From: Roseomonas gilardii | Lineage (GTDB): Bacteria; Pseudomonadota; Alphaproteobacteria; Acetobacterales; Acetobacteraceae | Direction of reading: 5' to 3' | Assembly: GCF_001941945.1 (NCBI RefSeq) | Contig: NZ_CP015583.1 | Span: forward strand, 3,045,501-3,109,500 | Length of the DNA stretch: 64,000 nt | Shown here: piece by piece, positions 1 through 64,000 of the stretch | How the letters are laid out: each line of letters opens with the position of its first letter | Numbering within the stretch: the first letter of the stretch is position 1 | Program-made: the position numbers and the translations under genes | Notes under the pieces: generated by a model | Told to the model about the DNA's origin: nothing | The model's database searches: none | Seen by the model: only the letters and a program-made list of their open reading frames with translations

Positions 1-52
1 CGGGAAGGCAGGCCGCCCGCCAACGCGCCGCGAGCCAGGAGACCTGCCGGCA
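1..52 (+). promoter_or_regulatory. Cobalamin (B12) riboswitch, 3' part
   Basis: Positions 33-48 read AGCCAGGAGACCTGCC, the conserved B12-box of cobalamin riboswitch aptamers. It lies about 55 bases before cbtB, the usual arrangement for cobalt/B12 genes. The 5' part of the aptamer is cut off by the window edge. It is expected to lower expression of the cobalt transporter when adenosylcobalamin is plentiful; that direction of control comes from the family, not from this sequence. Confidence 0.85.
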
Positions 53-104
53 CAGCGACACACCTTCATGGCCCCCGCGGGGCGCGGCGGCCGGAGACAT
101 CACG

Positions 105-287
105 ATGCACAACAGCCTGTCCCACCCCGCCGGCCTCGCCGCCCGACCCGCTTCCCGCCTCCTCGCCGTCCTGCTCAGCGCCGCACTGGGGGCCGTGCTG
201 CTCTGGGGCGTCGGCTTCGCCCATGCCAATGCCCTGCACAATGCCGCGCATGACACGCGCCATTCGAATGGCTTCCCCTGCCACTGA
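105..287 (+). CDS. cbtB: Cobalt transporter subunit CbtB
   Basis: A 60-aa protein with one membrane segment (about residues 18-40). The C-terminal tail is His-rich, ending HNAAHDTRHSNGFPCH. This single-helix plus His/Cys tail layout is that of CbtB, the small partner of CbtA in a cobalt uptake system of bacteria that make vitamin B12. The tail probably captures Co2+ at the membrane surface. It sits directly after a B12-box riboswitch and 3 bases before cbtA, so the two genes should be one transcript. Length is normal for the family. Confidence 0.9.
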   Translation: MHNSLSHPAGLAARPASRLLAVLLSAALGAVLLWGVGFAHANALHNAAHDTRHSNGFPCH

Positions 288-290
288 GGC

Positions 291-1046
291 ATGGTCATGC
301 AGTTCTTCCCGAGAATCCTCCTCACCGCCCTGCTGGCCGGGCTGTTGTCCGGCGCGGTGGCCACGGTGCTGCACAATCTCGGCACCGTGCCGATCATCCT
401 GCAGGCCGAAACCTACGAGCAGGCCGCCGAGGCTCCTGCCCACCACGCCACGACAGCCCCGTCTCAAGACCACGCCTCCGCGCCGCTCTCCCAGGAGGCC
501 CATGCGCATGACGACGAGGGCTGGTCACCTGCCGATGGCGCGGAACGCATCGCCTACACCCTGCTGGCAGACCTGCTGACCGGGATCGGCTTCGCTCTCC
601 TCCTGGTCTCGGGCTTCGCCCTACGCGCACCACCTGGTGGCGACCGTTCCATCGGCTGGCGCCAGGGCCTGTTCTGGGGCTTGGCCGGCTTCGCGGTCTT
701 CACCCTGGCCCCGGGCCTCGGCCTACCGCCGGAACTTCCCGGCACCGAGGCCGCACCCCTGGCCGAGCGGCAGCTCTGGTGGCTGGCCACCGCCGCCCTG
801 ACCGCCATGGCACTGGCGCTGATCGCTTTCACCCGGAAGCCGGGCTGGGCCGCGCTGGCGATCCTCCTCCTGCTCCTGCCGCACCTCGTCGGTGCGCCGC
901 AGCCGGCGGAACACGCCGCCCTCGCCCCACCGGACCTGGCGCGGCGCTTCCTGGTGACCGCCACGGCGACGAGCCTGCTCTTCTGGGCCGTCCTGGGCAC
1001 CACCGCCGGCTGGCTCTATGGCCGGCCCGCCCGGCAGACGGCCTGA
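291..1046 (+). CDS. cbtA: Cobalt transporter subunit CbtA
   Basis: A 251-aa integral membrane protein, the CbtA partner of the preceding CbtB. Hydrophobic segments are visible near residues 8-28, 95-115, 127-145, 165-185, 187-205 and 225-245. Between the first two is a His-rich loop (HHATTAPSQDHASAP and HAHDDEG) that may bind cobalt. CbtAB systems import cobalt for cobalamin synthesis. The ATG at 291 (MVMQ) was used; an internal ATG at 297 is also possible. A strong hairpin follows 16 bases after the stop. Confidence 0.88.
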   Translation: MVMQFFPRILLTALLAGLLSGAVATVLHNLGTVPIILQAETYEQAAEAPAHHATTAPSQDHASAPLSQEAHAHDDEGWSPADGAERIAYTLLADLLTGIGFALLLVSGFALRAPPGGDRSIGWRQGLFWGLAGFAVFTLAPGLGLPPELPGTEAAPLAERQLWWLATAALTAMALALIAFTRKPGWAALAILLLLLPHLVGAPQPAEHAALAPPDLARRFLVTATATSLLFWAVLGTTAGWLYGRPARQTA

Positions 1047-1062
1047 CGCGGCCCGTGACAGC

Positions 1063-1089
1063 GGAAAGGCCGCCCCGCGCGGCCTTTCC
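1063..1089 (+). terminator. Hairpin terminator after cbtBA
   Basis: A perfect 11-bp inverted repeat, GGAAAGGCCGC (1063-1073) and GCGGCCTTTCC (1079-1089), with a 5-base loop just after the cbtA stop. No T-tract follows, as is common for hairpins in this GC-rich sequence. Confidence 0.65.
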
Positions 1090-1204
1090 CGCACCGCCCG
1101 CCTCCCGGCGGCACAGCATGGAACCCTCCCCCGGCTGCGGTGTTGTCCGGGAGACGGCGCCCGGCACGGCGCGAGCACCACCTCCGGACAAGGGGATCCA
1201 GACC

Positions 1205-1480
1205 ATGGACCAGCCAGCCACCCAGCCCATGCCCTATGGCAACCAGCCCTATGACAGTCAGCTTCCTGCCCGCACCAACGGGGATGGCGATGCCACGCTC
1301 AGCCTGGGCCAGCGCGCCATCTATGTCGTGGCCGGCCTCGCGCTCGCCGCCGCCGGCGCGAAGCCCCGGCCCAACCCGCTGCTGAACATCCTGGCCCTGG
1401 GCGCCGGCTCCTATCTCGCCTGGCGCGGAGCCGAAGGCACCGATCCGGTCAAGGCCGCCTATCTGCGGCATTTCGGCTGA
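1205..1480 (+). CDS. Small membrane protein of unknown function
   Basis: A 91-aa protein from the ATG at 1205. An open frame continues upstream but lies inside and beyond the cbtA terminator. The first about 30 residues are polar (Pro/Gln/Asn-rich). The rest contains two short hydrophobic stretches (about 36-48 and 57-70) separated by KPRPNP, ending AYLRHFG. The layout recalls small two-helix DUF2892/YgaP-like membrane proteins, but I do not recognise a specific family. It stands alone between two hairpin or intergenic stretches. Confidence 0.7.
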   Translation: MDQPATQPMPYGNQPYDSQLPARTNGDGDATLSLGQRAIYVVAGLALAAAGAKPRPNPLLNILALGAGSYLAWRGAEGTDPVKAAYLRHFG

Positions 1481-1684
1481 CGCCACCGGGGGTCCTGGCC
1501 TTGCCCACGGCCCCCTTCCCCTCTCGAACGAGCCGGCGCATCCTTGGCAAGGGGAAGCGGACTTGGCTCCGACCGAAAGGGTCCGCGTCGTCAGAAGACT
1601 CGCTGCCAGGAGAGCGAAAGCCAAAGCGGTCGCAGGTGGCAGCCCCCATACCGGCCCCGACCGCAACAGGATAGGCTGGGAGCC

Positions 1685-1957
1685 ATGACCGAAGACGCTG
1701 TCGCCAAGACCGAGACCCTGGCCCGCCACCTGCGGGAGCAGGATCACCATGCCGAGGCCGACCGCCTGCAGGCCGCGATACAGGAGCGAAAGGGCGGCAA
1801 CGCCTTCCTGGAAGGGCTGCGCGAGGTCTGCCAGACCGTTCTCACCGCTCTGGAGGCGATCGACCCCAAGACCGAGCTCCTGGCTGAAGAACTGCGTCTG
1901 GAGATCGACCGGCGCCTCGGCCACAGCCCCACCCCGCCCCCGGTGGAGAAGGCCTGA
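1685..1957 (+). CDS. Hypothetical 90-aa helical protein
   Basis: A 90-aa acidic protein that should be almost wholly alpha-helical; runs such as TLARHLREQDHHAEADRL and LLAEELRLEIDRRL look amphipathic. It has no signal peptide, membrane segment or Cys. I do not recognise it. The ATG at 1685 was chosen because the upstream extension of the open frame has an arginine-rich, non-protein-like composition. It shares no obvious operon with its neighbours: 204 bases lie before it and 232 after. Confidence 0.6.
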   Translation: MTEDAVAKTETLARHLREQDHHAEADRLQAAIQERKGGNAFLEGLREVCQTVLTALEAIDPKTELLAEELRLEIDRRLGHSPTPPPVEKA

Positions 1958-2189
1958 CCACAGCCCCCGCGAACGGGGCGGGCCGGTGGATGAACACCCT
2001 TCCATGAATGCCGGGCCAGACGGACTGCCCAAGGCCGTGACGTACGCCCGGTCCGTTGCGGCCCGTCTCACGCCAATCCACGGAAAACCCTGATTTTCCA
2101 GCGCAGGCCGTAACCTTCCGGCCTCCGGTTGCTCTTCGTTACTCTTCTTGAGGCACGATCCGGCTGCGGCCGCGAGCAGCATCCGCTCC

Positions 2190-3509
2190 ATGGAAACGCT
2201 TCCGCTCGCAGCGGCGATCCGCTTCGGCCTCGGGCCACGGCCGGACCAGCCGCTTCCCGCCGATGCCCGTGCATGGCTCGACAGCCAGCTCGATGGCCCC
2301 GACACGCCGCCCCCGCCGCCGCCCGGCCAGGACCGCTACCGCACCGTGGCCGACGGCTTCCAGATCTGGCGTGACCTCGATGCCATGGGCCAGCCCGCCC
2401 CCGGCCAGAAGAACCCCATCGAGGAGAACTTCGTCGCCGAGGCCACCGCCCAGCTCGCCTGGCGCATCGACACGCCGCAGCCCTACCGCGAGCGCCTCGT
2501 CGATTTCTGGGCCAACCACTTCACCGTCAGCAAGCGCGCCGGCTACCCCGTCTCCACCACCATCGGCCCCTATCTGCGCGAAGCCATTCGCCCGCATGTC
2601 ACCGGCCGCTTCACCGACATGCTGCTGGCCGTCTTCCGGCACCCGGCCATGCTGTACTACCTGGACCAGACCGCCTCGGTCGGTCCCAACAGCCCCTATG
2701 GCAAACGCAGCGGACGCGGACTGAACGAGAACCTCGCCCGTGAGATCATGGAGCTCCACACGGTCTCCCCCGCCAGCGGGTATGCCCAGGCCGATGTGAC
2801 GGAATTCGCCCGCCTCCTCACCGGATGGGGCGTGGAGCGCAACAAGGACCCCTTCGGCACCCTCTTCCGCCCTTCGAACCATGAGCCCGGCTCCAAGACC
2901 GTGATGGGCGAGCGCTTCGAGGAAGGCTCGGATTCCGCCGAGCAGGCGCTGCGCTTCCTCGCTTCCCACCCCGCCACCCGGCGCCATGTCGCGCTCAAGC
3001 TCGCGCGCCATTTCGTGGCCGACGATCCGCCGCCCGACGTGGTGGCCCGCATCGCCGGCCGCTGGCGCGACACGGATGGCGATCTCGGCGCCGTCGCCCG
3101 CCTGCTGCCACGCCTGCCGGAAGCCTGGTCGCAGCCCTTCGGCAAGCTCCGCGCGCCGCAGGACTTCATCGCCGCCGCCTTCCGCGCCTGCGGCGCCAAG
3201 GGGCAGGACGTTGCCCGCATCGCCTATGGCGCCGGCTATACGCTCAACCAGCCGATCTGGACCGCGCTGCAGCCCAATGGATGGCCCGACCGCGCGCCCG
3301 ACTGGCTCGGTCCCGAGCCGGTGATGCAGCGCCTCGACTGGTGCTTCGAGACCGCCGGCCGTTTCGGGCGCCTTGAACCGATGGCCGTGCTCGAAACCGC
3401 CCTCGGCCCCCTGGCCAGCGACGAGACCCGACAGGCCGTCGCCCGCGCGGGCTCCCCGCGCGAGGCCATCGCCCTCCTCCTCGCCAGCGCGGAGTTCCAG
3501 CGCCGATGA
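2190..3509 (+). CDS. DUF1800 domain protein
   Basis: A 439-aa protein of the DUF1800 family. Recognisable stretches are the N-terminal AAIRFGLGPRP, then ERLVDFWANHFTVS (about residue 103 on), LFRPSNHEPGSKTVMGE, and the C-terminal NGWPDRAPDWLGPEP. Members occur next to DUF1501 proteins, as here: the stop overlaps the following start (ATGA at 3506-3509), so the pair is translationally coupled. The molecular function of DUF1800 is not established; an envelope or secreted role is usually assumed because of the exported partner. The in-frame ATG at 2190 gives the family-like N-terminus. Confidence 0.88.
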   Translation: METLPLAAAIRFGLGPRPDQPLPADARAWLDSQLDGPDTPPPPPPGQDRYRTVADGFQIWRDLDAMGQPAPGQKNPIEENFVAEATAQLAWRIDTPQPYRERLVDFWANHFTVSKRAGYPVSTTIGPYLREAIRPHVTGRFTDMLLAVFRHPAMLYYLDQTASVGPNSPYGKRSGRGLNENLAREIMELHTVSPASGYAQADVTEFARLLTGWGVERNKDPFGTLFRPSNHEPGSKTVMGERFEEGSDSAEQALRFLASHPATRRHVALKLARHFVADDPPPDVVARIAGRWRDTDGDLGAVARLLPRLPEAWSQPFGKLRAPQDFIAAAFRACGAKGQDVARIAYGAGYTLNQPIWTALQPNGWPDRAPDWLGPEPVMQRLDWCFETAGRFGRLEPMAVLETALGPLASDETRQAVARAGSPREAIALLLASAEFQRR

Positions 3510-4771
3510 GCCGCCCCCACATCCCCGACACCCTCCATGGCGGGGAGCACCTCCCCCGCCTCGGCCGCCGTGGCCTGCTGCTGGGCCTTGCAGCCCTGGC
3601 GGTCACCGCCAATGCCCGCCTGGCCTTCGCCGACACGTCGGCGGTGGGACATGCCTCCGGCACCGCCCGCCCGCCGCAGCGCCTCGTCGTGGTGATCCTG
3701 CGCGGCGCCATGGACGGCATGGCCGCCCTCGCCCCTTATGGCGACGCAAGCTACCGGGAGCTGCGCGGCCCCATCGCCCTGCCCGAGCCCGGCCAGGAGA
3801 ACGGCCTGCTCGACTGCGGCGGCTTCTTCGGCCTGAACCCGCGCCTTGCCAGCCTGCATGGCTTCTTCACCCAGGGCGAGTTGCTGCCCATCCACGCCGT
3901 CGCCGGCCCCTACCGCAACCGCAGCCATTTCGAGGCGCAGGACATGATGGAGAGCGGCGCCCCGGAGCGCCTGACCTCCGGCTGGCTGAACCGTGCCCTT
4001 TCCGGCATGCCCGAGCCCGGCCCCAGCGCGCCGGAACAGGGCATCGCCATCGGTCTCGACCTGCCGCTGCTGATGCGCGGGCCGCAGCATGTCGGCATGT
4101 GGGCCCCATCCCGCCCGGTGCGGCCGCCGCCGGACCTCTATGCCCGCATGGCGGAGCTCCTGCACGCCGACCCGGAGCTCGGCCCCGCCGTGGCGGACGG
4201 GCTGCGGGGCCGGGGCTATGCCGCCGGCGTCCTTGGCGGCGACGGCATGGGCGGGAACAATGGCGGCAGCGGCTTCACCCGTCTCGCCGCCACCGCCGGA
4301 CGCCTGCTGGCGCGCGAAGACGGACCTCGCGTCGCCGCCATGGAGATCGGCGGCTGGGACACGCATGCCGACCAGACCCGCCGCCTGACCCCCGTGCTGG
4401 GCCAGCTCGACGACGGCATGGCGGCGCTGCGCGGCCAGCTCGGCGAGGCCTGGAGGCACACCGCCGTACTGGTGATGACGGAGTTCGGCCGTACCGCCCA
4501 CGCCAACGGCAACAACGGCACCGACCACGGCACAGGCGGGGTCGCCTTCCTGATGGGCGGAGCCGTTTCCGGCGGCCGGGTCCTGGCCGACTGGCCCGGG
4601 CTCGCCGAGGCGCAACTCTTCGAGAAGCGCGACCTTGCCCCCACCCGCGACCTGCGTGCCATCGCCAAGGGCCTGTTGCGCGACCACCTGCGCCTGCCGC
4701 CCGAGGCCATCGCCCGCGCCTTTCCCGGCAGCGACACGCTGGCCGCCGAGAACGGGCTGCTCAGAACCTGA
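3506..4771 (+). CDS. DUF1501 family exported protein (sulfatase/phosphatase-like fold)
   Basis: A 421-aa protein. The N-terminus has a twin-arginine-type signal (RLGRRGLLLGLAALAV, about residues 18-33), so export folded through Tat is likely. DUF1501 proteins are distant relatives of the alkaline-phosphatase/sulfatase superfamily. Supporting stretches are VVVILRGAMDGMAALAPYGD near the mature N-terminus, EIGGWDTHADQ in the middle and MTEFGRTAHANGNNGTDHGTGG near residue 330, which carry the Asp/His residues expected of a metal site. It overlaps the DUF1800 gene by 4 bases. The substrate is unknown. Confidence 0.88.
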   Translation: MSRPHIPDTLHGGEHLPRLGRRGLLLGLAALAVTANARLAFADTSAVGHASGTARPPQRLVVVILRGAMDGMAALAPYGDASYRELRGPIALPEPGQENGLLDCGGFFGLNPRLASLHGFFTQGELLPIHAVAGPYRNRSHFEAQDMMESGAPERLTSGWLNRALSGMPEPGPSAPEQGIAIGLDLPLLMRGPQHVGMWAPSRPVRPPPDLYARMAELLHADPELGPAVADGLRGRGYAAGVLGGDGMGGNNGGSGFTRLAATAGRLLAREDGPRVAAMEIGGWDTHADQTRRLTPVLGQLDDGMAALRGQLGEAWRHTAVLVMTEFGRTAHANGNNGTDHGTGGVAFLMGGAVSGGRVLADWPGLAEAQLFEKRDLAPTRDLRAIAKGLLRDHLRLPPEAIARAFPGSDTLAAENGLLRT

Positions 4772-4810
4772 CGGCACGGGGCGGGCACAAGCGTACCCAC
4801 CCCCACTCCA

Positions 4811-6889
4811 TCAGGCCGCGCGCACCTTCTCCACGAAGTCCAGCACCTGCTGCCGCAGCCGTTCCGACTGCTGCGACAGATCGCCCGCGGCGGTCAGGAC
4901 ATCCCCGGCGGACTGCCCGGTCTCCTGCGCGCTCTGGCTGACCGAGCCGATGCTCACCGTCACCACCTCGGTCGAATGCGCCGTCTGCTGCACCGTGCGG
5001 GCGATCTCCGCCGTCGCCGCGGTCTGCTCCTCCACCGCCGCCGCGATCGTCACCGTCGCCTCGCTGACCTCGCCGATGGTGCGGGTGATCTCCTCGATGG
5101 CGCCCACCGCGCCCTGGGCCGCCGCCTGCACCTGTGCGATCTGCTGGCCGATCTCCTCGGTCGCCCGCGCCGTCTGCGACGCCAGGTTCTTCACCTCCGA
5201 CGCCACCACCGCGAAGCCCTTGCCGGCATCGCCCGCCCGCGCCGCCTCGATCGTGGCGTTCAGTGCCAGCAGGTTGGTCTGCCCGGCGATATCGGCGATC
5301 AGCCGCACCACGTCGCCGATCCGCCCGCTGCTCTCGGCCAGGGCGCGCATCGTCTCGTCCGTGCGGCGTGCCCCTTCCACGGCGCGCGAGGTCACCGCGC
5401 TCGCCTGCATCACCTGGCGGCTGATCTCCTGGATCGAGGCGCTCAGCTCCTCTGCTGCCGCCGCCACGGTCTGCACGCCCTGGCTGGCATCCCCGGCCGC
5501 GAGTGAGACGCGCGCCGCCTGGTCGTCCGTGCCCCGCGCCGTGGCGGACATGCCCTGGGCCGTCGCCTCCAGCTCGGTCGAGGCCGCCGAGAGCATCCCG
5601 ACCATCTCGCTCACCTGCCCCTCGAAGCTGCGCACGACCTGCCCCAGCATCTCGGCCCGCCGCTGCTCCGCCTGGTGCGCCGCCTCCCGCTCCTCCTGAA
5701 GCCGCCGCGCCGTCACCATGCTTTCGCGGAACACCTCCAAGGCCCCGGCCATGCGGCCGATCTCGTCCTGCCGGCCCAAGCCGGGGATCTCCACCTCCAG
5801 CTCCCCGGCGGAAAGCCGCTGCATCGTCCCGGTCATCGCGCCGATCGGCGTGATCACCCGGCGCAGCACCAGGAACAGCCCGCCCAGCGTCACGGCGAGC
5901 GTCAGAAGCAGCAGCGCGATGCTGACGGCCAGCGTCACGCCGGCCTCGCCGGCCCGCGCCTCCGCCCGTGCCACCAGTTCCCGCAGCGCCACCAGCGCCA
6001 CGCCGGACACGGCCGTCACGTCGTCGCCGCTGCGCTGCTGAAAGGTCGCCAGCGGCATGGCCGGGCGCCCCGCCGCGAGATTGCCATCGACCTCGCGCTG
6101 CCGGGCCAGGAAGCCGTCCGGGAAAGCCTCGCGCAGCGGCTGCAGGGCCTGCCGCACCGCCTCGGGCGTGCCGGGCTGGGCGGCGATGTCCAGCACCTGA
6201 TCCCAGGCGCCGCGCACGCGGCCATGCCATTCAGCGATGTCGCCCGCTTCCTGCGGCGTGGGCGCCCGGCCCGCTGCAAGCAGCGTCTCGTTCAGCCCGC
6301 CGATCTGCCCGGCCGCGAGGCGCGCGCTCCAGATCGCCTGCTTCAGCGTCATCACCTGACCAAGTTCCGGCGATGCATCACGGATCATCGCCGCGATCTG
6401 GGAATCGGCGCGGCCGAGCGCCTCGGTATAGGCCAGGGTCGCCCGTGTCGCCTCCTGGATCGCGGCGGTGTCGCGCACCTCCTGGTTCAGGCTTGCATCG
6501 AACCGCGCCCGCAACGTGGCCATCGAATCACGGTTCTGCCGAAGCGCCTCGATCAGGCCCGCCGTGCCTTCCGCCCGCGCCAGACTGGCCAGCGCGGCCC
6601 CCAGGGCCTCCTCGCCGCTGGCCCGGCGTTCGGCGATCCGCCGCCGCGCCTCCGCATCCGCCTGCCCCGGCCGGATCATGGCCGCCAGAATGGTGGAGCG
6701 TTCCACCCGGGCCTCGTTCAGCGCACGGAACACCGCCGCATCCGCCCGCGACAGTTCGGCGACCTGGATGGCCCCATCGCGCCGGGTCCAGCCTCCCCAG
6801 ACATTCTGGATGGATGTCCCGATCATCAGCACACCCAGGACACAGATCGTCCCGCCCAGGACGGATTTCACCGATAGACGCTGCAGCAT
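4811..6889 (-). CDS. Methyl-accepting chemotaxis protein
   Basis: A 692-aa chemoreceptor. It has an N-terminal membrane helix (about 10-30), then a roughly 280-residue periplasmic region that looks all-helical, then a second membrane helix (about 315-340). A HAMP linker follows ([22 protein letters not shown]), then the long coiled-coil signalling domain. The conserved hairpin tip is seen at [28 protein letters not shown] and [22 protein letters not shown]. It should pass ligand binding to CheA/CheW, none of which are in the window, so it is an orphan receptor. It is convergent with the DUF1501 gene. Confidence 0.95.
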
Positions 6890-7006
6890 GCCTTTCGCCC
6901 CTGTCAGTCTGGCGGCGGCATGTTGCGACAGGAAGACTACCGTCCCATGAATACGGAGGCTGAAACCCCACCTTCCGGCGGCGCTGCCACCCGGCCGGGT
7001 TCTGCT

Positions 7007-7975
7007 CTACGCCCCGCCCAGCCCGGCCCGGATCGCGGTCGTGAAGCTGCGGTCCAGCAGGTCCTTCGCCTCCACCGGCTTCCGCACCAGCCCGGCGCGG
7101 CGGTAGAGGTCGATGTTCCCCTGCTCGTCCCGCTCCACGGCATCGTCCACCGGCACGACCCGGGTCTTCGCCCGCGCGAACCAGTGCTCTGCCACCGGCG
7201 CCGGCACGTTCATCAGCCCCGACCAGGTCTGCGCATAGCCCGCGACATTCGCATTGGCCCATGCCCGCGCCTGGGCCAGCCGCCGCACGAATTCCGACAG
7301 GTCCTCCCGCCGCCGCGCGATGGCATCGTCGCGCGCCGCCTGGAAGCCGAGCCCCGGCGTGATGCCGCGACCGTCCGCTACGATCCGCGCACCGTTCAGG
7401 AGCTCCTCCTGCGACACATAGGGCTCCCAGGTCGCCCAGGCCTCCACCGCGCCGCGCGACCAGGCCGCCTTGGCATCCGCTGGCAGCAGGAAGACGAACT
7501 GCACCGCATCCAGCGGCAGCTTCGCGTTCTCCAGCGCCGCCAGCACCACCTGATGCCCGATCGAGCCCCGCCCGGTGGCGATGCGCTTGCCCACGAGGTC
7601 CTGGATGGACTTCACCGGGCTGTCCTTCGGCACGATGATGGCGAGGCCGCCCCGGTCCTCGCGCGTCGCGGCGATGGCCTTCGCGGGCACCCCCGCCGCC
7701 GCGCCGAAGGTGAAAGGCGCATCCCCCACCAGCCCGGTGTCGATGGCATCGGCGTTCAGCGCCTCTACCAGCGGCGCCGCGGCCGGGAACTCGCTCCAGG
7801 CGATCCGGTCCTCGAAGCCCTTCAGCGCGCCCGAGGCCTCCAGCACCGCCCGCGCATTGCCGCGCTGGTCGCCGACGCGCAGCGGCGTCCCCTGCGCGCG
7901 CAGGATGCGCGGCATCGCCAGCGGAAGGGCGATCCCCGCCCCCGCCAGCAGCAACCCTCGCCGGTTCGGACTCAT
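7007..7975 (-). CDS. Sulfonate/organosulfur ABC transporter receptor (SsuA-like), copy 1
   Basis: A 322-aa periplasmic binding protein with an N-terminal signal containing a twin Arg (NRRGLLLAGAGIAL, cleaved near ILRAQG). The rest is typical of SsuA/TauA receptors: LRVGDQRGNARAVLEASG, IAWSEFPAAAPLVEALNADAIDTGLVGD and KRIATGRGSIGHQVV. It is the last gene of the sulfonate operon; its ATG overlaps the ssuD-like stop (7972-7975). A second SsuA-like receptor lies upstream in the same operon, so this system has two receptors for one permease. The substrate is inferred from the neighbours only. Confidence 0.88.
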   Translation of the reverse strand: MSPNRRGLLLAGAGIALPLAMPRILRAQGTPLRVGDQRGNARAVLEASGALKGFEDRIAWSEFPAAAPLVEALNADAIDTGLVGDAPFTFGAAAGVPAKAIAATREDRGGLAIIVPKDSPVKSIQDLVGKRIATGRGSIGHQVVLAALENAKLPLDAVQFVFLLPADAKAAWSRGAVEAWATWEPYVSQEELLNGARIVADGRGITPGLGFQAARDDAIARRREDLSEFVRRLAQARAWANANVAGYAQTWSGLMNVPAPVAEHWFARAKTRVVPVDDAVERDEQGNIDLYRRAGLVRKPVEAKDLLDRSFTTAIRAGLGGA

Positions 7976-9105
7976 TCCGCCGCCACCCGGTGTGCCGCCC
8001 GCTCGGCGATCCGCTGGGCCACCAGCCGCTTGGTCAGCGGCAGCAGCGTCCGCCCATACTCCGCCGCATCCTCCAGCGGGTCGAAGCCGCGGATCAGGAA
8101 GGTCGTCACGCCCAGGTCGTAGTATTCCAGGAAGGCCTCCGCCACCTGCTGCGGCGTGCCCACCAGGGCCGTGGTGTTCCCCCGCGCCCCGGTCTCGCGC
8201 GCGATCGCGGTATAGAGCCGCCCCTCCGGCCGGTCGCCCCGCTCCGCCGCCGCCAGCAGGCGCTGCGAGCCCGCATTGGCCGGCGCCTTGTTTGCCGGGC
8301 CCAGCGCCGCCTGCCCGCGCACCTCGCGCACCCGGCCCAGGATGCGCTCCGCCTTGGCCCAGGCCGCCTCCTCGGTCTCCGCCAGGATCGGGCGGAAGCT
8401 CAGCGAGAAGCGCACCTCGTGCTCGCGCCCGTACCGTGCCGCCTCCTCGCGCACCCGCCCCACGATCTCGCGCACCTGCGCCTGGGTCTCGCCCCACAGC
8501 GCATAGACATCCGCATGCTTGCCCGCGACCCGCAGCGCGGCCTCGGAGGCGCCGCCGAAATAGACCGGGATGCGCGGCTTCTGCACCGTCCGCACCTCGG
8601 GCGAGGCGCCCTTGATGCGATAGTAGGCGCCCTCATGGTCCACCGGCTTCGTGCCGGTCCAGATCGCCTTCAGGATATCGACATACTCGTCCGTCCGCGC
8701 ATAGCGGTCGTCCTTGCCGAGCCAGTCGCCGTCCCGCGCCTGGTCCACGTCGTCGCCGCCGGAGATCACATGGATCGCGGCCCGCCCGTTCGAGAGCTGA
8801 TCCAGCGTCGCATAGCTCCGCGCCGCTAGGCTAGGCGCCAGGAAGCCCGGCCGGTGCGCGACCAGGAAGCCCACGTGCTTCGTATGCGCCGCCGCGTCCG
8901 TGGCCAGCAGGAATCCGTCCGGCCCGTTGCTGTACCAGCCGATCAGCACACGATCGAAGCCGCCCTCGTCATGCACCCGCATGGACTCGCGAAAGTATCC
9001 GAGGTCGATCGCCTCACCGTGTGGCGGATGGATCTCCGACTGCTCGCGTGGCTGCACCATGCCGATGAACTCGACATCGTTCAGATGGGAACCCGGAACC
9101 GTCAT
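7972..9105 (-). CDS. ssuD: FMNH2-dependent alkanesulfonate monooxygenase (SsuD-like)
   Basis: A 377-aa bacterial-luciferase-fold monooxygenase. Family stretches are GGFDRVLIGWYSNGPDG, HRPGFLAPSLAARSYATLDQLSNGRAAIHVISGG, and RYARTDEYVDILKAIWTGTKPVDHEG. SsuD splits the C-S bond of alkanesulfonates using FMNH2 and O2 to release sulfite. Length matches SsuD. The ATG at 9105 follows an AGGGAGAAAG stretch. No flavin reductase (SsuE) gene is present in the operon, so reduced FMN must come from elsewhere. It overlaps the downstream receptor gene and lies 22 bases after the acyl-CoA-dehydrogenase-like gene. Confidence 0.9.
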   Translation of the reverse strand: MTVPGSHLNDVEFIGMVQPREQSEIHPPHGEAIDLGYFRESMRVHDEGGFDRVLIGWYSNGPDGFLLATDAAAHTKHVGFLVAHRPGFLAPSLAARSYATLDQLSNGRAAIHVISGGDDVDQARDGDWLGKDDRYARTDEYVDILKAIWTGTKPVDHEGAYYRIKGASPEVRTVQKPRIPVYFGGASEAALRVAGKHADVYALWGETQAQVREIVGRVREEAARYGREHEVRFSLSFRPILAETEEAAWAKAERILGRVREVRGQAALGPANKAPANAGSQRLLAAAERGDRPEGRLYTAIARETGARGNTTALVGTPQQVAEAFLEYYDLGVTTFLIRGFDPLEDAAEYGRTLLPLTKRLVAQRIAERAAHRVAAE

Positions 9106-9127
9106 CGGCTTTCTCCCTTCACTCGTC

Positions 9128-10264
9128 TCAATTCGCACCCAGCGCCCGGCACCCTGCGGCACCGTAGGCGCTGTCGGGCTGCGGCGTGTGGATGCGCGCG
9201 CAAAGCACGTCGCGCAGATGCCGCTCCAGCGGGTTGGACCGCGCCAGCGCATGGTTGCCGCAGAGCGCCACCGCCTCCTGCACCACGGCGATGGCGTTCT
9301 CCGCCGCCACGGTCTTGATCAGCCCGGCCTCGGCCGCCTCCAGCCCCGCGTCGCGCGCGCCGGAGGCGACGAGCCGGTCATTGGTCAGCAGCAGCGCCTC
9401 GATCCGCCCCACCGCCTCCTGCATGCGCGGCAGCGTGGCCAGCGGCCTGCCGAGATTGGCCGGCACGCGTGCCTTCAGGAAGCCGACCAGCCAGTCCCGG
9501 GCCGCCCGCGCCACGCCCGTGTAGAGCGCCGCGATCAGCAGCGTGTTCCAGGCCCCGTGCTGAGCGTTCGGACCGCCCCGCTCCTCGGGCAGCCGCAGGT
9601 CCACCGCCTGCTCCAGCGGCACCAGCGCATCCTCGAAGACCACGTCATGGCTGCAGGAGGCCCGTAGCCCGGCCTGGTCCCAGCTTTCCTCGATCCGCAC
9701 GCCCGGCGTGCCCGCCCGCACCAGCAGGAACCCTGTGCGCGGCCGCTCCTCGTCGGTCCGCAGCCAGACCAGCATCCAGCGCAGCCCCGGCGCCCCGGTG
9801 GAGTAGATCTTGCGCCCGCTGACGCGCCATCCCTCCGGCGTGCGCCGCGCCACCGTGCCCGGCAGCCCGCCGCGCGCCGGCGTGCCCAGCTCCGGCTCCA
9901 CGCGCAGCGCGTTCACCAGTGCCCCGCGCTCCACCGCCTCGCGTCCCACCAGCGCCTTGATGTGCTCCGGCACCTGCGCGTCAGCGACCAAGCCGCGGAT
10001 CTGGATCAGCTGCATCGCCAGCACCAGCGCCGTGGCCGGGCAGCCTTCGGCCACCCGCCCCACCAGCGCGCAGGCCCGCTCCAGCCCGATCTCCTCGCCA
10101 CCGTCCTCGCGCCGTGCCGTCAGGCCCAGCATCCCGGCCTCGTGCAGCGCCGCGAAATTCTCGTGCGGAAAGGAACCGTCCCGGTCATGCGCCGCGGCCC
10201 GCGACGCGAAATCCCGAACCAGATCGCCCAGGGGATCGGCTCGCACCAGCAACCCGTCCATCAT
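9128..10264 (-). CDS. Acyl-CoA dehydrogenase-like flavoprotein (SfnB/DszC-type sulfur acquisition)
   Basis: A 378-aa protein of the acyl-CoA dehydrogenase superfamily. Seen are the helical N-terminus with ENFAALHEAGMLGLTARREDGGEE, the mid-domain GWRVSGRKIYSTGAPGLRWMLVW, SWDQAGLRASCSHDVVFEDALVP, and a C-terminal helical domain. In sulfur-scavenging operons such relatives (SfnB, DszC) act as flavin-dependent monooxygenases on sulfones or related organosulfur compounds rather than on acyl-CoA. Placement between two sulfonate receptors and ssuD supports that reading, but the exact substrate is unknown. Its start overlaps the upstream receptor stop (10261-10264). Confidence 0.82.
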   Translation of the reverse strand: MMDGLLVRADPLGDLVRDFASRAAAHDRDGSFPHENFAALHEAGMLGLTARREDGGEEIGLERACALVGRVAEGCPATALVLAMQLIQIRGLVADAQVPEHIKALVGREAVERGALVNALRVEPELGTPARGGLPGTVARRTPEGWRVSGRKIYSTGAPGLRWMLVWLRTDEERPRTGFLLVRAGTPGVRIEESWDQAGLRASCSHDVVFEDALVPLEQAVDLRLPEERGGPNAQHGAWNTLLIAALYTGVARAARDWLVGFLKARVPANLGRPLATLPRMQEAVGRIEALLLTNDRLVASGARDAGLEAAEAGLIKTVAAENAIAVVQEAVALCGNHALARSNPLERHLRDVLCARIHTPQPDSAYGAAGCRALGAN

Positions 10265-11250
10265 GCCGCCAGCTCCAGTCCATGCCCGAAGTCACGATCC
10301 CAGAGCGGCGCCACGTCCACGCCCTTCGGCAGCAGGCCGAGCACGGCGAAATCCTCCGCCACCGCCTGATGCGAGGCGATGGCCGCCGCATCAGGCGCCA
10401 CCAGCCGCCGTTTCTGGCTGACATTCTCCAGCAGGGAGCGGATCACCCCCTCCGGCACGTTCAGCAGCTTCGACTGCGCCGCGGCCAGTTCCGCGGTGTG
10501 GTCGTCGATCCAGCGATAGGCCCGCGACAGCCGCGCCAGATGATCGGCGATCGCCGCGCGCCGCGCCGGATCGGCCAGCGCATCGGGGCTGGCGAAGAAC
10601 AGGTAGTTCCCCGACAGGATGCCGCGCGCGTTGCGCAGTTCCCGCGCCCCGGCCTCGCGCGCAATCGGCACGGAATAGCCGTAGATCGCCCAGGCATCGA
10701 GCGCCCCGTTCTGGAAGGCCGCGCGCCCATCGCTGGGCGTGAGGTTCACCGCCTGGATGTCGCGGAAGCTCAGCCCCGCCTCGGCCAGCATCCGGTTCAG
10801 ATAGTAGTGCGTGGTGGTCGCCCGAACATAGCCGACGCGCTTGCCCTTGAGGTCGGCAATGCTTTGCACCGTGGAGCCTTTCGGCACCAGCACCACCTGC
10901 TCGTTCACATCGCCGCGGATTACCGCGATCACCTTGATCCGCGCGCCCGAGGCGGCGGCGAAGGCAGGCGGGATCTCGCTGCCATAGGCGAGGTCGATCG
11001 CCCCGGCATTCACCGCCTCGACCATCAGGTTGCCGCTGCCGAACTCGGACCACGCCACCTCGTAGGGCCGGTCGCGATCCTCACCGGAAAGGTTCAGCAC
11101 CAGCGCGTCGCCCGCCTTGTACTGCGCCAGCCGCAGCGTCACGCCGGACGGTATGGCAGCCGCCCGCGCGCGTCCCGGCAGCAGCAGCGCCGGCGCCGCC
11201 AGCATCGCGCCTCCCACCAGGGCGCGCCGCCGTGTCAGCAGGCCGCTCAT
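10261..11250 (-). CDS. ssuA: Sulfonate/organosulfur ABC transporter receptor (SsuA-like), copy 2
   Basis: A 329-aa receptor with an N-terminal signal containing RRR followed by a hydrophobic run (ALVGGAMLAAPALLLPGRARA). SsuA-type features are EVAWSEFGSGNLMVEAVNAGAIDLAYGSEIPPAFAAASG and GYVRATTTHYYLNRML. It is separated by a 4-base overlap from ssuB, so this is probably the principal receptor of the SsuABC transporter. Sequence differs widely from the second receptor at 7007-7975, so the two are not a recent duplication and may bind different sulfur compounds. Confidence 0.88.
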   Translation of the reverse strand: MSGLLTRRRALVGGAMLAAPALLLPGRARAAAIPSGVTLRLAQYKAGDALVLNLSGEDRDRPYEVAWSEFGSGNLMVEAVNAGAIDLAYGSEIPPAFAAASGARIKVIAVIRGDVNEQVVLVPKGSTVQSIADLKGKRVGYVRATTTHYYLNRMLAEAGLSFRDIQAVNLTPSDGRAAFQNGALDAWAIYGYSVPIAREAGARELRNARGILSGNYLFFASPDALADPARRAAIADHLARLSRAYRWIDDHTAELAAAQSKLLNVPEGVIRSLLENVSQKRRLVAPDAAAIASHQAVAEDFAVLGLLPKGVDVAPLWDRDFGHGLELAA

Positions 11251-11978
11251 GCCGCGCGCCTCAGGTTTTCCTCGACGCCCAGCTCCGCCAGCAGCCGCTG
11301 CCGCAGCGCCACGAAGCCGGCCTCGCCATGGGCGCGCGGCCGCTCCATCGCCACGGGAATGTCCGCCGCGATCCGCCCCGCATCAAGCACCAGCACCCGG
11401 TCCGCCAGCAGGATCGCCTCGTCCACATCATGCGTGACGATCAGCGTGGTCGGCCCGTGCGCGCGCCACAGGTCCAGCACCAGCGCATGCATCCGGATGC
11501 GCGTCAGCGCGTCCAGCGCCGCGAAGGGCTCGTCCAGCAGCAGCAGCCTCGGCTCCCGCACCAGCGCCCGCGCCAGGGCGGAACGCTGCGCCTCGCCGCC
11601 CGACAGGGTCAGCGGCCAGGCATTCAGCCGGTGCGACAGGCCCACCTCGCCCAGCGCCCGCTCCGCCCGCTCGCGCGCCCCACTCCCGGGCAGGCCGAGG
11701 GTCACATTCTGCCAGACCTTTTTCCAGGGCAGCAGCCGCGGCTCCTGGAACACCGCCGCCACGCTCTCCGGAAGCCGCACCTCCGCATCCTCCGGCACCG
11801 GGTCGAGCCCGGCCAGGGTCCGCAGCAGCGTCGTCTTGCCCGAGCCCGACCGGCCCAGCAGCGCGGTGAAGGAGCCTGGCTCCAGCTCGATATCCAGGCC
11901 GTGCAGCACGGTGTTCTGGCCGAAGCGCCGGGTCAGGCCGCGCACCGAGACGGCGCGCGCGTTGTTCTGCTCGCTCAT
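11247..11978 (-). CDS. ssuB: Sulfonate ABC transporter ATPase
   Basis: A 243-aa ABC ATPase. Walker A is GRSGSGKTTLL (about residues 42-52), the Q-loop is VFQEPRLLPW, the signature is LSGGEAQR, Walker B is RLLLLDEPFAALD, and the switch His is in VTHDVDEA. The EPRLLPW and DVDEAILLADR stretches are typical of the SsuB/TauB/NitD group. It powers uptake through the permease encoded just upstream. The ATG at 11978 was used; the stop overlaps the receptor start by 4 bases. Confidence 0.93.
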   Translation of the reverse strand: MSEQNNARAVSVRGLTRRFGQNTVLHGLDIELEPGSFTALLGRSGSGKTTLLRTLAGLDPVPEDAEVRLPESVAAVFQEPRLLPWKKVWQNVTLGLPGSGARERAERALGEVGLSHRLNAWPLTLSGGEAQRSALARALVREPRLLLLDEPFAALDALTRIRMHALVLDLWRAHGPTTLIVTHDVDEAILLADRVLVLDAGRIAADIPVAMERPRAHGEAGFVALRQRLLAELGVEENLRRAA

Positions 11979-11995
11979 GGTTCCCGCTCCCCCGC

Positions 11996-12856
11996 TCACG
12001 CCTTGATCAGGCTCGGCCGCCAGGCCAGCGTCCGCCGCTCGACCAGGCGCATCAGCGCATCCGCCCCCAGCCCCAGCAGCGCATAGACGACGAGGCCCAC
12101 GACGATGACGTCGGTGCGCAGGAAGTCCCGCGCGTCGTTGATCAGGTAGCCGATGCCCGAGGTCGCGTTGATCTGCTCGGCGATCACCAGGCTCAGCCAG
12201 GCCGTCCCGATCGCGTAGCGCAGCCCCACGATGCCCGAGGGCAGCGCGCCGGGCAGGATCACGTGCCGGATCATCCCCCGCTGGTCGAGGCCGAAGACCT
12301 TGCCCGCCTCCATCAGCTTGGGATCGACGCCCCGGATGCCGGCGAAGAGCGTCAGATAGACCGGAAAGCTCGTCCCCAGCGCCACCAGCGCAATCTTCGG
12401 CGTCTCGCCGATGCCGAACCACAGGATGAAGAGCGGCACCAGCGCCAGGAAGGGCAGTGTCCGCAGCATCTGCAGGGGCGCGTCCACGATCTCCTCGCCC
12501 AGCTTCGACAGGCCGGCGATGAGCGCGAAGGCGGTGCCCGCCGTCACGCCGATGGCCAGCCCCAGCGCCACCCGGCCCAACGAGACCAGCAGGTGGTGCG
12601 GCAGCTCGCCCGAAAGCGTCAGCTCCCAGGCCGAGGCGATCACCGTGCTCGGCGCCGCGAGGGTGCGTGGCGAGATCAGCCCGGCCATGGACGCCGCCTG
12701 CCACAACAGCACGATCACCAGTGGCGAGACGAAGCGCCGCGCCTTGCCGAGATTGAGACGGCCGGGCAGCAGCGCCCGTGCCGCCCGGGCAAGGCTGCGG
12801 TCGGAAAGGGAGGAAGAGGAGCGCCGGGTGGCGCCGATCACCTGGGTGTCGGACAT
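11996..12856 (-). CDS. ssuC: Sulfonate ABC transporter permease
   Basis: A 286-aa inner-membrane permease of the BPD transporter family. It has about six hydrophobic segments beginning VSPLVIVLLWQAASMAGLI. The EAA-loop motif reads LMEAGKVFGLDQRGMIRHVILPGALPSGIVGLRYAIGTAWL. It is the first gene of the sulfonate operon and lies 17 bases before ssuB. The ATG at 12856 (MSDTQVIG) was chosen; an open frame upstream overlaps the leader region and reads as low-complexity Pro/Arg/Gly protein, so it is not taken as part of the gene. Confidence 0.92.
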   Translation of the reverse strand: MSDTQVIGATRRSSSSLSDRSLARAARALLPGRLNLGKARRFVSPLVIVLLWQAASMAGLISPRTLAAPSTVIASAWELTLSGELPHHLLVSLGRVALGLAIGVTAGTAFALIAGLSKLGEEIVDAPLQMLRTLPFLALVPLFILWFGIGETPKIALVALGTSFPVYLTLFAGIRGVDPKLMEAGKVFGLDQRGMIRHVILPGALPSGIVGLRYAIGTAWLSLVIAEQINATSGIGYLINDARDFLRTDVIVVGLVVYALLGLGADALMRLVERRTLAWRPSLIKA

Positions 12857-12922
12857 GCTGGCTCCGTCTCGGCCACCGGCCCTGGGGCCGCGCGATCCGC
12901 GAAAAGGGGAGAGGTGGTGGAA

Positions 12923-12974
12923 CCCGGCGGAAGGCCGGGCAGGGATGGCGCGGGCCTCAGCCCGGCAAGCCGGG
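12923..12974 (-). promoter_or_regulatory. Paired hairpins in the sulfonate operon leader
   Basis: Two perfect 6-bp hairpins lie between the leader ORF and ssuC. CCCGGC/GCCGGG (12923-12928 with 12934-12939) has a 5-base loop, and CCCGGC/GCCGGG (12961-12966 with 12969-12974) has a 2-base loop. They share the same arm sequence, so alternative pairing between the two is possible. This would suit attenuation, but GC-rich DNA yields such pairs by chance and no T-tract follows. Confidence 0.35.
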
Positions 12975-13100
12975 AGCGGCCCGACCGGTGCGGACCCGGC
13001 AGCGACAACAGGCGCGGCACATCGGAACCGGACCCATCCGGTCCCCGATGCGCCCGCCGGACGCAGCCTCATGCCCAGGATTCCACGACATCTCGTTCAT
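12957..13100 (-). CDS. Candidate Cys-rich leader peptide of the sulfonate operon
   Basis: A short reading frame of 47 codons from the ATG at 13100 to the TGA at 12957-12959, all within the leader of ssuC. Near its middle it reads MCRACCRCRV, four Cys in seven residues. A shorter version can start at the Met just before this cluster (13022), giving 21 residues. A Cys cluster in a short ORF ahead of a sulfur-acquisition operon is what a cysteine-sensing attenuator would look like, and hairpins follow it. No convincing ribosome site is visible, so translation is uncertain. Confidence 0.35.
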   Translation of the reverse strand: MNEMSWNPGHEAASGGRIGDRMGPVPMCRACCRCRVRTGRAAPGLPG

Positions 13101-13104
13101 GGAG

Positions 13105-13160
13105 CAAAGGATAGGCAGTGGGTTATTCGCGATAAATAGTCGGGTTTATCGAAATTCAAC
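13105..13160 (-). promoter_or_regulatory. Probable promoter/operator of the sulfonate operon
   Basis: The only AT-rich stretch between the Lrp gene and ssuC. On the minus strand it offers TTGAAT as a -35 and TATTTA as a -10 with about 15 bases between. An inverted repeat GATAAA (13131-13136) / TTTATC (13145-13150) overlaps it and could bind a LysR-type sulfur regulator. The transcript would have a leader of about 260 bases before ssuC. Confidence 0.4.
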
Positions 13161-13204
13161 GCGCCGGGAGGATGGCATTTCCTGGCCGGCCGATCAGGGG
13201 GGAG

Positions 13205-13705
13205 TTATTCCTCCGCCCCCTCCGTCGGCTGGCCCCGGTCGCGGAAGGCCGCCCGGTTCAGTGGGAAGGCGGTGGTGTGCTTGATCCGCTCCATGGCGAA
13301 GCGAGAGGTCACGTTGCGCATCGGCACCGTCCCGATCAGCCGCTTGTAGAACTGGTCGAACTCCGCCATGTCCGCTACCGAGACGTGGAGCATGTAGTCC
13401 ACCTCTCCCGCCATGCGATAGGCCCCCATCACCTCCGGCATCGCCTCCACCGCCTGGGCGAAGCGTTCCAGCCAGTCCGGCGTATGGTCTCCCGCCTCCA
13501 CCGCCACGAAGACGCTCAGCCCCACCCCCACCTTCTCCGGTGCCACCAGCGCCACCCGGCGGGTGATCACCCCGGCGGCCTCCAGCTTCTGCACCCGCTT
13601 CCAACAGGGCGTGGCGGAAAGCCCCACCCGGTCCGCCATCTGGGCGATGGAGAGCGTGGCATCCTGTTGCAGGATCGCGAGGAGCTTGCGGTCGATCTCG
13701 TCCAT
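13205..13705 (-). CDS. Lrp/AsnC family transcriptional regulator
   Basis: A 166-aa regulator. The N-terminal AsnC-type helix-turn-helix reads MDEIDRKLLAILQQDATLSIAQMADRVGLSATPCWKRVQKLEAAGVI. A RAM/AsnC ligand-binding domain follows (GAYRMAGEVDYMLHVSVADMAEFDQFYKRLI). Such proteins sense amino acids and control amino-acid metabolism or transport. It lies upstream of the sulfonate operon on the same strand, but 348 bases and a separate promoter-like stretch intervene, so a direct link is not shown. The ATG at 13705 fits the family N-terminus exactly. Confidence 0.9.
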   Translation of the reverse strand: MDEIDRKLLAILQQDATLSIAQMADRVGLSATPCWKRVQKLEAAGVITRRVALVAPEKVGVGLSVFVAVEAGDHTPDWLERFAQAVEAMPEVMGAYRMAGEVDYMLHVSVADMAEFDQFYKRLIGTVPMRNVTSRFAMERIKHTTAFPLNRAAFRDRGQPTEGAEE

Positions 13706-13730
13706 GAACACTCCGTCCGGTCGCCGTCCC

Positions 13731-13775
13731 GGTGCCTCGGGGGACATCCCCCAAGGGGGGACCTCAGGAGGCACC
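13731..13775. repeat. Nested inverted repeat upstream of the Lrp gene
   Basis: Outer arms GGTGCCTC (13731-13738) and GAGGCACC (13768-13775) enclose an inner GGGGGA/TCCCCC pair (13739-13752). It begins 25 bases upstream of the Lrp start and could be an operator or leader structure. The rest of the gap between the Lrp gene and the CheY-like gene (13706-14032) shows no gene or other recognisable signal. Confidence 0.4.
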
Positions 13776-14032
13776 CCGGGCTTCCCCTCGGGAGCGGCTG
13801 ACCCAGCCACCCGGCGTTTCCCCGGCCCCATAAGGGATCACGCGCCAGCCGCCGGGGGTCAAGGCCATCCCGGTCGCCCCGTCCCGCTGGCCTCCTCCGC
13901 TCATCCCCTTCCCCGCCCATGTCCGGGCCGCGCCCCAGCCTCGCCCCCCGATCCAGGCCACGTGACTGAACCTTTCCCGTGTTGCGGCGCTTATCCGTGA
14001 ACAGGATGCAACGATGGGGGCAGGAGGACGGC

Positions 14033-14437
14033 ATGTGCGATATACTCGTGGTGGATGACGACGAACTGGTGCGATCCACCCTCTCCTCGATCCTGGAGAT
14101 GGAGGGCTGGTGCATCCGCGAGGCGGGCTCCCCCGACGAGGCCACGGTCGTCACGGAGAACGAGAACTGCCGCATGCTCGTCACCGACATCAATCTCGGC
14201 ACCCCGCAGGACGGCTTCGATGTCACCGCGCAGCTCCGCAGCCGCAGCCCCGGCCTGCCCGTGGTCTATGTCAGCGGCCGTCCCTGGGTCTTCAATGGGC
14301 GTCATCTGAACGCCGAGGAGCGCACCCTGGCCAAGCCGTTCCGCGCCGAGGACCTCACCCGTATCGTGCGCGAACTTCTCGGCCTCGCCCACATGGATCA
14401 CCCGGCACGCCAGGGCGCCTTCCTGAAGGGGCCGTGA
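14033..14437 (+). CDS. Single-domain response regulator (CheY-like)
   Basis: A 134-aa receiver domain with no output domain. The acidic pocket is ILVVDDDE (Asp8-10), the phospho-acceptor is Asp52 in MLVTDINLG, and the conserved Lys is in TLAKPF. It should act by protein contact after phosphorylation by a histidine kinase; no kinase lies next to it. An in-frame ATG at 13979 would add 18 residues not expected of a receiver, so the start at 14033 is preferred. Confidence 0.88.
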   Translation: MCDILVVDDDELVRSTLSSILEMEGWCIREAGSPDEATVVTENENCRMLVTDINLGTPQDGFDVTAQLRSRSPGLPVVYVSGRPWVFNGRHLNAEERTLAKPFRAEDLTRIVRELLGLAHMDHPARQGAFLKGP

Positions 14438-14617
14438 CCGGGGCTGCGGCGAGCATGGCGCCATCATCCTCCGACTGCCCTCTTGCCTGCGGCGAAGCGG
14501 TCACGGATGATGTCCCATGAAGCACCAAAGCCACGCGAACTTCTCGCGAGATCATCATCTGAACAGGGATTTGTGCCATCGGGCGGATCGGCCTGCCTCC
14601 GGATGGAGCCGGCGCCG

Positions 14618-15937
14618 ATGAACGACTCAAGCTCCTCCACCGGCCTCCGGCTCGGCAGCCTTCCCGAAGTCCACCGCAGCGTCGGCATTCCCCGCACCGG
14701 CAGCACCTTCCGCCGCTTCCTCGCCTTTGCCGGCCCCGGCTATCTCGTCGCCACCGGCTACATGGACCCGGGCAACTGGGCCACGGCGATCGCCGGTGGC
14801 TCGGCCTTCGGCTACACGCTGCTTTCCGTCGCGCTGCTGTCCTCGCTGATGGCCATGCTGCTCCAGGCGATCTGCGCGCGCGTCGGCATCGCCACCGGCC
14901 GCGACCTCGCCCAGCTCTGCCGCGAGCGCCTGCCCCGCCCCCTCGCCGTACCGCTCTGGCTCCTGGCGGAAATGGCCATCTGCGCCACCGACCTCGCGGA
15001 GCTGATCGGCACCGCGGTCGCCCTGCAGCTCCTTTTCGGCATCCCGCTGCTGCTCGGCACCGTGCTCACCGCGCTCGACGCCCTGTTGATCCTCTGGCTG
15101 CAGCACAAGGGCATGCGCTGGCTGGAGGCGATGGTCGCCGGCTTCCTCGCGCTGATCTGCGCCTGCTTCGCCGTGCAGGTCGCACTCTCCGACCCGAACT
15201 GGGGCGAACTGCTGCGCGGCTACCTGCCCTCCGCCTCGATCGTCACCAACCAGACGCAGCTCTACATCGCCATCGGCATCATCGGCGCCACGGTGATGCC
15301 GCATAACCTCTACCTGCACACCGCCGCCGTGCAGTCTCGCGCCGTCGCACCGGACGATGCCAGCCGCAAGGAGGCCGTGCGCTTCGCCACCTGGGACAGC
15401 TGCACGGCGCTGACCATCGCCCTGCTGGTCAATTCCGCCATCCTGATCGTCGCCGCCGCCGCCTTCCACACCAGCGGCCATCACGAGGTCGCGGAACTTC
15501 AGGACGCGCACAGCCTCCTCGCCCCGCTGCTCGGCGCCGCCGCGCCCATCCTCTTCGCGGTGGCGCTGCTGCTCTCGGGCCTCAACTCCACCGTCACTGC
15601 CACGCTGGCCGGGCAGGTGGTGATGGAGGGCTTCATCCACTTCCGCCTGTCCCCGGTGGTCCGCCGTCTCGTCACCCGTGGCATCGCCATCGTCCCGGCG
15701 CTGGTCGTCACCTGGCTCTATGGCGAGAGTGGCACGGGAGAGCTCCTGATTCTCAGCCAGGTGGTCCTGTCGCTGCAGCTTCCCTTCGCGGTGATCCCGC
15801 TGATGCTCTTCGCCTCGGACCAGAAGCTGATGGGCAACCTCGTCACCCCCCGCTGGCAGCGCGTGGCCGGCTGGACCATCACCATCCTGATCGTGGTGCT
15901 GAACGTGAAGCTCATCGCGGACACGGTCATGGGCTGA
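14618..15937 (+). CDS. mntH: Nramp-family divalent metal (Mn2+) transporter
   Basis: A 439-aa proton-coupled metal transporter with about eleven hydrophobic segments. The first-helix metal motif is [10 protein letters not shown], and the conserved sixth-helix motif is [16 protein letters not shown]. Family members import Mn2+ and sometimes Fe2+ or other divalent ions. The open frame extends upstream to 14483. Met at 14618 was chosen because the extension has no family match, although 14603 is also possible. No riboswitch or clear metal-regulator operator was recognised in the 180 bases upstream. Confidence 0.92.
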
Positions 15938-15981
15938 TGAAGACAGGGCGTGGGGCCCAGCCCCCCCGCCCCGTTCCGGTG

Positions 15982-16926
15982 TCAGTGGTTCAGCGTCCCC
16001 GCATTGATCACAGGCACCGGGTCCTTGTCCCCCACCAGCACCAGCAACAGGTTCGACACCATCGCCGCCCGCCGCTCGTTGTCGAGCGCAAGGCCCTTGC
16101 GCTCCAGCGCGGACAGCGCGTCCTCCACCATGTCCACCGCCCCGGCGACGATCTTGCGCCGCGCTGCCAGCACCGCCTCCGCCTGCTGCCGCCGCAGCAT
16201 CGCCCCGGCGATCTCGGGCGCATAGGCGAGATGCGTGATCCGCGCCTCGCCGATGCGGATCCCCGCACGTCCGACCCGCTCCTGCAACTCCCGCACCAGC
16301 CCCTGCACCACCTCGTCGCCGCCATCCAGCAGCGTGACAGGGGCGCGCGCCGCCACCGCCGCCTCGGCCTCCGTGCCGCCCACGCCGCTGACGATGGCCA
16401 CCTCCGTCGCATCATAGGCATGCGCCCCGGCGATCCGCCGCAGCGCCGTGTCGCTCTGCACCCGCACGAAAGCCTCGTAGTCGTCGATTTCCAGCAGGGC
16501 CGCCGCCGAATCCGACACCCACCACACCACCGCCGCGCCGATCTCGATCGGGTTGCCCACGGCATCGTTGACCTTCAGCGCCGCGATCTCGTGCGTCCGC
16601 AGCCGCCGCGATACCTTGTTGCGCGTGTAGAGTGGATTGGTGAAGCGCAGCCCCGCCACGCCATCCGTGGCGCGATAGGCACCGAAGAGCAGCAGCACCG
16701 CGCTCTCGTTCGGCGCCAGCACATAGAGCCCGCGCAGCAGGAACAGCCCCAGCGCCACCAGCAGCCCGGCCGGCACCACCCGCCCCGGATGCCCCGTCGC
16801 GGCGGAGACCAGGAACAGCAGCACCCCCGCCGCCACCAGCAGCAGGATCGCCCCCAGCGCCACATAGCCGCTCACCGCGAAGCCGCGCCGATCCCGCACC
16901 GCGCCGCCGCCATCCGCTTCCGTCAT
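15982..16926 (-). CDS. SPFH/Band-7 domain membrane protein
   Basis: A 314-aa protein. Two membrane segments are followed by an SPFH (prohibitin/flotillin/HflK-like) domain: LRGLYVLAPNESAVLLLFGAYRATDGVAGLRFTNPLYTRNKVSRRLRTHE, then ITHLAYAPEIAGAMLRRQQAEAVLAARRKIV. Such proteins form oligomeric scaffolds in membranes and often steer proteases. The ATG at 16926 was preferred over the one at 16932 because GGGAGG lies 6 bases before the former but directly against the latter. It is convergent with mntH. Confidence 0.88.
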   Translation of the reverse strand: MTEADGGGAVRDRRGFAVSGYVALGAILLLVAAGVLLFLVSAATGHPGRVVPAGLLVALGLFLLRGLYVLAPNESAVLLLFGAYRATDGVAGLRFTNPLYTRNKVSRRLRTHEIAALKVNDAVGNPIEIGAAVVWWVSDSAAALLEIDDYEAFVRVQSDTALRRIAGAHAYDATEVAIVSGVGGTEAEAAVAARAPVTLLDGGDEVVQGLVRELQERVGRAGIRIGEARITHLAYAPEIAGAMLRRQQAEAVLAARRKIVAGAVDMVEDALSALERKGLALDNERRAAMVSNLLLVLVGDKDPVPVINAGTLNH

Positions 16927-17081
16927 CGCCATCCTCCCTGCCCACGGGAACAACGCCACGGCTCGGATCCGTTTCGCCGCCCCCGGCTTGACTCCCGGCC
17001 CGCCCGCCGGACCAATGCCGCCCCGCGCCGTGCCGCCCATCCCGGGCACCGGCCCCGAAACCCTCCCCGGAGCCCCGCCGC

Positions 17082-18077
17082 ATGACCGCGCGGAAAGTCA
17101 TCTTCGACACCGATCCCGGCATCGACGATGCCTGCGCCCTGGCGTTGATCGCCGCCAGCCCGGCGCTGGAACTGGTCGGCATCACCAGCGTCTTCGGCAA
17201 TGCCCCGGTCGAGACCACCACCCGCAACGCGCTCTATCTCCGCCGTCGCTACGGCCTCGCCGTCCCGGTCGCGCGTGGCGCCGCCCGGCCGCTCGCCTGT
17301 CCGCCGCGCGACTTCCCCGCCTTCATCCATGGCAGGAACGGCCTCGGCGACACCCATCTCCCCGGCCTGGAGGAAACCGGTCAGGACCCCGCCGACCGGC
17401 CACACGCGCTCGATGCCGCGCATTTCATCGTGGAACAGCTCCGCGCCGCGCCCGGCGAGATCACGCTGATCGCCGTCGGCCCGCTCACCAACCTCGCCAT
17501 GGCGCTGGATCTCGACCCGGACATCACCGCCCTGGCCGCCGAGGTGGTGGTGATGGGCGGCGCCTTCGGCACGGCCGGCCGAGCGGGCAACGTCTCCCCG
17601 GTCGCCGAGGCCAATATCTACAACGACCCGCATGCTGCCGACCGCGTCCTCACCGCGCCCTGGCCGGTGCGCCTGGTCGGCCTCGACGTCACTACCCTCT
17701 GCGTGATGAGTGGCGCCTACATGGCCGCGCTGCGCGACCGCGCCCCCGGCATCGGCGGCTTCCTCTACGACATCACCCGCTTCTACGAGGGACTCTACCG
17801 CAGCCGTGACGGCATCGACGGCATCAACGCGCATGATGCCCTGGCCGTGGCCCGCGCCATCGACCCCACGCTCTTCACCGAGCGCCGCGGCCCCGTCCGC
17901 GCCGTCACCGAGGGCATCGCCATCGGCCAGACCATCCAGCAGGTGGAAGGCGTCCTCTACCCCCCCGGCCCCTGGGACAACCTGCCCTCCCAGTCCATCT
18001 GCCTTACCGCCGACAACGAGCGCTTCCTGCGCCTTTATGCCGACACGCTGGCGGCCTGGGAGGCCAAACGGGGCTGA
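17082..18077 (+). CDS. Ribonucleoside hydrolase (inosine/uridine-preferring type)
   Basis: A 331-aa nucleoside hydrolase, splitting ribonucleosides into base and ribose for salvage. The calcium/ribose-binding motif FDTDPGIDDACAL is at residues 8-20, and TLIAVGPLTNLAMAL, VVVMGGAFG and the C-terminal HDALAVARAIDP are the usual landmarks. Length is typical of the family. Substrate preference cannot be read from the sequence. It is convergent with the Bug-type receptor gene. Confidence 0.93.
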   Translation: MTARKVIFDTDPGIDDACALALIAASPALELVGITSVFGNAPVETTTRNALYLRRRYGLAVPVARGAARPLACPPRDFPAFIHGRNGLGDTHLPGLEETGQDPADRPHALDAAHFIVEQLRAAPGEITLIAVGPLTNLAMALDLDPDITALAAEVVVMGGAFGTAGRAGNVSPVAEANIYNDPHAADRVLTAPWPVRLVGLDVTTLCVMSGAYMAALRDRAPGIGGFLYDITRFYEGLYRSRDGIDGINAHDALAVARAIDPTLFTERRGPVRAVTEGIAIGQTIQQVEGVLYPPGPWDNLPSQSICLTADNERFLRLYADTLAAWEAKRG

Positions 18078-18109
18078 CACCGGCGCTGGCCCACTCCGCC
18101 CCCGGAAGG

Positions 18110-19084
18110 TCAGTCGGCCCGGATGCCGGCATCGCGGATCACCTCGCCCCAGCGCTGCCGGTCGGCGGCGATCGTCGCCCGGAAGGCCGCCGGCTCCTGG
18201 AAGAGCGGCTCCATCCCGTTCTCGGCCAGTTGGCGCCGGAAATCCTCCGCCGCCTCGACCTTTTGCAGCGCGGCGGTCCAGGTGGCGACCACCGGCTCGG
18301 GCAGGTGCGCGGGACCGGCGAGGCCGAGCCAGCTCGTCACAGTGAAGCCGGGCACCGTGTCCCGCACCAGCGGCGTGTCCGGAAACAACGGTGAGGGCCG
18401 CGCACTGCTGAAGGCCATCAGGCGCAGCCCGCCATCGCGGATCTGCCCGATGAGTTCGGGGAAGTTGCCGAACATCATGTCCACCCGCCCGGCGGTGATG
18501 TCCACGATGGCGTTCGACCCACCGCGATAGGGCACGTGCGTCAGCTGTGTCCCGGTCAGGCGCGCGAAGAGCTCCGCGGCCAGGTGCTGGCTGGTGCCGT
18601 TGCCCGTGGAGGCATAGGTCAGCCGCCCCGGATTGGCCTTGGCATGGGCAATCAGCTCCGCCACGGTGCGGAAGGGCGCGCGCGGCGTCACCACGAGCGA
18701 ATTGAGGATGCCGGCGACGCTGGCCACCGGCGTCAAGTCCCGGTCCATGTCGATCGGCATGCGATAGCCCGGCAGTTGCGGCAGCACCGCATAGGCGCTC
18801 ATCGCCACGAGGTTGATCATATGTCCGTCCGGCGGCGCCTGCGACACGGCCTGGGCGGCGATCAGCCCGGAGGCGCCGGAGCGGTTCTCCACCACCACGG
18901 TCTGGCCCAGGACCGGCCGCAGCGGCTCGGCGAGCAGCCGCGCCAGCAGATCCACCGTCCCGCCCGGCGAGAAGCCGACGAGCAGCCGCACATCCCGCTC
19001 CGGAAAAGCCGCCATGGCCCGACCCGCGGCGAGCGCCGCCAGTCCGGCAGCGAGCGCGCCGCGCCGTCCCATCACCATCGTCAT
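18110..19084 (-). CDS. Tripartite tricarboxylate transporter receptor (Bug family)
   Basis: A 324-aa periplasmic receptor. After the signal peptide (MGRRGALAAGLAALAAGRAMA) it shows the Bug family pattern: FPERDVRLLVGFSPGGTVDLLARLLAEPL, GQTVVVENRSGASGLIAAQAV, and FRTVAELIAHAKANPGRLTYASTGNGTSQHLAAELF. Bug proteins bind carboxylates or other small molecules, often for TctAB permeases. No permease gene lies nearby, which is common for this expanded family. Ligand unknown. Confidence 0.92.
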   Translation of the reverse strand: MTMVMGRRGALAAGLAALAAGRAMAAFPERDVRLLVGFSPGGTVDLLARLLAEPLRPVLGQTVVVENRSGASGLIAAQAVSQAPPDGHMINLVAMSAYAVLPQLPGYRMPIDMDRDLTPVASVAGILNSLVVTPRAPFRTVAELIAHAKANPGRLTYASTGNGTSQHLAAELFARLTGTQLTHVPYRGGSNAIVDITAGRVDMMFGNFPELIGQIRDGGLRLMAFSSARPSPLFPDTPLVRDTVPGFTVTSWLGLAGPAHLPEPVVATWTAALQKVEAAEDFRRQLAENGMEPLFQEPAAFRATIAADRQRWGEVIRDAGIRAD

Positions 19085-19223
19085 TGCTGGTATTTTCCTC
19101 CCTGCATCCGCCACGCGGCGCGGCCGGCCCTCCCGGGCCGGTTCTTGGGGGATCATAAGCCCGACTTCGTGGCCCCGGCGACCCGAAGACGCCGCCCTGG
19201 ACGCACCCCGCCGCCCGCCTCGC

Positions 19224-20105
19224 CTAGCGGAAGGCCCAGCGCAGCGTCCGTGCCACCCCACGCACCCCGCCCCGCACCAGCGGCGCGGCCAGCAGCGGCA
19301 TTTCCAGCCCATGCATCCGCCGCGCCCAGAGCGGCAGCAGGTCCACCGCCGCCCGCCCCGCCAGCGCCCGCAGCGGCTCCGCCTTCCCCGTTCCGGGCGA
19401 GAGCACCAGCCCCGCCACCTCCCGCGTCCGCGCGTCGCAGCGCAGCCCGGGCCGCATCGCCTCGATCAGCCGCCGCGCCTCGCCCCGGCTGCGCGGCACC
19501 GGCGCCGCCCCCAGCGCCTCTCCGACCCAGGCCATCTCGGCGACATAGCGGTCCTGTTCCGCCGCGCTCAGCGCCAGGCCACCATAGCGCAGCCCCGCCT
19601 CCAGGAAGCTCACAACCTCGGTCACGTGCACCCAGGCCAGCAGCGCCGGATCATCCGCCGCATAGGGCGTCCCGTCCGGCAACCTCCCCCGGACCCGCGC
19701 ATGGATGCTCCGCACCCGCGCCACCGCCGCCGCGGCCTCCTCCGGCCCGCCATAGGTGGTGAGCGCGATGAAGCGCGCGGTCCGCCGCAGCCGCCCGCCC
19801 ATGTCGGCCCGGAAATCCGAATGGTCCCAGACCCCGGCCAGCACCGCCGGGTGCAGCATCTGCAACAGCAGGCCAGCGATGCCGCCCACCATCATCGCCG
19901 CCACGTCGCCATGCAGCCGCCACGCCACGGAATCCGGCCCGAACCAGCCATCCTCCCGCCGTGCCACCGGCCGCTCGCCACGGGAGGCATCGTTGAACAT
20001 CCCGCGCACCTCCGCGACGATGGCACGCTTCAGCGGCCGCGCCAGCGGCGCCGGCAGCAGCGCGGCAAGGGGCGGTCCCGGACGGGGTGGCGAGGCATCG
20101 GACAT
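19224..20105 (-). CDS. DUF2236 family (MpaB-like oxygenase) protein
   Basis: A 293-aa protein of the oxygenase-MpaB/DUF2236 family. Supporting stretches are SVAWRLHGDVAAMMVGGIAGLLLQMLHPAVLAGVWDHSDFRADMGGRLRRTARFIALTTYG and HARVRGRLPDGTPYAADDPALLAWVHVTEV. The HP near AVL and the His in WVHV are family-conserved and may bind haem, as in the rubber oxygenase Lcp. Biochemical function of most members is unknown. It lies 71 bases downstream of the merR gene on the same strand and could be co-transcribed. Confidence 0.85.
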   Translation of the reverse strand: MSDASPPRPGPPLAALLPAPLARPLKRAIVAEVRGMFNDASRGERPVARREDGWFGPDSVAWRLHGDVAAMMVGGIAGLLLQMLHPAVLAGVWDHSDFRADMGGRLRRTARFIALTTYGGPEEAAAAVARVRSIHARVRGRLPDGTPYAADDPALLAWVHVTEVVSFLEAGLRYGGLALSAAEQDRYVAEMAWVGEALGAAPVPRSRGEARRLIEAMRPGLRCDARTREVAGLVLSPGTGKAEPLRALAGRAAVDLLPLWARRMHGLEMPLLAAPLVRGGVRGVARTLRWAFR

Positions 20106-20176
20106 GCCGTGCCATGTCGGCACGCCCGCCGGAAGCGGAAGGGGCACGCCCGCCGCCGGCCCGGTTCCCGTGCCCC

Positions 20177-20668
20177 CTACTGCCCCGGCGCCGGCACCGC
20201 TCCCTCCGCCGCCCCGTGGTGCGGGTCGCCGCAATGCCCGTGCCCGAAATCCGCCAGCGTCTCCAGCACCCGGCAATCCTCCGTCACCCCGCAATCCCCC
20301 GGCGCCGCCAGCCGCGACAGTTCGGCCCGCAGCGCCAGCAGCCGCGCGACCCGCCGGTCGATCTCCGCCATCTGCGCCCGGGCGATGCCGTGCGCCGCCG
20401 TGCAGTCCAGTCCCGGATGTTCCGCCAGGTGCAGCAGCTCGCGGATCGCCGGCATGGCGAAGCCCAGCTCCCGCGCATGGCGGATGAAGCCCAGCCGCCG
20501 CAGATGCGCCGCGCCGAAGACCCGGTGCCCGCCCTCGCTCCGCAAGGCCGGCGGCAACAGCCCCTCTGCCTCGTAGAAGCGGATCGTGGTGGCCTTCACC
20601 CCGGTCCGGCGCGACAGCTCGCCGATGGCCAGCATCCCGTCCTTCTCCGCCGTCCGCCGTTCCGCCAT
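20177..20668 (-). CDS. MerR family heavy-metal regulator (ZntR/CadR-like)
   Basis: A 163-aa regulator. The MerR helix-turn-helix reads MLAIGELSRRTGVKATTIRFYEAEGLLPP, followed by RVFGAAHLRRLGFIRHARELGFAMPAIRELL. The C-terminal part has Cys in LDCTAAHG, GDCGVTEDC and a tail GHGHCGDPHHG, the pattern of zinc/cadmium/lead sensors. It is divergent from the metal-exporting P-type ATPase, and a MerR-type operator lies between the two. It should activate the exporter when metal binds. The ATG at 20668 gives 12 residues before the helix-turn-helix. Confidence 0.9.
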   Translation of the reverse strand: MAERRTAEKDGMLAIGELSRRTGVKATTIRFYEAEGLLPPALRSEGGHRVFGAAHLRRLGFIRHARELGFAMPAIRELLHLAEHPGLDCTAAHGIARAQMAEIDRRVARLLALRAELSRLAAPGDCGVTEDCRVLETLADFGHGHCGDPHHGAAEGAVPAPGQ

Positions 20669-20704
20669 GCCAGCCTCCCGCACCAAAATTCCCCAGATCG
20701 CCTC

Positions 20705-20735
20705 TTGAACCTCCAGCCGCTGGAAGTCCCACCTT
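20705..20735 (+). promoter_or_regulatory. MerR-type promoter/operator of the metal exporter
   Basis: A -35-like TTGAAC (20705-20710) is followed by a 19-base spacer holding the dyad ACCTCCAGC/GCTGGAAGT, centred near 20719. The -10 position (20730-20735, CACCTT) is weak. An over-long spacer filled with a dyad is the hallmark of MerR-activated promoters. It points toward the P-type ATPase gene. Confidence 0.75.
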
Positions 20736-20763
20736 TCCGGTCGAACGAGCGGAAGATGGTGCG

Positions 20764-23187
20764 ATGACCGGAGCCGATACAAGCGAGGAGCGCCTGTCCT
20801 GGCGGGTCGAGGGCATGGACTGCCCCTCCTGCGCCGCCAAGGTGGAGAAGGCCGTCGCCCGTCTGCCGGGCGTCCATTCCCCCCGGCTGAACTTCACCGC
20901 CGAGCGCCTCAGCCTCGCCCTCGCCGAAGGCACCCGGGCCGAGATCCTGGCCGGGCAGGTGGAAAGCAGCCTCGCCGCCCTGGGCTACCAGGCCCACCGC
21001 CTCCCGGCGCCCCGCCCCCGGCCCGGCCCGCAGGCCCACGATCCGGCTCCGGACCACCAGCACGGCCACGACCACGTCGGCGAGGCCACCTGCCGCGCAC
21101 ACGCCCCTGGTCACAGCCACACCGGCTGCGAGCACGCCGGCCATGATCACACCGGTCATAACCACACCGGCCATGATCACGTCGGCCATGACAAGGCAGG
21201 CACCGCACATCCGCCACACGGCCACGCGCACGATGATGCCCAGGCAGCAGGTGCCCACAACCATGGCGGCCTCGCCCACGCGCATTCGCACGACGATCCC
21301 GCCGAGGCCGGCCTGCCCCTCTGGCGCACCGCCAAGGCACGCCTGCTCGCCGGCATCGGCCTCGTCGCCCTGCTCGGCTGGCTCCTCGCCAACCTTTTCC
21401 CCGGCGCGGCGGAATGGATCTACGCCGCCGCCACGCTGATCGCGGTCTTTCCCTTCGCCCGCCGTGCCTTCGCCCTGGCGCTGGCTGGCAGCCCCTTCTC
21501 GATCGAGACGCTGATGGTCGTGGCCGCCCTCGGTGCCGCCGCCATCGGCGCGGCGGGCGAGGCCATGACGGTCGTCTTCCTCTTCGCCCTGGGCGAGCTG
21601 CTGGAAGGCGTCGCCGCCGGCCGTGCCCGCGCCGGCATCCAGTCCCTGGTCGCGCTGATGCCGCGCAGCGCCCTGCGCCTCGACGCCGCCGGCAATACCA
21701 CCGAGATCCCGGCCGCCGATCTCGCAGAAGGCGACCGCGTGCTGGTCCGCCCCGGCGAGCGCGTGCCTGCCGACGGCATCATCGAGGAAGGCCGCTCCGC
21801 CCTCGACGAAAGCCCCGTCACCGGCGAGAGCATCCCCGTCCCGCGCGGCCCCGGCGAGCCGGTGGTGGCCGGCAGCATCGCCACCGACGGCGCGCTCCGC
21901 CTGCGCGTGACCCGCGCGGGGGAGGACAGCACCCTCGCCCGCATCGCCGCCCTGGTGGCCGAGGCCTCGGCCTCGCGCGGCCGCGCCCAGCGCTTCGTGG
22001 AACGCTTCGCCAACTGGTGGACGCCCGGCGCCATGGCGGTGGCCGCGCTGACCATCCTCGTCCCGCCCCTCTTGCTCGGCGGTGACTGGTCGGTCTGGCT
22101 CTACCGTGGCCTCGCCCTGCTGCTGGTCGCCTGCCCCTGCGCCCTGGTGATCTCGGTCCCTGCCGCCATGGCCTCCGGCCTGTCCGCCGGCGCCCGGCAC
22201 GGCCTGCTGGTCAAGGGCGGCGCTGCCCTGGAGGCGATCGGCGGTGCCCGCACCATCGCCTTCGACAAGACCGGCACTCTCACCGAAGGCCGTCCGCGTC
22301 TCACCGACCTCGTCCCCGCCGGTACGGAGGCGGAGGACGATCTCCTGGCCCTGGCCGCCGCCGTGGAATCCGGCTCCGCCCACCCCCTGGCCCGCGCCAT
22401 CACCGAGGCCGCCGCCACTCGCGGCCTCGCCATTCCCGAGGCCCGCGCCGCCGGCGCCATCCCCGGCAAGGCCGTCACCGCCCGGATCGGCACCCGGCAG
22501 GCCGGGATCGGCAGCATCGCCTGGGCCGAGGCCGAGACAGCTACCCTCCCCACCCCCCTGGCCACCCGCCGCGATGCCCTCCAGGCGGAAGGCAAGACCG
22601 TTTCCGCCCTGGTCGCCGACGGCCGCCTCCTGGCCCTGCTCGCCCTGCGCGACGAGCCCCGCGCCGATGCCGCCGAGGCCATCGCAACGCTGAAGCGCCA
22701 GGGCGTCGCCACGGTGATGCTGACCGGCGACAACCCTCGCACCGCCACCGCCATCGCCGCTCAGCTCGGCCTGGAAGCCCGCGCCGGACTGCTGCCGGAG
22801 GACAAGCTGCGCGAGATCGCCGCGCTGAAATCCGCCGGCCCCGTCGCCATGGTCGGAGACGGCATCAACGACGCCCCCGCCCTCGCCGCCGCCAGCACGG
22901 GCATCGCCATGGGTGGCGGCACGGAAGCCGCGCTGGAGGCTGCCGACGCCGCCCTGCTGCACGGCCGCGTCACGGGCGTCGCCGAGCTCGTCGCCCTGTC
23001 GCGCGACACGCTACGCAACATCCGCCAGAATGTCGGGATCGCGGTGGGGCTGAAGGCGCTCTTCCTGGTCACCACCCTGGCCGGCATCACCGGCCTCTGG
23101 CCCGCCATCCTGGCCGATACCGGCGCCACCGTGCTGGTCACGCTGAACGCCCTGCGCCTGCTGGCCTGGAAACCCGCCCGGGCCTGA
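20764..23187 (+). CDS. zntA: Zn2+/Cd2+/Pb2+-exporting P-type ATPase
   Basis: An 807-aa P1B-type ATPase. The N-terminal heavy-metal domain has GMDCPSC (residues 17-23). A very His-rich linker (about 90-178) follows, including four 5-residue repeats. Then come the membrane segments, the transport motif CPC (about 457-459), the phosphorylation site DKTGTLT (Asp501), an HP motif (SGSAHPLARAI) and GDGINDAP (about 698). Next to a MerR-type sensor it should pump zinc, cadmium or lead out of the cytoplasm. The unusually long His linker may buffer metal or tune specificity. Confidence 0.95.
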   Translation: MTGADTSEERLSWRVEGMDCPSCAAKVEKAVARLPGVHSPRLNFTAERLSLALAEGTRAEILAGQVESSLAALGYQAHRLPAPRPRPGPQAHDPAPDHQHGHDHVGEATCRAHAPGHSHTGCEHAGHDHTGHNHTGHDHVGHDKAGTAHPPHGHAHDDAQAAGAHNHGGLAHAHSHDDPAEAGLPLWRTAKARLLAGIGLVALLGWLLANLFPGAAEWIYAAATLIAVFPFARRAFALALAGSPFSIETLMVVAALGAAAIGAAGEAMTVVFLFALGELLEGVAAGRARAGIQSLVALMPRSALRLDAAGNTTEIPAADLAEGDRVLVRPGERVPADGIIEEGRSALDESPVTGESIPVPRGPGEPVVAGSIATDGALRLRVTRAGEDSTLARIAALVAEASASRGRAQRFVERFANWWTPGAMAVAALTILVPPLLLGGDWSVWLYRGLALLLVACPCALVISVPAAMASGLSAGARHGLLVKGGAALEAIGGARTIAFDKTGTLTEGRPRLTDLVPAGTEAEDDLLALAAAVESGSAHPLARAITEAAATRGLAIPEARAAGAIPGKAVTARIGTRQAGIGSIAWAEAETATLPTPLATRRDALQAEGKTVSALVADGRLLALLALRDEPRADAAEAIATLKRQGVATVMLTGDNPRTATAIAAQLGLEARAGLLPEDKLREIAALKSAGPVAMVGDGINDAPALAAASTGIAMGGGTEAALEAADAALLHGRVTGVAELVALSRDTLRNIRQNVGIAVGLKALFLVTTLAGITGLWPAILADTGATVLVTLNALRLLAWKPARA
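21136..21195 (+). repeat. Four tandem 15-bp repeats in the zntA His-rich linker
   Basis: Four consecutive 15-base units starting at 21136, 21151, 21166 and 21181, each close to ACCGGCCATGATCAC, encode AGHDH, TGHNH, TGHDH and VGHDK. The array is in frame and inside the metal-binding linker. Copy number could change by slippage without breaking the gene. Confidence 0.8.
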
Positions 23188-23204
23188 CCGCCCCCGCGCC
23201 ATCC

Positions 23205-23231
23205 GGGGCGGGAGGCGGAGCCTCCCTCCCC
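23205..23231. terminator. Hairpin between convergent zntA and receptor gene
   Basis: Inverted repeat GGGAGGC (23210-23216) / GCCTCCC (23220-23226) with a 3-base loop. It is extended by GGGG (23205-23208) and CCCC (23228-23231) after a mismatch. Lying between two convergent genes it could serve both. No T-tract. Confidence 0.55.
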
Positions 23232-23262
23232 AGGGCCGGCCAAGGGCGCGGTTGCCGCGGCC

Positions 23263-24288
23263 TCAGCGCATCGGCAGCGCGTAGAGCAGCCCGCCCCGCG
23301 TCCAGATCTCGTTCGGCCCGCGCGCCAGCCCGACCGGCGTCTTCGGCCCCATGTGGCGATCATACATCTCGCCGTAATTGCCGACCGCCTTCACCACCCG
23401 AACCACCCAGTCCGGGTCCAGCTTCAGCGACTGCCCCAGTTCCGGCGTCACCCCCAGCAGGCGGCGCGTGTCCGGGTTGGTCGTGCTCCGCTTCGTCTCC
23501 TCCGCATTGGCGGCGGTGACGCCGCTCTCCTCCGCCTGGATCACCGCGTTCACGTACCAGCGCACCACGTCGTACCACTCGTCATCGCCGCGGCGGACAT
23601 AGGGGCCGTAGGGCTCCTTGGAGAAACGCTCTCCCAGGATCGTCCATTCAGCCGGATTGGGCATGGAGGACCGCACGGCGGCGAGCTGCGAGGCATCCGT
23701 GCCGAAGGCATCGCAGCGATTGGCCTGCAGTGCATCGGAGGCCTGGTCGTTGCGCTGGAACAGCACCGGGCTGAAGGTCAGGCCCTCACTGCGGAAATAA
23801 TCCGCCGTCACCTGCTCGTTGGTGGTGCCCTGGATCAGGCAGATCGTGGCGCCGTTCAGCTCGGATGCCTTCGAGAGACCGGCATTGGCTCGGACCATGA
23901 AGCCGTGCCCGTCGTAGAAATACGGCGTGATCGCCCGCAGCCCGAGCGTCACGTCGCGCAGCATCGTTTCCGTGCTGGTGCGGAACAGAACGTCGATCTC
24001 GCCCGAGGCCAGCGCCGTGAAGCGGCTGGAGGATGGCAGCGGCGTGAAGCGCACCTTGCCGGCATCGTTGAACAGCGCCACGGCGAGGCCCCGGCACAGG
24101 TCCACGTCCAGCCCCTGCCACACGCCCCTGGAATCCGGCAGAGCGAAGCCCGCCACGCCGGTATGGATGCCGCAGACGAGCTGTCCCCGCGCGCGGATCG
24201 CGTCCAGCGTGGCCCCGGCCCGCGCGGCGCCGGGACCGGCCAGCAGCGCGGCCGCGGAAACAGCCAGGGCAAGAAAAAGGCGCTTCAT
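23263..24288 (-). CDS. Amino-acid ABC transporter receptor (AapJ-like), orphan
   Basis: A 341-aa periplasmic binding protein with a cleavable signal (MKRLFLALAVSAAALLAGPGAARA). Family landmarks are ARGQLVCGIHTGVAGFALPDSRGVWQGLDVDLCRGLAVAL, GATICLIQGTTNEQVTADYF, and near the C-terminus VVKAVGNYGEMYDRHMGPKTPVGLARGPNEIWTRGGLLYALPMR. These match AapJ/BztA receptors for general L-amino acids. No permease or ATPase gene is adjacent, so it must share one elsewhere or act in sensing. A second, related orphan lies at 53032-54075. Confidence 0.9.
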   Translation of the reverse strand: MKRLFLALAVSAAALLAGPGAARAGATLDAIRARGQLVCGIHTGVAGFALPDSRGVWQGLDVDLCRGLAVALFNDAGKVRFTPLPSSSRFTALASGEIDVLFRTSTETMLRDVTLGLRAITPYFYDGHGFMVRANAGLSKASELNGATICLIQGTTNEQVTADYFRSEGLTFSPVLFQRNDQASDALQANRCDAFGTDASQLAAVRSSMPNPAEWTILGERFSKEPYGPYVRRGDDEWYDVVRWYVNAVIQAEESGVTAANAEETKRSTTNPDTRRLLGVTPELGQSLKLDPDWVVRVVKAVGNYGEMYDRHMGPKTPVGLARGPNEIWTRGGLLYALPMR

Positions 24289-24543
24289 CGTCACGACATC
24301 CCGGTTGTGATTCCGGAAAGAGTGCGAAGCCCGCCTCCGCCCCGTCAACACGCCCGCCCCGCCTTCGCGGCGACGGAATGCGCCGGCCCCTCCGGCTGCT
24401 GCCCGCGCCCCAGGCAATGCGGCACGGACACGCCCATCTCCGCGCCGCTTCCATCTCACGGGCCCGGATGCCGCCGGCCGGTGGTGCCCGTGCGGATCAG
24501 GCGCCCTTCGCATCCTGCCCGGCGGGCGCGGCAAGCCTGGCCC

Positions 24544-24714
24544 TCAATGCCCCCGGATGTAGTGCACGATGTCCACGAAGCCCTGGGCCGAGACCGGCAG
24601 GACCAGCAGCAGCACGGCAGTGATCAGAACGACCGTCACCCAGAAGCGTTCCTGCCCCGTGGAGCGCTCCGGCGGCGCCCCCCGCATCTGGAAACCCGAG
24701 CCATCGAAGGGCAT
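24544..24714 (-). CDS. Small single-helix membrane protein (56 aa)
   Basis: A 56-aa reading frame beginning MPFDGSGFQMRG and ending FVDIVHYIRGH. One hydrophobic segment covers about residues 25-43 (WVTVVLITAVLLLVLPV). Codon use resembles neighbouring genes, with G/C in most third positions. It is 141 bases downstream of the LOV kinase gene on the same strand. I do not recognise the family. The sequence between it and the amino-acid receptor (24289-24543) holds nothing I can identify. Confidence 0.6.
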   Translation of the reverse strand: MPFDGSGFQMRGAPPERSTGQERFWVTVVLITAVLLLVLPVSAQGFVDIVHYIRGH

Positions 24715-24855
24715 GCGCAGCGCTCCAGCCTGGATGTGTCCCCCAGCCGGGGAAAGTCTATCGGCGCGCCGGCGGCGATCTCAAGCACGATCCGCCCCGC
24801 GCCGCCTGGAATCCGCCGCACCGCACACCGCCACCATCCGACGGCCGGAACGGCT

Positions 24856-26559
24856 TCACCCCACCCCGGTCGGCCCTTCCAGCGCCTGCCGCACCCGGCG
24901 CAGCAGTTCCGCCCGGCGATAGGGCTTGTTGATCAGCTCGAAGCCGCTGCTGCCGACATCCTGGCGCTCCATTCCCGCCTCGGCATAGCCGGTGGTCAGC
25001 AGCACCTTCAGATGCGGCCGTCGCCGCCGTGCCTCTCGCGCCAGGGCGACGCCGTTCATGCCGCCGGGCATGATCAGGTCGGTGAAGAGCAGGTCCACCC
25101 GGCCAGCCTGCTCCAGATGCGCCAACCCCTCCCGGGCATTGCCGGCCACCAGCACGCCATAGCCGGCATCCTCCAGCAGCAGCCGCGCCAGCTCCGCCAC
25201 CTCGGCCCGGTCCTCGACCACCAGGATCGTCTCGCCATGTGCCCGATCCTCCCGCCGCGCCTGACGGGGGGCCGCGCCCGCCACCGCCTCCTGCTCCGCC
25301 ACGGGAAACACCAGGCTCACCGTGGTGCCCTGGCCGGGCAGGCTGCGGATGCGGATCGCGCCGCCGGACTGCTTCATGAAGCCATAGACCATGGACAGGC
25401 CCAGCCCGCTGCCCTTGCCCTCCTCCTTCGTGGTGAAGAAGGGTTCCATCACCCGGCTCAGCACCTCCGGTGACATGCCCTCGCCGGTATCCGTCACGCT
25501 CAGCACCGCATAGCGCCCCGGCGAGAGCTCGCCGAACTCGCCCGTCCCTCCGGGGCGGCCTGCCTCCAGGTTCGCGGTGCGGATGGTCACCGTGCCGCTG
25601 CCGCGCATCGCGTCCCGCGCGTTGATCAGCACGTTCAGCAGCGCCATCTCCGCTTGCACCGGGTCCAGCCGCCCGGTCCAGAGCCCTGACAGCAGATCGT
25701 GGCGGATCTCCACCGCCTCCCCCAGCACCCGCTCCGCCATGCCGCTCAGCGTCTCGACGAGCTGGTTCAGGTTCACCGGCCGCCCATCGAGTTGCTGCTT
25801 GCGGGCGAAGGCCAGGAGCTGCTGTGTCAGCACCGCCCCGCGGCGGCTGGCTTCCTCGATCCGCGACACCGCGCGCAGGGACCGGGCGTCGCCACTCTCC
25901 CCGGCCACCCCACGCAGCACGTCCACGTAACCCAGCACGACCTGCAGCAGGTTGTTGAAATCATGCGCGATGCCGCCGGTAAGCTGGCCCAGGGCCTCCA
26001 TCTTCTGCGCCTGCCGCAGTCCCTCCTCCGCATCCCGGCGGCGCGAGACGTCGAGCTGGCTGCCGAAGAAATAGACCAGCGATCCATCGGAATCGAAGAC
26101 GGGGCTGACGAAGAGCGCGTTCCAGAAGGAGGAGCCGTCCTTACGGTAGTTCAGGATCTCCACCGCCACTTCCTCCCGCGCCGCGATCGCCTCCCGCAGC
26201 TCCGTCACGGTGTCGCGATCGGTCTCCGGCCCCTGCAGGAAGCGGCAGTTCCGCCCGACCAGCTCCTCTCGCGGATAGCCCGTCATCTGCACGAAGGCGT
26301 TATTGGCGAAGACGATCGGATTGTCCTGCTGGTGCGGATCGGTCACGATCATCGGCATCCGGGTGGTCTGGATGGCCGCGAAGAAGATGTCCCGCCCATC
26401 CGGCATCTGCCCCACCTCCCCGGTGGCCACCATCCCATGCTCCGCCTTGCTTTCCGGTGCGATAGGCTGCCGCCAGCCGATGGTCAGGGGCGGATCGTGG
26501 CGCGCGTCGTGGCCGTCCCTACGGGGCGGCTTCTCGGGGGAACTGGTCAGCTTGTTCAT
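24856..26559 (-). CDS. LOV-domain blue-light hybrid histidine kinase
   Basis: A 567-aa soluble sensor kinase. Residues about 55-165 are a LOV (photoactive PAS) domain. It has the flavin-adduct motif GRNCRFLQG (Cys105), followed by the flavin-contacting [16 protein letters not shown] and FFGSQLDVS. Blue light should form a Cys-FMN adduct and change kinase activity. The HisKA phospho-His is in [10 protein letters not shown]; HATPase motifs include [10 protein letters not shown] and [13 protein letters not shown]-terminal receiver domain has its Asp in [13 protein letters not shown] 26559 was preferred over GTG 26565. It is divergent from uvrB, sharing a 118-base gap. Confidence 0.93.
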
Positions 26560-26677
26560 CAACACCCGGGCTTGCGGTTCGGGACCCCCCCTTTAACGTT
26601 CCGCATGGCAGGAGAAACGCCCCCGCCGTACTCTGCCCGATGAAAACCCCGTGTCCCCGCCCCAGATCAGGCCCCGC

Positions 26678-28885
26678 ATGAACCTGATGTCCGCCCCCCC
26701 GCCGATGCTCTTCCAGCCGCCGCGGCGCCCAGCCACCGAGCCGCAGAAGCCGCTGCGGGTGGAGTCTCCCTACCAGCCCGCCGGCGACCAGCCCACCGCC
26801 ATCGCCGACCTCGTGGCCGGCCTGCGACAGGGGGAGCGCGACCAGGTCCTGCTCGGCGTCACCGGCTCGGGCAAGACCTTCACCATGGCCAAGGTCATCG
26901 AGAGCGTGCAGCGCCCGACCCTGATCCTGGCGCCCAACAAGACGCTGGCGGCCCAGCTCTACGGCGAGATGAAGTCCTTCTTCCCCGACAACGCGGTGGA
27001 ATACTTCGTCTCCTACTACGACTACTACCAGCCGGAAGCCTATGTCCCGCGCACGGACACCTATATCGAGAAGGATTCGGCGATCAACGAACAGATCGAC
27101 CGCATGCGCCACAGCGCCACCCAGGCGCTGCTGGAACGCGGCGATGTCGTGATCGTCTCCTCCGTCTCCTGCATCTACGGCATCGGCTCGGTCGAGACCT
27201 ACGGCAACATGACCGTGCGTCTCGAACAGGGTGGCCGCATCGCCCGCGACACGCTGCTCAAGGCCCTGGTGGAGCTGCAGTACCGCCGCAACGACGCCGC
27301 CTTCGCCCGCGGCACCTTCCGCGTGCGCGGGGAGACGGTGGATGTCTGGCCCTCCCACATGGAGGATCAGGCCTGGCGCATCTCCCTCTTCGGCGACGAG
27401 GTGGACGGGCTGCGCGAGTTCGACCCGCTGACCGGCGAGGTTTCCGGCGAGATGGAGCGCATCGCCATCTACGCCAACTCGCACTACGTCACCCCGCGCC
27501 CCACGCTCATCCAGGCGATCAAGCAGATCAAGCTGGAGCTCAAGCAGCGCCTCGCCGAGCTCAACGAGGCCGGTCGCCTGCTGGAGGCCCAGCGCCTGGA
27601 GCAGCGCACCACCTTCGACATCGAGATGCTGGAGACCACCGGCGTCTGCAAGGGCATCGAGAACTACAGCCGCTACCTCTCCGGCCGCGGCCCCGGCGAG
27701 CCGCCGCCCACCCTCTTCGAGTACCTGCCCGCCAACGCGCTCCTCGTCGTGGATGAGAGCCACGTCACCGTGCCGCAGATCGGCGGCATGTACCGGGGCG
27801 ACTTCGCGCGGAAATCCATCCTGGCCGAGCATGGCTTCCGCCTGCCCTCCTGCATGGACAACCGCCCCCTGAAGTTCGAGGAATGGGACAACTACCGCCC
27901 CCCCAGCCTCTTCGTCTCCGCCACCCCCGGCCCCTGGGAGATGGAGCGCACCGCCGGCACCTTCGCCGAGCAGGTGATCCGCCCCACCGGCCTGATCGAC
28001 CCGGTCTGCGAGATCCGCCCCGTGGAAGGCCAGGTGGACGACCTCCTCGCCGAATGCCGCATCATTCGCGACAAGGGCGGCCGCGTCCTCGTCACCACGC
28101 TCACCAAGCGCATGGCCGAGGATCTCACCGAGTACATGACCGAGACCGGCATCAAGTGCCGCTACCTGCACTCGGACGTGGACACGCTGGAGCGCATCGA
28201 GATCATCCGCGACCTGCGCAAGGGTGTCTTCGACGTGCTGATCGGCATCAACCTGCTGCGCGAGGGCCTGGACATCCCCGAATGTGCCCTCGTCGCGATC
28301 CTCGATGCCGACAAGGAAGGCTTTCTCCGCTCCACCACCTCGCTGATCCAGACCATCGGCCGTGCCGCCCGGAACGCGGATGGCCGCGTCATCCTCTACG
28401 CCGACCGGATGACCAACAGCCTGAACAACGCGCTGGGCGAGACCGAGCGGCGCCGCGCCAAGCAGATGGCCTACAACGAGGAACACGGCATCACGCCGCA
28501 GACCATCCGCCGTGACATCTCCGACGTGCTGCAATCGGTGTACGAGCAGGACTACGTCACGGTGGAAGCGGTCGAGGGTTCCGAGACCGCGGAATTCGTC
28601 GGCAAGGACCTCCGCGCCTCGATCGCCGAACTCGAACGCCGCATGCGCGCCGCCGCCGCCGACCTGGAATTCGAGACCGCCGCCCGCCTGCGCGACGAGA
28701 TCAAGCGCCTCGAAGCCATGGAACTCGGCCTCGACGCCGGCCCCGTCACCCATGCGAAGGACATCCGCGCCAAGGGCGACTGGCGCCCCAAGCCCCTCGG
28801 CCCCGGTGGCGGTGGCTACGACCCCAAGAAGACCACCCGCGGCGGCCGTTCCCGCGGCCAGCGCGCCGCCGCCCGCAAGGGCTGA
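26678..28885 (+). CDS. uvrB: Excinuclease ABC subunit B
   Basis: A 735-aa helicase-like damage-recognition subunit of nucleotide excision repair. Walker A is GVTGSGKTF (about residue 60), the DNA-inserting beta-hairpin region is [20 protein letters not shown], and DEAD-type DESH is at [21 protein letters not shown]. Helicase motifs V/VI include [13 protein letters not shown] and [11 protein letters not shown]-terminal UVR motif ([28 protein letters not shown]) binds UvrC. A GTG at 26651 could extend the protein by 9 residues. No GTTC-N7-GTTC LexA site was found upstream. Confidence 0.97.
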
Positions 28886-29233
28886 CGCCCAGGTCCGACG
28901 TCGCGCCGTGGCCAGGGGAAAGGCTCTGCCTTTCCCCCGGCCCCCCTATCCGCCAGGACGCTGCGCGCCCTGGACCCCATTCGTTGGCTTCTGCCGACAC
29001 CGGATCACGCCGGAGAGCCAGGCTCTCCGGCGACCACGGGCATCACAAGCACGGACAGGGTGTTTGTCTTTCTTCGGGAGCCCCACCGGGCCACCTGAGC
29101 CCAGGAATCGGTCGTCGGGCTGACGACCACCACGGGAACCAGCGAAAGCCCGGAGTCCGGGGACCGGCTTCGGTCCCCCATCATGGCCATGGGCGAAATG
29201 GGGGTCCCGGGGGCTGGCCGCGAGGCGCGACGC
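28886..29233. repeat. Intergenic hairpin-repeat region between uvrB and an MFS gene
   Basis: No gene was found here. A hairpin GGGGAAAGGC/GCCTTTCCCC (28915-28924, 28928-28937) follows uvrB and may end its transcript. Read on the minus strand, 28915-28980 is a close relative of 54205-54268. A perfect 12-bp inverted repeat with a 1-base centre lies at 29008-29032. Bases 29162-29186 recur exactly, inverted, at 41543-41567. The region therefore carries members of a dispersed repeat family. Confidence 0.7.
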
Positions 29234-30406
29234 CTACCCCTTCACCGCCCCCTCCGGCCGCAGCAGCCTGTTGCGCAACAGCCCGAAGCCCAGAACACAC
29301 AGCACCGAGACGCCCAGCAGCAGCGCGGCGAAGCCGAGCGGTGCGAAGGCATCGCCGGATAGGTCGCGGGCGCGCCCCGCCAGGGCCGGCAGCCCCGCCA
29401 TGCCCAGTCCGTAGAGAGTGTAGAACACGCCGAGTCCCAGGGGGCGGCGCTCCGGCGGCAGGATCGTCGCGGGCAGCGATGCCATCGGTCCGCCCGCCAG
29501 CCCGCCCAGCAGCCCATAGAGCAGCAGCAGCGGCAGGGGCGCCTCCGGCAGGAACGCGACACTCGCCGCCATCAGCGCCGTCACCCCGGCCGAGAAGCGG
29601 AGCACCGAGCCCGCCCGCGCCGCCGCCCGGCCGCCGAAGGGCAGCAGCGGCACCGCTCCCCAGCCCGCCAGGCTCGCCACCCATCCCGCCCCGGCCATGC
29701 CATAGCCGCGCTCCGCCAGCCAGGCGGGGGCGAAGCCGAGCACGATCACCAGCGCGGCGTTGAACCCCGCCCAGCCCACCGACAGCACCAGCAGAGGCGC
29801 CCAGGCCCTGCGCTCCGGCCACAGCCCCGGCCGGGCCTGCCGCGCCGCCACCACACGCCCATAGCCCGTGCGCCAGATCGCCAGCAGCCCCGCCAGGGCC
29901 GGCAGCGTCGCCGCCAGCAGCGCGGCGCTCCACCCCGCTCCCATGGCCAGGGGCGGCAGCAGCACCAGTGACAGCGCGATCCCGACCGGCCAGGCGGCCA
30001 GCAGCCACCCCATCGCCACGGTCAGCTCCGCGCCGGAGAAACGGTCCATCACCCCCTTGGTCAGCACGAGGTTCACCAGCGACGCCCCCACCCCGGCCAA
30101 CAGCCGCCCCGCCAGCGCCATCTCGAAACCGGGCGCCCGGGCCAGCACCGCCCCGCCCAGCACCATCAGCCCCAGCCCGCCCAGCAGCGCCCGCCGGTCG
30201 CCCAGCCATGCGGTCAGCCAGCCGCCCGGCAGCGCCACCGCCGCGCCGGGCAGTTGCGACAGACCGATCAGTATTCCCAGCGCGGCGAAATCCGCGACCA
30301 CCGGCCCCACCAGCATCGCCCCAACGGAACCGACCGACTGGAACTGCACCCCCAGTGAAACGCGGACCCCGACCAGCATCGCCAGCACCGCCCAACGCCT
30401 GTCCAC
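29234..30406 (-). CDS. MFS transporter
   Basis: A 390-aa major facilitator protein with about twelve hydrophobic segments. Motif-A-like GGWLTAWLGDRRALLGG follows helix 2, and FTG-like charged loops join the halves. The second half includes LLYGLLGGLAGGPMASLPATILPPERRPLGLGVFYTLYGLG. The substrate cannot be deduced. The GTG at 30406 lies 7 bases after GGAGG and is preferred to the GTG at 30412, which is only one base from it. Convergent with uvrB. Confidence 0.88.
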   Translation of the reverse strand: MDRRWAVLAMLVGVRVSLGVQFQSVGSVGAMLVGPVVADFAALGILIGLSQLPGAAVALPGGWLTAWLGDRRALLGGLGLMVLGGAVLARAPGFEMALAGRLLAGVGASLVNLVLTKGVMDRFSGAELTVAMGWLLAAWPVGIALSLVLLPPLAMGAGWSAALLAATLPALAGLLAIWRTGYGRVVAARQARPGLWPERRAWAPLLVLSVGWAGFNAALVIVLGFAPAWLAERGYGMAGAGWVASLAGWGAVPLLPFGGRAAARAGSVLRFSAGVTALMAASVAFLPEAPLPLLLLYGLLGGLAGGPMASLPATILPPERRPLGLGVFYTLYGLGMAGLPALAGRARDLSGDAFAPLGFAALLLGVSVLCVLGFGLLRNRLLRPEGAVKG

Positions 30407-30580
30407 GCGCACCCCTCCAGCACCCGGAGGGTCACGCTAGCATCGCCTGGCCGGACGGCACGGATTCGCCCGCGCACCGCGCCGCTCGCGCACCTGGCGG
30501 GCGGCGGCAACCCTGCGCGGCGGGCTCGCGTTGCCCCTCCGCACGATCTTACAAGAACGAGAGCTCACAGGACGCCATCC

Positions 30581-31009
30581 ATGGACCAGAAGATTTCCAT
30601 CCAGCGCCCCGTCGAGGAGGTCTTCGCCTATGTCGCGGACACCGCGCATATCCCGCACTGGGTGCCGCAGCTACGGCGCGACGATGGCAACCTGCCGGGC
30701 TCCGGCCTGACGGTGGACGAGGGCGCCCGCACCATCCGCTGGGACTTCGACCCGCCGGGCGAATGGCGGGTCGCGGGCAAGGGCGAGAGCGCCGTGCTGC
30801 ACCTGCATGTCGATGCCGCCGCCGCCCTGCCCTCCGACCCCACGGAGGAGGAAACCCCGCAGGAAGCGCTGGCCCATGGCATGGAGGCGGCCCTGCAAAG
30901 CCTGAAATCGCATCTCGAGGGCGCCGATGGCGGCGATCCGGAGGAACCCAGCAACGACGCCCCGAGCCGCCTCTACGGCCATAGCGCCACGCAGGACCCG
31001 AACCTCTGA
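30581..31009 (+). CDS. SRPBCC (START-like) family protein
   Basis: A 142-aa protein. Residues 1-80 follow the polyketide-cyclase/START pattern: MDQKISIQRPVEEVFAYVADTAHIPHWVPQLRR, then a beta-rich stretch ending GESAVLHLHVDAAAALP, and a C-terminal helix (EALAHGMEAALQSLKSHLEG). The fold binds hydrophobic ligands, but no ligand or reaction can be assigned. The acidic tail after residue 115 looks disordered. Confidence 0.82.
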   Translation: MDQKISIQRPVEEVFAYVADTAHIPHWVPQLRRDDGNLPGSGLTVDEGARTIRWDFDPPGEWRVAGKGESAVLHLHVDAAAALPSDPTEEETPQEALAHGMEAALQSLKSHLEGADGGDPEEPSNDAPSRLYGHSATQDPNL

Positions 31010-31137
31010 TGCCCTGAACCTCTGACGCCCTGGGCCCTCCCGCCTGGCACGGTGCTTGAACCATCCCCGGCGTGGCCCAAGGGGCCGCCGCCGGGGGTCG
31101 CTCCCCGGTGCCTCCCCAGCATGAGGGGTTCCCGGAG

Positions 31138-31779
31138 ATGGTATCCGGTGTCAGCAGCGGCGCTTCCCGCGCCGATCTCGCGCAGCAGATGCAGGCAATG
31201 CGCGAGGCCATGTTCCAGAAGGCCGATACGGACGGCAGCGGGGGCCTCAGCCTCTCGGAGTTCGCGCTCGCCGGCCCTTCCGCCGGCACGGCAGGTTCTG
31301 CCGCTTCGGCGGCGGATACTGCCGGGACCCAGGCATCCACCGCCCCGCCGCCCCCGCCTCCGGGCCCTCCTCCAGGCGTCTCCTCCTCGGGCGGCAGCGG
31401 CTCCTCCACGGGCGCCGCGATGTCCAGTGACACGCTCGCAACCCTGCTTTCGGCCCAGGAAGATGACGGCACGGGCGCCACGGCGGCTGGCACGACCGGC
31501 AACACGACCGGTAGCACCGCGGCGGATCTCTTCGGCAGCCTCGACACGGATGGCGATGGCAGCCTGAGCGAGACGGAGCTGGAAGCCGGCCTCGCCAGTG
31601 CACCTCCGCCGCCACCGCCGGGCGCGGAGGGCGGCCTCGGCCCCATGCTCTCCGCGCAGGAGGACGCTTCCTCCTCCGATGCCAGCCAGCAGAACATCCA
31701 GGATCTCGCCCGGCAGTTCATCGCCGCCATCCAGAACGCCCTCGGCCAGCAATCCGCCACCAGCGCCGCCACGGCCTGA
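31138..31779 (+). CDS. EF-hand calcium-binding protein
   Basis: A 213-aa protein with two canonical EF-hand loops, DTDGSGGLSLSEF (near residue 33) and DTDGDGSLSETEL (near 137). They are separated by low-complexity Ser/Thr/Gly/Pro linkers with two poly-Pro runs. Duplicated LLSAQED-type segments (TLLSAQEDDGT, PMLSAQEDASS) suggest an internal repeat. No clear signal peptide is seen. The function is unknown; Ca2+ binding follows from the loops. ATG 31138 was chosen because GAGGGG lies upstream at a usable distance; a GTG at 31072 would add 22 residues. Confidence 0.8.
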   Translation: MVSGVSSGASRADLAQQMQAMREAMFQKADTDGSGGLSLSEFALAGPSAGTAGSAASAADTAGTQASTAPPPPPPGPPPGVSSSGGSGSSTGAAMSSDTLATLLSAQEDDGTGATAAGTTGNTTGSTAADLFGSLDTDGDGSLSETELEAGLASAPPPPPPGAEGGLGPMLSAQEDASSSDASQQNIQDLARQFIAAIQNALGQQSATSAATA

Positions 31780-31910
31780 TCCGTCCGGCACCGCATCCGG
31801 CAAAACGCCGGTGCGCCCGCCCCCAGCCCGGTCCGCGAGCCTCCCGAAGCGACGCACCAACGCCGTCTTCCCCGATACCGCGCGCGCCGATCCTGTTCTA
31901 AACCCGCTGC

Positions 31911-32723
31911 ATGCTCGACATCCCCTCCGCCATCCCTGCCGCCATTCCCCGGGTGGCCCTGGTGACCGGCGGCGCGAAGCGGCTGGGCCGCGCCATGGCC
32001 CTCGCCCTGGCCGGCGCCGGCTTCGATATCGCCCTGCATCACGGGCACAGCCGGGCCGAGGCGGAAGCGACCGCGGAGGAGATCCGCGCCATGAGCCCGT
32101 CTGGAAGCCTCCCTGGAGGCCGCCGCGCCGTGACCCTCGCCGCCGACCTGTCACGGGAGGCCGAAGCCGCCCGCCTCCTGCCCGCCGCCACCGAGGCGCT
32201 GGGCCCCATCGGCCTGCTGGTGAACAACGCCTCCACCTTCGAGCGCGACGAATGGCACGACGCCACGCGGGAAAGCTGGGACCACCACCTGGAGCCCAAT
32301 CTCCGCGCCCCCTTCGTTCTGGCCCAGGCCTTCGCCAGGGCGCTGCCTGAGGGCGCCGAGGGCGTGGTGGTGAACATGCTGGACGAGCGCGTCTGGTCCC
32401 TTACCCCGCATTTCACCAGCTATACCGTTTCCAAGGCCGGCCTCTGGGCCCTGACGCAGAGCCTGGCCCTGGCCCTGGCGCCCCGCATCCGCGTCGCCGG
32501 GATCGGCCCCGGCCCCGCTCTGCCCAGCCCACGCCAGAGCGAGGAGCAGTTCCGCGCCCAGTGCGAATCCACCCCCCTCCACCGCGGCACCTCGCCGGAG
32601 GAGGTCGCCCGCGCCCTGCTCGCCATCCTCTCCCTCCCCTCCTTCACCGGCCAGATGCTCGCCCTGGATGGCGGCCAGCACCTGCAATGGTCGCCCGCCC
32701 GCGGCGCGGCTCAGCCGGAGTGA
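31911..32723 (+). CDS. Short-chain dehydrogenase, pteridine-reductase-like (FolM-type)
   Basis: A 270-aa SDR. The cofactor motif is TGGAKRLGRAMAL (the TGxxxRxG form found in pteridine reductases, favouring NADPH). LLVNNASTF, VVNMLDERVWSLTPHFTSYTVSKAGLWALT (active-site Tyr-x3-Lys) and a C-terminal GQMLALDGGQHLQW complete the fold. It lies 7 bases before folB, so it probably reduces a dihydropterin or dihydrofolate in the same pathway, like FolM or PTR1. The exact pterin is inferred. Confidence 0.85.
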   Translation: MLDIPSAIPAAIPRVALVTGGAKRLGRAMALALAGAGFDIALHHGHSRAEAEATAEEIRAMSPSGSLPGGRRAVTLAADLSREAEAARLLPAATEALGPIGLLVNNASTFERDEWHDATRESWDHHLEPNLRAPFVLAQAFARALPEGAEGVVVNMLDERVWSLTPHFTSYTVSKAGLWALTQSLALALAPRIRVAGIGPGPALPSPRQSEEQFRAQCESTPLHRGTSPEEVARALLAILSLPSFTGQMLALDGGQHLQWSPARGAAQPE

Positions 32724-32730
32724 GCCGCCC

Positions 32731-33228
32731 ATGACCCAGAACCGCCCTGGCCCGATCGGGAGCATCCCGGGCAGTGCCTATCGCTCCGATGCCGTGCAGC
32801 GTCTGCGCCGTGTCTTCGTCCGGGGCCTGGAGGTCCGCGCCAGCCTCGGCGTCCTCCCCTATGAGCTGCACACCCGCCAACGCGTGATCATCGGCATCGA
32901 GCTGCTGGTGGAGGACGAATCCGCCCCCGCCTCGGTGGGCGAGGAGAAGCTGACCCGCGTTGTGGACTATGGCGCCGTCGCCGCCCGGGCGCGGGAGATC
33001 GCCACCACCGGCCATATCCGCCTCGCCGAAACCCTGGCGGAGCGAATTGCCGTCGCCGCGCTGGAAGACCGCCGCATCGTTTCCGCCATGGTGACGGTGG
33101 AGAAGCCCGACGTCCTGCCTGATGCCGCCGCCGTGGGCGTCACCGTGGAACGCCAGCGCCCCGCCGCGCCTCTCCCCCGGCAGGAAGGTCCGGGCGATTC
33201 GGCCGGGGCGCGATCGGCGGAAGCCTGA
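32731..33228 (+). CDS. folB: Dihydroneopterin aldolase
   Basis: A 165-aa FolB-family enzyme that converts 7,8-dihydroneopterin to 6-hydroxymethyl-dihydropterin and glycolaldehyde in folate synthesis. Supporting stretches are VFVRGLEVRASLGVLPYELHTRQRVIIGIELLVE, VVDYGAVAARAREI and HIRLAETLAERIAVAAL. It has about 20 extra residues at each end compared with E. coli FolB; the C-terminal tail is Pro/Gly-rich. It follows the pteridine-reductase-like SDR closely, forming a two-gene pterin operon. Confidence 0.92.
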   Translation: MTQNRPGPIGSIPGSAYRSDAVQRLRRVFVRGLEVRASLGVLPYELHTRQRVIIGIELLVEDESAPASVGEEKLTRVVDYGAVAARAREIATTGHIRLAETLAERIAVAALEDRRIVSAMVTVEKPDVLPDAAAVGVTVERQRPAAPLPRQEGPGDSAGARSAEA

Positions 33229-33272
33229 AGGATGTGGGGCCGGGACCCCGGCCGGCGCGCCGAGGTGGATGA

Positions 33273-33337
33273 GCCTGCATGGGCATGGGCGGCACGGGAA
33301 CCCGGCCGGCCGTGCCGCCCATGCCCATCCGGCAGGC
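33273..33337. repeat. Perfect 19-bp inverted repeat downstream of folB
   Basis: Arms ATGGGCATGGGCGGCACGG (33279-33297) and its exact complement (33310-33328) enclose a 12-base loop. After a 3-base bulge on one side, GCCTGC (33273-33278) pairs with GCAGGC (33332-33337), lengthening the stem to 25 bp. It lies 45 bases after folB and may be its terminator, but it is far longer than the other terminator hairpins here and has no T-tract. Confidence 0.8.
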
Positions 33338-33419
33338 ACCGAACGGGGGCCGGGAACGCCAGCCGGCGCCGTCCCATCCCGCCCCGCTCTCCCAATGGGC
33401 CAAGCGCGGCAAGCTAGGG

Positions 33420-33736
33420 CCTGCAGCCCCTGGCTAATGTAATGATTTGGTTACACAAGCATCCGGGGCTTCGCGGTCGCCGCAACGGGGTGGGATTTTC
33501 CCCAACCTGCAAACCACGCCCGCCGTCAACTGCCTCTTTCGTGCTTTTGTGCGCCGCAACCCGACCGTTTTCCTATTTAACGTGCAAAAACAAAGACCTG
33601 GATTCATGCCCAGAGATGAGGCAAAGGGCTGCAACCCAGGAATGACGTGGCTTTTCGGGCCATAGCCACCATTTCATCCACGGGGTTATCCACAGCTTCC
33701 GGGGATAACCCGAAACCACCGGACCAGTCGCGCGCC
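33420..33736. other. AT-rich intergenic stretch with a DnaA-box-like palindrome, upstream of uvrC
   Basis: This stretch has clearly lower GC than its surroundings, with runs such as AATGTAATGATTTGGTTAC and CAAAAACAAAG. At 33686-33694 it has TTATCCACA, the consensus DnaA box. The box forms half of an inverted repeat GGGTTATCC (33683-33691) / GGATAACCC (33703-33711). It ends at the uvrC start and presumably contains the uvrC promoter. A 72-codon open frame (33447-33665) is present but has no protein-like features. No tRNA or known riboswitch was recognised. Confidence 0.5.
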
Positions 33737-35641
33737 ATGGCCTTTGCCCACGAAGAATCCGCCCCCCTCGCCCCCATGGAAGGCCGCGAGGTCATCGAGA
33801 AGGCCCTGGCTACCCTGCCGCTCTCGCCGGGCGTGTACCGCATGCTCGATGCCAAGGGCGATGCCCTCTATGTCGGCAAGGCCCGCCAGCTCCGCAAGCG
33901 CGTGTACAACTACACCCAGGTCGCCCGCCTCCCGGACCGGCTGAAGCGCATGGTCTTCGAGACCCGTTCCCTGGAGGTGATCACCACCGCCTCCGAGGCC
34001 GAGGCGCTGCTGCTCGAAGCCAACCTGATCAAGAGGCTCCGCCCGCGCTTCAATATCGTCCTGCGCGACGACAAGTCCTATCCCTGGCTCGTCATCACCG
34101 AGGATCACGCCTACCCGCAGATCGGCAAGCACCGGGGGGAGCGGCGCAAGGGCGCCTCCTACTGGGGACCCTTCGCCTCCGCCTGGGCGGTGAACCAGAC
34201 ACTGACCGCGCTGCAGCGCGTCTTCCTGCTCCGCTCCTGCCGCGACAGCGTCTTCGAGAACCGCGACCGCCCCTGCCTGCTCTACCAGATCCGCCGCTGC
34301 TCCGCCCCCTGCGTCGGGCGGATCAGCGAGGCCGACTACGCCGACCTCACCCGCCAGGCGAAGCAGTTCCTTTCTGGCGAAACCCCCTCTATCCAGAAGA
34401 AGCTGGCGCACGAGATGGAGGAGGCCGCCGAGGCCCTGGAATTCGAGCGCGCCGCCGCCATCCGCGACCGCATCCGCGGCCTGACGCATGTCCAGGGCCG
34501 CGACCGCATCAACATGGAGGGCGTGGGCGACGCCGACATCGTCGCCGTCCACCAGGCCGCCGGCCAGTGCTGCGTGCAGGTCTTCTTCTTCCGCGGCGGG
34601 CGCAACAACGGCAACCGAGCTTTCTTCCCCTCCCATGCCCGGCAGGACATCCCGCCCGGCGAGGTGCTGGAGGCCTTCCTGGCCCAGCTCTACGACGACC
34701 TGCCGCCCCCGCCGCTGGTGCTGCTGAGCCACGACATCCCCGAGCCCGCCCTGCTGGCCGAGGCCCTCACCCTCAAGGCCGGCCGCAAGGTCGAGATCCA
34801 CCGCCCCCAGCGCGGCGACAAGCGTGCCGCCGTGGAACACGCCGCCACCAACGCGCGGGAGGCGCTGGAGCGCAAGCTGGCCGAGGGCACCGCCCAGACC
34901 GCCCTGCTGGAAGGCGTGGCGAAGATCTTCGACCTGTCTTCCATCCCGGAGCGCATCGAGATCTACGACAACAGCCATATCCAGGGCGCCAACGCCTATG
35001 GCGTGATGGTGGTCGCCGGCCCCGGCGGCTTCATCAAGCCCGCCTACCGCAAGTTCTCCATCAAGGGCCCCGTCACCCCGGGCGACGACTTCGCCATGAT
35101 GCGGGAGGTCTTCGAGCGCCGTTTCGCCCGCGCCCTGAAGGAGGACCCGGAGCGCGAGCAGGGCTCCTGGCCCGACCTCGTGCTCATCGATGGCGGACTC
35201 GGCCAGCTCAATGCCGCCCGCGACATCCTGGCAGAGATGGGCGTGGACGACGTCCCCCTGGTCGCCGTGGCCAAGGGGCCCGACCGTGACGCCGGCCGCG
35301 AATGGTTCCACCGCACCGGGCATGCCCCCTTCCAGCTCCCGCCCCGTGACCCGGTGCTCTACTATCTCCAGCGCCTGCGCGACGAAGCGCACCGCTTCGC
35401 CATCACCACCCACCGCGCCGGCCGCTCCAAGGCCCTGGTGAAATCGGAGCTGGACGAGGTGCCCGGCGTCGGCACCGCGCTGAAGCGCCGCCTGCTCAAC
35501 CATTTCGGCTCCGTCCGCGGCGTCCGCAACGCGGGACTCGAGGATCTGGAGAACGCCCCCGGCATCGGCCCCTCCATGGCGCGCCGCATCTACGAGCACT
35601 TCCATCCCGGCGCAGTGGCGTCCCGCGAGGCAGCCGGGTAG
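33737..35641 (+). CDS. uvrC: Excinuclease ABC subunit C
   Basis: A 634-aa nuclease subunit of nucleotide excision repair. The N-terminal GIY-YIG-type domain (3' incision) reads [31 protein letters not shown] Cys cluster ([18 protein letters not shown]), a UVR motif ([24 protein letters not shown]), the RNase-H-like C-terminal nuclease ([24 protein letters not shown]) and a final helix-hairpin-helix pair ([22 protein letters not shown]) follow. ATG 33737 gives a normal N-terminus; an ATG at 33647 would add 30 residues of untypical sequence. pgsA follows 15 bases downstream. Confidence 0.97.
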
Positions 35642-35656
35642 AAGATCCCCGACGCC

Positions 35657-36265
35657 ATGCCGACGGACCTGCCCAACCTCCTGACGCTGTCGCGGATCGC
35701 GGCGGTGCCCCTGCTCGTCCTGCTCGCCTATGGCGGCGGCGGCTGGGGCGACGTGGCCGCCTGCGCGGTCTTCTCCATCGCTGCCATCACCGACTATTTC
35801 GACGGCAAGATCGCCCGCGACCGGCAGATGACCTCCGCCTTCGGCCGGATGCTGGACCCGATCGCCGACAAGCTGCTGGTCGGCGCCGCCCTGATGCTGC
35901 TGGCCGGACTCGGGCGCCTCAGCCTCCTCGGCCTGCTGCCCGCCATCGTCATCCTGCTGCGGGAGATCCTGGTCTCCGGCCTGCGCGAATACCTGGCCAG
36001 CCTGCGTGTCGGCATGCCCGTCACCCGACTCGCCAAGTGGAAGACCGGCTTCCAGATGGGCGCCCTCGGCGTCCTCCTGGCCGGCGACACCGGCGCCCGC
36101 GCCCTCGGCCTCGGCTTCCTCCCGCTGTCCCTGCTGGGGGAGCTCGGCCTCTGGGCGGCCGCCGTCCTGACCATGATCACCGGCTGGGACTACATGATCT
36201 CCGGCCTCCGCCATGCCGGGGCACAGGACGCCCAGGCCGCCGCCACCCTGCGGGGCCGCTCCTGA
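35657..36265 (+). CDS. pgsA: CDP-diacylglycerol--glycerol-3-phosphate 3-phosphatidyltransferase
   Basis: A 202-aa membrane enzyme making phosphatidylglycerophosphate, the first committed step to phosphatidylglycerol and cardiolipin. The CDP-alcohol phosphotransferase motif is DYFDGKIARDRQMTSAFGRMLDPIADK (about residues 47-73). NLLTLSRIAAVPLL at the N-terminus is also characteristic. About five hydrophobic segments. It starts 15 bases after uvrC, an arrangement seen in many proteobacteria. Confidence 0.94.
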   Translation: MPTDLPNLLTLSRIAAVPLLVLLAYGGGGWGDVAACAVFSIAAITDYFDGKIARDRQMTSAFGRMLDPIADKLLVGAALMLLAGLGRLSLLGLLPAIVILLREILVSGLREYLASLRVGMPVTRLAKWKTGFQMGALGVLLAGDTGARALGLGFLPLSLLGELGLWAAAVLTMITGWDYMISGLRHAGAQDAQAAATLRGRS

Positions 36266-36331
36266 TCACCTGCCCTTGAGCGCTTACCGACACCGGTGCA
36301 TGTTGCGCCCGCTTCGTCCTGGGGGAGTCTT

Positions 36332-37042
36332 ATGCGGCATTCCATGATCGCGCGGCCGGGTTCGTGCCTCCTGCTGGCGCTGGCGCTGGCGCTGGCCGGC
36401 TGCTCGGATGGCCTCGTCGCGCCCTTCGGCCGCCGCCCGGCCCTGGTGGCCCCGGAAAGCGCCACCGCCGAGCGTATCCGGGGGCAGGACCCCACGCTTG
36501 CGCCCCTGACGCCGGAGGCCGGCAATGTCTGGCCGGATGCCGAGCCCGAGCGCGCCACGCTGATGAACCCGGACCGCGACACCTTCCGCGAGGACGTCAC
36601 CTCCCCGGCCCTGGAACGCGCCGCCCGCGAGCGCGGCCGCGCCCCGCAGCCCCGCCTGCCGGACCTGAGCGAGCCCGGCCCGGGCCTGCCGCCCTCCGCC
36701 GCGCCGAATCCGCGCAACCCGCCGCCGGGCACCACCCTGCCCTCGCGCCGCCCGAGCACCACCCCGCCCGACAATCTGAGCACCCCGCCGCTGCCCTATC
36801 AGCCCGGCCGGCTCAGCGTTCCCGCCCAACCCGGCGACCCCGCCACCCCGCCGGCGCCGCGCCAGGACGGGCGCACCATCTTCACCCCGGACGGCGTGCC
36901 CAACACCACCACCGGCGGCACCAGCGCCGTGCAGGGCATCACGCGCCCCGGCGGCGCCAGCGGCACCGCCACGCCGCTGGGCAATTCCACCGTGATCACC
37001 GTGCCGGGGCAGAGCCCGCAGATCGTCCCCGACCGGCAATGA
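36332..37042 (+). CDS. Proline-rich lipoprotein of unknown function
   Basis: A 236-aa protein with a lipoprotein signal: SCLLLALALALAGCSDG puts the lipidated Cys near residue 25. The mature part is rich in Pro, Thr and charged residues (LPSRRPSTTPPDNLSTPPLPYQPGRL; RQDGRTIFTPDGVPNTTTGGTSAVQG) and looks largely disordered. It should be anchored in the outer or inner membrane facing the periplasm. I do not recognise a domain. It lies between pgsA and moaD on the same strand. ATG 36332 is preferred to the GTG at 36296. Confidence 0.78.
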   Translation: MRHSMIARPGSCLLLALALALAGCSDGLVAPFGRRPALVAPESATAERIRGQDPTLAPLTPEAGNVWPDAEPERATLMNPDRDTFREDVTSPALERAARERGRAPQPRLPDLSEPGPGLPPSAAPNPRNPPPGTTLPSRRPSTTPPDNLSTPPLPYQPGRLSVPAQPGDPATPPAPRQDGRTIFTPDGVPNTTTGGTSAVQGITRPGGASGTATPLGNSTVITVPGQSPQIVPDRQ

Positions 37043-37064
37043 CGCAAGCCATGGCCTCCCGCCC

Positions 37065-37319
37065 GTGATCCGGGTCCTCTACTTCGCCTGGGTGCGCCAG
37101 CGCACCGGCCTGGCCACCGAGGAGGTCGAACCGCCGCCGGAGGTCGCCACCATCGGCGCCCTGATGCGCTGGCTTGCCGCCCGCTCGCCCGGCCATGCCG
37201 CCGCCTTTGCCCAGCCGAAGCAGGTCCGCGCCGCGGTGAACCAGGAATTCCGCGGCCCGGAGGACCCCGTCGCCCCCGGGGACGAGGTCGCCTTCTTCCC
37301 GCCCGTGACCGGCGGCTGA
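37065..37319 (+). CDS. moaD: Molybdopterin synthase small subunit
   Basis: An 84-aa ubiquitin-like sulfur carrier ending in Gly-Gly (FFPPVTGG), which is thiocarboxylated and donates sulfur to precursor Z through MoaE. Family stretches are VLYFAWVRQRTGLATEEV and AVNQEFRGPEDPVAPGDEVAFFPP. It starts with GTG at 37065 and sits 7 bases before moaE, so the two subunits are made together. Confidence 0.93.
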   Translation: MIRVLYFAWVRQRTGLATEEVEPPPEVATIGALMRWLAARSPGHAAAFAQPKQVRAAVNQEFRGPEDPVAPGDEVAFFPPVTGG

Positions 37320-37326
37320 CCGCGCC

Positions 37327-37812
37327 ATGGCCAGCCCTTCCCCGCTCCCGGGCCGCGTCGTGGTCGGCGAGGCCTCCTTCGACATCGCCGCCGAGACTGC
37401 CCTGCTGACGGAAGGCCGCGCCGATATCGGCGGCCTCGCCTCCTTCGCCGGCCTCTGCCGCGCCGATTCCGGCCTCGCCGCCATGACGCTGGAGCATTAT
37501 CCGGGCATGACCGAGGCCGCGATCGCCGCGATCCGCGAGGAAGCCGCCCGGCGCTGGCCCCTGCTCGGCGCCACGGTGATCCACCGCGTGGGCCGCCTCC
37601 TGCCCGGCGAGCCCATCGTCCTGGTCCTCACCGCCAGCGCCCATCGCCTGGCCGCGCTGGAATCCTGCGCCTTCCTGATCGACTGGCTGAAGACCCGCGC
37701 GCCCTTCTGGAAGAGCGAGGAATTCCCCGACGGCCGCACCCGCTGGGTCGAGGCCAAGGCCGAGGACGACGCCATGGCCGAACGCTGGAGCCGGCCGGAC
37801 CCCCGCCCCTGA
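37327..37812 (+). CDS. moaE: Molybdopterin synthase catalytic subunit
   Basis: A 161-aa MoaE protein, which with MoaD converts cyclic pyranopterin monophosphate to molybdopterin. Family stretches are GGLASFAGLCRADSGLAAMTLEHYPGMTEAAI, HRVGRLLPGEPIVLVLTASAHRLAALESCAFLIDWLKTRAPFWKSEE (with the catalytic Lys near KTRAPFWK), and the C-terminal RWVEAK. The stop codon region overlaps the possible CTG start of the next membrane protein. Confidence 0.94.
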   Translation: MASPSPLPGRVVVGEASFDIAAETALLTEGRADIGGLASFAGLCRADSGLAAMTLEHYPGMTEAAIAAIREEAARRWPLLGATVIHRVGRLLPGEPIVLVLTASAHRLAALESCAFLIDWLKTRAPFWKSEEFPDGRTRWVEAKAEDDAMAERWSRPDPRP

Positions 37813-39194
37813 GCCCATCCCCGGCCCCGCCCGCCGCATCCCGGTCCGGTGGCCGGCCCAGTGGCTGGCTTCCGGCCCTCGCCGCCATCCTGGCCGGTGC
37901 CCTGCTTCTGGTCTGGCCCGCCTTCCTCAACGGCTACCCGATCCTCTTCAGCGATACCGGCGCCTTTCTCCACCAGACGCTCGGCCCGCTGATGATCTGG
38001 GACAAGCCCTGGATCTACGGCCCCCTCCTCCATCTCTTCCACCAGCGCCAGACCCTCTGGCTTCCCCTGCTTGCCCAGGGGCTGATGCTGTCCCACCTCC
38101 TCTGGCTCGCCGCCCGAGTCCTCGGCGCTGCCACCCCCGCCCGGCACCTCTTCCTCGCCGCCGCCCTGGCGCTGCTCACCAGTGCCCCCTGGGCCGCCGC
38201 CCTGCTGATGCCGGACATCCTCACCCCGGCCGCCCTGCTCGCCCTCTTCCTGCTAGGCTTCGCCCGCCCCGCCTTGTCCCGGGGAGAAGCCCTCTACCTC
38301 CTGCTCCTCGCCACCCTGGCCATCGCCGCGCACCTGTCGAACCTGCCCCTCGCCGCGGCCCTGGCCGTCCTCACCCTCCTCCTGCGGCGCCGCTTCCGCC
38401 CCGCCCTCCGCGTTGCCGCGCCCCTGCTCGCCGCCTGCGGCCTGTTGCTGCTCACCAACGCCATTGGCCATGGACGGTGGTCGCTTTCCCCCTATGGCAG
38501 CACCTTCCTGCTCGCCCGCCTCGTGGCCAACGGCCCCGCCGCCCGCACCATCGCGGCGGAATGCCCGGCACGTGGCTGGTATCTCTGCGCCTGGGCCGGC
38601 CGCCTCCCCACCGACAGCGACGTCTTCCTCTGGGAACCCGACAGCCCGGTGAACCGCGACGCGGAGGGCCATCCGCGCTTCCTGGGCGGCGTCCTGCTGG
38701 CCCCGGAGGCTCGGGAGATCATCGCCGAGACCCTGCGCCGGGAGCCCCTGGCCGTCCTGCGCGACGCCCTCCGTGACACGGCCCGGCAGCTCGTCACCGA
38801 GGGCATCGGCGATACCCTGCCGCGCGGCACCGTGGGGGATGGCCTCGCCCTGCGCATCGCCAGCGGCTTCCCCCCCGCCGAATTGCGCCGCTTCGAGGAT
38901 TCCGCCCAGATGCGCGGCCTCCTGCCGGAGCGCGCCGCTCCCTTCCTCATCCTCCAGGCCCCCGCGCTCATCCTCGCCGCCCTGGCACTGCCCATCCTGC
39001 TTTGGCGCCAGCGCCATGATCCCCGGCGCCGCGCCCTGGCCCTTTGTGTGCTCCTGGGCCTCGCCGCCAATGCCTTTGCCACCGGCGCCCTCAGCAAGCC
39101 GCACCAGCGTTACGGCGCCCGCATTGCCTGGCTTCTTCCTGCCGCCGCACTGATCCTGGCACAGCCCCGGCGGGAGACGGCACCGCGCCCCTAA
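37809..39194 (+). CDS. Polytopic membrane protein of unknown function with unusual start
   Basis: The first ATG in frame is at 37992, but the frame upstream clearly codes for protein. It reads WLPALAAILAGALLLVW, then PAFLNGYPILFSDTGAFLHQT, joining smoothly into the ATG. No ATG, GTG or TTG exists in this frame back into moaE. A CTG at 37809 overlaps the moaE stop (CTGA) and would give a 461-aa protein with about ten hydrophobic segments. The C-terminal half has a large soluble loop (about 240-350). It resembles polytopic glycosyltransferase-like membrane proteins, but no catalytic motif was identified. Translation could depend on coupling to moaE. Confidence 0.7.
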   Translation: MSPSPAPPAASRSGGRPSGWLPALAAILAGALLLVWPAFLNGYPILFSDTGAFLHQTLGPLMIWDKPWIYGPLLHLFHQRQTLWLPLLAQGLMLSHLLWLAARVLGAATPARHLFLAAALALLTSAPWAAALLMPDILTPAALLALFLLGFARPALSRGEALYLLLLATLAIAAHLSNLPLAAALAVLTLLLRRRFRPALRVAAPLLAACGLLLLTNAIGHGRWSLSPYGSTFLLARLVANGPAARTIAAECPARGWYLCAWAGRLPTDSDVFLWEPDSPVNRDAEGHPRFLGGVLLAPEAREIIAETLRREPLAVLRDALRDTARQLVTEGIGDTLPRGTVGDGLALRIASGFPPAELRRFEDSAQMRGLLPERAAPFLILQAPALILAALALPILLWRQRHDPRRRALALCVLLGLAANAFATGALSKPHQRYGARIAWLLPAAALILAQPRRETAPRP

Positions 39195-39234
39195 CAGTCC
39201 GTTCCGTTGTGGAATCCGATTGCCGTTCCTGCTA

Positions 39235-39251
39235 AACTGCTATACGCAGTT
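39235..39251. promoter_or_regulatory. Palindromic operator before the gntR gene
   Basis: AACTGC (39235-39240) and GCAGTT (39246-39251) form a perfect 6-bp inverted repeat around TATAC, ending 4 bases before the ATG of the GntR regulator. Its position suggests autorepression. Confidence 0.5.
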
Positions 39252-39255
39252 AAGC

Positions 39256-39930
39256 ATGACGGACACGCCGCTCACCGCCATTGCCTCCAGCAACGACCCG
39301 CCTTTGGCGGAACGCGCCTATCTGCGGCTGCGGGAAGCGATCGCCGACGGCACACTGGCCGCCGGCAGCAAGATCTCGGAGCGCGGCCTGGCCGCCGCGC
39401 TCGGCATCTCGCCGCAGCCGGTGCGCGAGGCCCTGCGCCGCCTGGAAGGCGAGGGCATGGTGGAAAGCCGCCCGCGCAGCGGCACCTTCGTCGCGGAGCT
39501 CACCCCCGCCCGCCTCGCCGAGATCGGCCATATCCGCGCTGCGCTGGAAGGCGCCGCCACCGGCATCGCCGCGCGCCGCGCCACCCCGGCCGACATCGCG
39601 GCGCTTCGCACCCGGCTCGCCGCCATCCGCGGCGCCACGGCACTGGGCGACGCCGCCGCCCTGGCGGAGGCCAATGACAGCTTCCACCGCACCCTGCACG
39701 CCATCACCGGCAACGCCTTCCTGATCCGCAGCCTGCAGGCCCTGCGCGCCTATTTCCATGTCGGCAGCCGCCGCGTCCTGGGCGGCGAGGAGCAGTTCCG
39801 GCAGGCGGAAGCCGAGCATGCCGCCATCGTCGAGGCCATCGCCGCCGGCGAGGCCGAGCACGCCGAGGCCCTCATGCAGGCCCATGCCATGCGCTCGCTC
39901 CGCGTCGCCTTCCCGGAGGAAGCGGCCTGA
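39256..39930 (+). CDS. GntR family (FadR/FCD type) transcriptional regulator
   Basis: A 224-aa regulator. The winged helix-turn-helix is LAERAYLRLREAIADGTLAAGSKISERGLAAALGISPQPVREALRRLEGEGMVESRPRSGTFVAEL. A C-terminal FCD ligand-binding domain follows, with ANDSFHRTLHAITGN and AEAEHAAIVEAIAAGEAEHAEALMQAH. The His residues there suggest a metal-assisted carboxylate ligand. It heads a run with an organic-anion MFS transporter and an amidohydrolase, so it probably controls them. ATG 39256 is preferred to the in-frame start at 39220. Confidence 0.9.
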   Translation: MTDTPLTAIASSNDPPLAERAYLRLREAIADGTLAAGSKISERGLAAALGISPQPVREALRRLEGEGMVESRPRSGTFVAELTPARLAEIGHIRAALEGAATGIAARRATPADIAALRTRLAAIRGATALGDAAALAEANDSFHRTLHAITGNAFLIRSLQALRAYFHVGSRRVLGGEEQFRQAEAEHAAIVEAIAAGEAEHAEALMQAHAMRSLRVAFPEEAA

Positions 39931-40107
39931 CCCCTTCTTCCTGAACGCCTACCAGGCGTCTCGTGGCGCCGCAGGGATGGCCTCTTCGTGGCCAGGCCGG
40001 CGTCTACATCGCGGTTCCACCGCCCATCCACCAGATCCGCGATCCAGCGGGCATTCATCCAACAAGCCGGACCACCACCGGCCCATGACCCTGGGAGGTC
40101 GATCCGC

Positions 40108-41490
40108 ATGTCCGAGACGATCGCAACAGCCCCCGCCGTGATGGCCGCGCGCAAGAGCCGCGTCCGCCACTGGCTGCTTGCCCTGATCCTTTTCCTGTCC
40201 ACCGTCGCCTATGCCGACCGCTCCATCCTCTCGATGGCGGGCTCCGGCATCCGGCAGGAATTCGGCCTGTCCGCCGTCCAGCTCGGCTTCATCCTTTCCG
40301 CCTTCAGCTGGGCCTATGTGGTCGGCCAGATCCCCGGCGGGCTGCTGCTCGACCGCTTCGGTACCAAGACCGTCTACGGCGTCGCCCTGCTGCTCTGGTC
40401 GGCGGCCACCTTCGTGATCGGCTTCATCGGCGAGCTCGGCGTCAGCACCGCCACCGCCGTCGTGCTCTTCTTCACCCTGCGCTTCGCCCTGGGCTTCATC
40501 GAATCCCCCGCCTTCCCGGCCAATGGCCGCATCGCGGTGATGTGGTTCCCCAAGGACGAGCGCGGCCTTGCCACCTCGATCTTCGCCTCCGCCTCCTACT
40601 TCGCCGTCGCCATCTTCTCGCCCCTCGCCGGCTGGCTGGTCTCGCGCTACGGCTGGCCCTGGCCCTTCTTCGTGCTGGGCGCCATCGGCTTCCTCGCCTT
40701 CTTCGTGTGGCAGCACTTCATGCACGAGCCGCGCAAGCACCCGAAGGTGACGCAGGCCGAGCTCGACCACATCATCGCGGGCGGCGCCCTGGTCGATATC
40801 GACAGCCCGCAGCAGCGCCAGACCGCCGCCGGCAAGCCCGTCGCGGCCCGCCCCAGCGGCACCTTCCGCGCCCTGCTGACCAACCGCATGCTCTGGTGCG
40901 CCTATATCGGCCAGTACTGCACCATCGCGCTCAGCTACTTCTTCATCACCTGGTTCCCGATCTACCTGGTCCAGGCGCGTGGCATGGACATCCTGAACGC
41001 CGGCTTCGCCACCGTCGCGCCCTCCATCTTCGGCTTCCTCGGCGGCGTCTGCGGCGGCCTCATCTCCGACGCGCTGATCCGCGCCGGCTGGTCCGTCACC
41101 TGGGCCCGCAAGACACCCTACATCCTCGGCATGCTCGCCGCCGCCACCCTGGCGCTGGCCGCCACCTCCGACAGCAACGCCATGGTCATCGCCCTGATGT
41201 CCTTCGCCTTCTTCGGCAAGGGCGTGGCCGCCGGCGCCGGCACCTGGGCCGTGGTCAGCGACACCGCGCCGAAGGAGGCCGTCGGCCTCGCCGGCGCCGT
41301 CTTCAACTGCGTCGGCAACATCGCCGGCATCGTGACGCCGATCGTCTTCGGCTACATCGTCGCCACCACCGGCAGCTACGGCATCGGCCTCTACTTCGTC
41401 GCCGCCCACTGCATCGTCGCCGCCCTCGTCTTCCTGCTGCTCATGGGCCGCATCGAGCGCGTCGGCGGCGAAGGCAAGGCCACCGCCTGA
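40108..41490 (+). CDS. MFS transporter, anion:cation symporter type
   Basis: A 460-aa major facilitator of the glucarate/galactonate/phthalate group. Landmarks are STVAYADRSILSMAGSGIRQEFGLSAVQLGFILSAFSWAYVVGQIPGGLLLDRFGTK, RFALGFIESPAFPANGRIAVMWFPKDERGLATSIF and TWFPIYLVQARGMDIL. Substrates in this group are sugar acids or aromatic carboxylates. GGGAGG lies upstream of ATG 40108 at a suitable distance. It lies 178 bases after the gntR gene and upstream of the M20 amidohydrolase gene. Confidence 0.92.
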   Translation: MSETIATAPAVMAARKSRVRHWLLALILFLSTVAYADRSILSMAGSGIRQEFGLSAVQLGFILSAFSWAYVVGQIPGGLLLDRFGTKTVYGVALLLWSAATFVIGFIGELGVSTATAVVLFFTLRFALGFIESPAFPANGRIAVMWFPKDERGLATSIFASASYFAVAIFSPLAGWLVSRYGWPWPFFVLGAIGFLAFFVWQHFMHEPRKHPKVTQAELDHIIAGGALVDIDSPQQRQTAAGKPVAARPSGTFRALLTNRMLWCAYIGQYCTIALSYFFITWFPIYLVQARGMDILNAGFATVAPSIFGFLGGVCGGLISDALIRAGWSVTWARKTPYILGMLAAATLALAATSDSNAMVIALMSFAFFGKGVAAGAGTWAVVSDTAPKEAVGLAGAVFNCVGNIAGIVTPIVFGYIVATTGSYGIGLYFVAAHCIVAALVFLLLMGRIERVGGEGKATA

Positions 41491-41498
41491 TGCTCCGT

Positions 41499-41617
41499 CC
41501 CCGGGAAAGGCGCCGCCTCTCCCGGACCCTCCCCGCCGGGGACCATGATGGGGGACCGAAGCCGGTCGCAGGGTCCTGGTGGAGTGGGGGTTTGGGGGCG
41601 AGGCGACGCCTTGCCCC
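41499..41617. repeat. Intergenic hairpin-repeat region between MFS and M20 genes
   Basis: Three elements: an imperfect hairpin CCCGGGAAAGGC...GCCTCTCCCGG just after the MFS stop; a 25-base stretch (41543-41567) identical to the complement of 29162-29186; and a 12-bp hairpin GGGGGCGAGGCG/CGCCTTGCCCCC (41593-41617, one G-T pair). The last is preceded by GCAGGGTCCTG (41568-41578), which also occurs in the 54.2-kb copy. No gene is present in the gap. Confidence 0.7.
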
Positions 41618-41695
41618 CAGGGCGCCACGCCACCGGATTGACGCCCCGCCACGAAACCCGTCCCCTTCGGACCCAGACCGAAGGAGTCCCGCCGC

Positions 41696-42877
41696 ATGAC
41701 CTCCCCCCGCGAAGCCCTGGCCGCGCTGCAGCCCGAGATGACCGAATGGCGCCGGGACTTCCACGCGCACCCGGAAATCGGCTTCGAGGAGCACCGCACC
41801 AGCGAGATCGTGGCGCGGAAGCTGGAGGAATGGGGCATCGAGGTGCATCGCGGCATCGGCAAGACCGGCGTCGTCGGCGTGCTGCGCGGCCGCAATGCCG
41901 GCGCGGGCGGCAACCGCGCCATTGGCCTGCGCGCCGACATGGATGCCCTGCCGATGGAGGAAGCCAACGGCTTCGACCACCGCTCGCGGAATCCTGGCCG
42001 CATGCATGCCTGCGGCCATGACGGCCACACCACCATGCTGCTCGGCGCCGCGAAATACCTGGCCGAGACGGGCAACTTCTCCGGCACCGTCCACCTGATC
42101 TTCCAGCCCGCGGAGGAAGGGCTGGCCGGTGCCAAGGCCATGCTCGACGACGGCTTGCTGGAACGCTTCCCCTGCGACGCCGTCTACGGAATCCATAACA
42201 GCCCCGATCGGCCGCTCGGCACCGCCCAGGCCCTCACCGGCACGGCACTCGCCGCCATCGACTATTTCAGCGTCATGCTGCGTGGCCGCTCCGCCCATGG
42301 CGGGCACCCGCAGCAGGGCATCGACACCGTCGCTATGGCGGCACAGGTGATCAACGCGCTCAACGCCATCCCCTCACGGCAGGTGGACGCGCTGGAATCC
42401 GCCATCATCAGCATCGGCCAGATCCATGGCGGCACCTCCGATATCGTGCTGCCGGAAAGCATCGAGCTGCGCGGCTCCGTCCGCACGCTGAAGCCGGAGA
42501 TCCGCGACCGCGTCGAGGCCCTCTTCCGCCGCGCCGTCAGCCTTACCGCCGAGGCACAAGGCGGCAAGGCGGAGATCAGCTACCGCCGCGCCTATCCGCC
42601 CACCATCAACACGCCCGGCGAGACCGACCGCGCCGCCCTGGCCGCTGCCGCCATCCTCGGCGAGGGCAAGGTCCATCGCGACGGCCATCCGCTCCTGGCC
42701 GGGGAGGATTTCGCCTTCCTGCTGGAACGCGTCCCCGGCGCCTACCTGATGTTCGGCCAGCGGGACGGCGAGCGCGGCGGCACGCCCGTCCACAACCCGC
42801 TCTACGACTTCAACGACGACCTGCTGCCCATCGGCGCCGGCTACCTCGCCGCACTGGTGGAACAGGAACTCGGCTGA
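41696..42877 (+). CDS. M20 family amidohydrolase (hippurate/N-acyl-amino-acid hydrolase type)
   Basis: A 393-aa M20D-type metallo-amidohydrolase that splits N-acyl amino acids or similar amides. The motifs are WRRDFHAHPEIGFEEHRTSEIV, GLRADMDALPMEEANGFDHRS, MHACGHDGHTTMLLGAAKYL (metal ligands) and FQPAEEGLAGAKAMLDDG (catalytic Glu pair), with a dimerisation domain (SAHGGHPQQGIDTVAMAAQVI). It is soluble, with no signal. It lies in the GntR-MFS run, suggesting uptake of a conjugate and its hydrolysis inside the cell. The actual substrate is unknown. Confidence 0.92.
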   Translation: MTSPREALAALQPEMTEWRRDFHAHPEIGFEEHRTSEIVARKLEEWGIEVHRGIGKTGVVGVLRGRNAGAGGNRAIGLRADMDALPMEEANGFDHRSRNPGRMHACGHDGHTTMLLGAAKYLAETGNFSGTVHLIFQPAEEGLAGAKAMLDDGLLERFPCDAVYGIHNSPDRPLGTAQALTGTALAAIDYFSVMLRGRSAHGGHPQQGIDTVAMAAQVINALNAIPSRQVDALESAIISIGQIHGGTSDIVLPESIELRGSVRTLKPEIRDRVEALFRRAVSLTAEAQGGKAEISYRRAYPPTINTPGETDRAALAAAAILGEGKVHRDGHPLLAGEDFAFLLERVPGAYLMFGQRDGERGGTPVHNPLYDFNDDLLPIGAGYLAALVEQELG

Positions 42878-42943
42878 ACCCGGCGGGGCGGGGCGGCGCC
42901 ATCCCTCGCGGCGCCCCGTCCTCTCGATCTCCTGGCCACCGGT

Positions 42944-43642
42944 TCAGCTCCCCGGCCGCAGCACATAGCCCCGGTGCCGCACCGTCTGCAGGAAGCGCGG
43001 CTCGCGCGGGTCCGGCTCGATCTTCCGCCGCAGCCGCGTCACCTGCACGTCCACCGCCCGCTCCCCGGCATCCGGCGTGCCCAGTGCCTCGGCGATCTCC
43101 TCGCGCGACAGCACCTCTCCGGCCCGCCCCGCCAGCGCGGTCAGCAGCGCCGCCTCCCCGCCGGTCAGCCGCATCACGCCGTCGGCCCCGCGCAACTCGC
43201 CCCGCTCCGGATCGAACCAGCGCGACCCGAGCTGCACCGGCGTCAGCGAATGCGCCACCGGCGCCGGGACGGCGACGCGCCGCAGGATGGCCTTCGCCCG
43301 CTGCACCAGTTCGCGCGGGTCGAAGGGCTTGGCGAGGTAGTCGTCCGCCCCGTGCTCAAACCCCGCCACGCGGTCATCCGGTGACCCGGCGGCGGTGAGC
43401 ATCAGCACTGGCACCTCCTGGCCCTCACGGCGCAGCGATTCCACCAGTTCCAGCCCGGTCTCGCCCGGCATCATCACGTCCAGCACCAGCATATCGAAGG
43501 CCATGGCGCCCAGCGCCTGCCGCGCCGCCGCCGCATCCCCCGCCACCGAGACGCGGAAGCCCTGCTCGGCCAGGAAGCGCTGCAACAGGGAACGCAGGCG
43601 CGGATCGTCGTCCACCACCAGCAGGTGCGGCTGCTCGCTCAT
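42944..43642 (-). CDS. OmpR-family two-component response regulator
   Basis: A 232-aa regulator. The receiver domain has LLVVDDDPRLRSLL, phospho-acceptor Asp55 in MLVLDVMMPGETG and Lys in YLAKPFDPREL. A winged-helix DNA-binding domain follows (LTGGEAALLTALAGRAGEVLSREEIAEAL, DVQVTRLRRKIEPDPREPRFLQTVRHRGYVL). Its start overlaps the stop of the MarR gene (ATGA, 43639-43642), so the two are co-translated. A plausible partner kinase lies 3 kb away at 46633-48111, across ilvE. Confidence 0.94.
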   Translation of the reverse strand: MSEQPHLLVVDDDPRLRSLLQRFLAEQGFRVSVAGDAAAARQALGAMAFDMLVLDVMMPGETGLELVESLRREGQEVPVLMLTAAGSPDDRVAGFEHGADDYLAKPFDPRELVQRAKAILRRVAVPAPVAHSLTPVQLGSRWFDPERGELRGADGVMRLTGGEAALLTALAGRAGEVLSREEIAEALGTPDAGERAVDVQVTRLRRKIEPDPREPRFLQTVRHRGYVLRPGS

Positions 43643-44364
43643 CGCCGCGTCCCCGGATGCTCCCCGGGCGCTATGCCAGGCGGCGCACCGGACAGCCCCC
43701 CGCCTGCCCCGCCGTGCAGAGCTCCGGACGGCCGGGCCGGGCCACCGGGCAGCGCCCCGCCATCGCCTGCAGGCCGCCCCGGGCTCCCCCCACGTGGCCC
43801 GGCCTGCCCCGATGCCTCGGCCGAGCCCGTGGCGACCCGCTCGACCAGACTGCGCGTGGCCGGAGCCATCAGCCCCTGCATGACACGGCGAAACCCGTCC
43901 ACCGCGGCGGGCCCGGCCTCGCGATAGGCCCGGATCACCGTCTCCCGCTGCCGCTCGAAGAGTCGCCGTTCCAGTGCCCGTCCCGCTTCCGTCAGGCTCA
44001 GCAGCCGCTGCCGCCGGTCGGCCCGGCCCATCGCCTGCTCGACATAGCCGCCCTCTACCAGCGGGGTGAGGACGCGGCCCAGCGACTGCTTGGTGATGTC
44101 CAGGATGGTGAGCAGCTCGCCCACCGTCAGCCCGGGTCGTCGGCCGACGAAGTGCAGCACGCGGTGATGCGCGCGGCCCAGCCCGATCTCGGCCAGCATG
44201 GCATCGGCCCCCGCGGTGAAGTCGCGGTAGCCGAAGAACAGCAGGTCCTGCGCCGCGCGAAGCTCCTCCTCGCGCAGGAAGAGATGCTCACGGCCGGCGG
44301 AGACGGGTGTTTTCTCCTTCACGGCGGAATGTCCTCCCGGAAGCCCGTCAGGCATGGCGGGCAT
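43639..44364 (-). CDS. MarR family transcriptional regulator with long disordered tail
   Basis: A 241-aa protein. Residues about 50-165 form a MarR winged helix: HHRVLHFVGRRPGLTVGELLTILDITKQSLGRVLTPLVEGGYVEQAMGRADRRQRLLSLTEAG. The last about 60 residues are almost entirely Gly, Pro, Ala, Ser and Arg, unusual for MarR. This may be an extension caused by the overlap with the response-regulator gene. It is divergent from ilvE; a palindrome over the ilvE -35 is a likely binding site. ATG 44364 was used; 44355 is possible. Confidence 0.88.
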   Translation of the reverse strand: MPAMPDGLPGGHSAVKEKTPVSAGREHLFLREEELRAAQDLLFFGYRDFTAGADAMLAEIGLGRAHHRVLHFVGRRPGLTVGELLTILDITKQSLGRVLTPLVEGGYVEQAMGRADRRQRLLSLTEAGRALERRLFERQRETVIRAYREAGPAAVDGFRRVMQGLMAPATRSLVERVATGSAEASGQAGPRGGSPGRPAGDGGALPGGPARPSGALHGGAGGGLSGAPPGIAPGEHPGTRR

Positions 44365-44383
44365 GACTCCCTGTTGGGTCAGG

Positions 44384-44417
44384 TTTGTTGACACAAAACG
44401 AAGCAAAGGTCTAGTTT
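44384..44417 (+). promoter_or_regulatory. ilvE promoter with overlapping MarR-type palindrome
   Basis: A clear sigma-70-like promoter: -35 TTGACA (44388-44393), 18-base spacer, -10 TAGTTT (44412-44417). The palindrome TTTGTTGACACAAA (44384-44397) covers the -35 and would let a MarR dimer block RNA polymerase. It lies between the divergent marR and ilvE genes in an unusually AT-rich stretch. Confidence 0.6.
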
Positions 44418-44469
44418 TCGCCCTGTGAAGCAATTTTATTTCTTAAAACACGTCTAAGAGGTTCCAAAC

Positions 44470-45369
44470 ATGTCTCTTCTGCCTTTCGACGACCGCGACG
44501 GCTGGATCTGGATGGATGGTGAGTTCCTCCCCTGGCGCGAGGCGAAGCTGCATGTCCTGACCCACGGCCTGCATTATGCCTCCGGCATCTTCGAGGGCGA
44601 ACGCTGCTATGCCGGAAACATCTTCAAGCTGCGCGAGCATACCGAACGCCTGATCCGGTCCGGACGCCTCCTCGGCTTCGAGATCCCCTTCACCGCCGAC
44701 GAGATCGACGCCGCCTCGATCGAGACCGTGCGCCGCAACGGACATACCGAGGCCTATGTCCGCCCGGTCGCCTGGCGCGGTTCGGAGATGCTGGCCGTCT
44801 CCGCCCAGAAGACGAAGATCCATCTCGCCATCGCCTGCTGGGGCTGGCCGAACCTGTTCGGCGAGAACCGCATGAAAGGCGTCCGACTCGGCATGGCCAA
44901 ATGGCGCCGCCCGGCCCCCGACACGGCCCCCACCGCCTCCAAGGCGTCCGGCCTCTACATGATCGGCACCCTGTCCAAGCATGCGGCGGAGGCCGAGGGC
45001 TTCGACGACGCCATGATGCTCGACTTCAAGGGCGACGTGGCCGAGGCGACCGGCGCCAACGCCTTCTTCGTCTTCGACGGAGAGCTGCACACCCCGACCC
45101 CTGTCTGCTTCCTGGATGGCATCACCCGCCGCACGGTGATGCGCCTCGCCCGGAACCGCCAGATCAAGGTGGTGGAGCGCACCATCCGGGCCGAGGAACT
45201 GCCCAGGGCCACCGAGGTCTTCCTGGCCGGCACCGCCGCCGAGGTGACACCGGTCCGCGCCATCGGCGAACACGCCTATACCCCGGGCCGGATCACCGAG
45301 ACCCTGCTCGCCGACTACGAGAAGCTGGTGCGGATGTCGCCCGAGGAAGTGCACCGCGTCGCGGCCTGA
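44470..45369 (+). CDS. ilvE: Branched-chain amino-acid aminotransferase
   Basis: A 299-aa fold-type IV PLP aminotransferase that interconverts Leu/Ile/Val and their 2-oxo acids. The PLP Lys is Lys158 in TASKASGLYMIGTL. Family stretches are WMDGEFLPWREAKLHVLTHGLHYASGIFEGERCY, ARNRQIKVVERTIRAEEL (substrate loop region) and VFLAGTAAEVTPVRAIGEHAYTPGRITETLLADYEKLV. Length and motifs suit IlvE rather than D-amino-acid transaminase or PabC, although those share the fold. A strong promoter and possible MarR operator lie upstream. Confidence 0.93.
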   Translation: MSLLPFDDRDGWIWMDGEFLPWREAKLHVLTHGLHYASGIFEGERCYAGNIFKLREHTERLIRSGRLLGFEIPFTADEIDAASIETVRRNGHTEAYVRPVAWRGSEMLAVSAQKTKIHLAIACWGWPNLFGENRMKGVRLGMAKWRRPAPDTAPTASKASGLYMIGTLSKHAAEAEGFDDAMMLDFKGDVAEATGANAFFVFDGELHTPTPVCFLDGITRRTVMRLARNRQIKVVERTIRAEELPRATEVFLAGTAAEVTPVRAIGEHAYTPGRITETLLADYEKLVRMSPEEVHRVAA

Positions 45370-45431
45370 CGTGCCCACGGCGGGGCGGGCCATCCGCCCC
45401 AACGACACTTCGCCCCCCCAGGAGCACGATG

Positions 45432-45890
45432 ATGCAGGCCACGACGAACGGATACAGGATTGCATGGGCGTTGCTCCTCCTGCTCGCGGTCGCGAACATC
45501 GCGGGCTATGCCTTCGATCTGTACCAGGCGTTCTGGTGGTTCGACCGCGTCCTGCATGCCTGCACCATCCTCGCCATCACCTTCTGGCTCGCCGTCATCG
45601 TCTTCGCCCCGGCTCTCAGGGCAGGGCCGCCGCATCCGCTCCTGGCCTTCCTCCTGATCGTCGGCATCGGGGTCGCGGTCGGCGCGCTTTGGGAAGTCGC
45701 GGAATGGAGCTTCGACCAGATCGCCCCCGGCAATGTCATCAAGGGCAAGCACGACACGATCCTGGACATCGTCATGGACACTCTCGGCGCCATGGTCGCG
45801 GGCCTCGCGGCCATGCGGTGCCTGCGGTCCCCCGCCCCCGCCGACCCGGCGCGCGGCACGAGGCTGGCACGCCAGGCACCGGAAAGCTGA
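45432..45890 (+). CDS. YjdF/DUF2238-like small membrane protein
   Basis: A 152-aa membrane protein with four hydrophobic segments. Conserved-looking polar residues lie in WWFDRVLHACTI, GALWEVAEWSFDQ and KGKHDTILDIVMDTLGAMVAG. This pattern, with Glu, His and Asp near the ends of helices, is that of the YjdF/DUF2238 family, whose function is not known. AGGAG lies 7 bases before ATG 45432 and 4 bases before ATG 45429; the former was preferred. It follows ilvE by 62 bases. Confidence 0.78.
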   Translation: MQATTNGYRIAWALLLLLAVANIAGYAFDLYQAFWWFDRVLHACTILAITFWLAVIVFAPALRAGPPHPLLAFLLIVGIGVAVGALWEVAEWSFDQIAPGNVIKGKHDTILDIVMDTLGAMVAGLAAMRCLRSPAPADPARGTRLARQAPES

Positions 45891-45930
45891 TCACCATGCA
45901 CCCGCCACTAGCCCAGCAGGAAAACCCCTG

Positions 45931-46455
45931 ATGTTCTTCGACAATTGGTTCGGCCTGCTCCGGGTCGTGGTGGTCGGGACCATCGCCTATCTTTCCTTGG
46001 TGATCCTGCTGCGCAGCTTCGGCAAGCGCACCCTGGCCAAGCTCAACGCCTTCGACCTGGTCGTCACCGTGGCGCTGGGCTCCATCCTGGCCACCGTCCT
46101 GCTGAGCAAGTCGGTCGCCCTGCTGGAAGGCCTGACCGCCTTCGTTCTTCTGGCGACGCTGCAATACGCCATCGCCTGGCTGTCGCTCAGGTCCGAATGG
46201 TTCCGTGACCTGGTGAAGTCCGAGCCGACCCTGCTGCTGCACCAGGGGCGTTACCTTCACGGCGCGATGCGCGAGCAACGCATCACGGAGCCGGAGATCC
46301 TGGCCGCCCTGCGCAATGCCGGTGCCGCCGATCCCCGGCAGGTCGCCGCCGTGGTGCTGGAAAGCGACGGCAGCCTCAGTGTCATCCAGGACGCCGCTCC
46401 GGACGGCGGCGGCAGCCTGGCGAACCTCCGCGGCAGCGGGCAGGAGACAGGCTGA
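45931..46455 (+). CDS. DUF421 (YetF-like) membrane protein
   Basis: A 174-aa protein. Three membrane helices come first (LLRVVVVGTIAYLSLVILLRSFG, LVVTVALGSILATVLL, ALLEGLTAFVLLATLQYAIAWLS), joined by the family motif GKRTLAKLNAFDLVV. The cytoplasmic DUF421 domain follows: SEPTLLLHQGRYLHGAMREQRITEPEILAALRNAG and VVLESDGSLSVI. In Bacillus, YetF relatives affect phospholipid handling during germination. The role here is unknown. It lies 40 bases after the YjdF-like gene. Confidence 0.88.
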   Translation: MFFDNWFGLLRVVVVGTIAYLSLVILLRSFGKRTLAKLNAFDLVVTVALGSILATVLLSKSVALLEGLTAFVLLATLQYAIAWLSLRSEWFRDLVKSEPTLLLHQGRYLHGAMREQRITEPEILAALRNAGAADPRQVAAVVLESDGSLSVIQDAAPDGGGSLANLRGSGQETG

Positions 46456-46632
46456 CCCCCTGGCCGTGACACCGGTCCGCGACACCGCTCCGGGCCGGCG
46501 CGGACGCGGCCCCAGGATGCGCACCGCCCCGCGCGCGCGCCCCTCGCCCGTGCTATCCTCCCCGCCTCGACCCATGGGCACCGCCTGCCCCTGAGCAGCG
46601 CCACCGACCCGCTTCGCGGAGGGACAGCAGAC

Positions 46633-48111
46633 ATGGCCGAGGCCTCCAAGCCAGGCTCCGCCCTTCCCGCCCACAGCGTCGGCCTGGCCGAGCTCCGCCG
46701 TGGGGAGCCCGACCCCGCCAGCCTCCCAGCCGCGCCGCCTGCCCCTCGCCGCGGCCGCGCCACCGCTGCCGGGAGGTTCCGCCGCTGGATGAACGTCCTG
46801 GTCCCGCGTGGCCTGCTCGGCCGCGCCCTGCTGATCGTGCTGGTGCCGATGCTGGTGCTCCAGGGAATCGCCCTGCAACTCTTCTACGGCAACCACCTCG
46901 ACGTCATCTCCCGCCGCCTCGCCGCCGGCATGGCGGGCGAGATCGGCATGGTGGTCGAGATGATCCAGCACGCCCCGTCCGGCTCGGACACGAGCTGGAT
47001 CTTCCGCGAGGCCGCCTGGCGCCTCGACCTCTCCATGGCCTTCGAGCCCGGCGCCATCCTGTCCAGCCGCGACCAGCCGCGCTCCGCCTCCCTGCCCCTG
47101 CTGCCGCTGGAGGAGGATCTGCAGAACGCCCTGCGCGAGCGCCTGCTGCTCCGCTTCGACGCCGACTGGCAGAGCGACCCGCGCAGCGTCATCGTGCGCG
47201 TCCAACTCCCCGACGGCGTGCTTCACGTGGAAGCGCCCCGCAAGCGCCTCTTCACCGGCACGCTCTACCTCTTCGTCATCTGGCTGGTCGGCGCCTCCGC
47301 CCTGCTCTTCCTGATCGCCGCCCTGTTCATGAAGAACCAGGTCCGCGCCCTGCGCCGCCTCGCCGCGGCGGCGGAGGCCTTCGGCATGGGCCGCGACCAG
47401 GGTCCGGTGAAGCCCGAGGGCGCCACCGAGGTCCGTCAGGCCGCCACCGCCTTCAACCGCATGCATGCCCGAATCCGACGCTTCGTCGCCCAGCGCACCG
47501 ACATGCTGGCCGGCATCAGCCACGACCTGCGCACCCCCCTCACCCGCATGCGCCTCGCGCTCGCCATGCTGCCCGTTCCGCCGGACGATCCGGGCTTCGA
47601 GCAGGACATCGCCGACCTCACCCATGACGTGGAGGAGATGGAGCGCATGGTCGCCGGCTACCTCGCCTTCGCGCGCGGCGAGGTGGAGGGCAAGCCTGGC
47701 CCGGTGGACCTTGTTGATCTGGCGCAGCACGTCGCCGCCCGGGCCCGCCGCGACGGCGCCGCCGTTGCCCTGCACGCCCCGGAAACCCTGGTCCTGCCGG
47801 CGCGTGGCGACGCGCTGCGCCGCTGCCTCGCCAACCTCACCGACAATGCCCGCAAGCATGCCGGCCGCATCACGCTGACGGTGGAACGGGTGGACGAGCA
47901 CTGGGCGCAGGTGATCGTGGACGACGATGGCCCCGGCATCCCCCCCGAACAGCGCGAGGAAGCCTTCAAGCCCTTCGCCACGCTCTCCGGCAACAGCACC
48001 GGCCTGGGCCTCGCCATCGCCCGCGACATCGCCCGCGCCCATGGCGGCGACGTGATCCTGGAGGACAGCCCCCTGGGCGGCCTCCGCGCCCGCATCCGCC
48101 TGCCGGCCTGA
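46633..48111 (+). CDS. HAMP sensor histidine kinase (EnvZ-like)
   Basis: A 492-aa inner-membrane kinase. It has a Pro/Arg-rich cytoplasmic N-terminus (1-60), a first membrane helix (ALLIVLVPMLVLQGIALQLF), a periplasmic sensor of about 130 residues and a second helix (LYLFVIWLVGASALLFLIAALFM). A HAMP domain, HisKA with phospho-His in MLAGISHDLRTPLTRMRLAL and HATPase motifs (NLTDNARKHA, DDDGPGIP, GLGLAIARDIARAHGG) complete it. The layout is that of EnvZ. The most likely partner is the OmpR-type regulator at 42944-43642; no other regulator is adjacent. Confidence 0.94.
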   Translation: MAEASKPGSALPAHSVGLAELRRGEPDPASLPAAPPAPRRGRATAAGRFRRWMNVLVPRGLLGRALLIVLVPMLVLQGIALQLFYGNHLDVISRRLAAGMAGEIGMVVEMIQHAPSGSDTSWIFREAAWRLDLSMAFEPGAILSSRDQPRSASLPLLPLEEDLQNALRERLLLRFDADWQSDPRSVIVRVQLPDGVLHVEAPRKRLFTGTLYLFVIWLVGASALLFLIAALFMKNQVRALRRLAAAAEAFGMGRDQGPVKPEGATEVRQAATAFNRMHARIRRFVAQRTDMLAGISHDLRTPLTRMRLALAMLPVPPDDPGFEQDIADLTHDVEEMERMVAGYLAFARGEVEGKPGPVDLVDLAQHVAARARRDGAAVALHAPETLVLPARGDALRRCLANLTDNARKHAGRITLTVERVDEHWAQVIVDDDGPGIPPEQREEAFKPFATLSGNSTGLGLAIARDIARAHGGDVILEDSPLGGLRARIRLPA

Positions 48112-48125
48112 CAAGACAGGACTGC

Positions 48126-48153
48126 TGAGCCGAGAGGATTCCACCCCGGCTCA
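48126..48153 (+). terminator. Hairpin after the histidine kinase gene
   Basis: TGAGCCG (48126-48132) and CGGCTCA (48147-48153) form a 7-bp inverted repeat 14 bases after the kinase stop. It is followed by a lower-GC stretch (48156-48260) that probably holds the promoter of the CHASE2 gene. Confidence 0.5.
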
Positions 48154-48267
48154 TAACCTTGTCCGGCTCGCCTTCCAGAGCGGCCCAGCCGATTAAGTGT
48201 TGCTAAATCGCATCGAAATCATTCAAGTTCCATCATTGAGGGATGGAGCCAAAAAAGAGATGCGGGC

Positions 48268-49983
48268 GTGGGGTTGGTGACGCACCTGTACGGTGTCGCG
48301 CAGCGACTGCTCCGGCGCCTGTTCCCCAGCCGCCTCGGAAAGATAGCACTCGCCATCGTTCCGGTCTGGTTCGCCTTCGGGCCTGATTACTTCGGCTCCG
48401 CTGACAACACCGAGCGCATGTCACGCCAGATGGTGGACCGCCTGCGGGCTTTCGATCCTCCGGCGACGCCATCGGATCGCATCTCGGTGGTGCTGGTGCG
48501 TCATGACACATTCCATGCGCCGGCTCTTGGCGACCGCCAGGAAAGCTGGCCGCCGAGCTTCGCCTTCTGGAGCGAATTGCTCGATTCCCTCTTTCAACGC
48601 AGCCCGCACGCAGTCTTTCTGGATGTGGTGCTCGGCGTCGACCGCCCGCCCTACCAGTACGAGGACTCCCCCGCGCTGAGTCTCAGGGAACTCGCGCAGA
48701 CGCATGACGGTAACCTGGGCTCCCGCTTGGTGCTGGCGGAAGATGGCACGACCGCCATCGCGCGCTGGCAGGCTCATCTCCGCACCAGGAAGGCCGCAAG
48801 CCTGGATGCTCGGACCGCGGTGCAATCTTGCCAGGAAGCCGCCTCCACGCCCGGATGCCTCCGCACTTCGCTGTCCCCATCGCTGGCTGATGTCGTCCCG
48901 GTCGACCGCCGGGCCTTCATCAACTGGGACACCCGCCTGGAAGACCCGCGCCAATACCCGCTCTTCGAAACCTATGGAGAGAGCGGGCCGGACGGCCGAA
49001 AGCTCCCTCCACTTCTTGGTCGGATGCCCGCCACGGTGCTCGCATCCATGGCCTGTTCGTCCGGCGGCCCTTTATCCTCCGCACCGCCAAGCTGGTGCAC
49101 TTCAGGAGAAGCCCCGTCGCAGTCCGGAGCAGGACCACTCGACTGGTTGCAGATCCCGAAGACAGCACAGGACCCGGAACAGCCGCCCCACCCCGCCCTT
49201 CTGCCACGCTGGTCCGTCTATGGCGAAGCGACGATCCCGGACACGGCACAGGATACGGACCTCACCACGGCCGCCTGCACACACTACCCAGCGGAGCAAG
49301 CAAATTCCTTCTTCCGCCGCACCTTCCGCAAGGTTGGCATCGCCTTGCTGTCCGCCCTCCCCGCGTTTGATGACCTGGGCACGAGACGCTTCTTCGATCT
49401 GCCCGCCTTTTCCCTGGATGGCCGACAGCGCGCCCGTCCCACGGACCTGCCCTGCTGGCCATTCCCGGTGATCTTCGCCACCGACCTGCTCCGGCCTGTC
49501 TCGGCAGCCGACGAGGAGGCTCTCGGGAATGCCCTGCGGAACCGGCTCGTCCTGGTGGGAACCGCGCTGGAAAACAGCGGCGACACCATCGTTTCCCCCC
49601 TGCACGGCACCGTGCCCGGCGTCTTCCTGCATGCCGTGGCACTGGACACGATGCTGGCCACAGGACGCCAGTTCCCCGCCCGGCCCGATGACAGGGCGAA
49701 GGGTTGGGCAGCCAACACGGAAAAGGTGGTGAAGAGCGGGATCGTCATTGCCTCCACCTTTGCCATCCTCTTCCCGGTCCTCTGGCCGTCCATGGTGGCT
49801 GCCCTGCTGCTGGCCCTCGGGGCCTTGCTCCTCCCCGCTCTGCTCAGCCCTGAGATCCTCGCCCCGCTGAATGTGGCCGACCTCATGCAGACCGCTCTGG
49901 TCGCCGCCGGCACCGTGATCATTGACGCGGCGAAGGATCGCCTCGTTGCCGCGAAGCGTGACGACACTGAACAAGGATTGTGA
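48268..49983 (+). CDS. CHASE2-domain membrane protein without an output domain
   Basis: A 571-aa protein. A first membrane segment (about 24-43) is followed by a large extracytoplasmic CHASE2 sensor region. Its start reads RISVVLVRHDTFHAPALG...WPPSFAFWSELLDSLFQRSPHAVFLDVVLG. Its end reads ALRNRLVLVGTALENSGDTIVSPLHGTVPGVFLHAVALDTML. Three more hydrophobic segments follow (about 490-560). CHASE2 normally feeds a cyclase, kinase or phosphatase, but here the protein stops after the last helix. The start is GTG 48268. Third codon positions use more A/T than flanking genes. Its stop overlaps the next start (GTGA). Confidence 0.85.
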   Translation: MGLVTHLYGVAQRLLRRLFPSRLGKIALAIVPVWFAFGPDYFGSADNTERMSRQMVDRLRAFDPPATPSDRISVVLVRHDTFHAPALGDRQESWPPSFAFWSELLDSLFQRSPHAVFLDVVLGVDRPPYQYEDSPALSLRELAQTHDGNLGSRLVLAEDGTTAIARWQAHLRTRKAASLDARTAVQSCQEAASTPGCLRTSLSPSLADVVPVDRRAFINWDTRLEDPRQYPLFETYGESGPDGRKLPPLLGRMPATVLASMACSSGGPLSSAPPSWCTSGEAPSQSGAGPLDWLQIPKTAQDPEQPPHPALLPRWSVYGEATIPDTAQDTDLTTAACTHYPAEQANSFFRRTFRKVGIALLSALPAFDDLGTRRFFDLPAFSLDGRQRARPTDLPCWPFPVIFATDLLRPVSAADEEALGNALRNRLVLVGTALENSGDTIVSPLHGTVPGVFLHAVALDTMLATGRQFPARPDDRAKGWAANTEKVVKSGIVIASTFAILFPVLWPSMVAALLLALGALLLPALLSPEILAPLNVADLMQTALVAAGTVIIDAAKDRLVAAKRDDTEQGL

Positions 49984-50348
49984 AAGGCATGACGACCCTG
50001 CGCCCTGTGCTCCTCGTGCTTCTGCTGCTGGCGATGCCTGGTTGGGTCCTCGCCGAGCAGGTCATGAGCGTCGTGGGGGATTCCCTCCGCGTCCAGTATG
50101 ATGACACCTCCGGATGGGTTTCCGTTCCCAGATCCAGCCTCCGGTTGCCTCTTCCGGTCCTGTCGGGCACCGAGACCCGGCTCAAGGTTCGCATCGACGG
50201 CCGTGACGCCACCATCCTTCGCCGGGACGTCCATCTATCCGATTCGTCCACCGCTGCCGGCACCTGCGAGCAGCTCACCTCCCGCCCCCAGACGCGACCC
50301 GGCATCGCCGGCTCCAACACCGGCAGTTGCGTCTACCGCAGCCGCTGA
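49980..50348 (+). CDS. Small secreted protein of unknown function
   Basis: A 122-aa protein with a clear signal peptide (TTLRPVLLVLLLLAMPGWVLA, cleavage near AEQV). The mature part is beta-rich: VMSVVGDSLRVQYDDTSGWVSVPRSSL and ETRLKVRIDGRDATILRRDVHLS, vaguely SH3-like. Two Cys (CEQLTS and SCVYRS) near the C-terminus may form a disulfide. I do not recognise a family. It starts with GTG overlapping the CHASE2 stop; ATG 49989 is an alternative. Translational coupling suggests it works with the CHASE2 protein in the periplasm. Confidence 0.72.
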   Translation: MKGMTTLRPVLLVLLLLAMPGWVLAEQVMSVVGDSLRVQYDDTSGWVSVPRSSLRLPLPVLSGTETRLKVRIDGRDATILRRDVHLSDSSTAAGTCEQLTSRPQTRPGIAGSNTGSCVYRSR

Positions 50349-50403
50349 CCCCCCCCCGTCCGCGGAACGGGGCCACCTGACCGCGGCACCTCTCCCCCCG
50401 GAC

Positions 50404-52080
50404 ATGTCGAGAACTGCGATGCCTGTGCTTCTGTCCTCGATCCCGAAGGCACTCCCTTTGCTGCTTCTGTCAGCCGTGCTGCTGGCCGGCTGCGCCGCTC
50501 GGATCCCCGACCGCAGGGTGAGTGAGGACCCGGAGGTCCACGCCACCGCGCGCCAAGCGATGGCGAGCGCCGCACCTGCCGTCCAGGGGCGCTCCCTATC
50601 GGGGGCCCCCGTCGCACTGGCCGACCGCCCGGTGATCAACAGCCCCGCCCTGCAGCGCGCCCTGCACGACATCCTCGGCCGTGTCGTGGCAGGCTGGACC
50701 GAGACGTCGCCCAGCCCTCCCATCGAGATCTTCGTGCTGGCCGACCGCAGCTATGGCGCCAGCGCGATCCCCGGCAACCAGATCTTCGTGAATCTGGGCG
50801 TCCTCATCGCCGCGGAGTACGAGGACGAGATCGCCTTCGTGCTGGGCCATGAATCCGGCCATGTCCTCCTCGGCCACCTGATGGAACGACGCAGGTGGCA
50901 GGGAGGCGCCCAGCGGGCCATCGGTCTGGCCGCCGACGGCGTCTCCTACGGCACCATGCTGTCGAAAACGCGCGTCACCGCCAGCGCAGGCAGCGGCGTA
51001 AGGACCAGCACCAACCTGGATCAGGCCGACCGCGACGTCATCACCGCCGCGGCCAGCGGCATGCGTCTCGCCTCCACGCTGACCCAGGAGCTGGGCGATG
51101 CGCTGTTCAGCCGGGGGCAGGAAACCCAGGCTGATCAGTTCGGCCTCGATCGCGCCATCAAGGCAGGCTATTCGGCGGAAGGAGCTGCCTCCTTCTTCAA
51201 GGTCCTGGCCGCCTCCGAGAAGCAGCGGGAGCAGGAGGCCGCTGTGCTGCGCGGCAGCATGAACCAGAGCGTCCAGCTTGCCACGACGATCGCCACCCGC
51301 GGCGTGCGCGACCCGACAGGCGGACTCCTCGGCAAGGCTGTCCCGATCGTCTCCCTTGGTTTCGAGAAAGCCTTCTCGCAGGCCGTCAGTCCCCTGACGG
51401 AGCGCTACTTCTCTCTCGAAACCCGCCGCACGGCCTTGCATGACTACGAGGTCAAGCACTGGCCGCAGGCTGTGGAGACGGAGCCCCGCCCCTCACCCTT
51501 CCGTACGGGCAGCCTGGGACGGGAGGTGGCGGAACTCGCCAGGGGCGTGGCCGCCTACGACGAAGTGGATCTGTCCCTTTCCCGGCAGGATCTGCCCACC
51601 GCCGCACGCGCCGCCGAAACGCCCTCCCTCAACCGGCTGCCCGTGCTCCGCGCCATGGCCCGTGCCCATGTGGCCCAGGCGCGCGGCCAAACGGCCGAAG
51701 CCCTACGCGAGGCTGCGCGCGCCCGCACCGCGCCGGAAGCCACGCCGGGTGCCTACACGCTGGAGGCCGAGCTGCTCAACCAGATGGGACAGCACGGTCA
51801 GGCCATCCGGATCCTGGAGGAAGGCGAGACACGCTTCGGCACGCGGGAACCTTTCCTCGTCGCCCGTGCCGGTACCTTCGCGCTGGCCGGCAACACCACG
51901 GCGATGCAGCAGGCACAGCAGGAATGCGACGCCACGGGCGATGCCACGATCGGACGCGCCTGCTACGTCGCCTCGCGACATGGCAGCGAGGACAAGCCCC
52001 AACGCTTCGTGCCCCCATCGACATCCCCACCGAATCTGCTTTCCGACCCGATGAAGTCCCTGCGTCAGCTCTGGCGGTGA
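50404..52080 (+). CDS. M48-family metalloprotease lipoprotein with TPR-like tail
   Basis: A 558-aa protein. The lipoprotein signal is LPLLLLSAVLLAGCAARIP. The zinc site is HESGH (His149, Glu150, His153) and the third ligand is Glu240 in ETQADQFGLDRAIKAGY, the M48 pattern found in BepA/LoiP-like periplasmic peptidases. An insert between them (about 165-215) is Ser/Thr-rich. The C-terminal about 200 residues are helical repeats resembling TPR (ALREAARARTAPEATPGAYTLEAELLNQMGQHGQAIRILEEGE), as in BepA. It is 55 bases after the secreted-protein gene, with shared composition, so one operon is likely. Confidence 0.9.
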   Translation: MSRTAMPVLLSSIPKALPLLLLSAVLLAGCAARIPDRRVSEDPEVHATARQAMASAAPAVQGRSLSGAPVALADRPVINSPALQRALHDILGRVVAGWTETSPSPPIEIFVLADRSYGASAIPGNQIFVNLGVLIAAEYEDEIAFVLGHESGHVLLGHLMERRRWQGGAQRAIGLAADGVSYGTMLSKTRVTASAGSGVRTSTNLDQADRDVITAAASGMRLASTLTQELGDALFSRGQETQADQFGLDRAIKAGYSAEGAASFFKVLAASEKQREQEAAVLRGSMNQSVQLATTIATRGVRDPTGGLLGKAVPIVSLGFEKAFSQAVSPLTERYFSLETRRTALHDYEVKHWPQAVETEPRPSPFRTGSLGREVAELARGVAAYDEVDLSLSRQDLPTAARAAETPSLNRLPVLRAMARAHVAQARGQTAEALREAARARTAPEATPGAYTLEAELLNQMGQHGQAIRILEEGETRFGTREPFLVARAGTFALAGNTTAMQQAQQECDATGDATIGRACYVASRHGSEDKPQRFVPPSTSPPNLLSDPMKSLRQLWR

Positions 52081-52220
52081 ATCTGGCCTCCTGAACGTCA
52101 CCATGCCTGCAACAAGGACGGCAGCGGGATGTTCAGGCGGAAGCCCGGGGCAGACACCGTGGCGCGTTTCCGGTCCACGAGCCGAAGATATGACCGGAGC
52201 CAGGGAGGAAGCAGAACACC

Positions 52221-52961
52221 ATGAGCACGACCCATCCGTCATACCCCGGTGCCGCCAGATCCACCGTCACAGTCCCCCCACCTTCCGCCACCCCACCCCT
52301 GCCCGCCACCAGCGCCGAGTTCGTCAACACCCTGGCGCATTTCCACCGCGCCGAGATGGGCCGCATGGCCGGCTGGCGCGACCGCATCGACCGCACCACC
52401 AACTGGGCCATCACCGTGGTGGCCGGCATGCTCTCCGTCTCGCTCTCCACGCCGAGCGCGCATCACGGCGTGCTGCTCTTCGCCATGCTGCTGGTGCTGC
52501 TCCTTCTCGTCATCGAGGCCCGCCGCTACCGCTTCTTCGACGTCTACCGCGCCCGCGTCCGCCAGATGGAGCGGCACTACTTCGCCCAGGCCCTGTCCCC
52601 GGTGCCGGAACGCGATCCCGGCTGGGCCGCCCTCCTGGCCGAGGACCTGCGCCACCCGAACTTCCTGATCGGCCTGCCCGCCGCCTTCTCGCGCCGCCTC
52701 CGGCGCAACTACATCTGGATGTTCCTGGTCCTGCTGCTGGCCTGGATCATCAAGATCTCCACCGCCTCGCTGCAGCATGACGAGCTTGCCGCCGCGTCGC
52801 GCACCTCCCTGCCCGCCTGGCTCGGCAGCCTATCCCTCGGCCCCATCCCCGGCTGGGCCGTGCTGCTCGGCATCGCCACCTTCTATGCCTGGCTGATCTA
52901 TGCCGCGCTCCGTCCACAACATCGTACCGGCGAGCTCGCCCATGGCGAGGTCCATGTCTGA
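52221..52961 (+). CDS. DUF2270 membrane protein
   Basis: A 246-aa protein of the DUF2270 family. Its core reads EFVNTLAHFHRAEMGRMAGWRDRIDRTTNWAITVVAGMLSVSLS, then LLLLVIEARRYRFFDVYRARVRQMERHYF, then LLAEDLRHPNFLIGLPAAFSRRLRRNYIWMFLVLLLAWIIK. It has about four hydrophobic segments, with a further pair at the C-terminus. The function is unknown. Codon use returns to the GC-rich style of the rest of the window, so it is not grouped with the CHASE2/M48 genes. Confidence 0.87.
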   Translation: MSTTHPSYPGAARSTVTVPPPSATPPLPATSAEFVNTLAHFHRAEMGRMAGWRDRIDRTTNWAITVVAGMLSVSLSTPSAHHGVLLFAMLLVLLLLVIEARRYRFFDVYRARVRQMERHYFAQALSPVPERDPGWAALLAEDLRHPNFLIGLPAAFSRRLRRNYIWMFLVLLLAWIIKISTASLQHDELAAASRTSLPAWLGSLSLGPIPGWAVLLGIATFYAWLIYAALRPQHRTGELAHGEVHV

Positions 52962-53031
52962 TGCCGTCCTGCGGGAGAAGCGATCCTCTCCCGCAGGACG
53001 GCACAAGCCTTTCCCGTGCGCCGAACCGCCC

Positions 53032-54075
53032 TCAGCGGAGCGGCGGCGAGAACTGCAGCCCGCCCTGGTCCCAGAGCCGGTTCAGCCCGCGCTCCAGACC
53101 CATCGGCCGGATGTCCCGCTCCCAGGCCTCGCCGTAATTGCCCACGGCCCGGATCGCCTTCGCCGCCCAGTCCTTGCCCAGCCCCATGGAAGGCCCGACC
53201 TCGCCCTCCACCCCCAGCAGCCGCCGCACATCCGGCGAGGCCGACTTCATCGCCTCGTCGATGTTGCGGCTCGACACGCCGAGCTGCTCCGCCGCCACCA
53301 GCGCGAACTGCGTCCAGCGCACGATGTCGAACCAACCCACATCGCCCTTGCGCACGAAGGCGCCCAGCGGCTCCATCGAGATCACCTCGGGCAGCACCAC
53401 GAACTCACCGGGATTGCCCTGCCGCGCGCGGAAGCCGGAGAGACCCGTCATGTCGCGCGTATAGGCATCGCAGCGCCCGCTCAGGAAGGTCGCCTGGATC
53501 TGGTTCGGATCGTCGATGATCACCGGCCGGAAGGTGAGCCGGTTCTGCCGGAACCAGTCCTGCAGGATCAGCTCCGTGGTGGAACCCGGCGGCACGCAGA
53601 TCGAGGCGCCGTCCAGTTCCTTCACATGCGACACGCTGAGCGACTTGCGCACCAGGAAGCCCTGCCCGCTGTAGTAGTTCGTCGCCGCGAAGCTCAGCCC
53701 CAGCGAGGTCTCGCGCGTCGTCACCCAGGTCGTGCTGCCGAACAGCACATCGACCTCGCCGCTCTGCAGGGCCGGGAAGCGCGTCATCCCCGTCACCACC
53801 CGGATCTGCGCCCTGTCCGGATCGCCCAGCACCGCCGCCGCCAGGGCACGGCAGGAGGTCACGTCCATCCCGTGCCACTCCCCCTTCCCGTCCGGCGCCG
53901 AGAAGGGCGGGTTATCGCCTTGCATGCCGCAGACCAGCACGCCGCGCGCCTTCACCGCCGCCAGCGTCGCCGAGGGTTCCGCCGCCCGTGCCGCCGACAG
54001 GCCGAGCGCGAGCCCCAGCACCGCCGCCCCGATCCGGCCCGTCAGCCGCGCGAGGAAAGGGACAAGATCGGCCAT
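53032..54075 (-). CDS. Amino-acid ABC transporter receptor (AapJ-like), second orphan
   Basis: A 347-aa periplasmic receptor with an N-terminal signal (LTGRIGAAVLGLALGLSAARA). Landmarks are AVKARGVLVCGMQGDNPPFSAPDGKGEWHGMDVTSCRALAAAVLGD, ASICVPPGSTTELILQDWF and the C-terminal AIRAVGNYGEAWERDIRPMGLERGLNRLWDQGGLQFSPPLR. It is a paralogue of the protein at 23263-24288, sharing the C-terminal VGNYGE and RGG/QGGL patterns. Again no permease or ATPase gene is nearby. Confidence 0.9.
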   Translation of the reverse strand: MADLVPFLARLTGRIGAAVLGLALGLSAARAAEPSATLAAVKARGVLVCGMQGDNPPFSAPDGKGEWHGMDVTSCRALAAAVLGDPDRAQIRVVTGMTRFPALQSGEVDVLFGSTTWVTTRETSLGLSFAATNYYSGQGFLVRKSLSVSHVKELDGASICVPPGSTTELILQDWFRQNRLTFRPVIIDDPNQIQATFLSGRCDAYTRDMTGLSGFRARQGNPGEFVVLPEVISMEPLGAFVRKGDVGWFDIVRWTQFALVAAEQLGVSSRNIDEAMKSASPDVRRLLGVEGEVGPSMGLGKDWAAKAIRAVGNYGEAWERDIRPMGLERGLNRLWDQGGLQFSPPLR

Positions 54076-54204
54076 GAGAGAGCTCCGGATGCAGGAACCC
54101 GCGCCAGCCCCTCGCCGGCCGGGTCACGCAGCATCGTGAGCAAGCCGCGTACCAGAGGGCAGTCCCCCGGAAGAACCGCACCACGGCCCCCACCCGCCCC
54201 CACG

Positions 54205-54268
54205 CAAAGGGTGCAGGGCCCGCAGGGTCCTGCCGGATGGGGTCCGGGGAAGGTGGCGCCTTCCCCGG
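54205..54268. repeat. Dispersed hairpin-repeat copy downstream of ychF
   Basis: The element contains GCAGGGTCCTG, CGGATGGGGTCC and a perfect 10-bp hairpin CCGGGGAAGG (54244-54253) / CCTTCCCCGG (54259-54268). Its whole length aligns with the complement of 28915-28980, and part of it with 41568-41617. The hairpin ends 9 bases from the ychF stop and may act as its terminator. Confidence 0.7.
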
Positions 54269-54277
54269 GAAACGGCC

Positions 54278-55372
54278 TCAGACGTTGAAGCGGAACAGCA
54301 GCACGTCGCCATCCTTGACGACGTATTCCTTGCCCTCGACCCGCATCTTGCCGGCCTCCTTCGCCCCCTGCTCGCCACCCAGCGCCACATAGTCCTCATA
54401 GGCGATGGTCTCGCAGGCGATGAAGCCGCGCTCGAAGTCGTTGTGGATCACCGCCGCCGCCTGCGGCGCCTTGGTGCCGCGCGTGATGGTCCAGGCGCGC
54501 GCTTCCTTGGGCCCGCAGGTGAAATAGGTGATCAGCCCCAGCAGCTCGTAGCCGGCGCGGATGATGCGGTCCAAGCCACTATCCTCCAGCCCCAGGCTCT
54601 CCAGGAACTCCGCCCGGTCGGCGGACGCCATCTGGCTGATCTCCGCCTCGATCGCGGCCGAGACCACCACTGCCTTGGCCCCCTCGGCGGCGGCCCGCTC
54701 GAAGACCCGCGCCGAATGCGCGTTGCCGGTGGCCGCCGAGCCTTCCTCGACATTGCAGACATAGAGCACCGGCTTGGTGGTCATCAGCTGCAGCCGCGCC
54801 GCCGCCTCTTCCTGCCCCTTCGGCACCGCCGTGCGCGCCGGCTGGCCTTCCGTCAGCGCCGCGACGATCGGCTCGGCCAGCGCCACGAAGGCCGCGCTCT
54901 CCTTGTCGCCGTTCTTCGCCTTCTTCTGCGCCGTCCCCAGCCGCTTCTCCAGGCTGTCGAGATCGGCCAGCATCAGCTCCGTCTCCACCGTCTCCGCGTC
55001 GCGGATCGGATCGACGCTGCCCTCGACATGGGTGATGTCCCCATCCTCGAAGCAGCGCAGCACATGCACGATGGCATCCACCTCGCGGATATTCGCCAGG
55101 AACTGGTTGCCCAGCCCCTCCCCGCGCGAGGCGCCGCGCACCAGCCCGGCGATGTCCACGAATTCCAGGCTGGTCGGCACCGTCTTCTGCGACTTGCCGA
55201 CCCGCGTCAGCTCGTCCAGCCGCCGGTCCGGCACCGCCACGCGCCCGACATTCGGCTCGATGGTGCAGAAGGGATAGTTCGCCGCCTGCGCCGCCGCCGT
55301 CTGCGTCAGCGCGTTGAAGAGCGTGGACTTGCCCACATTCGGCAGCCCGACGATGCCGCAGTTGAAACCCAT
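54278..55372 (-). CDS. ychF: Redox-regulated ribosome-binding ATPase/GTPase YchF
   Basis: A 364-aa Obg-related P-loop protein. G1 is GIVGLPNVGKSTLFNALT (residues 6-23), followed by YPFCTIEPNVGRVAVPDRRLDEL, the G3 region VDIAGLVRGASRGEGLGNQFLANIREVDAI, and a C-terminal TGS domain (LITYFTCGPKEARAWTITRGTKAPQAAAVIHNDFERGFIACE). The family has a modified specificity motif and prefers ATP. It binds ribosomes and influences stress responses. Length and start are exact for the family. Confidence 0.97.
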   Translation of the reverse strand: MGFNCGIVGLPNVGKSTLFNALTQTAAAQAANYPFCTIEPNVGRVAVPDRRLDELTRVGKSQKTVPTSLEFVDIAGLVRGASRGEGLGNQFLANIREVDAIVHVLRCFEDGDITHVEGSVDPIRDAETVETELMLADLDSLEKRLGTAQKKAKNGDKESAAFVALAEPIVAALTEGQPARTAVPKGQEEAAARLQLMTTKPVLYVCNVEEGSAATGNAHSARVFERAAAEGAKAVVVSAAIEAEISQMASADRAEFLESLGLEDSGLDRIIRAGYELLGLITYFTCGPKEARAWTITRGTKAPQAAAVIHNDFERGFIACETIAYEDYVALGGEQGAKEAGKMRVEGKEYVVKDGDVLLFRFNV

Positions 55373-55635
55373 GATCCGTCTTTCTCAATCATCGCCCATG
55401 CGGGAGAGCTGCCGCAGCCCGCCCAGGGCCTGTCCCGTTCGGCCCCAGCCATTACGCCGCCCGCGCCCGCAGGGCCAGCCGTAAGGCCAGGGCGGGCCGC
55501 CGGCACGTCTCCGCGCCGGGGATATGTGGCAGCTCCTGGCAATGGAACCCCGGACGGGCCGAGCCGCCCCCGGGGGCATCCCGGGATGTGTCCCCGGCCG
55601 CCACGCCACACCTGCGCCGGAATGGAACCCGCGCC

Positions 55636-57804
55636 TCAGGCCCCTTCGCGCCGCCAGGCCAGGACGGCCACGCCCAGCACCATGGCCAGGGCCAGCCAGG
55701 GCGGCAGCAGGGCGGTCGCGGAGAGCCCCGTCACGGTGTGGTCCTCGTTGCGGCGCAGGCCGATCCAGCCCGGCCCGGCGGTGTCCCGCCCGGCGGCGAC
55801 GCGACGGATATCCGGCAGTTGCGGCTCCGCCCCCGTGCCCAGCCAGCGCACCGCACCGCCCGTGGCGCGGGCCAGCGGCTCCACCGGCCCGGGATCGGCG
55901 CGCAGGTCGGCGATCTCCAGGGGGTTGGGCGCGGCGGCGGCGGCATAGGCGGTGCGCTGCCCGTCGCTCGCCTGCCAGACGCCCGGCTGCTCCGCCGGCA
56001 TCTCCACCGTGGAACGGCCACCGCCCGCCGCGCGGGCCGGATGCCGCGTCACTGTGCCGTCCGGCGCGGTGACGGCGATCTCGGGCGGCGGCGCGTCCGC
56101 CACGCTGCGGCGGGTCACGGTCAGCCGCCCCTCGGACACGCTGGCGGTGAGGTCCTCCTCCTCCAGTTCCGGCTCGCGCATCGACCAGTGGGCGACACGG
56201 CGCAGCAGCTCCGCCTGCGGCCCGCCGCCGTCATGGCCACGCGCCCAGAGCCAGATATGGTCGGAGAGCAGCAGCGCCACCCGGCCCTCGCCCACCCGGT
56301 CCAGGATCATCAGCGGGCTGCCGCCCGGCGCGTCCATCACCGTGGTGCCGGAACGCGGCTCCGCCCGCAGGTAGCGATACCAGCGCCCCCAGCTCTGCGC
56401 CTGCGCGCCGGCATTGGCGCCGGGCAGGCCCTCGGTCACCGGATGGCGCTGGCCGGCATCGGTGACATGGGCGCGGAAGGGTCCGTCCACCTCGGCATCG
56501 TCGCCCCCGCGCGGGGCCGGGGCGAAGCCGAAACCCAGCCCGTTGCCGAAGCCCGCCCCGCCCCCGAGGGGAGGGCGCACCGGCAGGACCTGCCCCAGCG
56601 GCGTCAGCGCCAGGCTGGTCGGCCCGCTGAATTCCGGCCCCACCGCGAGCAGCAGCGCGCCGCCGCCGCGCACATAGTCGGCAATGTTGCGCAGGTACTG
56701 CGGCGGCAGGAAGCCGCGGTTGCTGAAGCGGTCGAAGACGATCAGGTCGAAGTCACGCAGCCGTTGTTGGAACAGCTCGCGCACCGGGAAGGCGATCAGC
56801 GCCAGCTCGTTCAGCGGCGTGTTGTCGTCCTTCTCCGGCGGGCGGAGGATGGTGAAGTGGACGAGGTCCACATTCGGGTCGGCCTTCAGCAGCCGCCGCC
56901 AGGTGCGCTCCCCGGCATGCGGCTCGCCCGAGACGAGGAGGACGCGCAGCCTTTCCCGCACCCCGTTGACCGTCACCACCGCGCGGTTGTTCAGGGTGGA
57001 AACCTCGCCCGGCCGCTCCTCGGCCGCGACCTCGACCACGGTCGGGCCGCCGCGCTCGATCGGCACGGTGATGCGGTGCTCGCGGCCCAGCGGCACGCTT
57101 TCCACGCGCGGCGCGGCGCCGTCGCGGCGGATGGTCAGGCGCACGGCGCCGCCATCGGCCGCCCCCCCGGGCGCGCCCAGATCCTCCGCGACCACGCGCA
57201 GCTCCACCGACCGGCCGACGATGCCGAAGCCCGGGGCCTCGATCACCCGCAGCCGCCGGTCCACCTCGCCGGGCCGCCCGGCCAGCAGGGCATGGAAGGG
57301 TGCGTCCAGGGCAGGGCCGCCGGCGGCGCCGGGCAGCGGGATGTCGTGCACCTGCCCATCGGTCAGGGCGACGATGCCGGCGAGGCGGGCGCGCGGGATC
57401 TCGGCCAGGGCGGTCTCGATGGCGCCGTAGAGCCGCGTGCCCCGGTTGCCGCCCTCCTCCACGGTGATGCCGCGGACCTCCAGGTCCGGGATGCGGCCGA
57501 GGCGCTGCTCCAGCACCTCCCGCGCCCGGGCGAGCTGCGCCTCGCGCCCGCCGATCCGCGTGCTGGCGCTGTGGTCCAGCACCACCAGGGCGATGTCGGG
57601 CCGGGTCTCGCGCGTCTCGGTGACGAGGCGGGGATTGGCCAGCGCACCCAGGATCAGGGCGAAGGCGGCGGCACGCCACCAGGCGCCGCGCGCCCGCCGC
57701 CAGAGCGCCAGCGCCGTGGCGAGGACGGCCAGCACCGCCAGCGTAGCCAGCAGCCAGACCGGCAGGATCGGGGCGAGGTCGATGCCCGAAAGGGTCTGCT
57801 GCAT
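55636..57804 (-). CDS. Membrane protein with VWA-like and glutamine-amidotransferase-like domains
   Basis: A 722-aa protein, last gene of the MoxR operon. Two N-terminal helices (VWLLATLAVLAVLATALAL; WWRAAAFALILGALANP) are followed by a von-Willebrand-A-like region (DIALVVLDHSAST...GIVALTDGQVHDI), whose MIDAS motif looks incomplete. A class-I glutamine-amidotransferase-like fold (RLRVLLVSGEPHAGERTW...FDLIVFDRFSNRGFLPPQYLRNIADYVRGGGALLLAVGPE) comes next, then a C-terminal helix (LLPPWLALAMVLGVAVLAW). No catalytic Cys is visible there, so it is probably structural. It lies 3 bases after the BatA/DUF4159 gene. Confidence 0.85.
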   Translation of the reverse strand: MQQTLSGIDLAPILPVWLLATLAVLAVLATALALWRRARGAWWRAAAFALILGALANPRLVTETRETRPDIALVVLDHSASTRIGGREAQLARAREVLEQRLGRIPDLEVRGITVEEGGNRGTRLYGAIETALAEIPRARLAGIVALTDGQVHDIPLPGAAGGPALDAPFHALLAGRPGEVDRRLRVIEAPGFGIVGRSVELRVVAEDLGAPGGAADGGAVRLTIRRDGAAPRVESVPLGREHRITVPIERGGPTVVEVAAEERPGEVSTLNNRAVVTVNGVRERLRVLLVSGEPHAGERTWRRLLKADPNVDLVHFTILRPPEKDDNTPLNELALIAFPVRELFQQRLRDFDLIVFDRFSNRGFLPPQYLRNIADYVRGGGALLLAVGPEFSGPTSLALTPLGQVLPVRPPLGGGAGFGNGLGFGFAPAPRGGDDAEVDGPFRAHVTDAGQRHPVTEGLPGANAGAQAQSWGRWYRYLRAEPRSGTTVMDAPGGSPLMILDRVGEGRVALLLSDHIWLWARGHDGGGPQAELLRRVAHWSMREPELEEEDLTASVSEGRLTVTRRSVADAPPPEIAVTAPDGTVTRHPARAAGGGRSTVEMPAEQPGVWQASDGQRTAYAAAAAPNPLEIADLRADPGPVEPLARATGGAVRWLGTGAEPQLPDIRRVAAGRDTAGPGWIGLRRNEDHTVTGLSATALLPPWLALAMVLGVAVLAWRREGA

Positions 57805-57807
57805 GCG

Positions 57808-60576
57808 CTACTGCCCCAGCCGTTCGAGGATGGCCGGGACATGCACCTGGTCGCCCTTGTAGTTGCCGGTGAGGGCGTAGATCACGAGGTTCACCCCGAA
57901 GCGGTAGGCGAGCGTGCGCTGCCGCGCCCCGCCGGGCACCACGGCATAGGGGTTGTTGCCGCGCGCATCGACCGCCCAGGCCGAGGCCCAGTCGGCGCCG
58001 CCGATGATGGCGGGGCTGACGCTGTCATTGGCACGGTCCACGTCGCGCGCCACCCAGACCGTGCCGCCGGCCCAGCGCCCCGGCACCTCGGCCAGCAGAT
58101 AGAAGGCGCGGCGCAGCACATGGTCCTCCGGCAGCGGCGCGAGCGGCGGGATGTCCAGGTTCCGGGTCACCCGGCGCAGCGCCTCCTTGGCGCCGGGCGC
58201 CATGCCCTCGCCGGAGCCCTCGTCGCGCGTGTCGAAGAGCACGATGCCACCGTTGCGCATGAAGCCGTTCACCGCCTCCGCGGCCCGGTCGTCGAGGTCG
58301 CCCGCATCGGGCGAGACCGGCCAGTAGAGCAGCGGATAGAAGGAAAGGTCGTCCACACCCGGGCGCACCGCGGCGGGCTCGGCCAGCGTGGCGGCGGTCC
58401 GGCGGTTCACATAGTCCGACAGCCCCGCCAGTCCGGCGCGCGAGACCTCGTCCAGCGCCGCGTCGCCGGTGGCCACATAGGCGAGGCGGGTGGCCAGGGC
58501 CGGGGCATCCTCGGCGGGCATGGCCCTGTCGTTCCGCGACGGGGCCTGCGCCTGGGCGGGTCCGGCGAAGCCCAGCGGCAGGAGCAGGACCAGCATGGCG
58601 GCACGGCGGGGAAGCCCGGCGGCTCCTGCCCCGCCCTCGCGCCCGAGCAGCCCGCGCTGCACCAGCGACAGCACCAGATCCGCCAGCAGCAGCAGCATCG
58701 CCGCCGCCAGCAGCCAGGGGCCCAGGTCACGCTCCACCGGCACGCCGCCCAGCACCACGGCACGCGCACCGGCCGGTGGAGGAGGCGCCAGCACAGGGGC
58801 CGGGACATGCGCAGACAGGTTCAGCGCCCGGCGCTCGCCGCCCTCGCCCGGCGTTCCGTACCAGCCCGGCGGATGGGCGGGGCCGGGCACGGTGCCCCCG
58901 AGGTCCCGCGCCACGATGGCGGTGGCGGTGGCCGGTGCGGGGCCGAGATGACCGAAGCCGTCCATCGTCTCGATCGGGGCGAGGCGCGCCGTGCCCTCGG
59001 CCTCCGCCACGCCGGAGGACAGCGCCACCAGCCGCCGCAGCATGTCCACGAAGAGGCCGGAAAGCGGCAGGTCGGACCAGTCGGCATTGGCGGTCACATG
59101 CACCAGCACGATCCGCCCCGCGCCGCGCCCCAGGCCGGTGACCAGCGGCGTGCCGTCGGCCAGCGTCGCCCAGGTCCGCTCGCTCAGCCGGGGCGCCGGC
59201 TCGGCCAGGACCTGGGTGCGGATGGCGACCTCGGGCGGCACGGGGAGGCCGGCGAAGGGGGAATTGTCGGGGAAGGCGGCCAGGGGCTGCGGCTTCTCCC
59301 AGGACAGCGAGCCGCCGAGCTGCCTCTCCCCGGCGCGCAGCGTGACCGGCAGCAGGGGATCGGGATGTTCCGCCATGCGCGGCCCGGCGAAGCGCAGCAG
59401 CAGCCCGCCCTCCTCCACGAAGCGGGTGACGGCCTGCACCTCGCGCGCCTCGGTCAGCGGATAGTCGGCCAGGACCAGCACGGCGAGCTTGCGGGACAGC
59501 AGCGTCTCCAGCGGGCCGCGCCGCACCTCCACGAAAGGCTGCAGGGCGCGGTCGAGATAGAAGAGCGTGCCGGTCAGCGGCGTGTCGGCGGCACCGTCCC
59601 CGGCCAGCAGGCCGACGGGGCGGCGGCGGAAGCGTTCGTCCAGCAGCACCGAGCCGGCGGCGCCGGTCTCGCCCTCCAGTTCCAGCCGCACCACCTGCTC
59701 GCGAATCTCCAGCGGCAGCTCCAGCGTGCCCTCGGCACTGCCCGCTCCGGCGGGAATGGCGACGGCCGCGCGGGCCAGGGTGCGGCCATCGGCGGTGCGC
59801 GCCAGCACCGCCGCCTCGCCCGGCGTGGCCGAGGGGGTCTGGCGGATGGTCAGGCGCAGCCGGTCGGCCTCCGCCACCGGCGGCGGCAGGATGCGCAGGG
59901 GCAGGGCCGGGTCGCGCCCCGCCACGGTGAGCGGCCCCATCTCCGCCAGCGCGGTGGCCAGCACCGAATCCCCGCCGGCATGGGTCAGCCCGTCGGTGAT
60001 GAAGAGCGAGGCAGCCTGCCCGCCATTCGCCTGCCGCCAGGAGGCCAGGGCCGTGGCGGCGGCGGCACGGTCCGGCGCCCAGGGCTGCGGCCGTAGCGCG
60101 GCGAGGCGGGTCGTGGCCTCCCGCGCCGGCAGGGGCGGCGTGGGCGCCGGGGGCTGTCCATCCGGCGCGGGCGCCGTGGCCAGCAGGGAGACCGGCCGGT
60201 CGTCGCGCCCCGCCGCCTCCAGCGCGGCGCGGGCGGTGGCCATGCGCTGCGGCCAGTCGGGGGCCGAGGCCCAGCCATTGTCGATGGCAAGCAGCAGCGG
60301 CCCCTGCCCGCCCGCCCCCGCCGCCGCGTCCCAGATCGGCCGCGCCAGCCCCAGCACGATCAGCGCCGCCGCGGCGAGGCGCAGCAGCAGCAGCCACCAG
60401 GGGGTGCGGGCCGGCGTCTCCTCCGCCACCGGCAGGTCGCGCAGCAGGCGCGTGGGCGGGAAGGACTGCCGCTTCGGGGAGGGCGGCGTGACCCGCAGCA
60501 GCCACCAGAGCAGCGGCAGGGCCGGCAGGGCGAGCAGAAGCCAGGGCGCGGCGAAGAGCAGGGGACCGAGATTCAT
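57808..60576 (-). CDS. BatA-like / DUF4159 membrane protein
   Basis: A 922-aa protein. The N-terminal BatA-type segment (LLFAAPWLLLALPALPLLWWLLRVTPPSPKRQSFPPTRLL) is followed by a VWA-like region (LLLAIDNGWASAPDWPQRMATARAALEAAG) and a second hydrophobic stretch (LGPWLLAAAMLLLLADLVLSLV). The C-terminal DUF4159 domain reads DLSFYPLLYWPVSPDAGDLDDRAAEAVNGFMRNGGIVLFDTRDEG and ends FGVNLVIYALTGNYKGDQVHVPAILERL. Such proteins accompany MoxR and DUF58 in alphaproteobacteria and are thought to help assemble or gate envelope complexes; the role is not established. It overlaps the DUF58 gene by 4 bases. Confidence 0.88.
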   Translation of the reverse strand: MNLGPLLFAAPWLLLALPALPLLWWLLRVTPPSPKRQSFPPTRLLRDLPVAEETPARTPWWLLLLRLAAAALIVLGLARPIWDAAAGAGGQGPLLLAIDNGWASAPDWPQRMATARAALEAAGRDDRPVSLLATAPAPDGQPPAPTPPLPAREATTRLAALRPQPWAPDRAAAATALASWRQANGGQAASLFITDGLTHAGGDSVLATALAEMGPLTVAGRDPALPLRILPPPVAEADRLRLTIRQTPSATPGEAAVLARTADGRTLARAAVAIPAGAGSAEGTLELPLEIREQVVRLELEGETGAAGSVLLDERFRRRPVGLLAGDGAADTPLTGTLFYLDRALQPFVEVRRGPLETLLSRKLAVLVLADYPLTEAREVQAVTRFVEEGGLLLRFAGPRMAEHPDPLLPVTLRAGERQLGGSLSWEKPQPLAAFPDNSPFAGLPVPPEVAIRTQVLAEPAPRLSERTWATLADGTPLVTGLGRGAGRIVLVHVTANADWSDLPLSGLFVDMLRRLVALSSGVAEAEGTARLAPIETMDGFGHLGPAPATATAIVARDLGGTVPGPAHPPGWYGTPGEGGERRALNLSAHVPAPVLAPPPPAGARAVVLGGVPVERDLGPWLLAAAMLLLLADLVLSLVQRGLLGREGGAGAAGLPRRAAMLVLLLPLGFAGPAQAQAPSRNDRAMPAEDAPALATRLAYVATGDAALDEVSRAGLAGLSDYVNRRTAATLAEPAAVRPGVDDLSFYPLLYWPVSPDAGDLDDRAAEAVNGFMRNGGIVLFDTRDEGSGEGMAPGAKEALRRVTRNLDIPPLAPLPEDHVLRRAFYLLAEVPGRWAGGTVWVARDVDRANDSVSPAIIGGADWASAWAVDARGNNPYAVVPGGARQRTLAYRFGVNLVIYALTGNYKGDQVHVPAILERLGQ

Positions 60577-61523
60577 GCGCCGCCCCGCCCTCCGCCCCGG
60601 GCTGGGGCCAGGGCCTGCCAGAGGGCGAGGAGCGCGGCCTCCGGCGGCTGGTCGGTGCGGTGGACGAGCAGGTTCCAGCCGGCGGCGCGGGCGATGGCGG
60701 CCAGGCCGTCGCGATGCGCCGCCAGGCGCTCGGCATAGAGTTCGCGGATGCCTTCGACGCGCGGGACCAGCGTGGTGTCACCTCCGGACAGGGCCTCGAA
60801 CCGCACCCGTCCGGCGAAGGGCAGGCTTTCCTCCGCCGGATCGAGCACCTGTACCAGATGGCCATGCACGCCCTGTGCCGCCAGGGCCGAGACGGCGCTT
60901 CGCGTTTCCTCCAGCGGCGCCAGGAAATCGCCCAGCAGCACGGCGCGGGCGTGGCGTGGCAGGCGCTGGTCGCGGGGCGGGTCGGTGTGGCGCGCGAGTG
61001 CCTCGGCCAGGACCGGCAGGGCGCCGCGCCCAGCCAGGGCACGCCCGTCGCCGAAAAGGCGCAGCCGTTCCCCGCCGCGCAGCAGCAACGCCCCCAGGGC
61101 CAGCAACAGGAGCTCCGCCCGCTCCCGCTTGGTGGGGCGGCCGGGGCTGCCGGACCAGTCCATGCCCGGTCCCGCATCGCGCCAGAGGCCCACGGTCTGG
61201 GCCGCCTCCCACTCCGTCTCCCGCACGAAGAGCCGGTCGGTCTTGGCGCTCTGCCGCCAGTCCATCCGCGCCAGGCTGTCGCCGGACACGAAGGGACGGA
61301 ACTGCCAGAAGGCATCGCCCTGCCCCGGGCGGCGGCGACCGTGCACGCCCTGCATCACCGTGGCGGCGACACGCTCGGCGGCCACCAGCAGCGGCGGCAG
61401 CGCCCCGGCGGCGGCCTCGGCACGGGCGGCGCGGTCGATGGCGGAGCCGCTGTCCGGGCCGGGCTTCCCGCCTCCTCCGGAGCTGCCGGCGGCGCTTCCG
61501 GATCGGAACAGGCCGAGCGCCAC
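60573..61523 (-). CDS. DUF58 domain protein
   Basis: A 316-aa protein with the DUF58 signature: VHGRRRPGQGDAFWQFRPFVSGDSLARMDWRQSAKTDRLFVRETEWEAAQTVGLW (about residues 60-115), the basic, partly VWA-like region found in MoxR partners. The N-terminus is Gly-rich. DUF58 proteins are proposed to bind MoxR ATPases and deliver their remodelling activity. It lies 4 bases after moxR and overlaps the next gene, consistent with a four-gene complex. Confidence 0.9.
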   Translation of the reverse strand: MALGLFRSGSAAGSSGGGGKPGPDSGSAIDRAARAEAAAGALPPLLVAAERVAATVMQGVHGRRRPGQGDAFWQFRPFVSGDSLARMDWRQSAKTDRLFVRETEWEAAQTVGLWRDAGPGMDWSGSPGRPTKRERAELLLLALGALLLRGGERLRLFGDGRALAGRGALPVLAEALARHTDPPRDQRLPRHARAVLLGDFLAPLEETRSAVSALAAQGVHGHLVQVLDPAEESLPFAGRVRFEALSGGDTTLVPRVEGIRELYAERLAAHRDGLAAIARAAGWNLLVHRTDQPPEAALLALWQALAPARGGGRGGA

Positions 61524-61527
61524 CCGG

Positions 61528-62562
<1,035 letters not shown>

Positions 62563-62644
62563 GCCTTCCCCTCTCCCTATATGCACCCCCGCCGGGCAAG
62601 GTTGGACGGACCTTCCCCGGCTGTGGATGTTCAGTCGTCACGGC

Positions 62645-63265
62645 ATGGATCAGCCTATGACCCTAGCGGCGCGCGAGGAAACAACGAAACCGCTACCCCC
62701 GGTGACATTCCGTAAGCGGGACTGCGGCGACTTCGACATGCGGATCGCCCGGGACGGCACCTGGCACTACCGCGGATCGCCCATCGGACGAAAGGAGCTG
62801 GTCTGCCTTTTCGCCAGCGTTCTCAAGCGGCTGCCGGATGGCGGCTATATCCTGGAGACGCCCGCCGAGCGTGGCCGGATCGCGGTGGACGACGCCCCCT
62901 TCGTGGCGGTCGAGATGTGCTGGCGGGACTGCGACTGCGAGGGCCACGGCGTGAAGCTGCAATGCGTCAGCTTCCGCACCAACCTGGACGAGGTCGTGAC
63001 CGCCGGGCCGGAGCACCCGATCCGCGTGGAGACCGACCCGGAGACGGGCGAGCCCAGCCCCTATGTGCTGATCCGCCCCGGACTGGAGGCCCGGATCAGC
63101 CGCCCCGTCTTCTACGAGATGGTCGCCCTGGCCGAGACCGAGGTGATCGACGGCCGCCGCGTGCTCGGCGTCTGGAGCAAGGGCATGTTCTTCCCGGTAG
63201 GCGACCACCCGGAGGAGGCGGACGCGCTGGAGGATGGCTGGGACGAGGACAGCCCCGCCGGGTGA
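62645..63265 (+). CDS. DUF1285 domain protein
   Basis: A 206-aa protein of the DUF1285 family. Core stretches are DFDMRIARDGTWHYRGSPIGRKELVCLFASVLKRLPDGGYILETPAERGRIAVDDAPFVAVEM and YVLIRPGLEARISRPVFYEMVALAE. It contains a Cys-rich WRDCDCEGHG not usual for the family. The function is unknown. It is divergent from moxR and overlaps the Nudix gene (GTGA at 63262-63265). This order, DUF1285 / CoA pyrophosphatase / DUF6111, recurs in alphaproteobacteria. Confidence 0.88.
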   Translation: MDQPMTLAAREETTKPLPPVTFRKRDCGDFDMRIARDGTWHYRGSPIGRKELVCLFASVLKRLPDGGYILETPAERGRIAVDDAPFVAVEMCWRDCDCEGHGVKLQCVSFRTNLDEVVTAGPEHPIRVETDPETGEPSPYVLIRPGLEARISRPVFYEMVALAETEVIDGRRVLGVWSKGMFFPVGDHPEEADALEDGWDEDSPAG

Positions 63266-63939
63266 CGCATGATGGCTTGCCGGCCCCCCTTCCGCCCTCC
63301 CTTTCCGCCCGGGAGATCGCCCAGCGCCTGACGACGGCCCTGGCGCCGGGACGGATGCCGTCCCTCTATCCCAGCACCACGCCCGACAGCACCGGCCTGC
63401 CCGAGGAACTGGACGCGCCGCCTCCACCGGAGGAGACGGAGCCGGGGACCGGCCTGCGCCGCGCCGCCGTGCTGGTGCCCGTGGTGCTCGGCGAGGCCCC
63501 CTCGGTGATGCTGACCCTGCGCGCGGCCACGCTGTCCGCCCATGCCGGGCAGGTGGCACTGCCGGGCGGGCGGATCGAGGCGGGCGAGACACCCGAGGCC
63601 GCCGCCCTGCGCGAGGCCGCCGAGGAGGTCGGGCTCGACCCCCGCCTGCCGCAGATCCTGGGCCGCCTGCCGCAGCACGTGACCGGAACGGGCTATCATG
63701 TCGTGCCCGTGGTGGCCCTGCTGCACCCGCCCTTCACCGTGACGCCGGCCCCCGACGAGGTGGCCGAGGTCTTCGAGTACCCGCTGGCCCGCCTGCTCGA
63801 CCCGGCGCAGCCGGAACGGCGGAATCGCCTCGTCGAGGGGCGGGAGCGCGCCTTCTGGGTCTGGCCGCATGAGCGGCACCTCGTCTGGGGCGCCACGGCG
63901 GCGATCCTGCGCAACCTCGCCCTGCTCCTGCGCGGCTGA
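63262..63939 (+). CDS. Nudix CoA pyrophosphatase
   Basis: A 225-aa Nudix hydrolase. The Nudix box is GGRIEAGETPEAAALREAAEEVGL (GX5EX7REUXEEXGU), preceded by the NuCoA-type LTLRAATLSAHAGQVALPGG. Enzymes with this pair hydrolyse CoA or its oxidised and acyl forms to phosphopantetheine and 3',5'-ADP. The GTG start at 63262 overlaps the DUF1285 stop; its own stop overlaps the next start (TGATG). Pro-rich residues 40-60 look flexible. Confidence 0.9.
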   Translation: MTHDGLPAPLPPSLSAREIAQRLTTALAPGRMPSLYPSTTPDSTGLPEELDAPPPPEETEPGTGLRRAAVLVPVVLGEAPSVMLTLRAATLSAHAGQVALPGGRIEAGETPEAAALREAAEEVGLDPRLPQILGRLPQHVTGTGYHVVPVVALLHPPFTVTPAPDEVAEVFEYPLARLLDPAQPERRNRLVEGRERAFWVWPHERHLVWGATAAILRNLALLLRG

Positions 63940-64000
63940 TGCTGCTCCGCCTCCTTCCCATGCTGCTCTTCCTGGCACCCTTCGCCGGCTTCCTGGTCTG
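63939..64000 (+). CDS. DUF6111 family membrane protein (start only)
   Basis: Only the first 20 codons are in the window. They encode a hydrophobic start, MLLRLLPMLLFLAPFAGFLV, beginning at an ATG that overlaps the Nudix stop. In alphaproteobacteria the gene after this CoA pyrophosphatase is commonly a short DUF6111 membrane protein; the call rests on that context and the hydrophobic N-terminus. Confidence 0.55.
   Translation, partial: MLLRLLPMLLFLAPFAGFLV

Follow-up and report, generated by a model that had tools for sequence, protein, structure and literature searches.

The ssu operon of Roseomonas gilardii is preceded by a short upstream open reading frame (uORF) with cysteine codons that probably acts as an attenuator sensing Cys-tRNA, is predicted to be leaderless and would control the sulfonate genes through Rho or another block downstream. 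The analysed stretch of DNA (here called the window) comprises 64,000 nucleotides, and the leader ahead of its ssuC gene was compared with those of related genomes. On this comparison the uORF is beyond chance, and the comparison supports conservation of the uORF and its reading frame, in-frame TGT or Cys codons, the spacing of a -10-like hexamer, the absence of a Shine-Dalgarno (SD) sequence and a C-rich spacer. The initial annotation of this DNA had proposed a cysteine attenuator made of a leader frame with four clustered Cys and a pair of hairpins; of this idea the conserved in-frame Cys uORF is supported, and the hairpin pair as a conserved switch and a general four-Cys cluster are not.

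Leader and genes of the ssu operon in the window

The features of the locus are as follows.

12957 to 13100, minus strand: uORF (leader ORF) of 47 codons, with the translation MNEMSWNPGHEAASGGRIGDRMGPVPMCRACCRCRVRTGRAAPGLPG up to the stop codon
12999 to 13019, minus strand: Cys codon cluster C-R-A-C-C-R-C (TGC, TGT, TGT, TGC) within the uORF
12857 to 12956, minus strand: spacer from the uORF stop to ssuC, candidate Rho loading region
12862 to 12865, minus strand: Shine-Dalgarno sequence GGAG of ssuC, read from the sequence
11996 to 12856, minus strand: ssuC, aliphatic sulfonate ABC transporter permease, first gene of the presumed operon
7007 to 11978, minus strand: genes after ssuC, assigned to the operon by their order and spacing

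The frame with four clustered Cys on the minus strand at 12957-13100 was confirmed by translation, with CRACCRC present. Its Cys codons were read from the sequence as TGC at 13019-13017, TGT at 13010-13008, TGT at 13007-13005 and TGC at 13001-12999, and the uORF stop is separated from the ssuC ATG by 100 nt. That ssuC lies directly downstream was correct in the initial annotation; the start quoted there, 12857, is one base off, the ATG being 12856-12854. The short uORF ahead of the ssu genes is probably translated. The leader had no match in Rfam at E values up to 5 (positions 10000-16000 of the window searched), and none of the NCBIfam leader peptide models matched the uORF of the window or four other leader peptides. 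A fold of the window leader contains a strong hairpin at 13016-13054, within the uORF and directly before the Cys cluster, which may act as a pause site and looks, by eye, less regular in the two nearest relatives.

The best NCBIfam model for the first gene was SsuC (E = 6e-76, below the curated cut-off). Past ssuC the gene order is ssuB, an SsuA-family gene, an acyl-CoA-dehydrogenase-like gene, an SsuD/SfnG-like monooxygenase gene and a second SsuA-family gene; the acyl-CoA-dehydrogenase-like product matches the models of 3-sulfinopropanoyl-CoA desulfinase (SulpropCoADesulf) and SfnB. According to these profile matches the downstream genes resemble those for sulfonate uptake and desulfonation, and the names are given at family level because, apart from the last gene (the second SsuA-family gene), none reaches the curated cut-off of its best model. 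The region 7007-11250 thus encodes two different SsuA-family substrate-binding proteins, and the SfnB/desulfinase-like acyl-CoA dehydrogenase homologue adjoins the monooxygenase. A gene for an Lrp/AsnC-type regulator is located upstream on the same strand. Elsewhere in the assembly, parts of two smaller contigs match plasmids of Roseomonas, including R. mucosa, in one case with 100% identity over 87% of the part compared, which makes an assignment to Roseomonas most likely.

Conservation of the uORF in related leaders

An ssuC orthologue was found in all 15 genomes of the same genus, and the upstream DNA of all 15 was read. In a wider search, 49 of 397 genomes of the family had an ssuC match at E <= 1e-100. 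The set of 24 close leaders used here consists of the 15 same-genus leaders and nine from a sister genus (g16) with an ssuC identity of at least 77%. Four g16 genomes are represented by named records with the same uORF (L051, L052, L054, L055), and three g16 genomes with a more distant ssuC (57-69%) are outside the 24, namely L022 (doubtful), L195 (without uORF) and G107 (57%, unread).

An in-frame uORF containing one or more Cys precedes ssuC in all 24 close leaders. The argument against the attenuator named beforehand, loss of the Cys cluster or a shift of its frame in orthologous leaders, was thus not borne out. The uORFs are between 17 and 47 codons long, form 10 clusters at 70% nucleotide identity and have a median pairwise identity of 0.56; examples of the peptides are MNDTPSRAASFGCRPAACRG, MNDTLSRAASFECRRTCCPG, MTPRPAIPPMRPAPPGRMPGSRRAPCCRG and MMMSCPHAPPRPCCRGC. 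They contain one to four Cys, with a single Cys in eight of the 24, so that four clustered Cys are not general. In 20 uORFs a Cys is found within the last five codons, the exceptions being L001 (the window), L009, L038 and L043, and in 16 it stands three codons before the stop. Many of the peptides end alike, with CRG, CRR, CPG or CPA before the stop, while the remainder differs between clusters, and the well-conserved leader nucleotides include those around the uORF stop. Indels of 3, 9 and 12 nt were observed within the uORFs of the two alignable groups, all of them in frame; the 3 and 12 nt indels occur in the MNDT group. For the seven MNDT uORFs (21 pairs), 74, 83 and 113 substitutions were counted at codon positions 1, 2 and 3, a modest third-position excess, compared with 150, 180 and 179 downstream and 213, 230 and 185 upstream of the uORF.

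The window leader and its nearest relatives, L009 and L038, form an atypical clade with three to four Cys further upstream and without a terminal Cys. The start, frame and stop of the uORF are kept in both relatives, the residues ACCR are common to all three in the alignment, and the uORF of L009 differs from that of the window by a 9-nt gap in frame. Since the window leader belongs to this atypical type, its Cys standing 14 to 20 codons ahead of the stop, the terminal-UGU geometry of the other relatives is not claimed for it.

Beyond these two genera the leader is either absent or uncertain. Possible Cys uORFs were seen in the more distant leaders L013, L017, L018, L019, L020, L022, L030/L067, L057 and L191, all outside the 24, with SD-like starts in L017 and L019. 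No convincing Cys uORF was recognised in L014, L015, L021, L023, L024, L188-L190 and L192-L199; in L014 and L189 an ORF ends in CC or C, but it runs across a promoter-like stretch. Cys ORFs present in L023 and L059/L198 were set aside, L016 was partly masked and L029 had almost no upstream DNA. Two records titled Mycobacterium sp. KBS0706 and Microbispora sp. (L056 and L057; the titles may be wrong) carry an ssuC 68-70% identical to the Roseomonas query, and the possible uORF of L057 ends in GCCCP.

At least two Cys in the last ten codons are present in 12 of the 24 uORFs of the two genera. ORFs of 4-60 codons with this property were found upstream of ssuC in 0 of 14 actinobacterial and 4 of 22 mostly alphaproteobacterial cases, and additionally in 4 of 20 pseudomonads, 0 of 7 betaproteobacteria, 1 of 9 named Acetobacteraceae and 3 of 12 other loci of the family.

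Cysteine enrichment and codon choice

Towards the ends of the short ORFs that lie ahead of ssuC, Cys ranked first among the 20 amino acids in the 15 genus leaders (z = 9.9; 0 of 300 dinucleotide shuffles as high) and also in 19 other ssuC leaders, five of which belong to the 24 (z = 5.9); in 12 further or more distant family loci it ranked second (z = 2.1). The relatedness of the leaders inflates these z scores, and thinned sets gave z = 6.3 for seven spaced genus leaders, 6.3 for the nine of the sister genus and 9.5 for both combined. Among the controls, cysE yielded z = -2.2 (27 loci) and cysS yielded z = 3.9 (15 loci) and 2.9 (7 loci), with Cys also first, which means that a z of 3.9 with Cys in first place can result from nothing more than related or overlapping coding sequence. 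In three of the seven genomes listed the cysS signal came from ORFs within 300 bases upstream; these are taken to be out of frame inside an upstream gene, presumably gltX.

The TGT codons of the uORFs are frame-specific, with 40 in frame and 8 and 1 in the other frames, compared with 10, 19 and 8 for TGC. The resulting TGT:TGC ratio of 40:10 stands against 27:281 in 144 control ORFs from the window and 11 related loci (Fisher 1e-25, with leaders that are not independent), a preference for UGU over UGC that makes codon-specific starvation sensing testable. The other uORF codons have an NNT:NNC ratio of 49:288, i.e. 49 of 337 end in T. An earlier, partly different set of 26 uORFs had given 37:16 versus 8:22 in 10 hand-picked ORFs. 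In the codon and skew controls, genes were delimited using a rule on third-position GC instead of annotation.

Predicted promoter region and start of the uORF

Upstream of the uORF two elements were located in the window.

13108 to 13113, minus strand: -10-like hexamer TATCCT, ending 7 nt before the uORF ATG
13130 to 13151, no strand assigned: palindrome CGATAAA-N8-TTTATCG upstream of the -10-like hexamer, candidate transcription factor site

A TANNNT hexamer ends 6-9 nt ahead of the uORF ATG in 22 of the 24 leaders, 14 of them at 7 nt, where the uORF starts were picked by eye and some choice therefore enters the spacing test; 6.8% of mononucleotide shuffles have such a hexamer at 5-9 nt, the range allowed in the test. 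None of four SD patterns searched before the uORF ATG matched in any of the 24 leaders. Due to the -10-like TANNNT near the ATG and the unmatched SD patterns, the uORF is probably leaderless or nearly so. A generic sigma-70 scan returned no promoter at the window leader. The initial annotation had held that a transcript starting downstream of 12957 would speak against the attenuator; the start predicted from the -10 spacing is the uORF ATG itself.

The palindrome is the only match in the window and is perfect, with 0.10 matches expected at up to three mismatches, and it is identical in L009 and L038. The motif TTTGGGAAW-N5-CTCTTT (at most one mismatch) occurs once each in 10 of the 15 genus genomes, ahead of ssuC by coordinates. 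By sequence, the putative upstream promoter element differs between clades while the uORF stays.

Other loci of the genomes

Among the matches listed for a sequence model built from 11 leaders, strong ones occurred only ahead of ssuC in those 11 genomes, the next having E = 0.0014 and the remaining ones being weaker still. The model misses the leader of the window itself (best match in its own genome E = 0.03, on another contig), and because this leader goes unrecognised, the search says little on uORFs of different sequence. Ahead of the cysI-sulfate operon in three genus genomes, neither an ORF with clustered Cys nor a shared Cys uORF was found; short one-Cys ORFs, present in two of these genomes, are not common to them. 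In the own genome, cysI (L174, position 7745) starts without a Cys uORF behind an AT-rich promoter-like stretch, and cysteine control there, if any, would therefore be of another kind. At the seven loci of other ssuC-like permeases in this genome, at most one Cys was found in any six residues.

Proposed mechanism and mode of control

In the proposed mechanism the ssu operon transcript would start at the uORF ATG, and the uORF would be translated from the extreme 5′ end of the mRNA. With plentiful Cys-tRNA the ribosome would pass through the uORF and leave; the naked C-rich spacer would then be bound by Rho, or be blocked otherwise, and expression of ssuCBA would be low. A cysteine shortage would be sensed by the ribosome on the uORF, and the sulfonate genes would be switched on. 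Translation of the uORF, stalling on it, the response to cysteine and Rho as the effector are the inferred parts of this mechanism.

Three hairpins of the window leader were considered.

12961 to 12974, minus strand: first hairpin CCCGGC-TT-GCCGGG, 6 bp, inside the uORF end
12923 to 12939, minus strand: second hairpin CCCGGC-CTTCC-GCCGGG, 6 bp, with the same arms, in the spacer
12951 to 12964, minus strand: stop hairpin CGGGC-TGAG-GCCCG, spanning the uORF stop

The two hairpins with identical arms reported at the outset do exist, at 12974-12961 and 12939-12923. Arms similar to those of the first are present in L009 and L038, and arms similar to those of the second in L009 and, with a loop insertion, in L038. 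The fold of the whole window leader lies within the range of chance (z = -1.55), being equalled in 13 of 200 shuffles. A terminator-like site was found neither in 12780-13240 of the window nor, by a similar simple rule, in any of the 24 leaders. The hairpin pair was accordingly rejected as a conserved or general switch, since the window leader has no folding excess, no terminator-like site was found and identical arms were noticed, short of a systematic search, in the three-genome clade of the window alone.

The spacer of the window contains a pyrimidine-rich, G-free tract at 12922-12901 and has 46 C and 31 G in total (skew 0.19). Across the 24 leaders the C>G skew of the stretch before ssuC is 0.32, compared with 0.04 in 92 control 5′ intergenic stretches (p = 1.8e-9). 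The accessibility of the ssuC SD sequence was modelled in the same leaders, by thermodynamic folding only, for the free state and with a ribosome stalled at the last Cys codon; the means were 0.38 and 0.40, with seven leaders up and three down (p = 0.13). Release of the ssuC SD by the stalled ribosome was set aside because this change is inconsistent. Rho-dependent attenuation is favoured over SD release because a terminator-like site is absent, the spacer is strongly C>G and SD accessibility lacks a consistent change. Given the rest of the mechanism, the chances that Rho is the effector are about evenly balanced, the argument being solely one of base composition.

The same Cys-sensing uORF could also act by translation attenuation, in which the stalled ribosome remodels the RNA and exposes the ssuC ribosome binding site without termination. 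This mode has been described for mycobacterial cysteine uORFs (PMC13236596), and a hairpin across the uORF stop recurs in the leaders: its mean stem is 5.4 bp in the 24 leaders versus 3.9 bp (sd 0.27) with shuffled flanks. In the window, the stop hairpin overlaps the hairpin at 12961-12974 and the two are therefore mutually exclusive. However, covariation in the stop hairpin is weak, with one of five pairs changing on both sides in 13 genus leaders and 62 of 500 shuffles reaching the score; in this test 82% of cells pair, compared with no more than 57% when the hairpin is slid. The modelled SD accessibility described above also speaks against this mode. Translation attenuation is regarded as a less probable alternative; it shares its sensor with the preferred explanation, and the confidences in the two overlap and do not sum to one.

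Counting against any Cys-sensing attenuator, the window, L009 and L038 are without the usual terminal-Cys geometry, at the very site of the original finding, and the single-Cys uORFs make a weak starvation sensor. Those uORFs, and the similar peptide ends of many leaders, would also suit a nascent chain whose end (C-R-G-stop and similar) stalls the ribosome on a signal other than Cys supply. Arrest of this kind is improbable, since the remaining peptide differs between clusters, the codon itself, beyond the residue, appears to be selected, as judged from the TGT:TGC ratios, and Cys is absent from the last five codons in the clade of the window. Slightly more improbable is the reading that TGTCGSGGCTGA and the surrounding hairpin are kept for protein or RNA binding with the ORF being incidental: conservation of the nucleotides around the stop agrees with it, but uORFs of such different lengths keep Cys in frame with an ATG at the -10 spacing, their indels in the alignable groups are in frame, TGT is frame-specific, and the window clade is without the TGT of the motif yet keeps Cys. 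A chance ORF with chance hairpins in GC-rich DNA, for which the unremarkable folding of the window leader and the chance occurrence of short Cys ORFs (in the cysS control and upstream of ssuC in other bacteria) might speak, is made very improbable by the conservation seen across 10 clusters, together with their codon choice and promoter spacing.

With the Cys-tRNA-sensing attenuator as the preferred reading, a more detailed account can be put forward tentatively, as a whole with somewhat less than even confidence. A leaderless Cys-starvation attenuator dedicated to sulfonate scavenging would have arisen in the Acetobacteraceae independently of the mycobacterial ones; as its usual sensor it would use UGU, a rare wobble codon, fixed at the third position from the stop, so that a ribosome stalled there would sit over the beginning of a C-rich site for Rho loading; and in the clade of the window the sensor would have moved upstream into a multi-Cys cluster and the promoter element would have been replaced.

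Comparison with known systems

The leader differs from a classical trp-type attenuator in that no terminator-like site is present and the overlapping alternative hairpins of the window go along with no excess of folding. In E. coli, tnaC encodes a tryptophan-dependent arrest peptide, and the ribosome near the stop of this uORF decides on the access of Rho to the spacer. A ribosome held near the uORF stop would likewise decide on Rho access in the ssu leader, although codon starvation and not an arrest peptide is proposed here; the tna analogy was drawn for cysteine leaders in PMC1262725. That proposal of 2005 concerned cysteine leader peptides without terminators in Mycobacterium, Propionibacterium and Bifidobacterium and suggested Rho by this analogy. 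Those leaders resemble the present one in having Cys codons near the stop and no conserved terminator hairpin, and differ in belonging to Actinobacteria and in preceding cys and cbs operons (PMC1262725).

Among Alphaproteobacteria, the uORFC-8-2 motif of the cysS leader in Rhodobacterales is likewise a uORF with Cys codons and a proposed ribosome-mediated attenuator. As published, it has tandem Cys usually at codons 14-15, dominant UGC, two stems and an intrinsic terminator with a U-run, whereas the ssu leaders have ssuC instead of cysS downstream, dominant UGU and no terminator-like site (PMC8632094). A survey of premature terminators mentions an attenuator in front of an operon for a sulfonate transporter, in a passage that names no Cys uORF (PMC2965389). 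Among the literature matches listed, no title or abstract start dealt with a Cys uORF ahead of ssu genes or in Acetobacteraceae, in a coverage that leaves out most subscription journals.

The closest likeness is to mycobacteria, in which cysteine attenuators are indeed described, as the initial annotation had stated (PMC9094748, PMC13236596, PMC4633059). Leaderless Cys uORFs were seen there as first candidates (PMC4633059), and polycysteine leaderless short ORFs were reported as cysteine-responsive attenuators (Canestrari et al. 2020, as cited in PMC9094748 and PMC13236596). The Roseomonas uORF shares with them, as far as these sources describe them, Cys codons ahead of sulfur or cysteine genes, the genes downstream here being ssuC, ssuB and SsuA-family genes, and a leaderless start is predicted for it. 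It belongs to another phylum, the likeness being one of description and not of compared sequences; compared with the descriptions cited, it has one to four Cys, mostly UGU and often exactly three codons before the stop, it precedes a sulfonate operon, and no second copy was recognised by the one model used. By this analogy, the Roseomonas ssu uORF most likely works like the mycobacterial polycysteine leaderless uORFs. If so, a proteobacterial case serving sulfonate scavenging would be added to cysteine-responsive attenuation, which would point to repeated origins of leaderless Cys uORFs. Gene callers easily overlook uORFs of this small size, and more of them may for this reason be unannotated.
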